A DNA stretch of 64,000 nt from Tetracentron sinense (taxonomy: Eukaryota > Streptophyta > Magnoliopsida > Trochodendrales > Trochodendraceae): contig CM026568.1 in the NCBI GenBank assembly GCA_015143295.1, positions 18,482,607 through 18,546,606 on the forward strand, given 5' to 3'. Under the pieces are notes generated by a model that ran no database searches, was not told the origin of the DNA, and saw nothing but the letters and a program-made list of their open reading frames with translations. Both the position numbers and the translations under genes were made by a program. This document shows, in pieces, positions 1 through 64,000 of this stretch. The first letter of the stretch is position 1. Each line of letters begins with the position of its first letter.

Positions 1-1194
1 GCATATTCTTTCTCCACCAAAAGACGTCGGCCTCATTGAAAACCAAGAATTTTGGAAAAACAAAGCTAATACATCTATATGATGTATGAGCTCAACACAC
101 TAATGAAACCCTTTAATATTCCTTTCAAGCTTACGTTTTCTACCGGCAAAAAACTTAGTAGCCCTATTACCATTTTCAAAGAAATCAGCATATTCTTCTT
201 CAATCCCAACTTTTGGGTTTCTTCAACCTTACATGAGAGAAGGCAAGGAGATTCAAGTAGCAGTCATATACTACTGTTGATCCCTATCAAAGCTAAAAAG
301 CTATTCCTGTTTTATAATCTTTTTTTTTTCTTTTTTTGTTTCAAGGAAACAAAGTAGCATATTTCGTATCCTCCACATCTCTCTTAAAAACGTCCTCCAT
401 AGCTGTCAGATCGACCTTGGAGCAAAACGTGTGTATCCTTCATCCAATAGCAATTACAGGAATTTTGAACGAAATGTCTTAAAATTGTTGTTCCCATAGG
501 GATAAATTACCTGGAATCGCTATCCAACACAAATTACAGTCTTTCAAGAACTCGAACAAAATAACAACTTTTATTTCAAAAATTTCTGCACTTGAAAAAT
601 TGTTAGAACATTGGTAGTTCGTGTGAAGTGAGGCGCGGATCACGTCGCTTTCTTTAAGACATTTCGCACCCCCCACAGATGCACTGGGTTGCTAGACACG
701 ATGCCTCCAGGATACAACAGCTTCACACAAATCTATCCCTGACTATAAGCGTGTATAACTTACAGTCGCACACCTTACTCTGTTTCTTACCTAGCAATTT
801 CTAAAAAAAATTCTCAAACGTAAGAAAACATAATAGTTGTGAAAACCCCTTTCTAATATTCTCTCTTTTTTGGAGACATTACATAGAATATATATAGAAA
901 ACTAAATAGGTTTTTGGAATTCTAAAACTGTCACATTAGTGACTAATAATTATGATAATAAACTTTTAAAACGTTTCCTACCATTAAAGCCATTAATGGC
1001 TATAGTAAAATTAAATAAATTAATATTTAATTCTTTTATTTAATTAATTTTGAATCAACCACCAAAGGTACAACACTCATCACGCTTCATTTTTAAATAC
1101 TCACCGATTCTAATTAAGATTTAATCGTCTTTAGGAATAAGTAATCAGTTTTAACAACCAATTAAAATCTTAACTCTAATTTATTTAAGCTTAA
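1..1194. other. AT-rich intergenic DNA with a possible old LTR relic
   Basis: No convincing gene. Around 470-1090 the order of elements (a segment with 'ccaggatacaac', then a TATATA-rich stretch, then AT-rich sequence) loosely resembles the minus-strand LTR of the Copia element at 12-18.5 kb, so this may be a diverged LTR relic. The short open frames here have no recognisable domain. Confidence 0.3.
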
Positions 1195-1425
1195 CCAGGA
1201 TTAAAGGTGGTGTTAAAAGGGACATGAGGACAACATTATATAATAAGCAGTGGGCCTCAAGTTAGCTAATCACTACTCAATTTAAAACTGTCATTAGAGT
1301 TCCTTGATGCTTGAATATAATTTTATAAGGAAATTCATTGAATCTTAACCATAGTAAAGGGATGTCAAAAGCGACATGTGGCGACCTGAGGGGTGATAAC
1401 GGGTACGGTAGAGGATTTGGTCTCT
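1195..1425. repeat. Degenerate Mutator-like foldback MITE relic
   Basis: Contains the family hallmarks also seen at 30.09-30.47 kb: 'gacatgtggcgacc', 'ggggtgataac' and a terminal segment reading GAGACCAAATCCTCTACCG on the minus strand. The left half is eroded and no target-site duplication was found. Confidence 0.45.
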
Positions 1426-1458
1426 TTCTGAAAACAAGTGTAACCCTTTTGATACTAC

Positions 1459-1495
1459 TGTTGGGGAAAAACAGACCCAACGGAAAAGATATTCT
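1459..1495. repeat. Short LTR-end relic related to Copia-D
   Basis: A TGTTGG-type start followed by 'agacccaacggaaaagat' matches the first bases of the Copia-D LTR at 60630. Only about 37 bp remain, so this is a fragment. Confidence 0.35.
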
Positions 1496-1598
1496 CTAAT
1501 ACACCCCCACTCATGTCAACTTCCTAATGAAGCCCAAAGAAGAATCCCATTTTATGTATTATATATGGTGCTCAAAGCCTCATTTTTCTATTTGTATA

Positions 1599-1898
1599 TG
1601 TGGTTTTCAAGCATACACATAAAGGAGAAAAGGGTTTACGTGGTTCGGCAAAAAAGTGCCTACATCCACGAGTGTAATCCCCAAACTGTCATAAAAGGGG
1701 TTACAAGGATTCCACTATTAATAGGTCTCTTGATACACGTATAGGAAGATACACCAAATCTCACTCATCTCCTATACTTGCTAAGAATACAAGATTTAAA
1801 CTACACTTAGTAACAATATACGCTACTAATATAGCAACTCAATTTCTCCACTAATTTTGCATGATCACACCACCTCATCAGAGTATGCAACCTCAACA
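1599..1898 (-). repeat. Copia-A 3' LTR
   Basis: 300 bp, TG...CA in either orientation. Nearly identical to 6578-6877. Confidence 0.93.
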
Positions 1899-1905
1899 CT
1901 CCCCC

Positions 1906-3618
1906 TCAAGTTGGAGCATAGATGTCAATGAAGCCTAACTTGGATAATATTTTTTGAAAGTGTCCCTTATCTGTAGCCTTGGTAAATATGTCAACAAGCT
2001 GGTCCCCACTTTGGACGTAAGGGGTGTCAATTATCTTGGCTTGAACCTTCTCTCGAACAAAGTGACAGTCAACCTCAATGTGTTTGGTCCTTTCATGGAA
2101 AACTGGGTTTGATGCAATATGGGTGGCTGCTTGATTGTCGCAAAACATCTTGATCGGCATTTTCGGTTTAAATCCCAAATTTTGAAGGAGGGACTGCAAC
2201 CATATTAACTCACTGGTTGTTGATGCCATTGCTCTATATTCAGCTTCAGCGCTAGATCGAGCAACGACGTTCTGTTTCTTGCTTTTCCAGGTCACAAGAT
2301 TTCCTCCAACAAAAGTGCAGTAGCCTGTGGTTGACCTTCTATCTATTGAATCTCCCGCCCAGTCTACGTCAGTATACCCTTCAATTTCTGTATGTCCATT
2401 TCTTTTCATCCAAATTCCCTTTCCTGGAGATGACTTAAGATACCGCAATATACGATCCACTGCTTCCATATGCTCTGCCTTAGGAGCATGCATAAACCTG
2501 CTGACAAAACTAACAGCATATGTAATATCTGGCCGAGTAATGGTTAGGTAAATTAAGCGCCCCACCAATCTTTGGAATCTTCCTATATCTTCTAGAGGTT
2601 CTTCAGTAATGGCAAACTTATGACTAAAGTCAATGGGGGTGTTTGCTGGTTTCGCACCTAATTTTCCAGTTTCTTTCAACAAGTTAAGAGTATACTTTCT
2701 TTGGGAAAGAAATAGGCCTTTGCTAGAATATGCAACCTCAATGCTCAAGAAGTATTTCATTTTGCCTAGGTCTTTAATATCAAATTTTTTGTTGAGATGC
2801 TTTTTAAGGTCTAAAATTCCAGTCTTATCATCCCCCGTAATGACTATATCATCCACATATATTAGGACTACAATAGTTCCTGACTCATTCTTCCTTATGA
2901 ACATTGAAGAGTCAGCCTCACTCCGTTTGAAGTCAATAGTTGTGAGAGCCATACTAAGCTTAGCATACCATGCCCGAGGAGATTGCTTAAGGCCATATAA
3001 GGCCTTTTTCAATTTGCATACAAGACCCTCATGAGATTGGTGATGATGGCCTGGGGGAAGTTCCATGTAGACTTCTTCCTCAAGATCACCCTGAAGGAAG
3101 ACATTTTTAACATCCATTTGAAATAGAGGCCATCCTTGATTGATGGCAACAGATAACAAAACTCTAACAGTATTCTTTTTGACAACTGGGGCAAAAGTCT
3201 CCTTGTAATCGACTCCATAAGTTTGGGTAAATCCTTTGGCGACAAGTCTAGCCTTGTGCCTTTCAATGGATCCATCACTGTTGTATTTTACTTTGTAGAC
3301 CCATTTACAACCCACAGTCCGTTTACCTTTTGGCAATTGAACAATGTCCCAAGTCTGGTTCTTATTAAGGGCGTGGAGTTCTTCATCCATTGCCCTTTTC
3401 CACACAGGTTGATTTTTTGCCTCATGGAAGCTAGATGGTTCAATATGATTCTCAATAGCATTAAGGAAAACAGAATGAGCAGAAGATATGTTATCATAGC
3501 ATATGTGATCTTGAATAGGAAATGACATAGTATGATAAGTAAAAAAATCTTGGAGTTTAGAGGGAGTTTGAGAGACACGAGTGGACCTGCGAGAAGGATT
3601 CTGATTAGGTGGGGCCAC
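1906..3618 (-). pseudogene. Copia-A pol 3' part: reverse transcriptase and RNase H
   Basis: A 570-residue open frame covering the Copia reverse transcriptase (RVT_2 type) and RNase H. The RT catalytic residues are present: the first aspartate in FQMDVKNVFLQGD (about residue 169) and YVDD at 254-257. The KALYGLKQSPRAWY motif lies at about 205. The RNase H part has the YTDVDWAGD and RSSAEAEYRAMA motifs and CDNQAATHIA near the end. This is the C-terminal half of a gag-pol polyprotein, so its first ATG is not a native start. The upstream half is in another frame (4090-6060), separated by about 470 bp of frame-shifted integrase/RT linker. The domain itself looks intact, but the element is non-autonomous as it stands. 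Confidence 0.9.
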
Positions 3619-4089
3619 GGGGTCAGCACTATTTGATGCATCGCTTTCTTCTACAGCAGGCTGACTTTGTTCTCGAACCTCTCTTTCTTCTCTGTCACAT
3701 GTCTGCTTTGTGACATTATTATTTAAATTGACTCATATGACTGGCAAGGGAGCAAATTCTTTATAATTCTACCCCTGAATTTGGTCCATATGAGACGGAA
3801 CCAAAGGGTTTTGAAAAAAAGCTTCATTTTCAACAAAAGAAACATCCCTGGAAATGTACAATTTATTCTCATTCAAGTCATAGCACTTATAACCCTTTTT
3901 GGTAGACGAATACCCAAGAAAAACACACTTGGTGGCATGGTGATCAAGTTTTCCACTATTTTGTAAATGGACAAAACAGCTGCAACCAAAAATGCGAAGG
4001 TGCGATAAATCAATCTTTCGACCCTTTAGAATTTCTAAAGGTGACTTGTTTTTAATACCCTACTAGGAAGCCTATTTATCAAATAGCAA
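3619..4089 (-). pseudogene. Copia-A frame-broken integrase/RT linker
   Basis: On the minus strand this stretch still reads, across more than one frame, as the usual Copia linker between integrase and RT (a LINRLPS-like motif near 4060, a LRIFGCSCFVH-like motif near 3990, then an FLGYSSTKKGYKCYD-like motif near 3900). At least one small indel around 4045-4060 moves the frame, and later changes break it again before 3618. Confidence 0.75.
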
Positions 4090-6060
4090 CTAGTAAAAAA
4101 TTGCATCAGACCAGTAGATCTTGGGGAGGTGTGTCTGAAACATTAATGACCTGGTGACTTCAAGTAAGTGTCTATTTTTTCGTTCAGCTACCCCATTTTG
4201 TTGGGGTGTGCCAACACATGTGGTTTGGTGAAGTACTCCTAAGTGCTTAAGGTCGGCAGAAAACAATTTGTTGTCATATTCACGACCATTATCAGTCCTT
4301 AAAGTTTTGATTTTGGCAGCAAATTGAGTAGAAACCATACAACAAAAATCTTGAAAGACAGTCAATGCATCAGCTTTAAATTTCAACAAATAAACCCATG
4401 TAACACGTGACTTGTCATCAATAAAGGTAATAAAATATCTATATCCATCCCGAGACTCAACCGGGGTTGGGCCCCACACATCTGAATGAACTAAATCAAA
4501 AGGTTTTTCAGAAACATGCAAACTATGAGAGAAAGGTAATCTATGTTGTTTGGAAAAATGACAAGTCTCACAATTATTAGAGTCTAAGAGTAAGGCAGGA
4601 TGTAAAACTTTAACAATTTTATCTGATGGATGACCCAATCTTTTATGCCATAGCTGAGAGGTAGCTTGCTTGGTCCTAACAGTCATTGCCACACTGTGTG
4701 GATCAAAGCAATACAATCCATGGTGGAGGCGCCCTTCACCAATCTTCATCCCTGTGGCCCTGTCCTGAAAAGTCACAGCATGCGGAGAGAAAATAACATT
4801 GTAATTCAATTCTTTAGTAATTTTACTAACTGATAATAGATTAGAGGCGAAGGACGGGATGAGCAAAACATCAGAGGTACATGAAAAAAAATTGGTTTTC
4901 CCGATTCCTTGGATTGGGACACAAGCACCATTAGCTATGGAAACCGAATGGTTGACATGATGCGCATCAGATAGAAAGGTAGAATTACTACACATATGGT
5001 CAGTGGCACCCGAATCAACAACCCACGTAGAATTACTAGAAGAGAAAAGAGCAAGGGTATTACCAGAATCATGTGCCAAGGTAGAAGAGGAATCCTGTGT
5101 GGAAGCGCCAGCATGAACAAGTTTTTGTAGCAATTGAGTGATCATCTCCAATGAAACCTGAGACTCAGATGAAGTGGCTTGTGCTGCTATGGTATCCTCG
5201 TAATTCTTATCTTTTGTAGGTCGCATGTGAGGATACAAAATCCAACACTTTTCTTTGGTGTGTCCCAAACGACTACAATGGTTGCAGCGAAATGAGGGAT
5301 GAGAAACACGACCTCGACTTCGGTCGGCCTCTAATGGGCCTGAGCTTCGTTCCCCGGAGAAGATGAAATCCTTTGATTTGTTATTAGCAATAAGAGCATT
5401 ATTTTCCACTAAATATCCCCCTGATTTGGATTCGAAATTCATAATCTGTCGTCGAGTCTCTTCTTGGTGAATAGATGCACAAACACTAGTTAGGGACGGA
5501 AGTTCAAGGCTCAAAAGAATTTGACTCCGTAGGTTTTCATACTCAGGTTTCAGACTAGCAAGCAAATGAAAAATTTTATCATGTTCTTCTCTGGTTTGGA
5601 GAGTTTTAAGATCAGTTGTAGGAGGACGGTGTTGTTGTAACTCATCCCATTTTTTCTTCATGTACCCAAGGTGATCAGTAAAGGATTTGTCACCTTGTTT
5701 TGCTTGGGAGAGTTCTTGTTTCAGTTGAAAAATCCTTGAAGCATTATTTTGGTGCCCATACATGGATTTGATAGAGTCCCAGAGATCCTTGGCAGTCTCA
5801 GCATAAGCAAAAATTTCATAAATTCTGGGCTCCATAGAATTGATCAATAACCAAGACATGACCAATTGGTCAGTGGCTTGCCGTTCTTCATATTTTGAAT
5901 CATTGGTTTTAGGCACTTCCTTTTTCCCATTAAGGTACCCTAGTTTAGATCGACCTCCTAAGGATATGGTGATTGCTCTAGACCATGATAGATAATTAAG
6001 CTCATTTAATGGAACTCTTGTAAGTTTGATGCTTGTATTAGAATCGTGATCATGTGCCAT
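4090..6060 (-). pseudogene. Copia-A gag, protease and integrase part
   Basis: A 656-residue frame starting 505 bp inside the 5' LTR. It has a gag region (UBN2/Copia gag type), a CCHC zinc knuckle at residues 259-272 (CNHCSRLGHTKEKC), an aspartic protease active site DSGA at 349-352, the integrase HHCC zinc finger (LWHKRLGHPSDK ... CETCHFSKQ) and the core catalytic motifs HSDVWGP, RTDNGREYD and NGVAERKNR. It stops shortly after the integrase core, where a frameshift disconnects it from RT. The protease uses DSG rather than the DTG of the Copia-B and Copia-C proteins; both forms occur in Copia elements. Confidence 0.9.
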
Positions 6061-6577
6061 AGTGAGATTAAGGAAGATCTAACCTGAGAAGAAGTGATAG
6101 GCAAAGACAGTCAAAGGCTACAATGAGACAACCAGATCTGGAGCACTAGAGACAACAACCAAGTCTAAATCTTGAGATACAGCAACAAGGGGCAGCAACT
6201 ATAAGCCAACGATGAAGCAGCAACCACAAGCAAAAATAGGAGCCGATTGTTTCCGTATGGCTTCCGTGTGATCCCAAGGTTGGAGATATTGTGACTTTTG
6301 TTCCTTTATTTGTCTAAGTAATAAAGACAAAGAGACAAAACTCTTTTGTGACTTTTGTTTCTTTATTTGTCTATGTAATAAAGACAAAGAGACAACTCTT
6401 TTGTGAAAGTCCACAGTAGCCGTAACACACACAACCCTTTTGTGAAAGTCCACAATAGCCGTAACACACAGAGGCCGTAACACTCCTTGAAAAGAATCAA
6501 TATATGGCTGAAATCAATGGCTGTTAGCAGTTGAAAAACTCTTCCTCAATAGCCTGAAAAAAAACGCTCTGATACCA

Positions 6578-6877
6578 TGTGGTTTTCAAGCATACACATA
6601 GAGGAGAAAAGGGTTTACGTGGTTCGGCAAAAAGGTGCCTACATCCACGAGTGTAATCCCCAAACTGTCATGAGAGGGGTTACAAGGATTCCACTATTAA
6701 TAGGTCTCTTGATACACGTATAGGAAGATACACCAAATCTCACTCATCTCCTATACTTGCTAAGAATACAAGATTTAAACTACACTTAGTAACAATATAC
6801 GCTACTAATATAGCAACTCAATTTCTCCACTAATTTTGCATGATCACGCCACCTCATCAGAGTATGCAACCTCAATA
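6578..6877 (-). repeat. Copia-A 5' LTR
   Basis: 300 bp. Its internal edge abuts the initiator tRNA-Met primer-binding site, which fixes the element orientation as minus. The outer edge shows one C-to-T change in the terminal CA-type end (AATA against AACA). Confidence 0.93.
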
Positions 6878-6882
6878 GTATA

Positions 6883-7134
6883 GGTAAGTCAAGATCCGCA
6901 TTGTATTCTTCTGGATCAAATGGGGCTAAAGTTCTTGTGTCTTTCTAGATGCATTTTTCAGAATGATAAAAGTTGAGGGAACTTCTTTACAAGGAATATA
7001 CAATCCTCCTCGAGGATAACATGTACAGTAGGAATCACCTCTCTCTCAAGAACCATACAACGCATGCAGGTTGATTTTTGAGGCATTCACCCAAAAAGTG
7101 GACATTTTATATCATGCATGAAAGATAACAATTT
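6883..7134. other. 3' flank of the cysteine-rich gene
   Basis: No gene seen. The part from about 6995 ('caatcctcctcgaggataacat') to 7135 ('gtggacattttatatcatg...gaaa') recurs, rearranged, at about 53575-53920, suggesting another copy of this segment was once present there. Confidence 0.5.
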
Positions 7135-7154
7135 GGATTCTTGAAGTGATTTGT

Positions 7155-7160
7155 TTTATT
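7155..7160 (-). terminator. Poly(A) signal AATAAA of the 7.2-kb cysteine-rich gene
   Basis: AATAAA on the minus strand about 50 bp after the stop codon. The same signal sits at the equivalent place (24363-24368) after the second gene copy. Confidence 0.55.
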
Positions 7161-7210
7161 AATAAATTAATTCCCTCCAAAGGAACTTTATTCTACAAAA
7201 ATCGGTTATT

Positions 7211-7752
7211 TCAGGGGGCACACACACATGTGCATTGGCCAGCAATGGTGCAAGATATTGATGAAGTGCACCCGGTGCGTTCGCACCTTGCAACACAGTC
7301 TTTGTCCTCGTCGCACTCTTTCTTTAGATGCTCACACATGCATAGGCCGTCCTTGCATCTTGCCTTGGTGCCGTTTGGACACGAGGCTTCGCATTCCCAG
7401 GTGTGGGCGCACTGCAGGGGTTCCGCTGCAGACTTGTTATCGTCGCACCCGCAGATGCACTTACGCCCAATGCAGTTAGCCGAGTAGCAGCCTCCGCACT
7501 CTGATGCACAGTCGCTGTCTCGGACGCAATCCACTCCAAAGATAGCTTCCACATCCCTCCTTGCTTCTGCTCCTGGACCTACCAACACTGTTTCAATTAT
7601 CAATTATATAGATATAGATGAGGAGAGAGTATGCGCGTGTGTGTGTGCGCGTTTGCGTGTGCGTGTTAGAGAGATCTAGAGAGAGACTAATTACCAGATG
7701 CAATGATCAAGAAGACGGCTAAGAAAGCCAACTTGAGAGGAGCCTTCTCCAT
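7211..7752 (-). CDS. Secreted cysteine-rich protein with three knottin-like repeats, copy 1
   Basis: A two-exon gene: exon 1 at 7695-7752, intron 7579-7694 (GT..AG, 116 bp), exon 2 at 7211-7578. The predicted product is 141 residues. Exon 1 encodes a typical signal peptide (MEKAPLKLAFLAVFLIIASG). Exon 2 holds 22 cysteines in three repeats of the form C-x5-C-x3-C...C-x4/5-C-x-C: about residues 36-62 (8 Cys), 73-98 (6 Cys) and 105-135 (8 Cys). This spacing resembles small cystine-knot peptides such as squash-type inhibitors and NCR-like peptides, but I do not recognise the exact family and claim no target. The protein should enter the secretory pathway. A TATA box lies 80 bp upstream. The paralogue at 24.4 kb keeps the intron position, phase and all 22 cysteines, which argues that both are real and under constraint. 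Confidence 0.85.
7579..7694 (-). other. Intron of cysteine-rich gene copy 1
   Basis: GTAATT donor and GTAG acceptor on the minus strand, phase 1. It contains a GT/GC-rich dinucleotide run (about 7630-7670). It separates the signal-peptide exon from the cysteine repeats exactly as in copy 2. Confidence 0.8.
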
Positions 7753-7831
7753 ATTTTTTGAATGCTAGCTATTGACTGGGTCTTCTTGGGTTGTCTTTGT
7801 CTGTGTTGGAGTGGTGAAGATGTGAGCTCTA

Positions 7832-7838
7832 TTTTATA
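7832..7838 (-). promoter_or_regulatory. TATA box (TATAAAA) of cysteine-rich gene copy 1
   Basis: TATAAAA on the minus strand, 80 bp before the start codon. The paralogue has TATAAATA at the matching place (25056-25063). Confidence 0.7.
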
Positions 7839-8115
7839 GGTGAAAGTCATGTCCCCAAATTACGGAGATAATCTTTCTTACCTGGATATCTAGATATCTG
7901 GGAATTTCCATCAATTTTGGATTGAGTTTTGGGTTTTTTTACCTAATCTAGCCCTACTCCCTTCCCTATTCTCAGCCAAACACCATTAAACCTAACTACA
8001 TGTGTTAGTTTTTGGCTGAGTGTAGGGGGATGCCCGAGAGTAGGTTTAGCACTGCTCTTGACATAAACGGTTTGGCCACTTGGGAGTCCAATCCAAAACT
8101 AGTAACAAATTAATT

Positions 8116-8540
8116 TGGGGACTCTGTAAAAAAATATTTTTAAACTGCCATTAAAAAAAAAAAAAAAGTTCCTTCAATACAATTTTAAAAGGAAAGTGAT
8201 TTAATACCCTCCAAGTGCTGGCCATTGGATCGATAATCAAATGTCACCCTAAATGTGGGCATCTAACGGCCCATGCTCGACCCTAGAGGTCCTCAAAATG
8301 GGTACCAACCGTTTGAGGCGCCAAGGAACTTATAAGGGATAACATGCTTGGATAGGTATCCGACAAGTGCTGGCCATGTGTGGTGTGTGTTTGCATGCAC
8401 TGTGTGTGTTTGCATGGGTGGTGTGAGTGTTTCTTTCGATTGCCTTCAATAATCACCTTGTAGTGTTATTGAGTTTACCAAAAAAAAAAAAAATACAGCC
8501 AAAAGAAAAAGAAAGAAAGAAAGAGAAAATTATAAATTTT
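8116..8540. other. Intergenic, no gene seen
   Basis: Contains two A-rich homopolymers and a short 'tgtgtggtgtgtgtttgcatg' repeat near 8375-8425. Nothing else recognised. Confidence 0.5.
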
Positions 8541-10218
8541 CCGTGGTTTGGTTGTTTAGAAAATTAAAGAGAAAATTTGTTGAAAACTTTTTTAAAATTA
8601 TCAAAATGTCCTTATATTTTTAAAATTACCAAAATACCCCTGATCCTTTAAAATAACTTCAAAATTTTAATTTTACTCAAAATTATTTTTTACACTTTTT
8701 AAACATTTTTAAAAATATTTTTTTAAGCTTTTTTTCAAAAAACCCAAATCAATTAAAATAATACCGGCTGTGTACCTATCTTCTTCCTCACGACAAGGAC
8801 GTTCCCAATACTATTTTTTTTCAATTTTTTTGATAGATCTTGCTTATTTCAACTAAAAAACAATGATGGATCAATTAAGAAGTATTTTAATACTTAAATC
8901 CTTATTCAAATCAAGATTAAAACCTATCATAATCCTATTTCAACTTGTTTAAATCAACCCAAACCCCAAAAAAGTGAGTTTACCAAAACTCTCCCATTTT
9001 CATCTGTTTTCAACCCAATCCAAAGAAATTTTATTTCCAATCTACCTTGATTTCAAATTTATAAATAACCCCCCTTCATCAAACGAAGAAAGAGAACAAA
9101 TTTGAGGAACGATTTGTTCCTGTTTTTGGAGACGAAGTAAAACCGCCGGAGTAAAGTAGCCGGAAATTAAACCCGAAGTAAAGTAACCAGAAACCAAGCA
9201 AGAGGATGAAAGAAGAGAGGAAGGGAGGGAAAGGAAGCCCGACACTTTTTTCTCTCTCTTTTCTTTCCAAAATCCATGGTTTTTTAAAAGATTTTAAATC
9301 CATAGTTTGATAGAAAAAATTTTAAAATTTTCTCCCCACTTTATTTTCCCTTTTCTCATTTTCTTTGTAACCAAACAACGGAAAATTGAATTTTCTTCCT
9401 ATTTTCTTTTCCATCTCTTACTTTCTCAGCAACCAAACACAGTATTAATTCTTTATGTTGTGCTTGATTGCCGAGAAGACAAGGGATGGAAAAGAAAATA
9501 TGAAGAAATTTTGTTTTCCATTGTTTGGTTATAAAGAAAGTGAAAAATTGAAAAGAAAATTTTCTCTCAATTGATGGATTTAGAATCTAAAAAAAAAAAA
9601 ACTTAGAATCTGATAGGAAAAAAAAAGTTATCAGGTTCTCACCTCTTCCTCTTCCTCTTCCTCTTCTCCACATGCTGATTTATTGGTGGCAGCTCCAATG
9701 AAGACTCCAGCGACACCGATGATTCCGACGACGGCAATACCTGCGATTTCAAAGACTCCACTAAGTTGGATTCAGTATTCTCTACCCCAAACTCACGGTT
9801 TGAGGGCTTGGACTGATTTAAATAAATTGGAATAAGATTAGGATAGGTTTTATTCTTGATTTGGATAGGGATTAAGTTTTAAAATGATTTTTAAAAATTT
9901 CATGTTGGTTTTTAGTTGAAATAAGTAAAGATCTACGAAAAAAAGAATTGAAAACCAGTGGCTAGGGACACAACCAGTATTCTTTTAATTGTTTTGGATT
10001 TTTTTGAAAAAAAAGCATTAAAATTTTTTTTTTAATGTAAAAAAAATATTCAAAAGTGTAACAAAAAATTTTGAGTAAAAGTTAATAAATTAAAATTTCT
10101 GATGTTATTTTAAAGGATTACAGGTATTTTGGTAATTTCAAAAAGGTAGGGACATTTTGATACTTTTCAAAAAAATCTGAGCAAATTTTCTCTCTAATTT
10201 TCCAAACAACCAAATGAC
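8541..10218. mobile_element. Long inverted-repeat element of unassigned type
   Basis: Two arms of roughly 400-430 bp face each other: about 8541-8970 and 9790-10218. The outer ends read TTTGGTTGTTTAGAAAATTA and, reverse-complemented, TTTGGTTGTTTGGAAAATTA. Further in, 'tcaaaatgtcc', 'aaaataccc', 'ggctgtg' and 'aaacctatcataatcc' recur in inverted order. The arms are diverged and AT-rich. Similar 'TTTGGTTGCCGAGAAAA' ends occur at about 9430-9475, 10262 and 10996, so smaller relatives may be nested. No target-site duplication was identified and no transposase frame is present, so it is non-autonomous. Between the arms lies an exon-like segment at 9643-9740. Confidence 0.6.
9643..9740 (-). pseudogene. 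Exon-like segment inside the long inverted repeat
   Basis: On the minus strand a 98-bp open stretch is bounded by an acceptor (ATCGCAG) and a donor (GAG then GTGAGA). It reads as a hydrophobic helix (IAVVGIIGVAGVFIGAATN) followed by a short acidic Glu run. This composition differs from the AT-rich arms. It may be a captured piece of a host membrane-protein gene; parent gene unknown. Confidence 0.4.
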
Positions 10219-10309
10219 AAAAACTTTATTGTTTTTTCTTATTTTCTTTTCTTTTCCAAATTTTCTCGGCAACCAAGCACAGCAATATGGTTAGCAAGAA
10301 AATACAAGC

Positions 10310-10930
10310 TGGGAAATGAAAAGAAAATACCAATAAGAAAGCAAAAGAAAAAGAAAGCTTTAAATTTTCTGAATTTTCCTTTTAAATAAATTCTTGCTAA
10401 CCCAATGGACCCTACAGTTTTCTAATCTATAGTATTATCAAAATTCGAAGACTAATTGAACCCCATAAGAGGCCTCATCTTCGATTCATGTAAGGTACCT
10501 GAAACAAACAACTTCCAAGGCAATAGCTTTTTGGTCCTATTTTAATTGGAGAGCCATAAGCTAATATTATTTAGCTCATAATCTATTATACAAAAATTAT
10601 TTATAAATTTAATTACGGAAAAATAACAAATGTATGAAACACACATTTGGTTAACTTGATGGAGGTGTGAATTACTTAAGCCAGACACTAGAGAAGAGAA
10701 GAAGCAAAAAAAAAAAAGACAACTAAAAATCAATTGAATTTTTATTATAAGTATTTTTTTTTACTTATAATCAATTATATTGACCAATAACAAATGCAAT
10801 TATTTAGGCCATACTCAATTAAAATTGAACCAAATTTCTTATGAATACCATATGGACAATTTCAATGGGATGACTTTTAGTAAGCTGATCATAATTGTCT
10901 TTAGTCTTTGATGGGGAAGTCTACAGAGGA
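10310..10930. repeat. Segmental duplication block A2
   Basis: Matches about 29945-30930 in the same orientation, for example 'gcctcatcttcgattcatgtaaggtacctgaaac' against the equivalent at 30528. The other copy carries a 385-bp foldback element absent here. The site 'tagtattatcaaaattc' near 10431-10447 is therefore the empty site for that insertion. Confidence 0.75.
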
Positions 10931-10995
10931 GTTTGTCATCCAATCCGCAAGCCTGTTAGATTAACGAGGCAAAAGTAAATACCACCTAATCAAAA

Positions 10996-11147
10996 GAACT
11001 AAGCTATGTTTGGTTGCCGAGAAAATTGATGAAAGCATGGAAAAGAAAAGAAAATTTTGGATTTTTAATACAATTTTTAGTTATGTTTTGTCTAATTTTC
11101 TTTTCTTTTCCATGTTTTTACTTATTTTCTCGACAACCAAACTTAGG
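10996..11147. mobile_element. Foldback MITE, about 150 bp
   Basis: Ends read TATGTTTGGTTGCCGAGAAAA on one side and, reverse-complemented, TAAGTTTGGTTGTCGAGAAAA on the other. The arms extend about 55 bp, including 'atggaaaagaaaagaaaatt' in inverted order. No coding capacity and no clear target-site duplication. Confidence 0.6.
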
Positions 11148-11199
11148 GCAAGTGAAGCCCACAAATCCTCCATAACAATCAACACTTCCATCTGAAAAG

Positions 11200-11990
11200 A
11201 TCCATCAGAGGGGTTTAGAGCTAGGATAAGGTTGATTCAACAATAGTATTCTTCCATCGACCCTTTTGAGCCTTTTGAGCGACAAGAATTCTGAGACAAA
11301 TAGCCTTAGTTTCAGTCATGAAGGGGGCCTGCACTCGAAAATCCATCACTCTTCCTTCAATGTCATGGCCCACTGTAGGGCCAAACTGACTTGGCTTCGT
11401 CAGCGAAGCCTGCGGCAGGAGATCCAATACCCGAGGGTCACAAGAAATCTGTGAGAATAATTTTTCATTTTGGATTTTCCACATATGCCACAAAATTGAA
11501 GCAAGATGGTGAATTATAATGTCATGCTCATGATGGAGACTAAGACAATTAACAATATAGAGACATCACTCAGCAAAGGAACGGGAAGCCGTAGGAAGAT
11601 GTTGAAGAGACATAGAGGAGCTGAACTAGACTACATGGGCAAAAACACGCAAAAAGGCAACGCTTGACCCTTTCATCAGACGACCCACATTAGAAGCAAG
11701 TGACACCGTTGACTACATGTCTGCTTGCCAAATTTGCATCCACCGCCAAGGCATTAGAGCACCCCGAAATGTAATTTCCAAGGAAACTTAGCTTGACAAA
11801 TAGACTTCCATAGGTCCAATAAATGAGAAAGGGTGGGGGAGCCCCAAGGGCGGCCGTAGGAACCGCTCCACTGTTCATGGCCACATGATAAGCTGATTTA
11901 ATTGAGAAGTGCCCTTTAGGGTAAAAATGCCACACCCATCTATCAGCCATGCCCCTGGAACTAGGATGAAAGGCCAGTATAGCTATTCAC
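11200..11990 (-). pseudogene. LINE fragment (zf-RVT region)
   Basis: The minus strand at 11690-11950 encodes DRWVWHFYPKGHFSIKSAYH, characteristic of the zf-RVT zinc-binding region after plant L1-type reverse transcriptases. At 11221-11493 the continuation reads HMWKIQNEKLF, the usual linker before the RNase H-like (RVT_3) domain. Reverse transcriptase and endonuclease are missing and the frame is broken, so it is a dead fragment. Copia-B lies just to the right. Confidence 0.7.
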
Positions 11991-12053
11991 TCCTCGGAAA
12001 TAAAGAGGCAGTGTAGAGCATTAACGTTTCAACCTTTCGTTGTGGGTTCAATT

Positions 12054-13020
12054 TGTTATAATCTGTATGCTAAAAGGCAGAGTTTACCGATCACCAATTC
12101 GTATGAAGCAGTAGACCCGTAGATAAGAATTCCAGAATCTGTATGTTTGAGAACAGCAACAAAAAATCTGTAGATCACCAGCAACTCGTCAGTAGAGAAG
12201 ATCGAGGCACGTGTTATGACACGCTGACCTTAAGGTGAAATCCGCCCCTACAGGTTCTTCTCAACCTGAGATGCTCGTAGGATAAATGCGGGCACCCCCA
12301 GGATACAACGATCTATTCCAGAGATAAGGGAGCACTCTCCTTTCTCTGATCACAGCGAACTCAACCGTAAAAGAAAATTCGGAAGATCACAAAAGAAAGC
12401 TTTTTGAGGAGAACTCTGAAATTCGTGTTTGTTGTTGTGTATTGTTTACAGAAACTAATACACTTATATAGAATTTCTAAAAACCAAAAGGAAATTCTTT
12501 TAGATCTGAAACCGAAATAGGAAATTAAATTCTTAATACCGTTTTTAATAGAGTGATTAAATATTTTATAACAGTAATAAAACGGTAACTTTTAGTAACC
12601 CAAAAGCCAAGGAGAAGTAAGATAAAAAACAAAAAATAAAAAACCATTCAAGACCCCACGCGCGCGGCCCAGCCCAGCCCGGCCCGGCCCGGCTCGGCCG
12701 GCCGCGCGTGTGTGTCTTTGATGTTTGCACACCGGCACGACCCGCAACGCGTCGCGCATGAAGGGTTTCCGGCCCGGCTCGCCAAATTCCCATTGAAACC
12801 ACTTTGGCCTCCCCTTGGGCCTGACACATGCGCGAGGGCCTAGCCCACTCCTTTATTATTACCCAAGTATGAAAGTGTTAGAGTTTATAAACTCTTTCAC
12901 AACTTTCTCTCTTTCCGATGTGAGACTAAAAACACAAGGCAAAAATTAAGTTTTACACTTTTTACACAACACACCCACAACACCAACAACACCAAAGAAC
13001 CCCAAACACAAAATACAACA
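12054..13020 (-). repeat. Copia-B 3' LTR
   Basis: 967 bp; contains the longer version of the GC-rich block (about 12661-12710) that is 25 bp shorter in the other LTR. Confidence 0.95.
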
Positions 13021-13602
13021 ATCCCCCACATAAAACATAATTTTGAATCATTTAAGAAAGCGGATAAAAAGAGATGCGAAGTTACTGTGATTAAGACAAG
13101 GTGTCTTTGGACTTGAACCTTGACTTAGTGTTAATATATTAAATCTACGAAGAGATTGGTGAACTGAGTCTTGAACCAAGCTCTTTGGTTCATAGATTAA
13201 TAATATATTACACGCACAATAACACAAAATAAAAAACATTTTACAGTTGAGTTCTAACGGTTGTGCACGTTATCGGCCATGTGCAAAATCCCAGTTTTGA
13301 TGAGCGCTCTAGAGAATCAGCCTCAATTCTCATAGGAAGCGGCCCCACTTCCACACTCATATAGGTACCTCTATCAAGAATGTCTTGTAACATAACATCC
13401 CATTGAAAATCAGCTATAGAAGGCATTAAGAGTCAAAGACTCATCCCCATCTCGTTACAATTAGCACTACTACACCATAGGGATGAGAGAGGAGAATTCT
13501 CCATATTAGTGCTCTCACACAATCACTCAACAACTTGTTTTTCCCTTTGAACCTAGTTCATGGGATCTCCAATCAAGTAGGTTGGGTTACTGTTGTAGGT
13601 GA

Positions 13603-16600
13603 TTATTTATCAATAGGCTTTAGCCCCATCCCCCTCGATGTACAGATTACTAGCTCTCTAGCTAGCCCTTTGGTCAACGGATCCGCCAAATTTTCTTTTG
13701 ACCTTACAAAATCAAGTGCAATAATTTCGTTATTTAGTAACTCTTTAACTGAATTATGCCTTCGACGAATATGTCGGGATTTCCCATTGTAGGATACATT
13801 CTTAGCTCTAGTTATAGCAGCTTGGCTATCACAATGTATTAGAATCGTAGGCATTGGTTTTCTCCAAAGTGGTATATCAACCAACAATGTTCTCAACCAT
13901 TCTGCTTCCTCACCAGCTTTATCCAAAGCTATAAATTCTGATTCCATAGTAGATCGGGCTATGCAGGTCTGTTTTGTAGACTTCCATGACACTGCACCTC
14001 CTCCAAGAGTGAATACATATCCACTCGTAGATTTAGATTCACCTGAAATCCAATTTGCATCACTGTATCCTTCTAATACAGCGGGATACCTTTTATAATT
14101 TAGACCATAATCTAATGTGTGTCTCAGATATCTCAATACTCTGATCAAAGCATCCCAATGAGTTTGACTTGGGTTACAAGTATATCTACTAAGTCTCCCT
14201 ACAGCATAAGCTATATCTGGTCTTGTACAGTTCATTATGTACATGAGACTACCTATCACCCTTGAGTATTCTAGTTGAGATACACCCTCTCCTGTATGTT
14301 TTTTCAATATACAATTATGATCAAAAGGTGTTTTAACAGGTTTACACTCATATTGCTCAAATTTCTTCAACACCTTTTCAATATAGTGAGACTGAGATAA
14401 AGTTATCCCTTCAAAACTTTTTAGAATTTTAATTCCAAGAATTACATCTGCTGTTCCTAAATCTTTCATGTCAAAATTCTTGTTTAAGAATTTCTTAGTG
14501 CTAATTATGATTTCTTTATTCGTTCCTATAATTAGCATATCATCTACATATAAACAGATGATTACACAATCTCTGCCAAAAGATTTAGAGTACAAACACT
14601 TGTCTGCTTCATTTATTTTAAAGTCATTTGATATTAACACATTATCAAATTTTTGGTGCCATTGTTTAGGTGCTTGTTTAAGACCATAAAGAGATTTTTT
14701 CAATCTACAAACTTTATGTTCTAGACCTTGAATTACAAACCCCTTAGGTTGATCCATGTAAATTTCTTCTTCAAGATCTCTATTTAGAAATGCAGTCTTA
14801 ACATCCATTTGATGTATTTCAAGGTTAAAAATACATGCAAGTGACATCAATACTCGAATTGAAGTAATTTTAGTTACTGGTGAGTAAGTATCAAAGAAAT
14901 CTATTCCTTCTTTTTGTCTAAAACCCTTAGCAACTAACCGGGCTTTAAATTTATCTATGGATCCATCAGTTTTTAGCTTTCTTTTAAATATCCATTTACA
15001 TCCAATTGTTTTACTTCCAGGAGGAAGATCTACTAATTCCCATGTTTTATTAGCCATAATGGAGTCCATTTCAGCATTAACAGCTTCTTTCCAATATGAT
15101 GCTTCATGAGAAGACATAGCCTCTCTAAAGGAATTAGGATCATTTTCTAATAAAAATGTAATAAAGTCAGGACCAAAGTTTATGTCCTTCCTTACTCTTT
15201 TACTTTTTCTGAGTTCTAATTCTTCTAAAGAATTATTAGAAATACCTACAGGTTCTATTGAATTTTCTAAAGGTACAGATTGATTTATTGTTGATGAACT
15301 AGTTGATAACAAAGGATCTCTACCTTTAGAGTTTTCCTTAAAAGGAAAACAGTTCTCAAAGAACTCTGCATCTCTAGACTCAATAATTGAGTTTGAATCT
15401 ACTCCATTATTTTCTGATTTAATTATTAGAAATCTGTAAGCACTACTATTTTGAGAATAGCCTAAAAATACACAGTCAACAGTTTTAGGACCTATTCTAG
15501 TTCTCTTTGGGGTAGGTAAAGCAACCTTTGCTAAACACCCCCACACTCTGAGATATTTAAAGGATGGACGCCTTTTATGCCATAACTCATAAGGAGTTTT
15601 ATCACAATTTTTATGAGGTATTTTATTTAAAATGTAACAAGCAGAGAGAATTGCTTCCCTGCACAAATTATAAGGTAAACCAGAACTAATAAGCATGGCA
15701 TTCATCATTTCTTTTAAAGTCCTATTTTTTCTTTCAGCTATTCCATTAGACTGAGGAGAATATGGAGCTGTAGTTTGGTGTATTATTCCATTGTTTTCAC
15801 AAAATTCAGAAAATAAGTGTGAATCATATTCACCACCCCTGTCGGATCTTAGAATTTTAACAGATTTTCCTATCTGTTTTTCTACTTCTAATTTCCATAT
15901 TTTAAATTTTTCTAGAGCTTCATCTTTACTTTTTAATAAATAAACATAACAAAATCTACTATAGTCATCAATGAATGTTATGAAATATTTTTTACCACCT
16001 CTAGTGACTGTAGATTTTAAATCACATAAGTCACTATGAATTAATCCTAAAGGTTCAGAATTTCTTTCTATAGATTTAAATGGTTTCTTAGAAAATTTAG
16101 ATTCTACACAAATTTCACATTTTTGTTCATGGGCGGTAGATATTTTAGGAATTAATCCTAATAGCATCAACTTGTTTATAGATTTAACATTTATATGTCC
16201 TAATCTATCATGCCACACATTAAGAGAGTCAATCAAATAAGCAGAAGAAGTAGATGTCTTATTCATTTTCTCAACGATTACATTCAGCTTAAAAAGACCT
16301 TCACTAGCATAACCCTTCCCAACAAAAATTCCATTTTTTGTAAGTACAAATTTATCAGCTTCAAACACCAACTTAAATCCCTTATTGCTCAAGAGAGAAC
16401 CAGAGACTAAATTTTTCCTTATATCTGGAACATGAAGGACTTCCTTCAGATTAAGGATTTTCCCAGAAGTGAATTTCAAGTTCACTGATCCTTTTCCTGC
16501 AATTGCTGAAGTTGAAGAATTACCCATAAAGATTTTTTCTTCATTTCCTACTATTTCATAGGAGGAAAAAGCATTCCTGTCACCACAGATATGCTTGGTG

Positions 16601-17529
16601 GCCCCTGTGTCCACCCACCAGTCCTTCATATTGTCCACAAAATTAACTTCAGATATTACTGCAGAAAAACTCTCCGTCTCTGCAACATTGGCTTGAGCAG
16701 ATCTTGGATTTTTTTTGTCAGGATGACCAAATTTTCGGAATCTACAGCTCCTTGCATGATGTCCCGGCTTCCCACAAATAAAACAATCCCCTGTTGTTTT
16801 CTTAAAAACCGGTTTTTGGAATTTGGTTTTCTCACTTCGCTTCTTGTGAAAATCAGATTTACCCTTTGCTTTATTATCATATTTTTTCTTTGACATCCCT
16901 TCAATTAAATTCGTCTTTGAATTTAATTCTGCAATTTTTTCTTTGTTCTCTAAAATTCTGTTGTTTTCCTCTATCCGGAGGCGAACAAAAAGGTCTTCGA
17001 GTGTCATCTCTTTCCTTTTATGTTTTAACAAATTTTTGAATTCCTTCCACGAGGGAGGCAATTTTTCTATCACTGCAGCTACTTGAAAACCATCACTAAT
17101 GGTCATACCTTCTTCCAGAATCTCATGTACAATGATCTGTAAATCATGTACTTGAGATATAACAGATTTATCATCCACCATTTTGTAGTCAAAGTACCTA
17201 CCAACTACAAATTTTTTAGTTCCTGCATCTTCTGTTATATACTTTTTCTCTAGCATGTCCCATAGATCTTTAGCAGTTTTCACCTTACAGTACACATCAT
17301 AAATAGGAGGAATTAAGCCATTAAGTATGTAATTCCTACACATGTAATCTGCATGATCCCATTTATCCTTAACCAGTGTTCTAGCAGGTTCTAATTCATT
17401 CTCATAAGATTTTGGATCAGTAATAACATATGCAACATTCAGGGTGTTAAGGTAGAACATCATCTTTTGTTGCCATCTTTTGAAATTGTTTCCATCAAAA
17501 GGAATTGGTTTTTCAGAGTTGGACATCAT
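13603..17529 (-). CDS. Copia-B gag-pol polyprotein, intact
   Basis: A 1308-residue polyprotein with no internal stop. Domains in order: Copia gag (1-240), CCHC zinc knuckle at 249-262 ([14 protein letters not shown]), aspartic protease with DTGA at 307-310, integrase HHCC finger (H440, H444, C471, C474), integrase catalytic triad D500, D563 and E599 (D-E spacing 35), a chromo-less linker, reverse transcriptase with YVDD at 994-997 and the upstream [11 protein letters not shown] aspartate at 909, then RNase H ([27 protein letters not shown]) to the end. Length and order are those of a full Copia polyprotein. The usual glycine after AFLN is arginine (NRDLEEE); its effect is unknown. The protein would assemble virus-like particles, copy the RNA and integrate the DNA. 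The start is the first ATG pair, 45 bp after the LTR. Confidence 0.95.
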
Positions 17530-17560
17530 GCTAGCGTACAGATAATTTGAATTGAAAAGT

Positions 17561-17572
17561 TTTCACCTTAAG
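17561..17572 (-). other. Copia-B primer-binding-site position, self-complementary to the LTR
   Basis: Two bases inside the 5' LTR edge the minus strand reads CTTAAGGTGAAA. Its exact reverse complement, TTTCACCTTAAG on the minus strand, lies in the LTR at 17750-17761 (and 12230-12241 in the other LTR). No tRNA 3'-end match starting with TGG is visible here. Confidence 0.6.
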
Positions 17573-17994
17573 ATTGTTATAATCTGTATGCTAAAAGGCA
17601 GAGTTTACCGATCACCAATTCGTATGAAGCAGTAGACCCGTAGATAAGAATTCCAGAATCTGTATGTTTGAGAACAGCAACAAAAAATCTGTAGATCACC
17701 AGCAACTCGTCAGTAGAGAAGATCGAGGCACGTGTTATGACACGCTGACCTTAAGGTGAAATCCGCCCCTACAGGTTCTTCTCAACCTGAGATGCTCGTA
17801 GGATAAATGCGGGCACCCCCAGGATACAACGATCTATTCCAGAGATAAGGGAGCACTCTCCTTTCTCTGATCACAGCGAACTCAACCGTAAAAGAAAATT
17901 CGGAAGATCACAAAAGAAAGCTTTTTGAGGAGAACTCTGAAATTCGTGTTTGTTGTTGTGTATTGTTTACAGAAACTAATACACTTATATAGAA

Positions 17995-18001
17995 TTTCTA
18001 A
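17995..18001 (-). promoter_or_regulatory. TATA box (TATATAA) in Copia-B 5' LTR
   Basis: TATATAA on the minus strand, about 420 bp before the LTR end. It is a plausible RNA polymerase II promoter for the genomic RNA. Confidence 0.5.
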
Positions 18002-18379
18002 AAACCAAAAGGAAATTCTTTTAGATCTGAAACCGAAATAGGAAATTAAATTCTTAATACCGTTTTTAATAGAGTGATTAAATATTTTATAACAGTAATA
18101 AAACGGTAACTTTTAGTAACCCAAAAGCCAAGGAGAAGTAAGATAAAAAACAAAAAATAAAAAACCATTCAAGACCCCACGCGCGCGGCCCAGCCGGCCG
18201 CGCGTGTGTGTCTTTGATGTTTGCGCACCGGCGCGACCCGCAACGCGTCGCGCATGAAGGGTTTCCGGCCCGGCTCGCCAAATTCCCATTGAAACCACTT
18301 TGGCCTCCCCTTGGGCCTCACACATGCGCGAGGGCCTAGCCCACTCCTTTATTATTACCCAAGTATGAAAGTGTTAGAG

Positions 18380-18421
18380 TTTATAAACTCTTTCACAACT
18401 TTCTCTCTTTCCGATGTGGGA
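18380..18421 (-). promoter_or_regulatory. USE-like motif plus TATA in Copia-B 5' LTR
   Basis: TCCCACATCG (18412-18421, minus strand) equals the core of the plant snRNA upstream sequence element. A TATAAA follows about 26 bp later. In the 3' LTR the first motif carries one substitution (TCTCACATCG). Confidence 0.4.
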
Positions 18422-18521
18422 CTAAAAACACAAGGCAAAAATTAAGTTTTACACTTTTTACACAACACACCCACAACACCAACAACACCAAAGAACCCCA
18501 AACACAAAATACAACACAATT

Positions 18522-18612
18522 AAGACAACAATAAAAGAAAAGAGCATCAGGAGGGTGACTAGAGTAGGGTTTAAAACCCGATAGAGAGGGGATCCATGGG
18601 GAATCCCAAATT
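18522..18612. other. Short spacer between Copia-B and a CACTA-type end
   Basis: No gene or repeat recognised. Confidence 0.4.
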
Positions 18613-18960
18613 CACTACAAGAAAAGGTTCATTGCTCACGATTTCTATTCGTGACGGTAAGACATTGATAATGGTTACCGCGCGCAGATTGAACCGCAAC
18701 CTTTCGACACGTGATCGTATGTATTTAAATATTACGATTTTCATTTTAACCGTGATTTTTATGAATATTAACCATCACGGTTTTATCGGTGATTAAATAT
18801 CATAAATACCGAGATTATTCCCTTTGAAAATGGCCTCTTCACATATTTTAGATCACATTTTATTTGGTTAAACCGTGATTGATTTTATTCCAAAATCACA
18901 ATTACAGAGATTACTGTGATTTTTTATTTATTTGAAATCCAAAAATATTATGTAGCTCTG
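18613..18960 (+). mobile_element. CACTA-type transposon end, truncated
   Basis: Begins CACTACAAGAAAA (18613-18625), the terminal sequence of plant CACTA (CMC/EnSpm) elements. It is followed by repeated subterminal motifs of the ACCGTGATT / AATCACGGT type (for example 18745-18790 and 18870-18930). No matching TTTTCTTGTAGTG end was found in the window, so the element is truncated or extends through later insertions. Confidence 0.6.
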
Positions 18961-19240
18961 TAAACTGTAACTCCTCACACCCACTGCTAAATTCATAAAC
19001 ACATCCATTTGCAAATATAATATATTATACATCAATGAATTAACTAATAGTATTTTATTTACAATATGAGCAAAATACAAATATAAAAATGTTATTCTAA
19101 GCAATATAACTTCTCAAGTATTTAGCTATTTCCTTCTTAAGTTCTTTTATTATTTCATCATTATTCGATTCTTGATGTTTGGATGCATGCAAAACAATCC
19201 TTAATATTGTTAAACATATTTATTTTCTTGTTATTTATGA

Positions 19241-20574
19241 TGTCCCTCAAGTACAGGATCATCAAATTATTAAATCTCGTAGTAGCACAACTGTAGAATA
19301 GTGACTAGTATTGAGGGTGTCGAACCATAGAAGATTGTGTTGATTAAATTGCTTCTTCCCTCAGATTAATTATAACTTTAATGATGAACAAAGGTTTCTG
19401 GATTGTTTAATAAAAACAGAATTAACCAAATGATTCTAATTAATAGAAAACAATTAAGTAGATTTTAGTGAAATTAAGAAAAAGAGAGAGATTGAGTGTA
19501 ACAACACATCTCAACTCAATTCAACATAATAAAACAAGTAATCAAACCCTAGGAATGATCTATCTTCGGTTAGCACGAAGAGTCTACACTAAACTAGGGT
19601 TGTGGAACTACTCGTCTTCCCTAAGTATAGATCATCCTACTGTTCAATCCCTTGATTACTAAATACTGTTGTACAATATTAATAGCTAGAGACAATCATA
19701 GAAAATCAATATAAATGAACTCAATTACAATAATATAAAACATAAGACAAAGATGATAATTATTGAGATTGAATATTAACTCTATTAAATATGGTTAATG
19801 AACAACTCTCTCATTATTAAATCAATGTTTACAAATATAAAAACCTTAAATAAAATACAGTGATACACTGTTACTTGGATAGGGTTTCATCCAAACCCTA
19901 GAGATTGAATTAGTAAATGAAGAACATCGAAGATCCTAAAGATGATGACGAAAGCTTCATTCTCCAACCTTCAAATCTCTGGCAGAGCCTTCTTCTTTTT
20001 TCCAAAACCCTAGTCTCAAAACTCCCAAAACGAAACCCTAGAAACAGCCAAAGACTTTCCTATATATGGAAACATAGGGATTTCTAATTGGGGTATAACT
20101 TCTAATTCCTGTGCATGAATCCCGATTAGGGCTAATCCCGATGCCAAAAAACGCCGATCTCTGATCGATCGGAGAGTTATTTCCGATTGATCAGAACTTT
20201 TTGTGGATATGCGATCGATTGGTCTACACAATCCGATCGATCAAAATTGTGCAGACCTTTTCTTGGAAATTCCCTAGTGCGATTCAATCGGTTGGATCTT
20301 CTTCTGTAATATGTTGACCTCCAATTGATCAAATCTAGCCTGCGATCGATCGGACTGTGTACTTTTGGTGTGTTTTGCTTAGTTCTTCATTCTTCATTTC
20401 TTGCAATGACTGAGGTTCTTCTAAGCCTTCCAATGGCACAAAGCTTGAGACTTAATGTCTTTTCTTCACTTGAACCTAAAATAGATAGAAACATCCCAGT
20501 GTCATTAAACAATCTCTAAAGAATTAACAAGTATAGTTTAAGGTGCATAAATATGCAATATTTAGCACTGATCA
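19241..20574 (-). repeat. LTR of a truncated retrotransposon, probably Ty3/Gypsy
   Basis: On the minus strand the right edge starts TGATCAGTGCTAAATATTGC, preceded by a tract reading GTAAGTTTGGGATTG, the form seen before 3' LTRs of a common plant Gypsy group. The left edge is less certain; I chose the CA-type end at 19241 (minus strand ...GTACTTGAGGGACA). The sides show no matching target-site duplication, so this is a 3' LTR with a remnant of internal sequence to its right (20575-20840), not a solo LTR. Confidence 0.5.
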
Positions 20575-20867
20575 CAATCCCAAACTTACACATTGTTAGT
20601 CCCCGAGCAATGCAAAATAAAGAAATAAAAACTAACTATGCTAAACTACATCCACTTTCATGGGATCCCTGATTGCATTTAGCATGTGCAATAAGTCTTT
20701 TAAACCCTTAGGTGGCCCTTGAAGTCTTGAGAAGAAGAGCAAGCTCACAATTAATTTCAATAGCTCTCTTAGTTGGAGAGTAGAAATCTTTGTATCATTT
20801 AATCTCTAGATGGGGAAAGTTTTTGAGTGCATTCACCCGTCGATATAACCCTATTGTGGGTAAATCA

Positions 20868-21010
20868 TGTATATCTTATTAGAGATAATCTTATAGAATA
20901 CAATAGAGTGGTGTAATAAGGTGAGATGAGATATAGTGTATCATCCAAAAATTAATTATCAATATTCAGTTTGTTTTCATATCTTGTGTTGTGCTAATTT
21001 TTACTTCTCT
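20868..21010 (+). repeat. Truncated TRIM-family LTR copy
   Basis: Contains 'gagtggtgtaataaggtgag' and 'gatgagata', shared with the better copies at 35.15-36.13 kb and 57.4-59.2 kb. It diverges after about 21000. Confidence 0.5.
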
Positions 21011-21159
21011 ATTTTGTCAATGTTCCTCACATTGACAACAAACTCCAAGATCGAATTTTTCGCAAAATAGTTCATTTTTAATTCTTTTTGGACTCTTTAA
21101 TCTCTCTTACTTAGATTCATCTAAGAAACAATCAAGCTTTATAAATCAAATACTATGTC

Positions 21160-22991
21160 TGTAAGCACCCCATTTTTGCACCCTATATCCCTCTTCCCGC
21201 TTCTTCAAAGGCTCCAAGGTTCACCCAAGGCCCAAGCCTATTTGACCAAACTTATACCTAAACAACTCAATCAAGCCCAATTACCTAATTTAATTACCCA
21301 ACTCCAAGTAGTCAAGCCCAATTATCCAATTACTCAATTGTCTTACCCAATGCTCAATTGCTTTAGCCAAAGCCTATTTACCATAGCTCAAGCCCAAATG
21401 TCATAGTCAAAGTCCAATAACCATAACTCATAACCCATCTACTAATAACCCATGATCCATAAGATCTAGTCCACATATCCATATCCACAGAACTTATATC
21501 CTACAACTCATGCCCATATAACTCATAGTTCACTCAACCTATCAACTCTCTTACACCTCTTACAATTCTCTTACACTCTTTACAACACTCAACCCATCAA
21601 CTCTCTTACAACACTCAACCTATCAACTCACCTTACAACACTCAACTTTTTACCCGCAAACTCCTTTTATACCCTATGTAAAAGACTCAACTCAACCTCT
21701 TAGTTTTCCTATAAATATCAATCCCTTAGCCCCTTAGAGATCATCCCTCATGACCCCTAGAAAGCTTCCACCCACTTGTGCTTCTCTTGAGTTTGAAGAA
21801 GTGAGAAGAAACTAAGGTTTAGATTTTGGAGAGAATTCTAATACTAAAAGCTTAGAGCTCTTCATTAACTCTCCTCCTTTGTGGACTCTAAACAAAACTC
21901 TACCTCTTGGAGCATTGGAGAAGAATTTTTGGATGAGTAAGCACTCCTTTTTCTTTTTTTTTTAAATCTCATTTTTATTTGGTTCTCTCTTCTTGGTCTC
22001 TCATTTCCCAAGAATAGTTGGGTCTCTCTACACCAATTTAATGGTGTAGAGGGACCTCATATCAAAAGCAAGAAGATGTTCATTTTTTTATTTTTCTTTT
22101 TATGTACATATTTTTTTCTTTTTATGTAACCACAAGTGTGGATATGGGTAGGCCCATAGAGAGTACAAGCTAAAGTTATATCTCTCTTTTCGTTTAGTTT
22201 CTTTTTTGGGATTATAGTCTTCCTTCTAGATTTCTTTGTGAAAGCTCATCCCCTCTCTAACCTTCATTAGAGCGACATTACATCATTTATAATGGTGTAA
22301 ATGAAGCACTTTAAAAGGGAGATGATGAGTTTTCAATTTCTCTACTTGTCTCTTTTTTTCTTATTCTTCATGTTTTATTTTAAATGGGTAAAAGATGGTT
22401 TAAGATAAAAGAGGATGTTGTCCAAAATGCCTCATACTAAAACAATTGTATTTAATTTATCATCAACATCAATCTAATAAAATAGGTGTTAGCAATAGAT
22501 CATCTACTATTCATAATGCAAATATCACTCTTTATGTCTTAAATATGATCTTTTAGTCAACATCTCCTTAAAATTCAAAAAAAAAAACATGATAAAATCT
22601 CAAAATACCAAAAACATTCAAATATAACCAAAATACCAAAAACATCGATCAACTTAGCATGCTTGCTTGTAAGAACTAATATGGCTAGATCCCGCCAAGT
22701 TGGGAAAGTAGGCAACCCTAACAGTTCAGCTCACCCATGATTAGTTTCTCTTTCTCCCTTAATCTTGCTTTGTTTACATAATTAGCATAATTAAATAACA
22801 TACTTAAGTTATATTTAAATTTTTTCTTTAATTGGCTTAGACATAGGGAGTAGGTTACCATCTCCGGATGGGGGCCCTAGGGTGCCTAACACCTTCCCTG
22901 GGATTTAATCGAATCACTTACCTAGAATCTCATTTTGGACCTTATGCCTCCATTGTATATTTGGGATCCTATTTTCCTTTAATAAAATAGG
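21160..22991 (+). repeat. LTR remnant of a Ty3/Gypsy element with adjacent primer-binding site
   Basis: Starts TGTAAGCACCCCATTTTTGC. Near the end it has GGTGCCTAACACCTTCCC, and at 22992 it is followed by TGGCGACTC, the primer-binding-site form of a large plant Gypsy group (Tat/Ogre-like). A TATAAATA box at about 21711-21718 fits a plus-strand LTR promoter. No pol frame follows and no second LTR was found, so only the 5' LTR and the start of the leader remain. The exact 3' edge is uncertain by a few bases. Confidence 0.6.
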
Positions 22992-24341
22992 TGGCGACTC
23001 TTATCATTGGCGTTTAGTGTCGTTCCTCCGTATGGCCGGCTCGGAAGGAAAGATGGTAAATTCCTTTGCTCACAATGTCGTCTAAGGAAAGGAGAATTCT
23101 TCAGCATAGAGAATTTTTCCTCAACTCCTTTCAAGGTAACTCAAAATAGTAATGAAAAACATTCCATTGAATTACTTTTGACTACCAGTTATTCACTATA
23201 AGAAAGATGAATTAAATGATGTTCGAGACGCAAAGAGTGCAACACCTCTAGTCAAATGGTCGACATGAAATTCTAATGCAAACTTCATCCAAGAATGTAA
23301 GAATACATATATAATTGAAAAATGCTATTATAGCTTAAAAAAAATTAATAATTCAACAAATACAAACTAAGGATGACAATCTAAGCGGAGATTTTACAAG
23401 ATGGTTTTCATCTAGTCATTTTAAAGAAAAACATAAAAGAGAAATAGAACATCAACAAATGACACTCCTTAAGGGAGGCTTAAAGGGGAGATTAGAAAAA
23501 TCACACGATTTTAGGAGTAAAATTACATGTTTTAATACATGATTTTGGATCCTCTCAAAAATAAATTTAAGAGAACCTCTCTTAAGCAATTCAAATTTTT
23601 TTTGTAATTTTCTAAAGCTCTAGTTGAGTTAATACTAATCCTAAAGGTTAGTATCAACCAACTATAGTTAATAGGACACGATAGCACAATAGTGTGCATT
23701 CTTAATATTTTCTCTTAAGTATATGCTTAAGAGAATGAATGTTGTTTCAATACATATATTTATACAGGAGAAATGCTAGCTCTAGATGCAAAATTCCAAG
23801 TTCTCATTATGATTGCATAGTCTGTTACTATTTTTCCCTATTACCTTTAGGACTAGTTGACACCAAAGCTTTATTCTCTTTAAAAAAAAATGTTTTCTTA
23901 ACCTATGGAATGGATAGCAACGCCTGGTTATGCATATATGATGAGAGTTTGGAAATTTTTTAAAATGTCCATATGGGACTAGTACTCCTCTTTTATCTAG
24001 ATTTTAGTAGAGATCAACTTTAATGAGTCTGTATCTTTTGTAAAGGCCTCTTCAAGGAGGATTCCTGGTAGAATATTGGAGAGTTACAGCCACGTAGTCA
24101 TCTGTCAAAATTAATTTTGAAAAGACATAAGAAAACACCCTTCCTAATTTGTGTTATTTCAAAAATGCCTACAAAAGTAAATACATGTCGCACTCTCCTA
24201 AATTCTACGAGGAATCCTTGGAGAGGTCTAAGCAAAAGATTTCAACTCAGAGTTAAAGTTCCCCCTTATAATTTAGTGTAATTTCTTCTGCAAATAATAA
24301 TCTGGTAGGTGTCTACTAAATAAATAAACATTGTAAATTTT
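22992..24341. other. Intergenic; leader remnant then unassigned AT-rich DNA
   Basis: The first 200 bp are probably the leftover leader of the Gypsy element. From about 23210 onward no gene, RNA or repeat was recognised; the short open frames lack domain features. Confidence 0.4.
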
Positions 24342-24362
24342 CAGATTCTTGAAGTGATTTGT

Positions 24363-24368
24363 TTTATT
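24363..24368 (-). terminator. Poly(A) signal AATAAA of the 24.4-kb cysteine-rich gene
   Basis: AATAAA on the minus strand about 65 bp after the stop codon, at the position conserved with copy 1. Confidence 0.5.
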
Positions 24369-24432
24369 AACTAACAAATTCCCTTCAAAGGACCAAAGCT
24401 AACTGTATGGAAGGAACTTTATTATACAAAAA

Positions 24433-24992
24433 TCAATTACCCAACTTATTTTCATTTAGCGCTACACACTCACATCCGCATAGGCCCTCAATGGTGCAAT
24501 ATATTTGGGCAGTGCACCCGAGCCTTTGGCACCTTGGTACACAGTCTTCGTTAGTGTGGCACTTCTTTAGTCGCTTGCACATGCATAGGCCACCCTTGCA
24601 ATCTCCCGTCGTGCCGCTTGGACATGTTTCTTCGCATTCGCTGTCGCCGGTGCACTTCTTCGCTTCCGCTGCAGCCTTGCCGTCGTTGCACCCGCAGATG
24701 CACTTACGCTCAATGCAGTTTGCCGAATGGCAGCCTCCACACACGGATGCACAGTCGCTGTCTAGGACGCAATCCAGTCCTAAGATAGCCTCCACATCCC
24801 TCCTTGCTTCTGCTCCGGGACCTACCAACAATGTTTCAATTATATAGATACAGATATAGATGAGGAGAGAGTATGTGTGTATACATGTGAGAGAGGGAGT
24901 ATGAGTGTGTGTTAGAGAGAGAGAGACTAAGTACCATATGCAATGATCAAGAAGACGGCTAAGAAAGCCAACTTGAGAGGAGCCTTCTCCAT
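24433..24992 (-). CDS. Secreted cysteine-rich protein with three knottin-like repeats, copy 2
   Basis: Exon 1 at 24935-24992, intron 24822-24934 (113 bp, GT..AG, phase 1), exon 2 at 24433-24821; product 148 residues. The signal peptide differs from copy 1 at one residue (MEKAPLKLAFLAVFLIIAYG). All 22 cysteines of copy 1 are kept in the same spacing, while many loop residues differ (for example DSECEETCPSGTTGDC against the ECEASCPNGTKARC loop). That pattern, conserved scaffold with changed loops, is what one sees in secreted defence or inhibitor peptides, but function is inference only. The C-terminus is longer by seven residues (ALNENKLGN after the last Cys-x-Cys-Val). Same strand as copy 1, about 17 kb away. 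Confidence 0.85.
24822..24934 (-). other. Intron of cysteine-rich gene copy 2
   Basis: GTACTT donor and GTAG acceptor on the minus strand. It contains a shorter GT/GA microsatellite than copy 1. Confidence 0.8.
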
Positions 24993-25055
24993 AGTTTTTG
25001 ACTGGGTCTTTTTGGGTTGTCTTTGTCTGTGTTCGAGTGGTGAAGATGTGAGGTC

Positions 25056-25063
25056 TATTTATA
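25056..25063 (-). promoter_or_regulatory. TATA box (TATAAATA) of cysteine-rich gene copy 2
   Basis: TATAAATA on the minus strand, 64 bp before the start codon; equivalent to the box at 7832-7838. Confidence 0.7.
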
Positions 25064-25170
25064 GAGATAGAAATGTCTCCAAATTAGCTAGGGAGATAAT
25101 CTTTCTTACCTGGAAATCTAGATATCTGGGAATTTCATTAATTTTGGATTGAGTTTTGGGTTTCTTTACC

Positions 25171-25317
25171 GAGTTCGGATGGGCAACAGCGCTTGCTGTT
25201 GCCCCTTGTGTCTGTTCAATAAGGGTGGCCACCGCTTCAAAAATGAGTGGGGCCCTCATTTTTTCAGACACGAGGGGACAACAGCGCAACAGCAAGCGCT
25301 GTTGCCCATCCCAACTC
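25171..25317. mobile_element. Mutator-type MITE, 147 bp, with 9-bp TSD
   Basis: Terminal inverted repeats start GAGTTCGGATGGGCAACAGC and, from the other end, GAGTTGGGATGGGCAACAGC; pairing extends further in. A perfect 9-bp duplication TTCTTTACC lies at 25162-25170 and 25318-25326. The sister block has the uninterrupted site (TTTTTTACCTAATCTAGCC, near 7940). A 9-bp duplication and G-starting ends point to a Mutator-like element. No coding capacity. Confidence 0.9.
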
Positions 25318-25448
25318 TTCTTTACCTAATCTAGCCTCACTCCAAAAACCATGAAAGCTACCTGCATATGTTAGTTTTTGACTGAGCATAGGGGATGCCC
25401 CAGAGTAGGGTTAGCACTGCTCTTGACATAAACGGTTTGGCCATTTGA

Positions 25449-25827
25449 GATTCCTATAAAGCCATATGATTCTCAAGATGCGTATGATTCCCAAGATCCC
25501 CAATTAAGATATGTAGCAAATACGATAGCATTAAAGAAGGATCTTATTGTTTCTAAACCAATGGCACCAATGAAGAAAGTCAAGGCAGTGACTTACCCTA
25601 TTCGGTTAAAGAGAGATCCTGCATATCAAAGATTTCCAATTAATGAGAAATATTTTAGAAACTATTGCTGTAAACCGTGTGCACTCTTCACACTTTAGTA
25701 TTTGGAAAGTCTTGCCCTCACACTTGCTGTAAATCTGTTTTTAGTCTCTCTTATAAATATCAATGAATTAGATCTCCTCTCACGGTTGTGAGAGAGACAT
25801 TAACTCTGTAGGTGTTAGAATTCTTTA
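25449..25827 (+). other. Insertion in the copy 2 promoter flank, with an open stretch
   Basis: Absent from the sister segment, where GGTTTGGCCACTTGGGAGTCC is continuous. The first 250 bp form an open frame on the plus strand (from about 25452 to a stop near 25699) with repeated YDSQD and a basic stretch, preceded by no convincing start. The last part has a TATAAATA and a palindromic CTCTCACGGTTGTGAGAG, like an LTR. Possible LTR-related fragment carrying captured coding sequence; not recognised. Confidence 0.4.
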
Positions 25828-25867
25828 AGTCCAACCCAAAACTAGTAACAAATTTCATGAAATCTCA

Positions 25868-26520
25868 GACATGTCTCCAAATTAGGGAGATAATCTTTCT
25901 TACCTGGATATCAGATATCTGTCTAGGACTTTGCTACTGAGACTGCGTTAGGGCCGAGACCTTGCAGCCGTGTCTGAGATATATATTTGAAAATTTCATG
26001 AATTTTTTATTAAGTTTTGGGTTTTTTAACCTAACCTAGCCCTAATCTCAGGCTTTTCCTACTCAACCAAAAACTAACACTGTTATTTTTGCTAAAAGCA
26101 GGGATTAGTTAAATTTTGGAGATAAGTACAAATTAGTCACCCTAAATCAAAAATATCACCTAAAAGGACATGGTTTAAATAGTTTTACCAAATAAGGTAT
26201 GTACTCCAATATTACCCTTATTCGTGTTGGGTTTTATATGTGTAGCTAAGGGGTTAATATGTCAAAAACATACCCTATTAGGTAATAAAAATACAAAGTA
26301 TGTCTTTTTTTATAAATATGTTAAAAGCATGTCCTTTTAGGTAATAAAAATGCAAAGCATAACCTTTTAGGTGAATCGCCCTAAATTTTGGATGAGAGTA
26401 GGGAAGGACCGGAGTTGGGCTAGCACTACTCTTGACAATAAAAGGTTTCACCCATGTGGAGTCCAACCCAAAAATAGTTACAAATCTATTATTTGGGGAC
26501 TCGTAATTCGTAAAAGATAA
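25868..26520. repeat. Third copy of the gene promoter flank, without a gene
   Basis: Repeats the flank again: 'ggagataatctttcttacctggatatc', 'attaagttttgggtttttt', 'aacctagccctaatctcagg', 'actcttgacaataaaaggttt' and 'gagtccaaccc' in the same order as 7860-8110. It shows that the promoter side of the cysteine-rich gene was duplicated locally once more. Confidence 0.7.
26110..26389. mobile_element. Small MITE-like insertion in the third promoter-flank copy
   Basis: Interrupts the flank and is bounded by AAATTTTGG on both sides (near 26114 and 26391), with weak inverted ends around 'attagtcaccctaaat' and 'gtgaatcgccctaa'. Boundaries are approximate. Confidence 0.4.
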
Positions 26521-26579
26521 TTTAAAACGAGATCGAATCACGGCCAATCGTGACTGCACTCAGGGAGAGTTCATTCGCA

Positions 26580-26985
26580 TCCACAAGTCAACATGTGTCT
26601 TTTTTTAACTTCCTATTAACCATAGTTAAGATTGTCTAACCCTTAGAGTTTAACAATCTAACCTTGGTTTTTGAAAAAAAATTATTTTTAAAAAATTAAC
26701 CTTAAGGTTAAGAAATTTTAACCCTAGGATTAAAAAAAATTTAAAACAGAATTTTGACACCTCCTAACTGTGGTTAAGATTCACTCACTCCTAAGGTTTA
26801 CCTCCACATATCCTTGATTTTTTTTTTTAAATATCAAAAAAATTTAACCTTGATTAGAATTCACTAGCTCTTGGGTTAAAATAAATTAATATTTTTTTTC
26901 TAAAATCAAAGATAAATGGGTGAACCCTAGAGTCCATGAATTTTAATTACTTAAAAGATGTCAATGAGGACCTGTGGCAACTTTA
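26580..26985. repeat. Diverged copies of the Mutator-like foldback family
   Basis: Repeated 'taaccatagttaagatt' and 'aactgtggttaagattcactcac' blocks with AT-rich spacers, in the same style as 30.09-30.47 kb and 44.27-44.98 kb. Confidence 0.5.
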
Positions 26986-28369
26986 GGGGCATGACTGAAC
27001 TCCAAGGAGTCCTGTTACGACTTCAAAGAATTTGGAACTCATCCATTAATGGATGTAGACATCAATTTGAGTGCCTTAAACTATGATCAATAGCCAAGGA
27101 TTTTGCTAGCCCCAGTTCGCAAATCTTCCAAAGAGGTAACTTGGGGTGACATTTTTTGTCATTTATTTTTTTTAACTTTTAAAATAATGGAAAATCTCCA
27201 TGTGTTAGGCCCATCTTGTGTCTATGAAAATTTTTGGATTAAATGCGACCTATGCTAGCACTCCTCAAAGCCCAAAACTAGATAATACATGCTATCGAAC
27301 ACATCCAATCACTTCCCATATATATATATATATATATATATTTTAACTAATGAAGACCCCATGCGATGCACAGGTGTTCTAAATAAAAGAAAAGATAGAA
27401 AATCTGAAATATACATGATAAATTGTATAAATTCACACATGATCAAAGATCTTGGGCAAATGGGTATGATTAAGAAATTTCTATTGGAGGACACAAAACT
27501 ATATTAAAAGTGTCCGGGCATCAACTATTTATCTCATTTAAGAAGTTATTGCTCAATAACAATTTAAAGAGGTTTGATACCCAAGATTTTTTTCTTCGGA
27601 AATAAAAAAAAGTATAGACTAAGGTGTCACAGTTCTTAATACCACTTAGTGGGATCATTTATCTGCCTAACCAAAAATATCATTTGACATCCCTTTTTTG
27701 GTTTGGAAGATAAATGATCTCTAATTATTTTACCCTGTTAGAAACATTGACAGAAGCATAAATCATGCAACTTGTGGAATTTGGAATCTCAATGAATGTG
27801 TATCAATAGGTGTATCAAGCAACCTATTTGCAAATGAACAAAGACACATTCACCCCAGATTAACACAAAAAATAAAAGAAAGAACAAAAAAAAATATTAA
27901 TACCAGAACCAGTAGAACATAATTCTATAGAAAAACATATACGGAAGCCCGTGAAAGTTCAGAATTTTAAGATACCAACCAATAGAAGAAGAGTGATGGC
28001 AAATCCAAATCCGAAAGTCTTAAAGCAGGCATCAACAATCTTCCCTACTTCACAGCTAAATAGGTAGGTGTATTAATAGTGTGGTGTACCCATACTACAC
28101 CCAATCAAGTTGATAGAAGTATATTTTTATCTTGGTACTCCTGAATCACAAACCAAATCATTTTAATATCGAGTGTACCAATTTTCGTACACCCACCTTA
28201 CACAGAAGCCAAACTAAGGACGTTGAGGACCTGAGGTGATTGTACCGAATCAAAAGGTGACTGTGTCTTTGAGTCTGTCTATCCACCTCCGTTTCCATTC
28301 TCTCCTTATTCAGTCCTTCCTTGATGCATTTGTGTTCCCATCATGCCTCATGCTTAGCTGCAATCTGGG
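26986..28369. other. Intergenic with TA microsatellite and Helitron-like end
   Basis: A TA dinucleotide run lies at about 27319-27342. Next to it, at about 27346-27375, 'ccccatgcgatgcacagg' resembles the hairpin seen before Helitron 3' ends, followed on the minus strand by TTAGT. A possible MITE lies at about 28061-28202, with GGTAGGTGTA and GGTGGGTGTAC-type ends. No gene seen. Confidence 0.4.
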
Positions 28370-28991
28370 TCAGAGCGCGTGCACACCATCCTGATCAATT
28401 TCACCAGCCTCATCATCTCCTTGTGATCTAGTCCCCTCCAACCTCCATACCTGTGAAGCACGGACAGTAATCTAACGGCAACGGAACCAAAATGAATCCA
28501 ACTGAAATCCCGTTATTACTCGATCCAAAATGAAATTCCTGTTAACCATTTGTTAACAACTGTCTGACAGAGGTTTCTTCTGATGACGATGCCTACTCTC
28601 TCCCTCTTCTATTTTATTGAGTGTTGGACGGCACATGCAGTCCCTACTCTCTCTCTCTTCTAACTATCCTGGGTATTCAGATTTTGTCACAAAACCCATC
28701 ATTTTAATCTGCATTGGATTAAAGATTTGTTTTGACTCTCAAACTTCTAGTTGGAATAAATATACCATCCAGTCTCTATTTTCTTAGATGGAAGAAAATG
28801 TAATCTTGAAGATTCAATTCAGATCAGTATGACAGGTAACCTCAGAAGTCAGAAGAAAATGAAATGAGCGTAGCAATCAAAAGAACAGGTAAAGGCAGAA
28901 ACATACATACATCGTACATGCGTTTGGGAAAGCCATTGAAATCGTGGATGGTGCCGTTCCGATCGACGACGTTGACGGTGGGTTCAGCCAT
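28370..28991 (-). CDS. Candidate small two-exon gene, unrecognised
   Basis: Exon 1 at 28911-28991 ends at a strong donor (GAT then GTATGT). A candidate second exon at 28370-28450 starts after TTCACAG. Joined in phase 0 they encode 53 residues beginning [20 protein letters not shown] and ending in an acidic stretch ([15 protein letters not shown]). An alternative frame through the same two exons also stays open, from an upstream ATG at about 29080 to a stop at 28354-28356. Only one is likely to be used. I do not recognise either product. The evidence is splice signals and open frames only; more exons could exist. Confidence 0.35.
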
Positions 28992-29944
28992 TTCCCAGTG
29001 GACCCGAGATCAGGAGAATCTATTTGGGGTTCTCCTGGAAGATCCAACGCATCATCGATCGACATCGTCGGAGATCGATCCATGAGAGATGAAAAACAAA
29101 ACCATCTTTGATTTAAGAGAGAAAGCAATACCTTCAATTCAAGCCGCTGTCATCTATACGCTTTGGGAAGACAGTAGATAGGAATGACATTTTGGGAGGA
29201 CATCTTGGGAAGACGTAAAGACGGTTCAGTTGGGAAGACGTGAAGATTGGTTTGGTTCCCAAGAGGTGTTTAAACTCTGGGTGGGCTTTCCCTAATAGTA
29301 ATGGGTCCCACAACTTGCAAAAGTGAGAGTTAAAGAAAGAGAGAGATATGAGTACTGTTCTAGGGAAGAGACGAGAGGGGTGGTTTCTTGAAACAATGCA
29401 TGAAACAACTAAGGAGGAGTGGCTTTCATCAGTAGTAAAGGTTCCCATTTACTTTCAAAAGGAGTTTATTTGTGAGAGCCGATAGAGTGGTTTCTTGAAA
29501 GCTGAAACAGCTAAGGTGGAATTGATCCCACTTACTTTGAAAAGCAAGAGTTTAAGAAGAGAGAGAATGAGAGATAATCTGGCATCAAAAATGAAAAAGA
29601 AAGATCAAATAGGTTACCACGTTGGCATCCTAATTTCGTTAGTATATAGCATAGATAACCGTGGATATCTCAAGCCTTAAAGAGTCCGACTACTCACGTG
29701 CTGCATAAGAATCACTCCATACAACCAATATTGAAGGGAGCCCAGGAGTCCACCTCGAGACCTCCAAGTTTAAGGTTCGTCCTTCGGCCACTGGGCTCCC
29801 CGGTTTTTATTTTTTCGTTGGAGGAACTGGTATACAACACCACAAGGCGAAGTCACCCTTACATTGCACAATCTCAACACACACACACGAACCAACACAA
29901 GGAAGCCTACATTGTGATCTTTAATACTTTAGCGTTAACAAGAA
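28992..29944. other. Upstream region of the small gene candidate, otherwise nothing recognised
   Basis: Purine-rich stretches and short open frames without domain features. A CA microsatellite lies at about 29876-29890. Confidence 0.35.
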
Positions 29945-30930
29945 AACACAAGGAAACATTAGGAAATGAAAAACGAAAATATACAGAAGAAAAAAAGAAA
30001 ACTTTAAAATTTTCAGAATCTTCCTTTATATATATTTTCTTACTTACCCTATGTATCTTAAGTGTTTTTATTCTATAGCATTATTAAAAGGAGTCAAATC
30101 CTCTCCGGTTATCACCGGATTTGGCAAATCCGATTATCACCCCTAGAGGTCACCACGTGTCTCCTTTGACACCCCTTAACTGTGGGTAAGGTTCACCCAC
30201 CCCTAGGGTTCACCCACCCATTTTTGGTTTTTTTTTTTTTCTTAATATTAATTCTTTTTTTAAAAAAACTGTTTTTAATATTAAAAAAACTCTAAAAACA
30301 GTTTTTTAATTTAAAAAAAAGAATTAATAATTTAAAAAAAGGGTGGGTGGGTGAACCCTAGGGGTGGGTGAACCTCACCCACGGTTAAGGGGTGTCAAAG
30401 GAGACACGTGGTGACCTCTAGGGGTGATAACCGGATTTGCCAAATCCGGTTATCACCGGAGATGATTTGGCTCCTTATTAAAATTCAAAAACTAATTGAA
30501 CCCATAATGAATGGACCCTGGATAAGAGGCATCATCTTCGAGTCATGTAAGGAACCTGAAACAACTTCCAGTGGCCATAGCTTTTTGTTCCTATTTTGAT
30601 TAGGGAGTCTTAAGCTAATATTATTTAGCCTATAGTCTATTATACGAAAATTATTAGAAATGTAACTACTGAATAACAAATGTATGCAATACACATGTTT
30701 GGTTAACTTGCTGAAATAGTATAAAATTACTTAGGCTAGACACTAGATAGCAGAAAAAAAAAATGGTAAACTAAATAATAATTGAATTTTTATTACATGT
30801 TTTTATATTGATTATCGATAATATCAATAACCAAATGCAACTATTTAAGCTATAATTAATCAAACGAAAATTTTCTATACCCTATGGACAATTTAAAAGG
30901 GATGACTTTTAGTAATTTGATGATAATTGC
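29945..30930. repeat. Segmental duplication block B2
   Basis: Matches 10310-10930 on both sides of the 30090-30474 insertion. Confidence 0.75.
30090..30474. mobile_element. Foldback Mutator-like MITE, 385 bp, with 9-bp TSD
   Basis: Arms of roughly 190 bp form an almost complete hairpin; ends read GGAGTCAAATCCTCTCCGG and GGAGCCAAATCATCTCCGG. Perfect 9-bp duplication TTATTAAAA at 30081-30089 and 30475-30483. The sister segment shows the empty site at about 10431-10447. The loop is AT-rich and no protein is encoded. The arms contain CACGTG, a G-box core, on both sides (about 30153 and 30404). Confidence 0.92.
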
Positions 30931-30935
30931 CTTAA

Positions 30936-31133
30936 GGGTGCGTTCGTTTGGCAACAAAGAAAAAAAAAATTTCTCACAATAACCATTAAATGATGAAGGA
31001 AGTTATTGAAAGAAAATTTGTCACTACTGAGAAAGTATGAGAAAGTAAGAAAATTAAAGTATGTTTCTTGCACATAGAAAGGAAACTCATTTCTTTCACT
31101 TTCCCTCACTTTTATACCAAAAGAACACACCCG
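30936..31133. mobile_element. Possible hAT-like MITE
   Basis: Starts GGGTGCGTTCGTTTGGC and ends, reverse-complemented, CGGGTGTGTTCTTTTGG. The arms are short and no target-site duplication is apparent. Confidence 0.4.
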
Positions 31134-31261
31134 TATTTGGTGGTAAAGTACTCGTGAATGTTTATGTTGAAACCTCATGAAGAGCAGCCAAGGTACGTAT
31201 TTCAAGTCTCAGTTTTGTAACATGTGGGGCTATTACAAACGGTGGTAGTGGATGTAACCTT

Positions 31262-31390
31262 AACCCTCAAAGTTATTAGAGGTAGTTTAGAGAATACAGA
31301 GTGGTATAATAAGGTGGGATGAGATACACTATCAAAGTAGATTTAAATTTGAAAAAAGATTAGTATCAATTAGGATTAGTATCTTCTAAT
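31262..31390 (+). repeat. Truncated TRIM-family LTR copy
   Basis: Shares 'tttagagaatacagagtggt' and 'aaggtgggatgagatacac' with 35862-35930. Confidence 0.55.
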
Positions 31391-31452
31391 CATTTCTGAC
31401 TGATCACTTTTTATGGTGGACGGCATTGTTGCTGCCCGTTCGGCCTTAAATG

Positions 31453-31692
31453 GGGAGTTTGGATTAGATTTTTTTGGCCAAAAATCAATTCTTGTAAAAT
31501 TAATTGTGTAGAAATTAATGGTCAAATAATCATTTTTTTCAAATAATAGTGTTTGGAGAATAGTAGGTGAGTCTCTCAACTTCCTTTTCTCCGAACATTA
31601 TTATTTGAAAAAATGATTATTTGATCATAAATTTCTACACAATCAATTTAATCAGAATTGATTTTTGGCCAGAAAAATCCAATCCAAACGCC
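31453..31692. mobile_element. Foldback MITE, about 240 bp
   Basis: Near-palindromic over its whole length: GTTTGGATTAGATT, 'ggccaaaaatcaattc', 'attgtgtagaaattaatg' and 'caaataatcatttttttc' on the left recur inverted on the right up to AATCCAATCCAAACGCC. Target-site duplication not clear. Confidence 0.65.
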
Positions 31693-32719
31693 ACCTTTTC
31701 CTTTATCTCTTTCTTAGTTTAGTTCGCAGTTTTCTTGAATCTGTAACTTTTTTTTTATTAGAGAATAACACTACTTTTCTGCGCTATTGTATCTTCTAGC
31801 AGTAGGGAGTCTTAGGACACCACCATTATTGAAGGTCAAAACAGCCAATACCACCCTCAAGGGGATCCTCCCTTTGTCACGGATTCTCTTACATTTGGAT
31901 GATGACCTGATTCATCCATGACACATGTCAAACTCTTAGCATATTGAACCCTTCTTGGAAGTGTGAAGAAACATGAATTCCTTGAGAATAGACATGACCG
32001 AACCATGGGAAACACATGTGACGCTATGATCTTACTTAACTCTACCACCCCAAGATACACTTCATTATCTTCTTCATTCTCATAGGGCCCCAAATGGGTT
32101 CTATATTGAGAGTTTCAAGATTGTTGGCCAATCCACAGCTTGACGAGATCCACGGTTGTGCTTGCCTTGGATTTTCCAGTCTCCAAATTAAACGAGTCAA
32201 AATGAACAAGCTTTCTCTAGATGAGTTGATGGTCATTAATTTTTTTTCAGTAAAAGAAGTGGATAAGCCAGTGGCTGTTCTCTAGATGAGTTTCAAAATG
32301 AACAAGCTTTCTGCCGGGAAAGTTTGTCTCACCGCCGGAGTTCTTAGTAGGAATCTTTGTCCGCACCAGAGACGCAAACTCCAAGCCTCTTTCCACCTCT
32401 TTTTGGTTCGCGATATTATGAAAAAAGAAAAAAAAGGTGAGAGGCATTGTTCAAGCCCTTCAGAGGTCTTCAGGTCTCTTGAGGCATTTCCTTGTGCCCT
32501 TTAAGGCCCATTTTAGACCACTTAGAGGCCCCTTTTCCAGGCCCCAAAGAGGCCATATTTTCAAGTCTTTAGAGCTTACTACTCTAGGTCCATTGAGGCC
32601 TGTATATCAATCCAATTGAGGCTGAGATTTCTTGCGCCATCATAGGCCAATCTCATCTCCATAACCACATCAAGAAGAATATGAGACTCATCCATCAACA
32701 AACAAGCATGCGGTGAAGA
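31693..32719. other. Intergenic, no gene recognised
   Basis: Several overlapping short open frames on both strands, none with a domain. A stretch at 32440-32620 is rich in AGGCC motifs. Confidence 0.4.
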
Positions 32720-35080
32720 TGTAGAGACCCGAAATTTAATTTCTTAGTATTCGTATCAATTATTTTAATATTCTTGGTTGTCATGATTAATTTATTACAT
32801 AAGTTTAAAATTGGAACAATTAAAATAGCATAAGGGTGTTTTATAAATTAATCAAGTGAAAAATAGACGAAATCTCCTTTATCATAAGAGGGGCATTTTG
32901 GTCATTTTGTGCAATCCAAAATTTATGAAAATTTTAATGTAGATTCTATATGACCTAAAGTAGCTATGGTTCAAATTTCAGGTTAATCCGATAAGAATTG
33001 AGCTCTATAGAATTATTCAAAGTGCAGTGGCAAAACTGTAAATACGATGAACAGTAACCGCGTGAACAGTACCGCATGAACAGTAACTGTGAATAGTGTT
33101 TTAGCAGTTCTTATCACTTTCTAACTCTGGTATTGCCTATATAAAGACCCTAACTCATGGATTTTAGGTATTTCATCATTCAAAAAACTTATTAGAGAGA
33201 AAAATAGAAGAAAAACCTATGAGTTCTCATTAAAGAGAGTGAGAGAAAAGGGTTTTGGAGAGATCCAAGAGGAGAAATCAAAGGTGTTGCAAGGAAAAAG
33301 TACAAAAAGGCTTAGATCCATCCCATTCGCAAACGTTTGATCGTAGGGAAGCGATAGTGAGAGGTAAATACGACTTCCTTCCTCTCAATATAGGGATTAT
33401 TGATACAAATATAATGAAGAAATAGATCTAAAGTAAGAACGACAATAGTAAATATGTTTTTATTGTTTTAAACTATGATAAAAATTATATGTGAAGATTT
33501 TATGATGTTTATACTCAGATTTTCTCATGGAAAATTATATATGATGATTTTACAATGTTTATACCCAGATTTTTTTTATGGAAAACATATATGATGATTT
33601 TTGTAATGTTCTAAATTAGGATTTTCCCTTGAAAAATCTATAGACGATGTTAAAAAATTTTAGATCTTGGTTATCTGATGGATAATATATATATGATGAA
33701 TAGAGAACATTTTAGATGGGGATTTCCTTGTGATAATTATTTGAAAAAGATGTTGTTTATGATTTTTTTTATTCTATATCAAAAAGGGGAATGGGATTGA
33801 TTTTGTGGTGTATGAATGATGAGAATGGAGGAAGTGCATGATGTTCAGAATTGATGAAATTATTATAAGTTTGTTTGAGATCATTATGTGTTGTGAAAAC
33901 TAAGGCCCTGTGAGACTTATTTGATTATAGATGCGTATTAAAAATTTAGACGCGGTAAATAAAATTATCCCTTATTTTATTTGACAAATTATGTTTTATA
34001 TTGATCACTTAGGAGAACCCTTACATGTTTAAATCTATGCATGATTTACAAGTATTTTATTTCATTCACACGGATTCACGAAATCTATACATGAACAAGC
34101 ATGAGAATAAACAAGATGACAAGTAATATGCAAGTACACAAGGACACAAGCATTATGCATGATTGAGTTTTGCACTGACCGAGTACCCACAGGCCTATGA
34201 TCAAGGCAAAACCAGCTGTATGCACTGGCGAATGTGTAGACAAGCCGTATACACCGAATAATGTGTAGACAAGCCGTATACACCGGATAATGTGTAGACA
34301 AGCCGTGTACACCGGATAATGTGTATATTGTGTGGTACCTCGAAAAGTAGGGCATATGTTAGTCTCTACCCGATATATGGGGTAGAGTTATTTTAAGTTA
34401 TTGCAATTGCATATTGTTGAATAAATTCATGAACAAAAATAGACAAGATAAATAAGAGAAATAAGCATGAGTAATCAGGTGTAAGAATCAAATTTAATTA
34501 TGCTTCCGCACTTTGAAATATTGTGAGTTCACTTGTGATGTTGAATCTTAAAATATATTGTTATCAAATCTCGTATATTGTTAGGCAGGATTTTGTATAT
34601 ACGCTGGGTAACTTGTTACTCAGCCGATGACTGTTGTTGTCGGTAGGTGTTAGATTTGACATTTGTGCCCCAGGACCTTGGGAAGAGGAAGAATACGAGG
34701 AAGAGCAGGAAGAGCCAGCAGGTGACTATCCTGATGGAGAATGGAACTTGGATTGCTGGCCATACACAGGACACTAGATCACTAGTATATTTGGATTTTG
34801 AATTTTAGAATTGTAATAGACAAATTATAGATTTATAGTTAGTTTGAGTTTATGACTAGAGATTCATAGAGGTTGATTTTAAATTGATTATGAGATCTTA
34901 GTATTTATTTCAGATATTGGACTTGATTGCATTTATTTAAAGAAAAAAAATAAAAATAAAAATTTTAGGTCTATGTTTTTAGAATTGCCTTAAATGTTTA
35001 TGATAAGAAGTTATGGAATTAATGATTAAGTCACGTGCCAAAGTCTCACATTAAGTTAGGTGGGATTTTGGGGCGCGACA
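32720..35080 (+). mobile_element. Solo LTR, 2361 bp, probably Ty3/Gypsy
   Basis: Begins TGTAGAGACCCGAAATTTAA and ends GGGGCGCGACA, with perfect 5-bp target-site duplications GAAGA at 32715-32719 and 35081-35085. No internal coding region remains, so this is a solo LTR left by LTR-LTR recombination. It has a TATATAAA box at 33138-33145 downstream of repeated 'tgaacagta' motifs (33048-33100), setting the orientation as plus. Two internal tandem arrays are present: diverged units of about 60-90 bp at 33485-33725 and three units of about 33 bp at 34225-34330. Family assignment rests on its size and end sequences and is inference. Confidence 0.88.
34225..34330 (+). repeat. Tandem repeat of about 33 bp inside the solo LTR
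   Basis: Three units carrying 'gtagacaagccgtatacacc' in succession. Confidence 0.8.
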
Positions 35081-35149
35081 GAAGATCTAAAAGTCTAAAG
35101 GGATTTCTAGTAACAGCAAACACATAGAGATTTTCCAATCCTCATATAT

Positions 35150-36125
35150 TTGTGGAGGAATATTAGAGAATAAAGAAGAGCATTGTGATATGGTGAATGA
35201 TATGGTGAATGAGATACACCACATCATTCATGTCTATCTCATCACAATATTATATTAGTATCAATCAAGTGTAGAATATATTTGATAAGGTATGATTAGA
35301 TTAAGTTGATTTACTTTCCATAAGATCTCTGTTGTTATCTTTATATAAACCCTATTTAGGGTCATTGTAAATCATCCAAAATTTACTTAATAAATCATTT
35401 TTCTCTCATTGTATCAAAGTCATTGATACTTTGGTGACCTCTTAGCTCCTGCTTTTCTCTTTTCGACGGGTAGTGCCATCACCACCCGCTGGGCATGAAA
35501 CTTTTGATATTTTTTTGAAACCTCTTTTTTTTTTCCAAAGCCGTAGCCATCACCAACTTTAGTTGAAATCTCTTTATCATTAACACTTCTGAATTCCTTT
35601 TCTTTCCTCAAACGATTAACTTTTATTTATGTGATATTGGGAGAGATTATAATGGTCTACTCTAGTGAACCACCAGCTCCAGCAGACTCTAAGATGAGCG
35701 GGAACTGACAGTGATGGACTTCACAAATAGACAGTGACCACTAACGTGCATAATTGGATGCTCCGATCACTTATCAACAAAGCTCAAATAATCGCAGGCT
35801 ACCTTTTTTTTTAATAATTGTATGATCCTTCTTCAAATGACCATACAATTGCGTGAGCGTATTAGAGATAGTTTAGAGAATACAGAGTGGTGTAATAAGG
35901 TAAGATAACATACATCTCATATCTAAGTAGATTTGAATTTGAAAAAAATTAGTATCAATATATATTTGATTAGGATTAGATTTGATAGAGTTTTCCAATT
36001 CTGAGATGATATAATATCTATATAAATCCTCTATGAGGTTATTGTAAATCATCTAAGAATTCTCAATAGAATCAGTTTGTTTTCAAAAATAAACCATTTT
36101 CAATTGACTATTTGTATATCAATCA
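35150..36125 (+). mobile_element. TRIM-like non-autonomous LTR element
   Basis: Two diverged LTR-like ends (about 35150-35410 and 35862-36125), each with a TATA box (tttatataaaccc, ctatataaatcc) followed by 'attgtaaatcatc'. After the first comes GTATCAAAGTC, a decayed form of the initiator tRNA-Met primer-binding site. Only about 450 bp of internal sequence separates them and no protein is encoded. Related copies lie at 20.9, 31.3, 57.4-59.2 and 59.6 kb. Exact ends were not fixed by a target-site duplication. Confidence 0.6.
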
Positions 36126-38150
36126 GTGATATAATATCTCTCTCTCTCCAATTCAAACTCCAATATTTTGTTGGATACAATTAAATGAATTGGGCAAAGC
36201 TGAGATGGGTCAACTTTAATTTTGTACAACAAAGTAGATTTTTGCCCCATTAATGGATGTATAATGTACCAAAAGTCTGAAAAATCATCATAAATATATA
36301 AATAAACATGAGTCGAGAAGAAATCTTGAATCCATAAGGAATTGAAGAGAATTTCAAAATATTATTGATAAAAATTGCCTTGCAAGTTACAACGCTGCTT
36401 ACAAGCATATTTATAGACCATACCCCTAAATTTTTAGGAAATAGAAAAAATTACTGTAAATAGAAAAGTTTCAAATTAGACCTTTACAAATAATCTTAAA
36501 GCAATGATTTTCAAAAAAAACTCAAAAAAAAAACCCTAAAATCCGTCAAAGTGGAGTTTGACAAAAATAGAAACTTTTTTCCTAAAAGTGGATTTCAAAC
36601 CCTTAAATGGCCTTTATCGTGTTCCCGAACATCTTAACACTAGTGTTGCCAATTACTGAGTGTAGAACTCGTCAATACCTTTCAAACTAATACTTGCACT
36701 AAAGATTCCTAGTTACGGTCGCCAAATTATGAACGATTTGAAGTTAAACTAAGAAAGTATTCTACCACTCAATGTACATTAATCGTTGTACATTAATCTA
36801 ACACCAATAGTTTGTGTTGGATTATAGGCAACCTTCTAACTCATCAATAAAATAAGACTCACTATGGGATGATTCCATTTTCAAGACATCAATCATTCGC
36901 ACATTGTTATCCCAGAGTACTACAAATCAGTATTTTGTAACTAAGTTTCAGGTGGCTGAGTTTGAGTCTGCTAAATTGAGCTTTGAGGTCATTTGTGGAA
37001 GTTGAAGCGAATATTGAAAATGAAATGTGAAACTGTTTTTGGAACACATTGTATTAAAAATTTTGAAGATTTTGTTCAAGGTTTTCCCATTCTCTTCTGT
37101 TTCTAAAAATATATGAACTTTTTTCCCATTAATCCAGTCTGATTGTGGGCTATGCCCAATCCAAAAGATGCCCTAAAATAATCGAAAGAGGCAAAAATCA
37201 AAATCAATGAAATGATCAGTTCGAGTACATTCCGTTATTCATGTAATCTGAAGTTGTCTCACTAGCCAATTCAGAAACATTTTAGAGAAATTAAAAAGGT
37301 CTCTTATATTTCTCAAATATAACTGTAGGACTAGTATCCATGGCTGCCTAGAATATACCCAATTTCTATCTTGTTGTTTACAGGGGATATGGAAAACGAA
37401 CCGCACGGTCAGCTACCTAGCTAACCGCATGATCTCATTGGTCCACGCCCCTTTTTTTAATACCTACCAACTGTGGTTAAGATTCACTCACCCTTCTCAA
37501 GCCACTATCTTAAAACTGTAAAAACTAACATTGCAGCATGCGAAGCCTCAGGATGCATCTATCAAATATCAATTCCGTATTTAAAACCTCATTGTCAAGT
37601 GAAGCAGAGTCTAGACTCCAAAGGCAGCAGCAACTTCAATCCATTTCCGAGTCAACAAGATGTCTACATGAATCAGAACCCACAGGCCATAGCCAATGTT
37701 CTTTCAGAACTGAAATCTTTCCGATTAGAAACTTGATCCAAAACAATAATTTCAAACATTTGCAAAATTTTCAGCCAAATCTTTTTTTATTTGACTGAAA
37801 TTGAGACCCATAATGATTTTTTTTTTAAATGCAGACACTTCAGCAAATAAATAAAGTAAATACTTGTCCAAAAATTATTAAAAGTAGAAACCATTTCACA
37901 TAAATAGCAAATTGATATATTCACAGTCTAATTACATATCTTTAGAATAAATTATCCAGAGTAATATGCTTAAGTTATCATATTAGATATCATTGGAATA
38001 GCACAACGAAATTCCTAATTCTTACAGGGAGGAGCCCTAGCCCTGGTGACTGTCAAATTATAGATTAATCAGTAAATAGACAAAATTATTAAATAGACCA
38101 TGATATTTGTCTTTGCAAGGATAGATTTAAGTGTCCTCTTATATTCAAGT
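36126..38150. other. Intergenic, no gene recognised
   Basis: Contains one short relic of the Mutator-like foldback family at about 37436-37497 ('accaactgtggttaagattcactcaccc'). An open frame at 37473-37736 has no recognisable domain and is probably chance. Confidence 0.4.
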
Positions 38151-38678
38151 TAGGACTATCAATGAGCAGAGCCAACTTGTGAGCGGGCTAAATTTGTCTT
38201 GAAATGAGTCAAGCTTGAGCTGGGTATTTGAGCTTTTTTAGGCCAAGCAGAGCTAATTGATTGAGGACGTTCATTAATTAAGCTGAACACAAGCAACGAG
38301 AAGTTTGACTCAATTAATTTTACCATACTACTTATAATGTTGTAAGTATTAGTCTTAAAGTTAAGAAACTTTAAAATGAATTTATTGTTAAGGTAAAACT
38401 TACAAAGATTAATTCTCCTTTTAGAATTTATAAATTTTTTATATCATTCTCTCATTAGACTAACGAAAAATTACTATGCTCAATTCTTAAGGGTTTTTTT
38501 CTTTTCTTTTTTGGATAGGGAATCTAATGGGCATGTTCAACTCTTAAGATTTTAATTTGAATTCTATTTATAAAAATTAGGAATAAACGAGCCTAAAATA
38601 ATAGGGTACTTGAGCTCAATTATCTATGGCTAAGCTAGGCTGAAGCTAACATTCGAGAGCTCGAGATGAACTTGAGTC

Positions 38679-38914
38679 TAAACAAACTAAACAACGGAGA
38701 TTTTGGATCTGCTCTGCTTATTGTATTATTTATAATCTCTTGTGAGTACAACAATATAACAGTAGGATACATCTTTCCATAAAATGATATAAATACAATG
38801 GTGTGATTGATATATATTAGGAATGATGTGTTGTGTGCCAACTAGAGAGAAATGAAAGGGAGTCTCATGAGATCTTGTTATTCTCTTGAGATCGTGCCTT
38901 ATGATCTTCCAATA
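38679..38914 (-). repeat. Copia-C 3' LTR
   Basis: 236 bp, bounded by GAGTC on the outside and a purine tract on the inside. Confidence 0.9.
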
Positions 38915-40997
38915 TTCCCCCACAACCTGAGGATGAGTTAGTGATCATCAGGTTGGACCACAAAAACTGGAACCGTGGTGCAGGAAGAGACTTAGTTAGG
39001 ATATCTGCAAGTTGGTGAAGGGTGGAGACAAAGCAGATACGGAGGTTACCACAAACAACATGTTGGCGAACAAAATGAAGGTCAATTTCAATGTGCTTTG
39101 TCCGTGCATGGAAGACCGGGTTCGCAGCCATATAGGTGGCACTAACATTATCACAAAAGAGTTGTGTTGGAGATGAGAGAGAGACACCAAGATCACGAAG
39201 AATGTAGCCAACCCAAAGGACTTCAGTAGTGGCAGTAGCCAATGCACGATATTCAGCCTCGGCACTGGAGCGAGACACCGTTGATTGTTTCTTACTCCCC
39301 CATGAAATAAGATTAGGGCCAAGAAAAACACAAAATCCAGTTGTGGACTTTCGATCATCTGGATTTCCTGCCCAATCAGCATCCGAATAGACTCGTAGAT
39401 GGAAGGAGGCATCGGGTTTGAAAGAGATACCATTGCAGAGAGTTCCTTTCAGATAGCGAAGAATTCGTTTTGCAGCAACAAAATGTGTAGATGTAGGTTT
39501 GTGCATGAATTGGCAAGCCTGATTCACAGCGTAAGTAAGATCAGGCCGGGTAAGCGTCAAATATTGGAGAGCACCTACAAGGCTTCCATATTCAGAAGGG
39601 TCTTCAAGTGGATCTCCATCAAGAGGTGATAATTTGGATCTCGAAGAAAATGGTGTGGAACAAGGCTTCGCACCTAACAGGTTATACTTGGTCAGAAGAT
39701 TAATGGCATATTTTGTTTGAGTGAGACGGAGACAAGAGGTGCTTCGATGTATTTCCATCCCCAAAAAATAATGAAGATCACCGAGATCTTTCATGTCAAA
39801 GGCGGAGGAAAGGCTTCGAAAAAAGTCATTCACAAGCAAGGTAGATGATCCGGTGAGTACTATATCGTCCACATAGAGAAGTAGAATGAGAGTGCCCTGA
39901 GCATTATGACGGATGAACATTGATGAATCCGAATGGCTGCATGTAAAATCATGAGTGAATAGGAAGTGGCTGAAACGGTGAAACCAAGCTCGCGGAGCTT
40001 GTTTGAGTCCATAGAGGGCTTTGTGAAGTTTGCAAATATGATTAGGGTATTCTGCATCAACAAAGCCAGAGGGTTGGACCATATAAACATCTTCGCTCAG
40101 AAAACCGTGGAGAAACGCATTGTGAACATCAAGTTGGCGAAGTGGCCAATTCCGAGAAACAGTAAGAGAGATGACGGTGTGAATGGTAGGAGGCTTGACA
40201 ACCGGACTGAATGTCTCATCATAATCCAAACCATGGCGCTGGTTAAAACCTTTGGCAACCAAACGGGCTTTGTACCTTGCAATGGACCCATTTGCATGAC
40301 GTTTGATGCGAAACACCCATTTGCAGCCAACAACATTGTGGGAGGGATGAGGAGGTACAGGAGACCAGGTACCATTCTTTAACAGTGCATTAAACTCCTC
40401 GACCATAGCTTCACGCCAATGAGGAATTTTGGAGGCTTGAGTGAAGTTACTGGGTTCCTGTTCAGCATCTGAGATCTGGGACAACAGAGCCTGTGGAAGA
40501 GGATGTCTAGTGGAGAGAAAAGTCTGTGGTTTCAGCGTGCCATCTTTAGATCGAGTTTGCATGGGGTGTGTTGATAAAGGATAGGAGAGTGTTTGTTGAT
40601 GCAAATCACGTGCTGGAGGAGAAGTAATAGGTGGTTGTTGGACTACCAGATCAATGGAAGGTGTGGCAGGTGCGTCTGGACATGAGGGAGCAGCTGGAGA
40701 TGTAAATGGAGCAGCAATAGGAGCTGCTGGTGTAGGTGGCAATGTGGGGACATCAACAATAGCTGCTGGTGTAGGTGGTAGTGTGGGGACAGCAACAATA
40801 GGGAGCTGGACCGTAGGTGTAGAGGGATGGGGATCAGCTGTAGGCATGATGATAGGGGGAGGAACAACAGTGGGGACAGTAGCCGTTGGTGGAGAAACTG
40901 GTGGGAGTGTTGAAGCATTGGAGACATGGCCAGGAGAGACAGGAGGGGCAGCATGTGAATACATTGGTGTTGTTGAGTAGATGGGCAAGTGCCGCAA
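38865..40997 (-). pseudogene. Copia-C reverse transcriptase and RNase H
   Basis: A 710-residue frame. Residues 15-130 are a proline/threonine-rich linker with repeated LPPTPAA units. RT follows, with the catalytic aspartate in QLDVHNAFLHG (about 290) and YVDD at 375-378. RNase H has SDADWAGNPDD, RSSAEAEYRALA and CDNVSATYMA. The frame runs into the 3' LTR before stopping. It is the downstream part of gag-pol; the frame upstream is shifted. Domain motifs are intact although the element is broken. Confidence 0.9.
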
Positions 40998-41116
40998 ACC
41001 TGGTAAGAAGACAACTTGTGGAGTTGAAGGATGGTTAGTATGTGGCCTGTAAAAGGGAAATGAGTGTTCATTGAAAAGAACATGGTGAGATATATAGATC
41101 CGATGTGTGGCGGGAT

Positions 41117-41665
41117 CTAGACATTATGTTGAGAACTGTACCCAATGATTATACAACTTAGTGACTTGGGACTAAGCTTGTCGCAACGATAGTCACCGAG
41201 AAAAAGAAAGCACTCACACCCGAATGATTTGAGATATGAATAATTTGGTTTACAACCAAAGAGTTGCTCATGTGGTGATTTATTTTGGAAAACCATGGTT
41301 GGTAACCGATTGATATATGAGAAATACCGCAGTATAAAATGCTTCAACCCAGAATTCTTTGCTTAATCTTCCTTGAGTGAGAAGAGTAAGACCGGTATCA
41401 ACTAGGTGCCGATGTTTCCGTTCGGCGACGCCATTCTGTTGGGGCGTGTGAGGGCATGATTGACGGTGAACGATGCCATTAGTAAGAAGAATCTGTTGAA
41501 AGCTTTTTCCAATGAATTCACCACCACCATCAGATTGGAAAAACTTGATCTTTTTATCAAAAATATTTCCATCCATTCTTCGAAATTTGTCAAAGCATGA
41601 GGCACTGTCAGATTTATTTTTCATGGGGTACATCCATGTGTATCGACTGAAATCGTCGATAAATA
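41117..41665 (-). pseudogene. Copia-C integrase core and linker, frame-broken
   Basis: Two overlapping frames (41280-41633 and 41117-41347) continue the integrase: FFQSDGGGEFIG and QQNGVAERKHRHL carry the second and third catalytic residues, then a KSFGCECFLFLG linker. A 1-bp loss near 41665 disconnects it from the upstream part, and another shift near 41120 disconnects it from RT. Confidence 0.8.
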
Positions 41666-43327
41666 TTATGTAATAGCGAAACCAGAATTAGAGGGAATGG
41701 GGGATGGGCCCCAAACATCAGAATGTATAAGATGAAGGGGATAAAGACTATCATGAGAAGCAGGAGAGAAAGGTAAACGAGTGCTTTTGCAAAGTTTGCA
41801 TTCATGACAAAAAAAGTCAAATTTATTAAGAGATATGTCTAAACATTTATTTTGAGAAAGAAATTGAAGAACACGCGATGATGGATGACCAAGTCGCCTA
41901 TGCCAAAGCTCGGTAGGGACAAGTGTTGCAATGAGAGCCTTTGAGTCAAGAGAACGAGATGGAGTAAGGGGATAGAGGTTATCCTTAGTTCCCCCTTCGA
42001 GTAGAGTCTTCCCCGTGTGAAGGTCCTTCCCACAAAAGCCCCATGGAAAGAAGGTAAATGAGCATTGATTATCTTTAGTAAATGCAGCGACGGAAAGTAA
42101 ATTTTTGGTAAGAGAAGGAACATAAAGAACTGAATTTAGATTAAATTTGATAGAGGGAGAAGAGATGTGAGATGTACCAACATGAGAAATCGGAGCCCCA
42201 TTACCGTTTCCAAAAAGAACCTTATCAGTTCCAGTGTATTCGGATGACTGATGAAGAAGACTGGGGTCATATGTCATATGGCTTGTAGCACCGGTATCCG
42301 GATACCAGTTGGAATCGTAATCTTCCTTGAGTTGCATGGCTGTAAAGGACTTTTGCATTGAGTCCTCGTAAGAAGTATGAGTATAGCGTTGCCTGCAATG
42401 AATCGCCGAATGACCAGACTGAAGACAGATTTGGCAAGTTGAGGGAGGAGGCAGTTGAGAGGGCCGTGCACCAAGTATGCCAGATGAAGGATTAGAGGAG
42501 GGTGCTGTTTGTGGACGGTTTGATCGATGGTTGTAAGAGTTGTGACGGCCTCTTGCATAGGGTCTTCTACCACAATCACGGCCTCGTTGTGGAGAGGGAG
42601 AGGAGTGATGATGTTGTCCAAAGAATGCCATAGAGGTTGCATCATTAGAAGCCGAGTTGAATTGGAGGAGGCATTGTTCATGGGTGAGTAGACGCGCCCG
42701 AAGGTCTGAGAAAGAGATGGGTTCTACTCTGTTAGTGATTGCCGTGATGAATGCTTCATATTCAGAGGACAGTCCTCCAAGAGCAATCATGACCAGATCT
42801 CGATCTAAGACGTGGTCTTGGATTGAGGCTAAGGAATCGGCAGTGGTCTTTATCTGGTTGAGGAATTCTGTCATAGATGTATTCCCTTTGCGCATAGTCT
42901 GAAGTGTGAGTCGTAGATGCATCATCTGAGCTTGAGATTGTTGAGTAAAGGTTAGAATGAGATGATCCCAGATTGCACGTGAAGATTGGAGACCGACTGT
43001 TTGAGCGAGGACGCCTGCAGTAAGAGTTGCATTAAGGCAACTCATCACATATTTATCACTACGTTGCCAAGAGAAAATTTCTGGATTTGGAGATCCATCT
43101 GCATGATGAGAGGGTAGAGAGGGATATGTGCCATCAACAAAGCCAAATAAGTCATGAGAGACTAAGATAGGATGTATTTGGCTTTTCCATAACAGAAAAT
43201 TTGATCCGTCTAGTTTAACCGAAACGAATTGGGTGAGATTAGAGATGTTATGCTGAGGAGTTGGGTGAGATTGAGATGAAGTTGCTTTGGGAGGAGTAGA
43301 GGCCACAGCGGAGGGAGAAGATGTCAT
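41666..43327 (-). pseudogene. Copia-C gag, protease and integrase N-terminus
   Basis: A 553-residue frame starting 15 bp inside the 5' LTR. Gag of the UBN2 type, CCHC knuckle at 298-311 (CQICLQSGHSAIHC), protease DTGA at 344-347, integrase HHCC finger (LWHRRLGHPSSR ... CHECKLCKSTRL) and the first core motif HSDVWGPSP just before the frameshift. Confidence 0.9.
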
Positions 43328-43342
43328 CGTGCTCTGAGACCA

Positions 43343-43618
43343 TAAACAAACTAAACAACGGAGATTTTGGATCTGCTCTGCTTAATGAGCAGTAGTGGTG
43401 CTTGTATTATTTATAATCTCTTGTGAGTACAACCATATAACAGTAGGATACATCTTTCCATAAAAGGATATAAATACAGTGGTATGAAGGATATAAATAC
43501 AGTGGTATGATTGATATATATTAGGAATGATGTGTTGTGTGCCAACTAGAGAGAAAGGAAAGGGAGTCTCATGAGATCTTGCTATTCTCTTGAGATCGTG
43601 CCTTATGATCTTCCAATA
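43343..43618 (-). repeat. Copia-C 5' LTR
   Basis: 276 bp. The direct repeat 'gatataaatacagtggtatga' occurs twice here and once in the other LTR. Confidence 0.9.
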
Positions 43619-43708
43619 GAGTCAACATATGTATGTCACGAGCCAAATTCGAGCAGCACCCAACTCAGCTAACAACCCTAAATCAAGTGCTCTTTGAAGG
43701 GGTCTATT

Positions 43709-43882
43709 TTTTTTTTTTGTTCGAGATATACGTTTAGGCCGCAATGTCGGTTAAGTGTTAGTATTTGTTCAATTAGTGGGCGGGTGGAGAGTATATACAA
43801 ACTCCCACCCTCTCGAGAATGGAACCCGGTACCTCCCCCCAAAGCAGGGGATACACTACCACTGGGACAAAGCCCTGTTGTG
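43709..43882 (-). mobile_element. tRNA-derived SINE with 16-bp TSD
   Basis: On the minus strand it starts near CAACAGGGCTTTGTCCCAG, has a tRNA-like A box (GTCCCAGTGGTAG) and B box (GTACCGGGTTCCATTC), and ends in an A tract (plus strand T run from about 43707). A 16-bp direct duplication TTTGAAGGGGTCTATT flanks it at 43693-43708 and 43883-43898. About 174 bp. Fits plant SINEs of the Au-like type; exact family not determined. It would be transcribed by RNA polymerase III and moved by LINE machinery. Confidence 0.88.
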
Positions 43883-44050
43883 TTTGAAGGGGTCTATTGA
43901 GTTGTAACAGATTAGGTTATTGACAGATTTAAATGGGTTGTTAATAATTAATTAATTTTATTGGTTAATTAATAATGTTCTAACAATATTTGATTTCTAG
44001 GTGAAGGGTTGACACTATTTTAGTCTAATAATTTTCCACTATTTATTAAA

Positions 44051-45193
44051 GGGTTATTTGTGAAAAACCCTTATCTTTTCAGCTATTTGTAAATACCCCC
44101 TTGAGTTTTGTGCTTTTGTATTATAGTTCACTAACTTTTAAAACTTTTACAAATCCACCCTTCCATCAAAAAGTTAGTTAAAGGATGTTAACTTTTTTTA
44201 TGAAATGATCTTTTTATCCTTTTTTAATGGGTTGGATGGAATGCAAGCCTCTATATATAGGTTATCATGTGTCCCATTTATCCCCTTTTAACTAGGGTTA
44301 AGCTTAATCAACCTAAGGTTAATATTTAAAAAAAAATTAAAAATCAAGGTTAGATGGATTAACACTAAGGGTGAATGAATATGAACTATAGCTAGTGAGC
44401 GTCAAAAAAGACATGGCAGCTTGTAAAGTCCCCTTTAACTATGGTTAAGCTTAATTAGGTTAATATTTTTTTTTCTAAAAACCAAGGTTAGATGCATGAA
44501 CCCTAGGGGTGAATGAATCTTAACCACAATTAATGAATGTTTAAAGGAACACGTGGCAGCTTCTACAACCTCCTTTAACTATGGTTAAGCATAATCAACC
44601 TAAACTTAATATATATATTTTTTTTCTAAAAAAATTAAATGGATGAATCTTAGGGGTGAGTAAATCTTAACCACAATTAGTGAGTGTTAAAAGGGACATG
44701 TGGCAGCTTGTACAGCCTTCTTTAACTGTGGTTAAACATAATCAACCTAAACTTAATATATTTTTTTTCCTAAAAAAGTTACATTGATGAATCTTAGGGG
44801 TGAGTAAATCTTTACCACAATTAATGAGTGTTAAAAGGGACATGTGGCAGCTTGTACAACATCCTTTAACTGTGGTTAAACATAATCAACCTAAACTTAA
44901 TATTTTCTTTTAAAAAAAAGTTAAATGGATGAATCATAGGGGTGAGTCTTAACTCAGTTAGTGGGTTCCAAGCACTTCTCTTATGAAAAGGTTTTACAAA
45001 TCCCCTTAAAATAAAAATAAAAAAGGTTAAAAAGATCATTTCATGAAAAAATTAACATTCGTTAACTAACTTTTGGATTGAATGGTAGATTTGCAAAAGT
45101 TATAAAAATTAGTGGACTATAATACAAAATCACAAAACACAAGGAGTAATTAAAAATAGGTGGAAATATTGGGGTTCTTTTTACAAATAACCC
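44051..45193. mobile_element. Mutator-like non-autonomous element carrying a tandem array
   Basis: Terminal inverted repeats of about 190 bp: the left arm starts GGGTTATTTGTGAAAAACCC and runs to about 44235; the right arm (about 44985-45193) contains the same motifs inverted ('aaaaagatcatttcatgaaa', 'gttaactaacttttgg', 'ggactataatacaaaa'). The flanks show a 9-bp duplication with one mismatch (TTTATTAAA at 44042-44050, TTTACTAAA at 45194-45202). The body is a tandem array of about five units (44268-44985). No protein encoded. Confidence 0.85.
44268..44985. repeat. Tandem array of about five units of 140-147 bp
   Basis: Unit starts near 44268, 44411, 44550, 44697 and 44840, recognised by 'acatgtggcagcttgtac' followed by 'cctttaactgtggttaa'. 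Each unit is itself a weak palindrome: CTTTAACT..GGTTAAG at one end and CTTAACCACAATTA at the other. It belongs to the foldback MITE family seen at 30.09 and 51.1 kb. Confidence 0.85.
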
Positions 45194-45202
45194 TTTACTA
45201 AA

Positions 45203-45632
45203 TAGCACATATTCAAAGAAAATAAACAATACAAAATATTGAAAAAAATGTTTATTGGTTTCTGACCAAATATGAAATATTTAGAAAATTCAAGAATTCT
45301 TCCCAAAATAAGAAAAGCCTCACTCCACACATCATTGGACATGTGACAATAAAAAAGGGTGAGGTATCAACTGGGAAGAAGTCAAAAACATTGGAAGAAT
45401 GAAATGACTTCACCTTTGTTTTTATCGCCACTCGAGTGATGTGTGGGAAGCCAGAAACCATTTTCTGGCATCTGCCAAACAATCTCATGCCAAAAACAAA
45501 TAAGTGGACTGAAACATATGCACCTTTCTGACACGTGACCAAATTTAAGGGGGAAAACACATAATGGAGGATTCCAAAAAGATTTCATCAAAGACCAAAT
45601 ATTTCCAGCTGTTGATAAGAGTTTCGAAAAAA
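45203..45632. other. Intergenic between Mutator-like element and LINE fragment
   Basis: No gene or repeat recognised; short open frames only. Confidence 0.35.
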
Positions 45633-46900
45633 AAAAAAAAACAATTTTTTTTTTTTTGTTTTTGGTTAGAAGGTAATGTTCATTATGATAAAGAATACAT
45701 GAGGTTGACTGAGCCCAACATGAGGTAGGTTCATCCGCAGTCATTACATTGGACCTAATACTCTCATTTAGAGCCAATTGGGCTAAACCATGGACAAAAT
45801 GGTCTTTGCAGTGCGCCTGGTATACCGGAATATGACCACATCACAGAGTTGAAGGATGTCCTCCAGAATTGGTCTGGCTTCTTCATGGAGAGAGTTTGAC
45901 AAATCATTCAAGCGATCCACCACCTCTTTTGCATCAGATTCAATCACTTTGAGGCTGCCCATTTTCGATGGTCATGCTCAGCGCAAGGCGAATAGCTGAG
46001 ATTTCAGCCACCTTAGCCAATCCCCCTTGAAGAGGTCTGTGGGTTTGATTCAAAACCTGTCCAAGGTGATTTCGAGCTATATCTCCCATACCTGCTCCCA
46101 CCCTGGATGGGAGTGCAGCGCCGTCAACATTGATCTTTATCCAATCAGGGTGAGTCTGTGCTGCACCTTGCTCATCAATAGAAGCCTGACTATGGCGTGG
46201 CATAATTTCCATGAAAAGTCCATTAGCCCGGTGAATGAAAGAGGTGGGATTGGGAGACAGGCCCTCGTTACCATGGAGCCAAATGCGACTGAAATAGGAC
46301 CTCGTTACAATGGAGCCAAATGTAACAGAGAATTGTACTCAACCTAACTGCCAGGGAGTAGTGATCAGTCTTGAATTCCAGATGGGACACCCATTGTTTC
46401 CACCAATCCTTGAGGGAGGTAGGGGATGTCACCGAGGGTCGGATGGCCAACTGAGTGCCAAACCAAATTGCCCTACAGCAGGAGCAGTCGAGAAAGAGGT
46501 GTAAGACAGATTCCTCTACCTGTTTACAAGAAGGGCACCATTCTTCAACTTGAACATGACGTTTTCTGAGATTACCTGCAACTCCAATAGCGTTGTGGCA
46601 AGTCCACCATAGGAAGACCTGAATTTTGGGGAGGGTCGAAGTTGCCAAATAACTTGTCACATCTTTCCACCGTTTACAGACCAATGGGTACTGGATGAAC
46701 GGCTCCTTTCATCCGACATCTGGTTTGCTAGGCGAGTACCCGAGCTAACTTTAAAACTCCCAGATTTTGTCCAGTGCCAGATCAACTTATCATGAGCTCC
46801 ATGAAAGCTTATAGGGAGTTTGTAGATTTCTGAAATGGTGGCAGGCGAAAATAAAGCTTTTAGCCAAGTTACATTCCATCAACCATTAGGAATATCTATT
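45633..46900 (-). pseudogene. LINE fragment: zf-RVT and RNase H-like 3' end
   Basis: The minus strand reads through WHWTKSGSFKV-type sequence near 46770, then the zf-RVT region at 46268-46684 (IQVFLWWTCHNAIG, CPSCKQVEESVLHLFLDC), then the RVT_3 RNase H-like domain at 45940-46212 (IKINVDGAA...GMGDIARNHLGQV) and on to a tail near 45690-45790. An A-rich tract on the minus strand at 45633-45660 fits a LINE poly(A) end. Reverse transcriptase and endonuclease are absent and the frame is interrupted, so this is a 5'-truncated dead copy. Confidence 0.75.
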
Positions 46901-47146
46901 AGGGAAGCCACCCGCGTACTATCCAGGGAGCATCATGGAGAGGTTGCGGTTTGAACCTACCTATTCTTAAGAAAAGTACAAAAATTTGCTGAAAAGTATA
47001 GTTTTTTAATTTGAAAATGCTGCTCCAATGCTCTCCTTCTCACTGGGTTCAAACCTTGCATATGTCATATCATTTCTGAAGCCTTTTGCCCAAAAAAAAA
47101 TAAAAATAAATATGCGTATACACATACATATATATATATATATACA

Positions 47147-47536
47147 CTAGTGAGTGGCACGTGTGATGCACGTGAAAGCGAGGGGAAGGAATTAACCACA
47201 GTTAATAGGAGTTAAAAGGGTCACATGTTAACCCACAGGTGCGATTGAACTCGCTAGTGGCAAGTGCGATGCACATGAGAGCAAGGGGAAGGAGTTAACC
47301 ATAGAGACACGTGTTAACCCACGGGTGTAATTGAACTCTCCCCAAATTCAATCGGCTGTGATTCTAAATAGATAGATGAGCAAGGCCTAGTTTGGAAATT
47401 AAATCAAAGGCAAAGGGTAGTTTGGGTTTTAAAGGAAAACATTAAATCAAAATTTTGTTTTTATATAAGGGTAGTATGGAAATTTCGGAAAAATCATCTC
47501 CGCCTGCCTCTCCCATTATAATATTAAAGACAAGGA
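47147..47536 (-). mobile_element. Short non-autonomous Helitron
   Basis: On the minus strand it starts TCCTTGTCTTTAATATTATA preceded by A (47537), and ends CTAG followed by T (47146), after a hairpin formed by CACGTGCATCACACGTG (about 47160-47176). These are Helitron rules: A|TC at the 5' end, stem-loop and CTAG|T at the 3' end, no TSD. A second, internal 3'-like end (hairpin plus CTAG at 47254-47257) lies about 107 bp away, so the end was duplicated. No RepHel gene. Confidence 0.65.
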
Positions 47537-47559
47537 TAATATACCAGTCCCTAGGCTTT

Positions 47560-48260
47560 CTGCCCTATATGTTGTAATGTTAGATGAAACTGTGGAATAT
47601 TGTTGGCTATGTCTCCCTCTAGCTATTCATTCTTGTTCCTCCAATGTCAAGCGCTTTGCTATCTCATGCCCCTCCGCTCTCATCGAGAGAGACAACATTT
47701 TCATCCATCTGTGTTCTACAGCATGGCACTCATGGAAAGCCCGCAATGCCAAAAAATTCATCAATATTGATTATACCACTCAACAGGTTATTATTCGCCA
47801 AAATATTCATCAATATTGCCCCTCACCAGGTTATTATTCATGCGCAAGACTATGCCCGTGAGATCCTTGAAAATCTATTGTGACGATGCATTCCATTAAG
47901 ACTCAAGACTTATGGTGCAGTTACACTGTATAACTCGATATCATTCAGGCTCTCTCCCATCTTTCAAGGCAGAATGCTTTGCTAGTCCACCACCTCTTAT
48001 GGCTGAAGCCAATGCCCTATAGTTGTTCTCTTGCGTAAGAACTTCAATTGGCCATCTCTCTCTCTCTACAACCCAGGCAGTCATTTTCATGTTGAAGTTC
48101 ATATGATATTGGTCAACCTTCATCATCGGATCCCTCCGGCTTCTTAGCAGTTTATTGCACATTGGGTGGCCACAACCACTCTTCATCGATCTTGAGACCT
48201 CCAGTATGTTGTTCCCCCTTCTCGTTGGCCTCAGTAGAATCAATTACTGCAAGCAATGTA
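47560..48260 (+). pseudogene. LINE fragment, plus strand
   Basis: At 47577-47861 the frame reads IHLCSTAWHSWKARNAKKFI, the linker between zf-RVT and RVT_3 in plant LINEs. Further on (47965-48040) 'FQAECFASPPPLMAEANAL' fits the RNase H-like domain. Several stops interrupt it. Confidence 0.6.
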
Positions 48261-48639
48261 GATCATATTCAAGCTGAGTAATTCGTTGATTTCTGCTCTC
48301 TTGGTCCTAGTTGACAATTTTTAAAAAAAAGCACATTTTGTTTCAACTTCTACTTATCAAGCTATGTTCAAAAGTCAAATCAAAAGAAAAGCTTGGACTT
48401 CTATTATCTCTCCTTTGCTTGAATACATATCCAAAGTGCACAATACTCTTCACTTTTTAATGATCATAATCTTGTTTATTGAAAAAAAACATAGCTCAAA
48501 ATATAGATTTGTACAAACAATTAACAAAATCAAACAATATAATAGTGACACGTTCAACCCCAAAGCCCGGCCTAGAAACATTATTTTCTGTTCCTAGCAT
48601 ATTGTCATCTAAATTGACTGATTATAACTTCTAAAACTA
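48261..48639. other. Intergenic, no feature recognised
   Basis: Possible 3' flank of the minus-strand gene candidate that starts at 55907. AT-rich. Confidence 0.35.
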
Positions 48640-48775
48640 TTATCCACCTGGTGTCCATGTACCATCTTTCTTGGAGTAAGGCATGTCACACAATAATACA
48701 AGAATCAGAGAAATCAGGACTATGAAGGATATCATGTGTTTCCACATCAAAGCTTGATCATCTTTCAGCTCATCG
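48640..48775 (-). CDS. Candidate last exon with a membrane segment, unrecognised gene
   Basis: After an AAAG acceptor the minus strand is open to a stop at 48640-48642. It encodes DELKDDQALMWKHM, a hydrophobic helix (ISFIVLISLILVLLCDM) and a short tail PYSKKDGTWTPGG. It is homologous at the DNA level to the repeated exon-like units at 48.9-52.8 kb. It could be the C-terminal exon of a gene whose first exon is at 55821-55907, but the connection is inference. Family not recognised. Confidence 0.35.
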
Positions 48776-50851
48776 CTTTAGCAACATTGTTCTACATGAG
48801 AGCAAAGAAACAAAAAATCACATGGAAAGTCTTTCAGTGCATGGCAGAAAAAAATAAAATGACAGATAAAGAAACCAGAAAACATTGAAGCCAGTTTTGT
48901 TTTTCTACATTAAAATCGGAACATACCAGCTTCACGCTTTTCATCCCTTTCTGTAGGCAAATTAGCCCAATGTTGTGTTTTGGTTTTACTCGAGCAGTAC
49001 TTTCTTGGGGAAAGAAATCAATAAAATCACAGTAGCAAATATGAATTGCATAGAATATAAACAATCAAGTAACATCATAACATTGATCATCGAATACCAA
49101 AACGCAACATAGCCATTTGTTTTTTGGCTGCCAACAAGCAAAGCAATCAGAGAACTTTGAAGACCATTGCGGTATGTCTCGACATCAAATTCAGAGCATA
49201 TAACCTCATCATTTTGCTTTAGTTTTGCCAAATCAATCAATTGTAAGGAAACAAAATGAAGAAAAAATGGATTGGCAATAGAGGGAAATTCAAAGAAAGC
49301 CTTTGGGCTACAATGGCATTATAGAACTGAATGTGTGACAATGGGCATTTGAGCTATCATTCATTTGCCCTCATTATCGAAGCTTCAACTACTATGACAC
49401 AAATTTTGCTACGCCTACAAGAGCAACAATCAGAGGAAAATCTGAAGATGATTTGCATTTCAATATCAAATTCTGAGAACATAAGATGGTCAACAATTTG
49501 CCTTGTTATTTGCTTGTCTAGCATTAACACAGACAACATAACAGCCTCCCACACATACACTATGCATGCATTCAAAAGATTAAAGATTAAATAATAAAGC
49601 ACTCAGAAAATGCATTAACGTGTTCATGTCTTCTGCTCATCAAATTCTAAGTTGTCATGTCATGCATATTTGATGACCCTTGGCACACAAAGCAATCAGA
49701 GAACTTTGAAGACATTACATTATGTGCTTCCACATAAATTTCAGATATGTTAGCTCATCACTTTGCTTTGCTGTCACAAAGACTACAGTAAGACAATGAT
49801 AAGAATTAATTAAAAAACTAAAATCTAAATCATGTGATAAAAGCATGCATGAATAATTTTTTTTTGATCGGAAAAGCATACATGAATAATAAAAAGACGT
49901 GCCACATATTTTCTTCTTTTTATCGGTTAAAGCCACATTTTCTTTGGTCATCAGTTCATGACCATTTTTCCCAAGTAAGTCGATCATAGGAATAAACCAT
50001 TTATGTTGAAAGTTCCGTAGTCATCCAAAATATTCCAGGAAACAGGTGTAGTTTTTTGGATATTCCAGCCATACAATACAAAGTATAATAATAAATAAGA
50101 GAAAATCACTGATCTGCCTTTAGAGGCAATCTGAAACTAAAGGGGCATAACCATAAATTCTTGTGCTTCTTTAAACATATATAATTCTAAGGTCTTCTAT
50201 ATCTCTTAACGAACACAGACTCGCATATGGCTACCCATAGGAATATATAATGAGTGAAGTGCCTATATCTCAATTCTTGCTTCTTGTTTCCCAAGAATTT
50301 TCTAGCCTTGCTTCTCATTTCTTGTTTTAGCTTCTCACATTGGTAGCTATTCTTTGAACACTCCGGGAATATAATACAAACTCAAAGTATAATACACGGA
50401 TATACGAAAATCACCAAATCAACTTATCTGGAAACTACTTGAATCTAAGGGTAACTTGAGATTGACAAATCAAGCCAGATTGCAATTTCACTAGACATCG
50501 AACTTCATCATATAACCTTTGTACATAGCAATCAGAGAACTTTGAAGACCATTGCATTATGTGCTTCCACATAAAGTTCAGAAATGTTAGCTCATCACTT
50601 TGCTTTGCTACCACAAAAGTAGTCTACAATAAGTCAAAGACATTAATTAATTACAACAATAAATCCTAAATCATTTGATAAAAGCATACATGAATAATAA
50701 AAAGTCGTGCCACATATTTTCTTCTTTTTATTGGTAAAAGCCACATTTTCTTTGGTCATCGGTTAAAAGACCATTTTTCCCAAGGAAGTAAATCATAGGA
50801 ATAGATCATTTATGTTGAAAGTTCCATAGTCATCCAAAATATCCAGGAAAC

Positions 50852-51683
50852 CAGTGTTGTCAAGGCATCGCCTAGGCGTTTTTGGGCCTGAACCGCCTAG
50901 GCGCCCCTCTAGGCGGGCGAAATTCACTATTTGTCGCCGAGGCGATGCCTAGGCATCTAGGCACTAGGCAATCGCCTAGGCGGTCCATACAGTTTTTTTT
51001 CTAAAAACCTATTTTAAACCCCTCTTTTCAACCCTCCTTTAAAATCCTATTTTAAAAATTCATTTAAAAATCTCTTTTAAACCATATTTTAAATGGGGTA
51101 GTGGTTAGCCCACCACGCATTTGACTATGTAATCAAATGTTGTGTCCACGTGTCCCTTTTAATACCCCTTTAACTATGGTTAAGCTTAAGAAAATTAAGG
51201 TTAATATATTTTGTTTACAAAAACTAAGGTTAGATTGCTTAACCTTAGGGGTGAATGAATCTTACCGTAACTGATGGGTGTTAAAAAGAGGGGCATGGAC
51301 CAATGAGGACCGCACATTCCTCTACAATGGAATTCAACGGCGTTAAGTTAAACATTTCTCATTTTAAATCCTATTTTAAAACCATCATTTAAACTCTTAA
51401 ACCCTATTTTAAAACCTTCAATCTAAAAACGCTATCTTAGATATAGGTGGTGCATTTAAACTTTAAAAGCAACATCCAAAGTGAACACTCAAAATCACCT
51501 TAAAAGTTAGAAAACTTCAAACTAATTATGTATCTATTATTTATAAAATGTGTATATATTAATATTATAAATAAATATATTTCATATATATAAATATAAT
51601 TTAATTATTTTTATCGCCTAGGCATCGCCTTGCCTAGCCAGGCCTAATCGCCTAGGCATCACCTAGACGCCTTGACTACACTG
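50852..51683. mobile_element. Non-autonomous hAT element with perfect 8-bp TSD
   Basis: Ends read CAGTGTTGTCAAGGCATCGC and, reverse-complemented, CAGTGTAGTCAAGGCGTCTA. Perfect 8-bp duplications CAGGAAAC lie at 50844-50851 and 51684-51691. The terminal 150 bp is dense in CGCCTAGGCG-type palindromes. Interior is AT-rich with repeated 'attttaaa' motifs, plus a nested MITE. No transposase. Confidence 0.92.
51095..51360. mobile_element. MITE nested in the hAT element
   Basis: Bounded by ATTTTAAAT on both sides (51086-51094 and 51361-51369), a possible 9-bp duplication, although similar words are common in the host element. The interior holds the foldback family motifs (CACGTGTCCCTTTTAAT, 'ctttaactatggttaag', 'cttaaccttaggggtgaatg'). 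Confidence 0.55.
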
Positions 51684-52810
51684 CAGGAAACATGAGTAAA
51701 TTTTTTGGATATTCCAACCATACAATACAAAGTATAATAAATAAATAAGAGAAAATCACTGATGCAGCCTTTAGAAACAATCTGAAAACTAAAGGGGTAT
51801 AACCATAAATTCTTGTGTTTTTTTAAACACGTCGATAATACCAAGGTCTTCTATATCTCTTAACAAAAGTAGACTCACAAACTTAAGGCACCTACTTCAC
51901 ATATATACACAAATATCATGTAAGACAAAATCTAACATATGGATCGGACTACCCATAGGAATATATAATGAGTGAAGTGCCTATATCTCAATTCTTGCTT
52001 CTTGTTTCCTAAGAATTTTTTAGCCTTGCTTCTCATTTCTCGTTTTCACTTCTCACTTTCATAACTATGCTTTGCACACTCCGGAAATATAATACAAAGT
52101 ATAAAGGACGGATATAGGAAATCACTGAGGCAGCTTTTCTGGAAACTATTTGAATCTAAGGGTAACTTGAGAATGACAAATCAAGACAGATTGTGATTTC
52201 ACTAGACATCAAGCTTCATCAGATGCCCTTCATACATAGCAATCAGAGAACTTTGAAGACCATCGCATTATGTGCTTCCACATAAGGTTCAGAAATGTTA
52301 GCTCATCACTTTGCTTTGCTACCACAAAAGTAGTCTACAATACATCAATGACATTACTTAATTACAACAATAAAACCTAAATCATGCCATAAGAGCATAC
52401 ATGAATAAATATCGTCAGGCCATGTATTTTCTTTGGTCATCAGATATTCACAACCATTTTCCCCAACTATGTCATGCATTCAATAGTCTATTGATTGTGT
52501 CTTTTCTTCAGTCATCAGATAAATTCCTGCCTTCACCATTTTCTTTAAGCACATTGATAATAGCAAGGACCTTTATGCACATTTCAAGCATGTGCATACT
52601 CACGCACAAATACAAAAGAATATAAAAGGAAAGCTTTAAGAGAATGAATGAACGTGTTCATGTCCTCTATCCATCAAAGTCAAATAGTGAGGTCACATAT
52701 TTGTTGATATGATACACAATGCAATCAGAGAACTTTGAAGACCATTATGTCATGTCCTTTCCACACAAAGTTCAGACATGTTAGCACATCATTTTGGGTT
52801 GCCATCAGAG

Positions 52811-55800
52811 AAACAATCTACCGTTGGGCAAACATAAATTACAAAATATAAAGCCTAATTCATGTGATAACAGCATACATGCATAAAAAATTCAATGCCA
52901 TGTATTTTTGTTCACCTGTCAGATATTCATGACAATCTTTCCCAACCAAGAGGGATACAAGCTTTCTAACTCGGTAAAGCAATTGCATATGAAAACCACA
53001 ACCTACGTTCGAAAACTGTGAGGACTATTTTCCCAACCAGGATATGCACAGTATTAAACCAATAGACAATTAAAATAATAAAATATCGATGGATTAATGT
53101 TGGAATACAACAACTGTTTTCTTATTTAGTGGGTAAACTTGAACATGCGCCATATGTTTGAAATGTAATACGCCAACCATTTCTGAAAAAAAGTGTAATC
53201 CTTTAGATACTAAAACAAATTGCTAATTTGCTATGAAGTAAGATTAAAAGACAAACAACCTAAAAAGCGTCAAAGAATACCCACTACTAGTCAAATTAGT
53301 AGTGGTATGGAGACAAATCAATAAAAGAACACAAAATCGGAGTATCTTCTGTCATCAAAAAGAGATCACTCCTAACCAATCCAGAGGAAAAAATCAAAGA
53401 CTCGTCTACAATATTTCTAGATGTCCTCTCAATGGTCTTGTCATTTGACAATGGTATGTCAAGCAACAGTTAAAAGACAATGAGAACTATATATAGCACC
53501 ATGCTCGTATAGTCTGTCAACCAAGTAATCAACAACAGACTATGTATTATGGTGCTCAAATTAACAACAGACTATGTACTATATAATCCTCCTCGAGGAT
53601 AACACAATACCAATCACCTATCTCCCAACAACCAGACTACTCAAGGTGTACGATCAGTAATTTGTTCAAAGAAAACACAAGAGTAGACTGTAGCCATGCT
53701 CGGTGACCAATATAGAAAGGCATTCACACTATAACACTAATAATGATTTAGATGTTGGCCCCTCAAGTTCCAAACCTCAAATCTATCTTCCCATGCAAGG
53801 ACTCAGGTTGATTTATTGAAAGCATCTCCTTGATGTTATTGGATACAAGTCATAAGAGGCATTCACCAGAAAAGTGGACATTTTATATCATGAAAGAAAA
53901 CAATTTCAGATCTTGTCAAAAGTCAAGTTCAAGATGCAACAATTGTGTTCTTTTTCTTTTCTTTTGTCCTCCAAGGTACAGATCAGTAATTGTTAGTCGA
54001 AAGAAAACAAAAGAGTAGACATGTTTGGTGACCAATATAGAAAGGTATTCTCACTGTAACACCATAATGATTTAGATATTGGCCCTCAAATTCCAAACCT
54101 CCAATCTATCTTCTAACCATGCAAACTAGGAGTGTTTTGGCAAAACCTATTCGAGTGAAGGATACTTCATTCAACACAGATAAAAATATTTTTGCCAATA
54201 TGTCAATTTAGCACTCAAATACCAATTTCTCGATATTTCCTTGCAACTGAACTTGAAGAGGCAAGGGGCTACCCAGTGCAATATATTATAACTTAAGAAG
54301 CAACAGGTCAAAGACACCACTTCAAGGTTAGAGTATTCCCAACTAGAACCATAGGGATAGAAGCTTGAATGACATTGCCATGACTATAAATATTGTAAAG
54401 AGAGTAGATGGAAAGTAAAAAGAGAAAAAAGTTTGAAAAGTAAAAAAGTGTATGACCTATTTTTTAAAGGCAGATTCCCACACATCAAAGTTTAACATAA
54501 CATCAATAACAGCTATAAGATGGAGGGACTGACAGGAACATCAGCTGATCACTGGATATGGGAATCACACCGGAAAATTGGAATTGAAATGGATACATGT
54601 GGAATCCCACATCTCTCTCATATTCTCTATATGTGTGCAAAGAGACACGGCCCCTTCTCTGTCTTTGCTCTGCATTTGAAATTCAGTAAATAGTCAATCA
54701 ATGTTCAAAGCTTTTCTAGATTTTAGTTTTTAAGGTAAGAAAATTGAGTTTTAATTTTGACTGCAAATCACTGATGAAAATTAGGTATATATTAGGTATT
54801 CTAAAATTATGCTCAAGTTGTTTTAGATGAAGGGTTCAAATTAGTTGTTTAACTTCTAGTTAGTTTTTAGGATTTTTTTTTATATTATAAATAGTTATTA
54901 TGAGAGCATTGTTAGGGAGACTTTTGAATTATAAAATAAGAATTGTCATTTGGCTTTTCTTTGAGTGCATTTATGAACTATTAGGTTGCTTGGATTAGCG
55001 CCTTGCAAGAGGGTTTTTCTAAGTTGGCTCTAAGAAACTTAGGCTTCAATGATGATAGGAAATTTATGTTTTTCACCTCCATACCATAAAGGCACAAACA
55101 AGTGTCCATTTCAATTACAATTTTTCAACATGATTCCCATCTCCAGTGATCATCTAATGTTCCGACCGGTTCCTCCATAATCATGGTCTACTAACCATTG
55201 CGATGGTTCCCCCATCCACCGGATTCATGGCCGAGAAAGGGGTGTATTATAGCATTAAAAAGGTTTCAATATTAAAAAAAAAAAAAAAAAAAGGGCGGAG
55301 GAGGTGTCAATATTCTGGTGATGAGTGATGACACCACCAAAAAACAAATAAGTTGCCCATGACCGTCTCTCAATGGAACATCTTGTCAGCTGTGTCTCTA
55401 AAACAAGAACTCCTCTCCAAACAGGGCTCCAGCTAAGTACATTCAAGACAGAAAAGTATGAACCAGTATGAAGAGCTACCCCTTTTAAGGATATGTAATA
55501 TAGATCAAAAATTATATAACCATCCCAACCGAATCAACAGATTCCTTGACCTCACATCTAGAGTTTTCAAAAGCTAAGCCAGTGGAAAGATCTTTTGTAT
55601 CACATTATCCAAAAGACCAGATAAGAGATCAAAGTGTTTATGAAAAAGCATTACAGGCTCCATAACACTGTCTACAAATCATCTCATTAAGAAAAACTAT
55701 ACGTTATGAGTATAGGTAAACTGTAAACTGAAAATTGGAGCTCCGATCAGCCAGAAATATCAAAACCAAAACTAAGTCTTTCAAACATATGGATTTACAA

Positions 55801-55820
55801 ATCGAGAAGGGCGATATTAC
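52811..55820. other. Probable intron or intergenic sequence, no exon recognised
   Basis: No domain-bearing frame found. 53575-53920 repeats pieces of the cysteine-rich gene 3' flank from 6995-7135. A long A run at about 55275-55293 may be a retroposed poly(A) tail. Confidence 0.35.
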
Positions 55821-55907
55821 CTGAAAATGGGCAGATCTTAACGAAGTGAATGGTAGATCCAGAAGAGAAGCAAGTCGAATTACCCTCTCTGCATCGTTGG
55901 TTTCCAT
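55821..55907 (-). CDS. First coding exon of an unrecognised gene
   Basis: 29 codons (METNDAERVIRLASLLDLPF, then TSLRSAHFQ) end exactly at CAG followed by GTAATA, a good donor in phase 0. The 80 bp upstream on the minus strand look like a genuine 5' leader: they contain AAACCCTA teloboxes and CCCTAATTGCC, typical of broadly expressed plant genes. The remaining exons must lie to the left; the exon-like units at 48.6-52.8 kb are on the same strand but I could not join them with confidence. Function unknown. Confidence 0.5.
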
Positions 55908-55991
55908 TACTACTTATAGGGGGTTAGAGCTAGGGTTTATGCGGCAATTAGGGTTTTATTTTCGTCGAAGGTTTTTAGTTTGGTATGTCGG
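55908..55991 (-). promoter_or_regulatory. 5' leader/proximal promoter with telobox motifs
   Basis: On the minus strand AAACCCTA occurs twice within about 45 bp before the ATG at 55907. Teloboxes are known in promoters and leaders of plant translation and cell-growth genes. Confidence 0.45.
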
Positions 55992-56464
55992 GCCTGCTTT
56001 AGATTAAATTTACAGAAACACCATTGAATGCCATTTTGACTGATTGACCAAAATGCCATTAACCTTGCCTATGGGCTATGGACTATTAAGAAGTCCACAA
56101 AGCCCTGATTAGGATCCGTTTGGTTCGGGTTCTATTGGCCATAATCAATTATGATGAGAACTAAATTTTGGCATTCATCAATTGTGATTAGAACTATAAA
56201 ATTGCCATAATCGATTTTACTCGATTAAATCAGTTAATAAAACTTATCCAAACGAGCCCACTGCCACAAGAAGAAGAGATGATTGATGACGATTTTCGGT
56301 CTGCTGAGTTTAGATGTGTCATATAATTTTTTTAGTCAAGGAACTGCAAACTGCAGATGAGGCTTTTTCGCTCTCAATACGATTATGAGCAGATGATAGT
56401 GAATGTTACCTTCCAAAAAGTACTCTATAAATTGATAGAAAAAAGATTTATTAATAAATTTAGA
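55992..56464. other. Intergenic with a small MITE
   Basis: At about 56111-56260 ends GGATCCGTTTGGTTCGGG and (inverted) GGGCTCGTTTGGATAAG enclose inverted 'ccataatcaatt' motifs: a probable hAT-type MITE. Otherwise nothing recognised. Confidence 0.4.
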
Positions 56465-57430
56465 CTAGGAAAGAACTCGTGCGATGCACGAACAATATTG
56501 AGAGAAGAATGCAAATAATTATTTGGAAAATATAAATAATTATATGTAATCTAGACTTCAAATAGGTGATATTATTGGGCATTAAAGTTCCCAAAACAAA
56601 ATAAAAAACAAAAAATCTAACTATCCTACAATAATCTTTTCAACTTTCTCCTACGCAAATGCCCAACTTATAAGGTGCAAGACTTTTAGAATCCAAAAAA
56701 TATAAAATAAAATAAAATAAAGAATAAGCAAGTACCACCACAAAAGTGATAGAGACTCGGAAATCTAAGTTATTCTAATAGTAGATATTGCAACAATATA
56801 GATTGATCAAAATCAATACCATGTTTCAGAATTATAGCAAAATGAATGAGGTACCTCAATATACTACAGCTTGTACCAAAAAATGATTTTTTAATTAAAA
56901 AATCAAGAACTCTCTTTCATTCACAATTGTGCATGATCATTGTGTGTAGATTCATATGCTGGCTACCGAGAGGAGGAGAGATGAGAGTGTATTTCTAAAG
57001 ATGCAACGTGAACATGTCCTTTTGTGAAAGGAGAACAGTTGCATCTTATAGAATAGATAGAGGTAGCCCACAAACTCAATTAAAGGAGGGAGAGAAAGAG
57101 AGAGAGGGTGGAACGTTACAGACCACCTCTTCAATTCTCCCTTCAAACGTTGCAAATATCAATCAATTAATGAAAGTTTCAAAGGTGGCTTACTTAAGTG
57201 GTTACGTTTCCATTAAAGGCTTGGCTAGAGAGGGGTGCGTGGATAAAGAGTGGAGTAACATTATTAAACGCTTGGCTAGAACGATACATCCTAAAATACA
57301 GACCCCACTCCTTCTCTCTCTAACCATTGTAAAGAGTAATTAAGACATACGTTAATAATACCTAAAATTCCTCTAAAATTGCCATGTGTCTACAATCATC
57401 TCTTAGGCCGCCATGTGTCCACCCACCTGC
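56465..57430 (-). mobile_element. Helitron 3' end (minus strand), body uncertain
   Basis: CTAG at 56465-56468 followed on the minus strand by T, preceded by the hairpin TCGTGCATCGCACGA (about 56477-56491), as in the 47.1-kb element. The 5' end was not located; 57430 is only the approximate limit of unassigned sequence. Confidence 0.4.
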
Positions 57431-57439
57431 TTAGGTTTC

Positions 57440-59215
57440 ATAGTAAGTAATTGTCTTTACAATGACTTAAATTTAGATTGTCTTTACAATGACTTATAAG
57501 GTTTATATAACGATGATAACAACTAAAGACGTATAGAAATAAATCTCTATTAAATCTATCATATTCAAAATCAAATCTACCTACATATGAGATATGGTGT
57601 ATAGGGTGGTAATTGAACAAAATGTTCGCGAGCTACTCGATACTCGCCTCGTTAAAAGCTCGTTCGCTTATTTAGTAAATGAGCCGAGCTTGAACACCAT
57701 TTTCGAGCTCGTTTAGTCAACGAGCCGAGCTTGAACACACCCCTGCTCAGCTCGATAAAAGCTGGTTCGATGACATATATATATTTAAAATATATATAAT
57801 TTATTTAAATATTAAAAAGAAATAAATTTATTTTTTATTAGTTAAGTATATAGAATTATTTTTAAAATATATTTTTTTTAATCAATTGATAGACTTAGTG
57901 TGACTGTGTGAGTGGTTAGGTGGGTCAGTGTTTTTAAGCGGGTTGGTGGTTCATTGTGTTTAGGTGGGTCGGTAGGCCAGTGGCACTTAGCCCATTTGTG
58001 TTTGACAGATTATGGCACTAAGGCCCTTCTTTTTATAGCCCACACAGCCACACTTCCTCTAATGTGTGTGTACTTTCACGTGTGTTTTCCAATTGATTTT
58101 AGTCCCACATCGGTAAGGAACCCAAATTTCTATGGAGAGATGGACTATAAAAAGGTGAGGGGGACTCCTAGTAAGAGCTAAGCTCAGCCAAGCCAATAGG
58201 AATCGGCTTTACTCTAAAGCTTAGAGCTAGCAAGCCATGGTCTAGTATTTTAGCCTAAAGAGTAACTCCCCTTTTCTCGGCTTAGCTTGGCCTGAAAAAT
58301 TATTAGCCCCATTAAAAGCTCGCGCTTGGGGTCTCAAATGCATTCTATTTCGAGCCGAACTAAGCTCGAGCTCGTTTATATTTTCACGAGCCGAACACAA
58401 GCCAAGTTTGAACAAGAATACTAATGTTTGAACTGAGCTCGAGCCGAGCTCAAACAATAGAAAATTTTTGCGAGCCAAGTTCGAACACCCCACTACTCGG
58501 CTCATTCGGCTCGAGTATCACCCCAAATGGTGTATCATCTCACCTTATTATACATTTCTATTGTATTCTCTAAGTCTATCTCTAATACCCTCCAAAAATT
58601 GAATGGATCTTTGAAAAAGGATCATGCAATTGATTACAAAAAGTAGCCCATGATTGTTTAATTTTGTTGATAAATCGTCATAACATCCAATCGTGGATGT
58701 CGATAATCACTGCTTATCTGTGAAGATCATCATTGTTGCATCTCGCTCATCTTAGAGTCTGTCAAATATAGTGGCTCACTAAATTAGATTGTCATGATCT
58801 CTCCCAGTAAAACATAAAGAGAAGCCAATCGTTCAAGGAAAATAAAATAAAATAAAAAAGAACTCGGAAGTTTGGTGATCGTTGTAGCTTTGGAACTAAA
58901 AAAAGAGGTTTAGGTCGGACAGGCGGCCTTGTCATCGTTTGGAAGAATAAGATTTAAAGAAAAAATGTCAAACTAAGGTCTAATTGACCTGCTTTGATGC
59001 CAAGTAAATAAAGTGATTTATTTAAATACATGTGTGGCTTACAAGGACTCAAAGAAAGTTTAAATAGATAATCCAAGATTTCTAATATAGAAGGAAATAT
59101 CAATCAAATCTAACCATATTCTAATCTAATCAAATTATATTCAAACTTTAAATTTAAATATACCTAAGGATGAGATACACTATTGTATTCTCTAAGTCTA
59201 TCTCTATTATAAAAC
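57440..59215 (-). mobile_element. TRIM-like LTR element, minus strand, with nested insertion
   Basis: 3' LTR in two pieces (57440-57601 and 58535-58612), internal segment 58613-58995, and 5' LTR about 59000-59215. Next to the 5' LTR the minus strand reads TTGGCATCAAAGCAGG, a decayed initiator tRNA-Met primer-binding site (two C/T or G/A changes). The internal region resembles 35650-35830 ('actctaagatgagcg'). No coding capacity. Confidence 0.6.
57602..58526. mobile_element. GAGCC-rich hAT-like element nested in the TRIM
   Basis: Ends TAGGGTGGTAATTGA and, reverse-complemented, TTGGGGTGATACTCGA. Perfect 8-bp duplications ATGGTGTA lie at 57594-57601 and 58527-58534 (a ninth base, T, also matches, so 8 or 9). 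Both terminal regions are dense in CGAGCCGAGCTTGAAC motifs. About 58101-58140 contains TCCCACATCG and, 33 bp later, TATAAAA. Non-autonomous. Confidence 0.75.
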
Positions 59216-60629
59216 ACCCCTCTTGCTAGGATGGTGAAGGTTGTATCCATTGGTGTTCATCTCATTCGAATGACGTGGCAAGACGGTTTGTTAAGCCATT
59301 AATTCTAACAAGTATTCTATAGGTAAATAGTGGACCACCAAAAAGGAAAAAAAAATCTGCAATGGTAGATGAACACCAATCCCTTGACTGAGACCAAGCA
59401 CTTATTGTTGCTTCGAATGAAAGAAAAGCAAACTGTTTATCTAAATAGGCAATTCATTGTTGCACAACAAATTAAAGGTTTAGACTAATGTCCCCATGTA
59501 TGATTGTTGCCTTTCATTTTTTTAATATTTCTGACCTATTTACTTAATAAAATAAAATTATCTGCTTAATAACAAAAGACCATCCATTTAAAAAGTGATA
59601 TATAGAGAAACACAGAGTCTAGAGGTGATGTAAACAAACTGATATTGAAAGTTCTTGGATAATCTTTACACTGGCCCATAGGGTTTTTATATAAAGACGA
59701 GAACATCTAAAGATTGATAAAAATTTCAATCGAACATAATTTAATCTTACCTAGCCTAATTAATTCAAATTCAAATTTACCTAGAGATGAGATACATAAG
59801 ATTTTATATGATTTTCTCAAATAGCTTCTTGCAATTACATGATCCTTTGAAGAAGGATAGTGTAATTGGTTATACTATGTGAAAAAAGGCAAAGAAAGAC
59901 ACTTAGTTGGGACTAAAATCGACGGTCAATAACCGTTGAAATTTTATCCACGGTCGTTTCTCTTTTACAGTTAGTGGCTGTCGAATTGTTTACAAAAGGA
60001 GATTTCAGAAAGTGGGGGGTGTTACGACACACAAATGCTAAGTGCATCTTTCATATCTCAATCAATAATCCTCTACAACCCTAATCATCTTTTTTGGGCT
60101 CAGGTGTGTTTTCTCTCCTACGGTTGAGTTTTCCATCCCTAGAAGAACAAAGAAACAACTACTCTTAGAAAATGACATCTTCATACTCTATGAAAAGTAA
60201 TCCAGAATGGACGTTGATTCGGATCAGTGATATTTTTCAATTCATTGAAACGCTACTCAGGCAACTGCGAATTCTCGACACAATCGATGTCAAAGATAAG
60301 GATTTCTTTGCCGATGCTGACTAATCTAATTGAGTGATGCTTGTGGTATGGATGCTCGAGAGGTTTGTCCTAGTAGCTAGATAGAAAATTTTTCATCAAT
60401 ATAGGTGTAAAGAAAATAAAGAAAGGCTTAAAAAGAATCCTAGAAACAAAGGACCAAGATAAAAGTCTCAAGACTTTCACTTAAAGACTTGAATGTATTA
60501 GCAAAGTTCATCTCAAAATACAATATATTGGAATCTTTGGATACCATTGCAGTCTTAAATCACTTAAGACAACAGTTCCTTTCATGATTAGCTTTTATGC
60601 ATAGCAATAAGAATATCAAGTCTTAAATC
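59216..60629. other. Intergenic, with one more TRIM-family LTR copy
   Basis: 59640-59870 (minus strand) repeats the TRIM LTR (TTTATATAAAaaccc form near 59690 inverted) and a little internal sequence. The rest shows no recognised gene. Confidence 0.45.
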
Positions 60630-61071
60630 TGTTGGAAAAAACAATAGACCCAACGGAAAAGATAAACAAACACAATTAATGAATTTATGAGGACAAATAG
60701 AAACACAAGAAAATATGTGGTTTGGCAAATACCCTGTCTACATCCACGGGCCAAGATCTGATTGCTTTCTTCCTTATTCAGATAAATCTTGAGAAACCAG
60801 TACAATAAACACTCTCCTCTTAGATTAAATCTCAACCCAGACCCAAATCCCCTTGTACACCCTTCTCAACTCATCTTCTCAATGAAACTTGAAGAAGGAT
60901 CCCTATCTCTCTTTCCTAAAACCTTTCTCCAAAACCTAGAGGGCTTAATCCCTTTCTATTATCTCCAAACCCCAAAACCCTAGACCTATATATATATATA
61001 TATATATATATATAAGCCTAAAATAGAGTTCTAATAGAATAAGAAATCCTAATTAAGCCACATACTCAACA
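60630..61071 (-). repeat. Copia-D 3' LTR
   Basis: 442 bp, TGTTGG...CTCAACA on the plus strand, with a TA run at about 60987-61013. Confidence 0.85.
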
Positions 61072-61410
61072 ATCTCCACCTTGGCAAAAACTTCGAGATG
61101 CTGCCATAGTCAAGAGAATTGATTTGCTAATCATCAATCAAACCTTCAGGATAGAACACCGCATCACCCACATCTGGGACGCACCTCTACCTCAAATCAG
61201 AATCTCTCTCAAAATCCTATAACTTGTTTTCAATTACCGAAAACTCGTTTGCAGATACCGCAAACAACTCTTTGACCTTGTCCACCTCTGCACTATCTGT
61301 GAAAGAAACCCATCAGCTACACACACCCTCGAATCACCCCAGAAAGTCATCCACCAGATTTGATGAAATACAGTCAAAACCTGTGTGTAGCCTGAAAATC
61401 ATCCTCCATT

Positions 61411-62753
61411 CTAGAAGAACCTCGGACGAGGACATAAACTCGTCCTCTCCTTCAAAGGCACGTCATCACCATCTTCATCCTTACGAAAACTCTTCGGAAT
61501 ACTAGTCTTCACTCCAACTACGAAAGAGATCTTAGGTGAGCTTTCTACTCTCTGCATAACATCTAATTTTGACTTTCCTGCAAACCTTGTAGAAGCTCCA
61601 CCTACCATTGTATTCTCATCCAAGAGATACAAATTATCACATTTCTTCCCCTTCATCAAAACTAAGCATTCTCGCTTAATTTTAATAACTCGACCCCTTG
61701 TTGTGTAGCAATAACCCTTGGAGTCTAACTGGTCAAGAGAAATCAGATTCCTTCTCAACTTAGGGACACAAGCTACCACTCCCAAAGTCTGAATCACTCC
61801 ATCAAACATCTTTATCTTTACAATTTCAAACCCCATGATTTCACATTCAGATTCATCACCCAATGAAACTTTTCTGGCCCTCTTTCAAAAAGTATCAAAA
61901 TATTTCATATTTGAGCAAATATGAAATGAAACCCCCAAATCTAAAATCAATTCACTAGAAGAATTGTCCATACATTTGGAAATTGTGAAAGCATCTCTAA
62001 TGTATTCCTCATTGTCCATTGTTATTGCCGTCGAAGAACCTCTCTTCCCATCAGTACGTAATGGACACTCCTTTTTAAGTGTCCTAATTATTTGCAATGA
62101 TAGCACTCGACCCCGCCTTTTCCCTTGGATTTGGATCTATCCCTACCTTTTTCAAATCCTCTCTCCATGTCTCTTCCTCCTTCCCAAACAACCATAACAT
62201 GATTATGATTCTCATCATGCATTGGTATCTACCTAATCTCGTTAGAGAGTAGCACCGTCGTAACCTCCTCCAATAACAATGTCTCCTTGTCATATATGAG
62301 GGTTGTCACCAAGTTCTCATATGATTCTGAAAGTGATGTAAAAAGACTCATGCCCATATCTTCTTCATCCATCTGAATATCAATTTTCTACAGTTGATTC
62401 AAGATCTGATTGAACGCATTCATGTGCTCGATGAGATCAGCACCCTCCACCATCTTCAAGGTATTCAATTGTTTTTTCAAATATTGCATGTTGGTAATGC
62501 TCTTTCCGATGTAGAGCTTTTCCCACTTCATCCACAATTTCAGTATTCATTATTTATCCATAATGTTATGCATCACGTTATCTGCAAGACAGAGGTGTAT
62601 TGTGCTGACTACCTTCGCCTCAATGTCTTCCCAATCTGTATCTAGCATCTTTTCCGGTTTATTGGACTCCCCCTTCAATGCTCTTGTGAGACCCTGTTGA
62701 ATTAGGATATCCTTTACCTCATTTGCCACAATTGAAGCTTCATTTTCTGTCAA
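61411..62753 (-). pseudogene. Copia-D gag and protease, degenerate
   Basis: Pieces in several frames. 62550-62753 begins the gag (MTENEASIVANEVKDILIQQ). Near 62100 CYHC and LGHLKKEC mark a zinc knuckle interrupted by a stop. At 61885-62106 the protease active site reads ILDLGVSFHIC, so the catalytic DTG/DSG is DLG and the enzyme is probably dead. At 61411-61863 GVVACVPKLRRNLISLDQLD is the usual end of the protease region, and the frame ends in a charged tail without reaching integrase. Confidence 0.75.
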
Positions 62754-62789
62754 ACTTTTCTAGGAAAAATTGCCCAAAATTTTTCATCA

Positions 62790-63233
62790 TGAAAAATAAT
62801 TAACATGATGGAAAAGATTAACAAACAGAATTAATGAATTTATGAGGATAAAGAGAAACACGAGAGAATTATGTGGTTCGGCAAATAACATGCCTACATC
62901 CATGGGCCAAGATTCGATTGCTTTCTTCCTTCCTTATTTAGAGAAATCTTGAGAAACCAGTATAATAAACACTCTCCTTTTAGATTAATTCCCAACACAA
63001 GCCCAGAGCCCCTCGTACTTTCAACTCACCTTCTCAATGAAACTTGAAAAAGAATCCGTATCTCTCTTCCCTAAAACTTTTCTCCAAAAACTAGAGTGCT
63101 TAATTTCTTTCTATTATTTCCACACCCCAAAACCCTACACCTATAATAACACACACACACAATATATATATATATATATATATAATAGAGTCCTAACAGA
63201 ATAAGAAGTCCTAATTGAGCCACATACTCCACA
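62790..63233 (-). repeat. Copia-D 5' LTR
   Basis: 444 bp; diverged from the 3' LTR, especially at its inner edge. CA then TA microsatellite at about 63149-63183. Confidence 0.8.
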
Positions 63234-63238
63234 AAATC

Positions 63239-64000
63239 TCCCTACAAATAGAAGGTGACTATAAATGTGTAAGTTTCACATGCCACATATACAACAAAGG
63301 CAAGGAGAATTTCTTCCTATTCCTTTAGAGGGAAGTGTTGTAATTTGTAAAATTTTCTAGATCTTATCATGTGATCAATACAATATTCTAGTATGTGCTT
63401 CAAGAATAGTTGTGGCATATATGATATAATAAATTTTTATGGCAATTGAGCTCAGTCTAGAAATAATTTTGCAGAGGATACAAAGGTAGTCAATTTTTGT
63501 TGCTAGAAAGAAATTCTGACGAAGGGGAGACTCGTTTCAGTTGGATAGTGAAAAATATGGAGCAGTTACTAATAACTGATTATTTATGGGTCTCACTTAT
63601 TAATATCAAAAATAATAATAAGGACTCTATCTAATAGAGTCCTTATTGATAGTGAGTACTTCTTACAATCACTTTAAAAGAGTTCTATTAAAAGGATTTA
63701 CTAATAACTTCTTTCTACTTATAAGAGACTAAAGAGTCGTCATTAAGATCTAGTTTAAGATTGGGTCCCCCTAGCTAAAGTATTAAAAGCCTAAATTTAC
63801 TTTTTTAGGCTAGTATGAAATATAAATTATTTTTTTTAAAAATCTAAATTTAATATATTTATTTTTATTAGACGTTACTCTCTTTATATTAATTAATTTT
63901 ACAATACATTAATATATTTTATAAAATATATTTAGTAATTAAGTTAATTTTTTTTATAGGGATTTAAATTTAATAAGAATTACTAATAGTTGATTATTTA
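63239..64000. other. AT-rich intergenic end of window
   Basis: No gene seen. A perfect 14-bp stem with a 3-base loop (AATAAGGACTCTAT at 63617-63630 and its complement at 63634-63647) sits in an AT-rich region that may be part of another foldback repeat. Confidence 0.4.

Follow-up and report, generated by a model that had tools for sequence, protein, structure and literature searches.

Copia-B, a Ty1/copia retrotransposon of the plant Tetracentron sinense, carries just past its 5' LTR a 12-nt site that is complementary to a stretch within that LTR, and eight families of its lineage keep such a complementarity with different letters in each. The feature is real and conserved, and is best read as self-priming of an already published kind. 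The best explanation for the Copia-B lineage, and a highly probable one, is that of plant Ty1/copia elements that prime reverse transcription with their own RNA, the priming itself being deduced from sequence comparison. What is new here is the covariation between the site and the LTR, the 2-nt spacer that separates the site from the LTR end, and the conserved module that surrounds the primer.

Structure of Copia-B and its putative primer-binding site

Copia-B lies within a 64,000-nt stretch of the host assembly (GCA_015143295.1, contig CM026568.1, positions 18,482,607 to 18,546,606), referred to here as the window, and its parts are listed in Table 1. The Pfam domains of its polyprotein follow one another as Retrotran_gag_2, Pol_BBD, gag_pre-integrs, rve, SH3_retrovirus and RVT_2. 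The integrase therefore precedes the RT, which is the order of Ty1/copia and not that of Ty3/gypsy elements such as Tf1/Sushi, where the integrase comes after the RT. Four substitutions and one 25-nt indel separate the two LTRs; a 25-nt GGGCC-rich stretch (window 12675-12699) is found only in the 3' LTR of Copia-B and not in the 5' LTR. Transcription would be expected to start about 30 nt downstream of the TATA-box-like sequence, which begins at 17991 rather than at 17995, where the preliminary description had placed it.

Table 1. Parts of Copia-B in the window, with the primer-binding sites of seven related families
Feature	Position	Strand	Details
Copia-B element	12054..18516	(-)	6463 bp; TSD AATTG at 18521-18517 and 12053-12049
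5' LTR	17575..18516	(-)	942 bp; TG...CA; terminal letters ...TATAACA at 17575
3' LTR	12054..13020	(-)	967 bp; same primer sequence inside
Single ORF	13603..17529	(-)	1308 aa, no stop or frameshift; gag, Pol_BBD, gag-pre-integrase, integrase, RT domains
Polypurine tract	13023..13027	(-)	GGGGG, then AT, then 3' LTR
TATA-box-like sequence	17984..17991	(-)	TATATAAG; 230 nt upstream of primer
GGGGC block	17765..17769	(-)	immediately 5' of primer
Self-primer (putative)	17750..17761	(-)	TTTCACCTTAAG; predicted 3' end (putative cleavage) between 17750 and 17749
Hairpin	17730..17745	(-)	GCGTGT-CATA-ACACGT; starts 4 nt past primer; then GCCTC (17729-17725)
Spacer	17573..17574	(-)	AT, 2 nt; separates LTR end from primer-binding site
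Primer-binding site	17561..17572	(-)	CTTAAGGTGAAA
F2 site			CTTAAGACAGATTT
F3 site			CTTAAGACAATATT
F4 site			CTTAATCCGAT
F5 site			CTTGAAACCAATCT
F6 site			TTTAAGACAATTCGC
F7 site			CTTAAGGTGAAAAA
F8 site			CTTAAGAACAGAT

The sequence CTTAAGGTGAAA (17572-17561) is a perfect 12-nt complement of TTTCACCTTAAG (17761-17750) in the LTR, from which 175 nt extend to the LTR end. The preliminary description was right in reporting this complement, which the 3' LTR carries as well, and in reporting that no TGG-type tRNA site adjoins the 5' LTR: TGG is absent from the whole leader, from the LTR to the start codon at 17529, and the tRNA-iMet-type site TGGTATCAGAGC does not stand at the LTR end of Copia-B. 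Its placement of the site two bases inside the LTR requires correction, as the site begins 2 nt beyond the LTR end (17575). The published rule for recognizing self-primers of plant elements asks for 10 bp or more of complementarity between the 5' LTR and a site that begins 0-5 bp beyond it (PMC6317226); Copia-B falls within this range with 12 nt at an offset of 2. A 14-bp duplex with one G.U pair, which would adjoin the LTR end, was considered and dropped, the spacer bases being unpaired in other families.

Runs of at least 12 beginning 0-5 nt after the LTR end were counted to gauge the level of chance. They occurred in 12 of 20000 dinucleotide-shuffled leaders, at 154 of 114754 window positions outside Copia-B (both strands), and at none of 4494 positions of the Copia-B internal region. 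The 12-nt match in Copia-B alone is unlikely by chance and not decisive, and it is the comparison of families that is decisive.

Conservation of the match among related loci

The LTR-leader junction of Copia-B served as the query against the host assembly (1.16 Gb) and yielded 530 candidates, 40 of which were scored and 30 retrieved, with the window copy itself at the head. Within this family, labelled F1, a loss of complementarity in other copies, which the preliminary description had named as a refutation of self-priming, was not seen: Watson-Crick runs of at least 11 were found in 28 of the 30 loci, the window copy included, and half of the loci (15/30) have runs of 14-15, exceeding the 12 of the window copy. 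The leader is altered by a point change in one exception (L016), and in the other (L030) one LTR base is changed such that a G.U pair remains. Leader positions 17574-17565 are invariant across the other 29 copies, and variation is concentrated at 17563-17557, near the end of the primer duplex, possibly as a footprint of primer copying.

Two further observations concern the copies of this family. A T occupies position 17560 in 22/29 and a C position 17559 in 22/29, and both bases lengthen the pairing. In addition, head-to-tail arrangements of F1 copies and of elements that are F7-like by score occur at L017/L018 (C19:35.62 Mb) and C1407:80946-91793, with intervals of about 5.54 and 5.15 kb, the pattern that tandem elements with shared LTRs would give.

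Further elements were found with gag fragments of two homologous proteins (150 of 7899 scored, 30 cut out); 7 more were fetched from other places of that search, and 10 more from the 150 of another listing. Family labels F1-F8 were assigned in this analysis from leader and LTR sequence only. The leader motif is present in 74 of the 77 fetched 5' ends, and Watson-Crick runs of 11-17 nt occur in 69 of the 77, where the leader was located by motif and, at the 41 loci with several candidates, the longest run was counted. The offset is 2 nt past the terminal CA in 68 of these 69 matching loci.

Eight loci depart from the rule. Five of them (L016, L030, L037, L040 and L078) have runs of 5-8, and for L037 and L040 no partner better than 10/14 was present in the fetched stretch. 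L055 pairs at 14/14 positions, and the terminal CA that the motif requires is mutated; when this locus is counted, the complement is found in 70/77. The leader of L064 is deleted, and L049 ends before the expected place of the partner. L078, an F2 copy with a rearranged LTR, lacks an LTR partner; it was considered as a contradiction of the self-priming model and set aside, as all six further copies of its subfamily pair at 14/14.

Covariation among eight families

The leaders of the other families share a common plan, in which the LTR end ...CA is followed by two bases and then by a family-specific site (Table 1). They differ from one another, as exemplified by CTTAATCCGAT, CTTGAAACCAATCT and TTTAAGACAATT, and each matches its own LTR; the sites of the representatives are exactly complementary to a partner 77-255 nt before the end of that LTR. 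In seven of the eight families the LTR end was compared with the 3' LTR and agreed to within 2 nt. It lies exactly at CA in F4, while two more bases (AT) match the 3' flank in F2, F3 and F5, and one further base (A) in F6 and F8; the fetched stretch of F7 did not reach the end for this comparison.

With one representative per family, the runs between leader and own LTR measure 14, 17, 14, 11, 14, 15, 14 and 13, versus a mean run of 6.6 between leaders and the LTRs of others (72 ordered pairs of nine representatives, including F6b). Among the 40320 possible assignments of the eight leaders to the eight LTRs, the true one alone reaches the observed sum of 112. The next best attains 108, so near because F1 and F7 are close, with a 12-nt cross-match. 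Across the eight representatives, standard pairs make up 95 of 96, and compensatory changes with at least two Watson-Crick pair types are seen at 9 of the 12 positions, although the choice of partners as the longest run biases both counts to standard pairs inside the run and makes run lengths the cleaner measure. The sequence comparison shows that selection holds the site and the LTR stretch complementary, and that the site starts 2 nt past the LTR. The self-priming interpretation of the preliminary description gains its support here, in that the two 12-mers covary between families. Self-priming of plant Copia elements has so far been a sequence-based prediction, for which covariation over eight families in one genome is strong independent evidence of a selected pairing. 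The covariation also points to the 3' end of the primer.

Elements of the tRNA-Met type from the same genome served as controls. They comprised Copia-A of the window and ten stretches, several being near-copies of one another, that precede Copia-A-like gag genes. The sequence TGGTATCAGAG, present in Copia-A and in all ten stretches, was taken as the leader and compared with the 299-350 nt before it, the LTR end having been verified for Copia-A only; the longest leader-LTR run was 4-7 in all 11. Copia-C of the window has a tRNA-type site, TGGTCTCAGAGC, and a run of 6. The LTRs of this element (window 43343-43618 and 38679-38914) begin with TATTGG and end with GTTTA, and thus have non-canonical TA...TA termini, with a target duplication GACTC on both sides. 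Approximately 650 nt upstream of Copia-C, window 44267-44905 consists of five diverged tandem copies of a 138-147-nt unit.

Sequence context of the putative primer

The surroundings of the primer are also conserved. GGGGC precedes it in 7/8 representatives, and F2 has GGGAC, which overlaps its longer match. The best downstream hairpin begins exactly 4 nt past the primer in all eight, and CCTC follows or overlaps the hairpin end in six of them. Hairpin energies are jointly below those of shuffled sequences (Fisher p 0.006, for families that are related to each other), and singly at p < 0.05 in two of the eight families, F6 and F8; the hairpin is absent from F6b. The evidence for this predicted hairpin is weak and may be taken as suggestive only.

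Primer and site are predicted to pair with a probability of at least 0.5 in 9/10 short folds (145-331 nt). In longer folds that begin 200 nt before the primer, this value is reached in 4/10, and it is 0.0 for Copia-B. A fold of the whole R-U5-leader region was rejected as support, its z being only -1.27 and the primer and primer-binding site of Copia-B unpaired in the long context. A TATA[AT]A box occurs upstream of the primer in five of eight families, the nearest 194-273 nt away, and no such box was found upstream of the primer in F2-F4. Words resembling a poly(A) signal lie downstream of the primer in 3/8 families; between the primer and the LTR end they provide no consistent signal over the families and were discarded.

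Proposed mechanism and alternatives

In the proposed mechanism, the LTR stretch of 11-17 nt, downstream of the TATA box where one is found, would pair in cis or in trans with the site 2 nt past the LTR. The RNA would be cut right after the primer stretch, at CTTAAG|G in most families, giving a 3'-OH; the enzyme responsible is likely the RNase H of the element's RT, to judge from the title of a Tf1 paper. Extension by the RT across the 2-nt spacer and U5 as far as the cut would generate a minus-strand strong-stop of about 177 nt with the 5' RNA piece attached. This product would transfer to the 3' LTR of the RNA, where the sequence recurs, a step that would require a poly(A) site located 3' of the primer. 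The integrase would then trim two extra bases off the cDNA end, as the spacer suggests. Since the polypurine tract is followed by AT before the LTR in Copia-B, and likewise in one F2 element, both cDNA ends could carry the same two bases.

A more detailed form of this proposal, for which the balance is even, holds that an internal LTR module is cut, consisting of GGGGC, a family-specific primer ending in AAG or AAA, the hairpin 4 nt further on, and CCTC. The primer would keep about 200 nt of 5' RNA, and the strong-stop would comprise only the U5 between the cut and the site. Primer and site would drift together while the module stays, by a mechanism unlike that of Tf1.

Other explanations of the match are less probable. 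Two AT-rich stretches could match by chance, and a single run of 12 nt does arise at rates from 12/20000 to 154/114754 trials; the retention of the match in 69/77 loci, with different letters in eight families, refutes this explanation and leaves it a negligible probability. Priming at the leader by a tRNA or half-tRNA is very unlikely. Half-tRNA primers are described for other plant Copia lineages (PMC6317226), but the leaders here are family-specific and track their own LTRs, and the covariation disfavours a tRNA. A good tRNA match, named in the preliminary description as evidence against self-priming, was not found among 29 tRNAs of the genome, yet these represent 11 isoacceptors, with tRNA-iMet and tRNA-Leu absent and no positive control; matches were of at most 5 nt for Copia-B and at most 8 nt for any family, the best being those 8 nt of the F2 leader with a tRNA-Lys. 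In plant tRNA-Leu(UAA), the anticodon loop would presumably match ATCTTAAG, right at the LTR end, and a search with a tRNA-Leu pattern returned no match.

The pairing might instead be selected for another role, such as RNA dimerisation, packaging or genome cyclisation, with CTTAAG joining two RNAs and another molecule as the primer. A palindromic CTTAAG core is indeed present in 5/8 family representatives, and fungal GalEa Copia elements that lack a primer-binding site are reported to keep a palindromic hairpin at that position (PMC5445492). The site, however, occupies the obligatory place of a primer-binding site, at an offset of 2 in 68/69 loci, where it replaces the tRNA site, and F4, F5 and F6 have other letters in the core, compensated in the LTR. 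The palindrome is therefore dispensable and the LTR match is not, and we regard a role of this kind as unlikely.

Relationship to known priming systems

Self-priming in plant Copia elements has a precedent in a published prediction, which removes the novelty that the preliminary description had attached to it. The TAR lineage of plant Ty1/copia, including Houba and Osr-1, was predicted to be self-primed by Neumann et al. 2019 (PMC6317226), with the primer set free when the 5' LTR portion of the transcript is cleaved; the same paper names Capy 2005 as the source of an earlier proposal concerning Houba and Osr-1. TAR elements resemble Copia-B in their Ty1/copia domain order, the lack of a tRNA site, and a 5' LTR complement 0-5 nt past the LTR. 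Their sizes are also near-equal: element and LTR lengths are 6437/968 for Houba and 6400/965 for Osr1 (PMC1940013, Table 1), and 6463/942-967 for Copia-B. No difference was found, and Copia-B is likely a member of TAR. Houba eccDNA with LTR-LTR junctions is reported (PMC5501947; rice data GSE90484), indicating that such elements can make cDNA. A literature search, conducted mostly without full texts, found no experimental or later work on plant self-priming beyond PMC6317226; in PMC6409974, PMC4659654 and PMC2206039, "self-priming" denotes a PCR or amplification method.

Over 471 aa, the RT-RH region of Copia-B shares 60% identity with a Lolium protein, versus 38% and 36% with the other two Copias of the window, and relatives occur in grasses and eudicots. 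The lineage is therefore old or has moved between plants.

Tf1/Sushi elements of the Ty3/gypsy type (Tf1 and Tj1; PMC4600332) and the plant Tcn1 clade (PMC6317226) use their own RNA, complementary to the primer-binding site, as primer, as is proposed for Copia-B. The Tf1/Sushi elements have the Gypsy domain order, in contrast to the Copia order of Copia-B. In Tf1 and Tj1 the primer is reported at the 5' end of the mRNA (PMC4600332), whereas in five families of the Copia-B lineage it is situated 194-273 nt past a TATA[AT]A box, and a cut within the RNA, detaching a long 5' piece, would therefore be needed. Half-tRNA primed plant Copia elements, namely Bianca, Osser, Bryco and part of Gymco-II (PMC6317226), are similarly Copias with a site that does not match the 3' end of a tRNA. 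Their sites match an internal tRNA region, unlike the site of the Copia-B lineage, which varies by family and tracks its own LTR. The fungal GalEa Copia elements, with their Conserved Hairpin Site, share with Copia-B the lack of a tRNA site and a palindrome at the primer-binding position, but a complement in U5 was never found for them according to the consulted part of that report (PMC5445492), compared with 70/77 loci here. If elements of the Copia-B lineage are self-primed, tRNA fragments would not control them, and cDNA assays primed from tRNA sites would overlook them.

Relatives were also sought outside the host. None was found in the search of viral contigs, and genome contigs of other species provided seven loci. 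In the closest of these (L095), the first 120 bases look coding, and the locus is therefore without a 5' end. This polyprotein relative, with 55% identity in its best segment, is on a low-coverage contig of a Robertmurraya kyonggiensis assembly and is probably contamination. Elsewhere in the window, five Rfam matches to the C/D-box snoRNA snoR160 fall within 3.7 kb (49142-52798, minus strand) and constitute a repeated snoRNA cluster.
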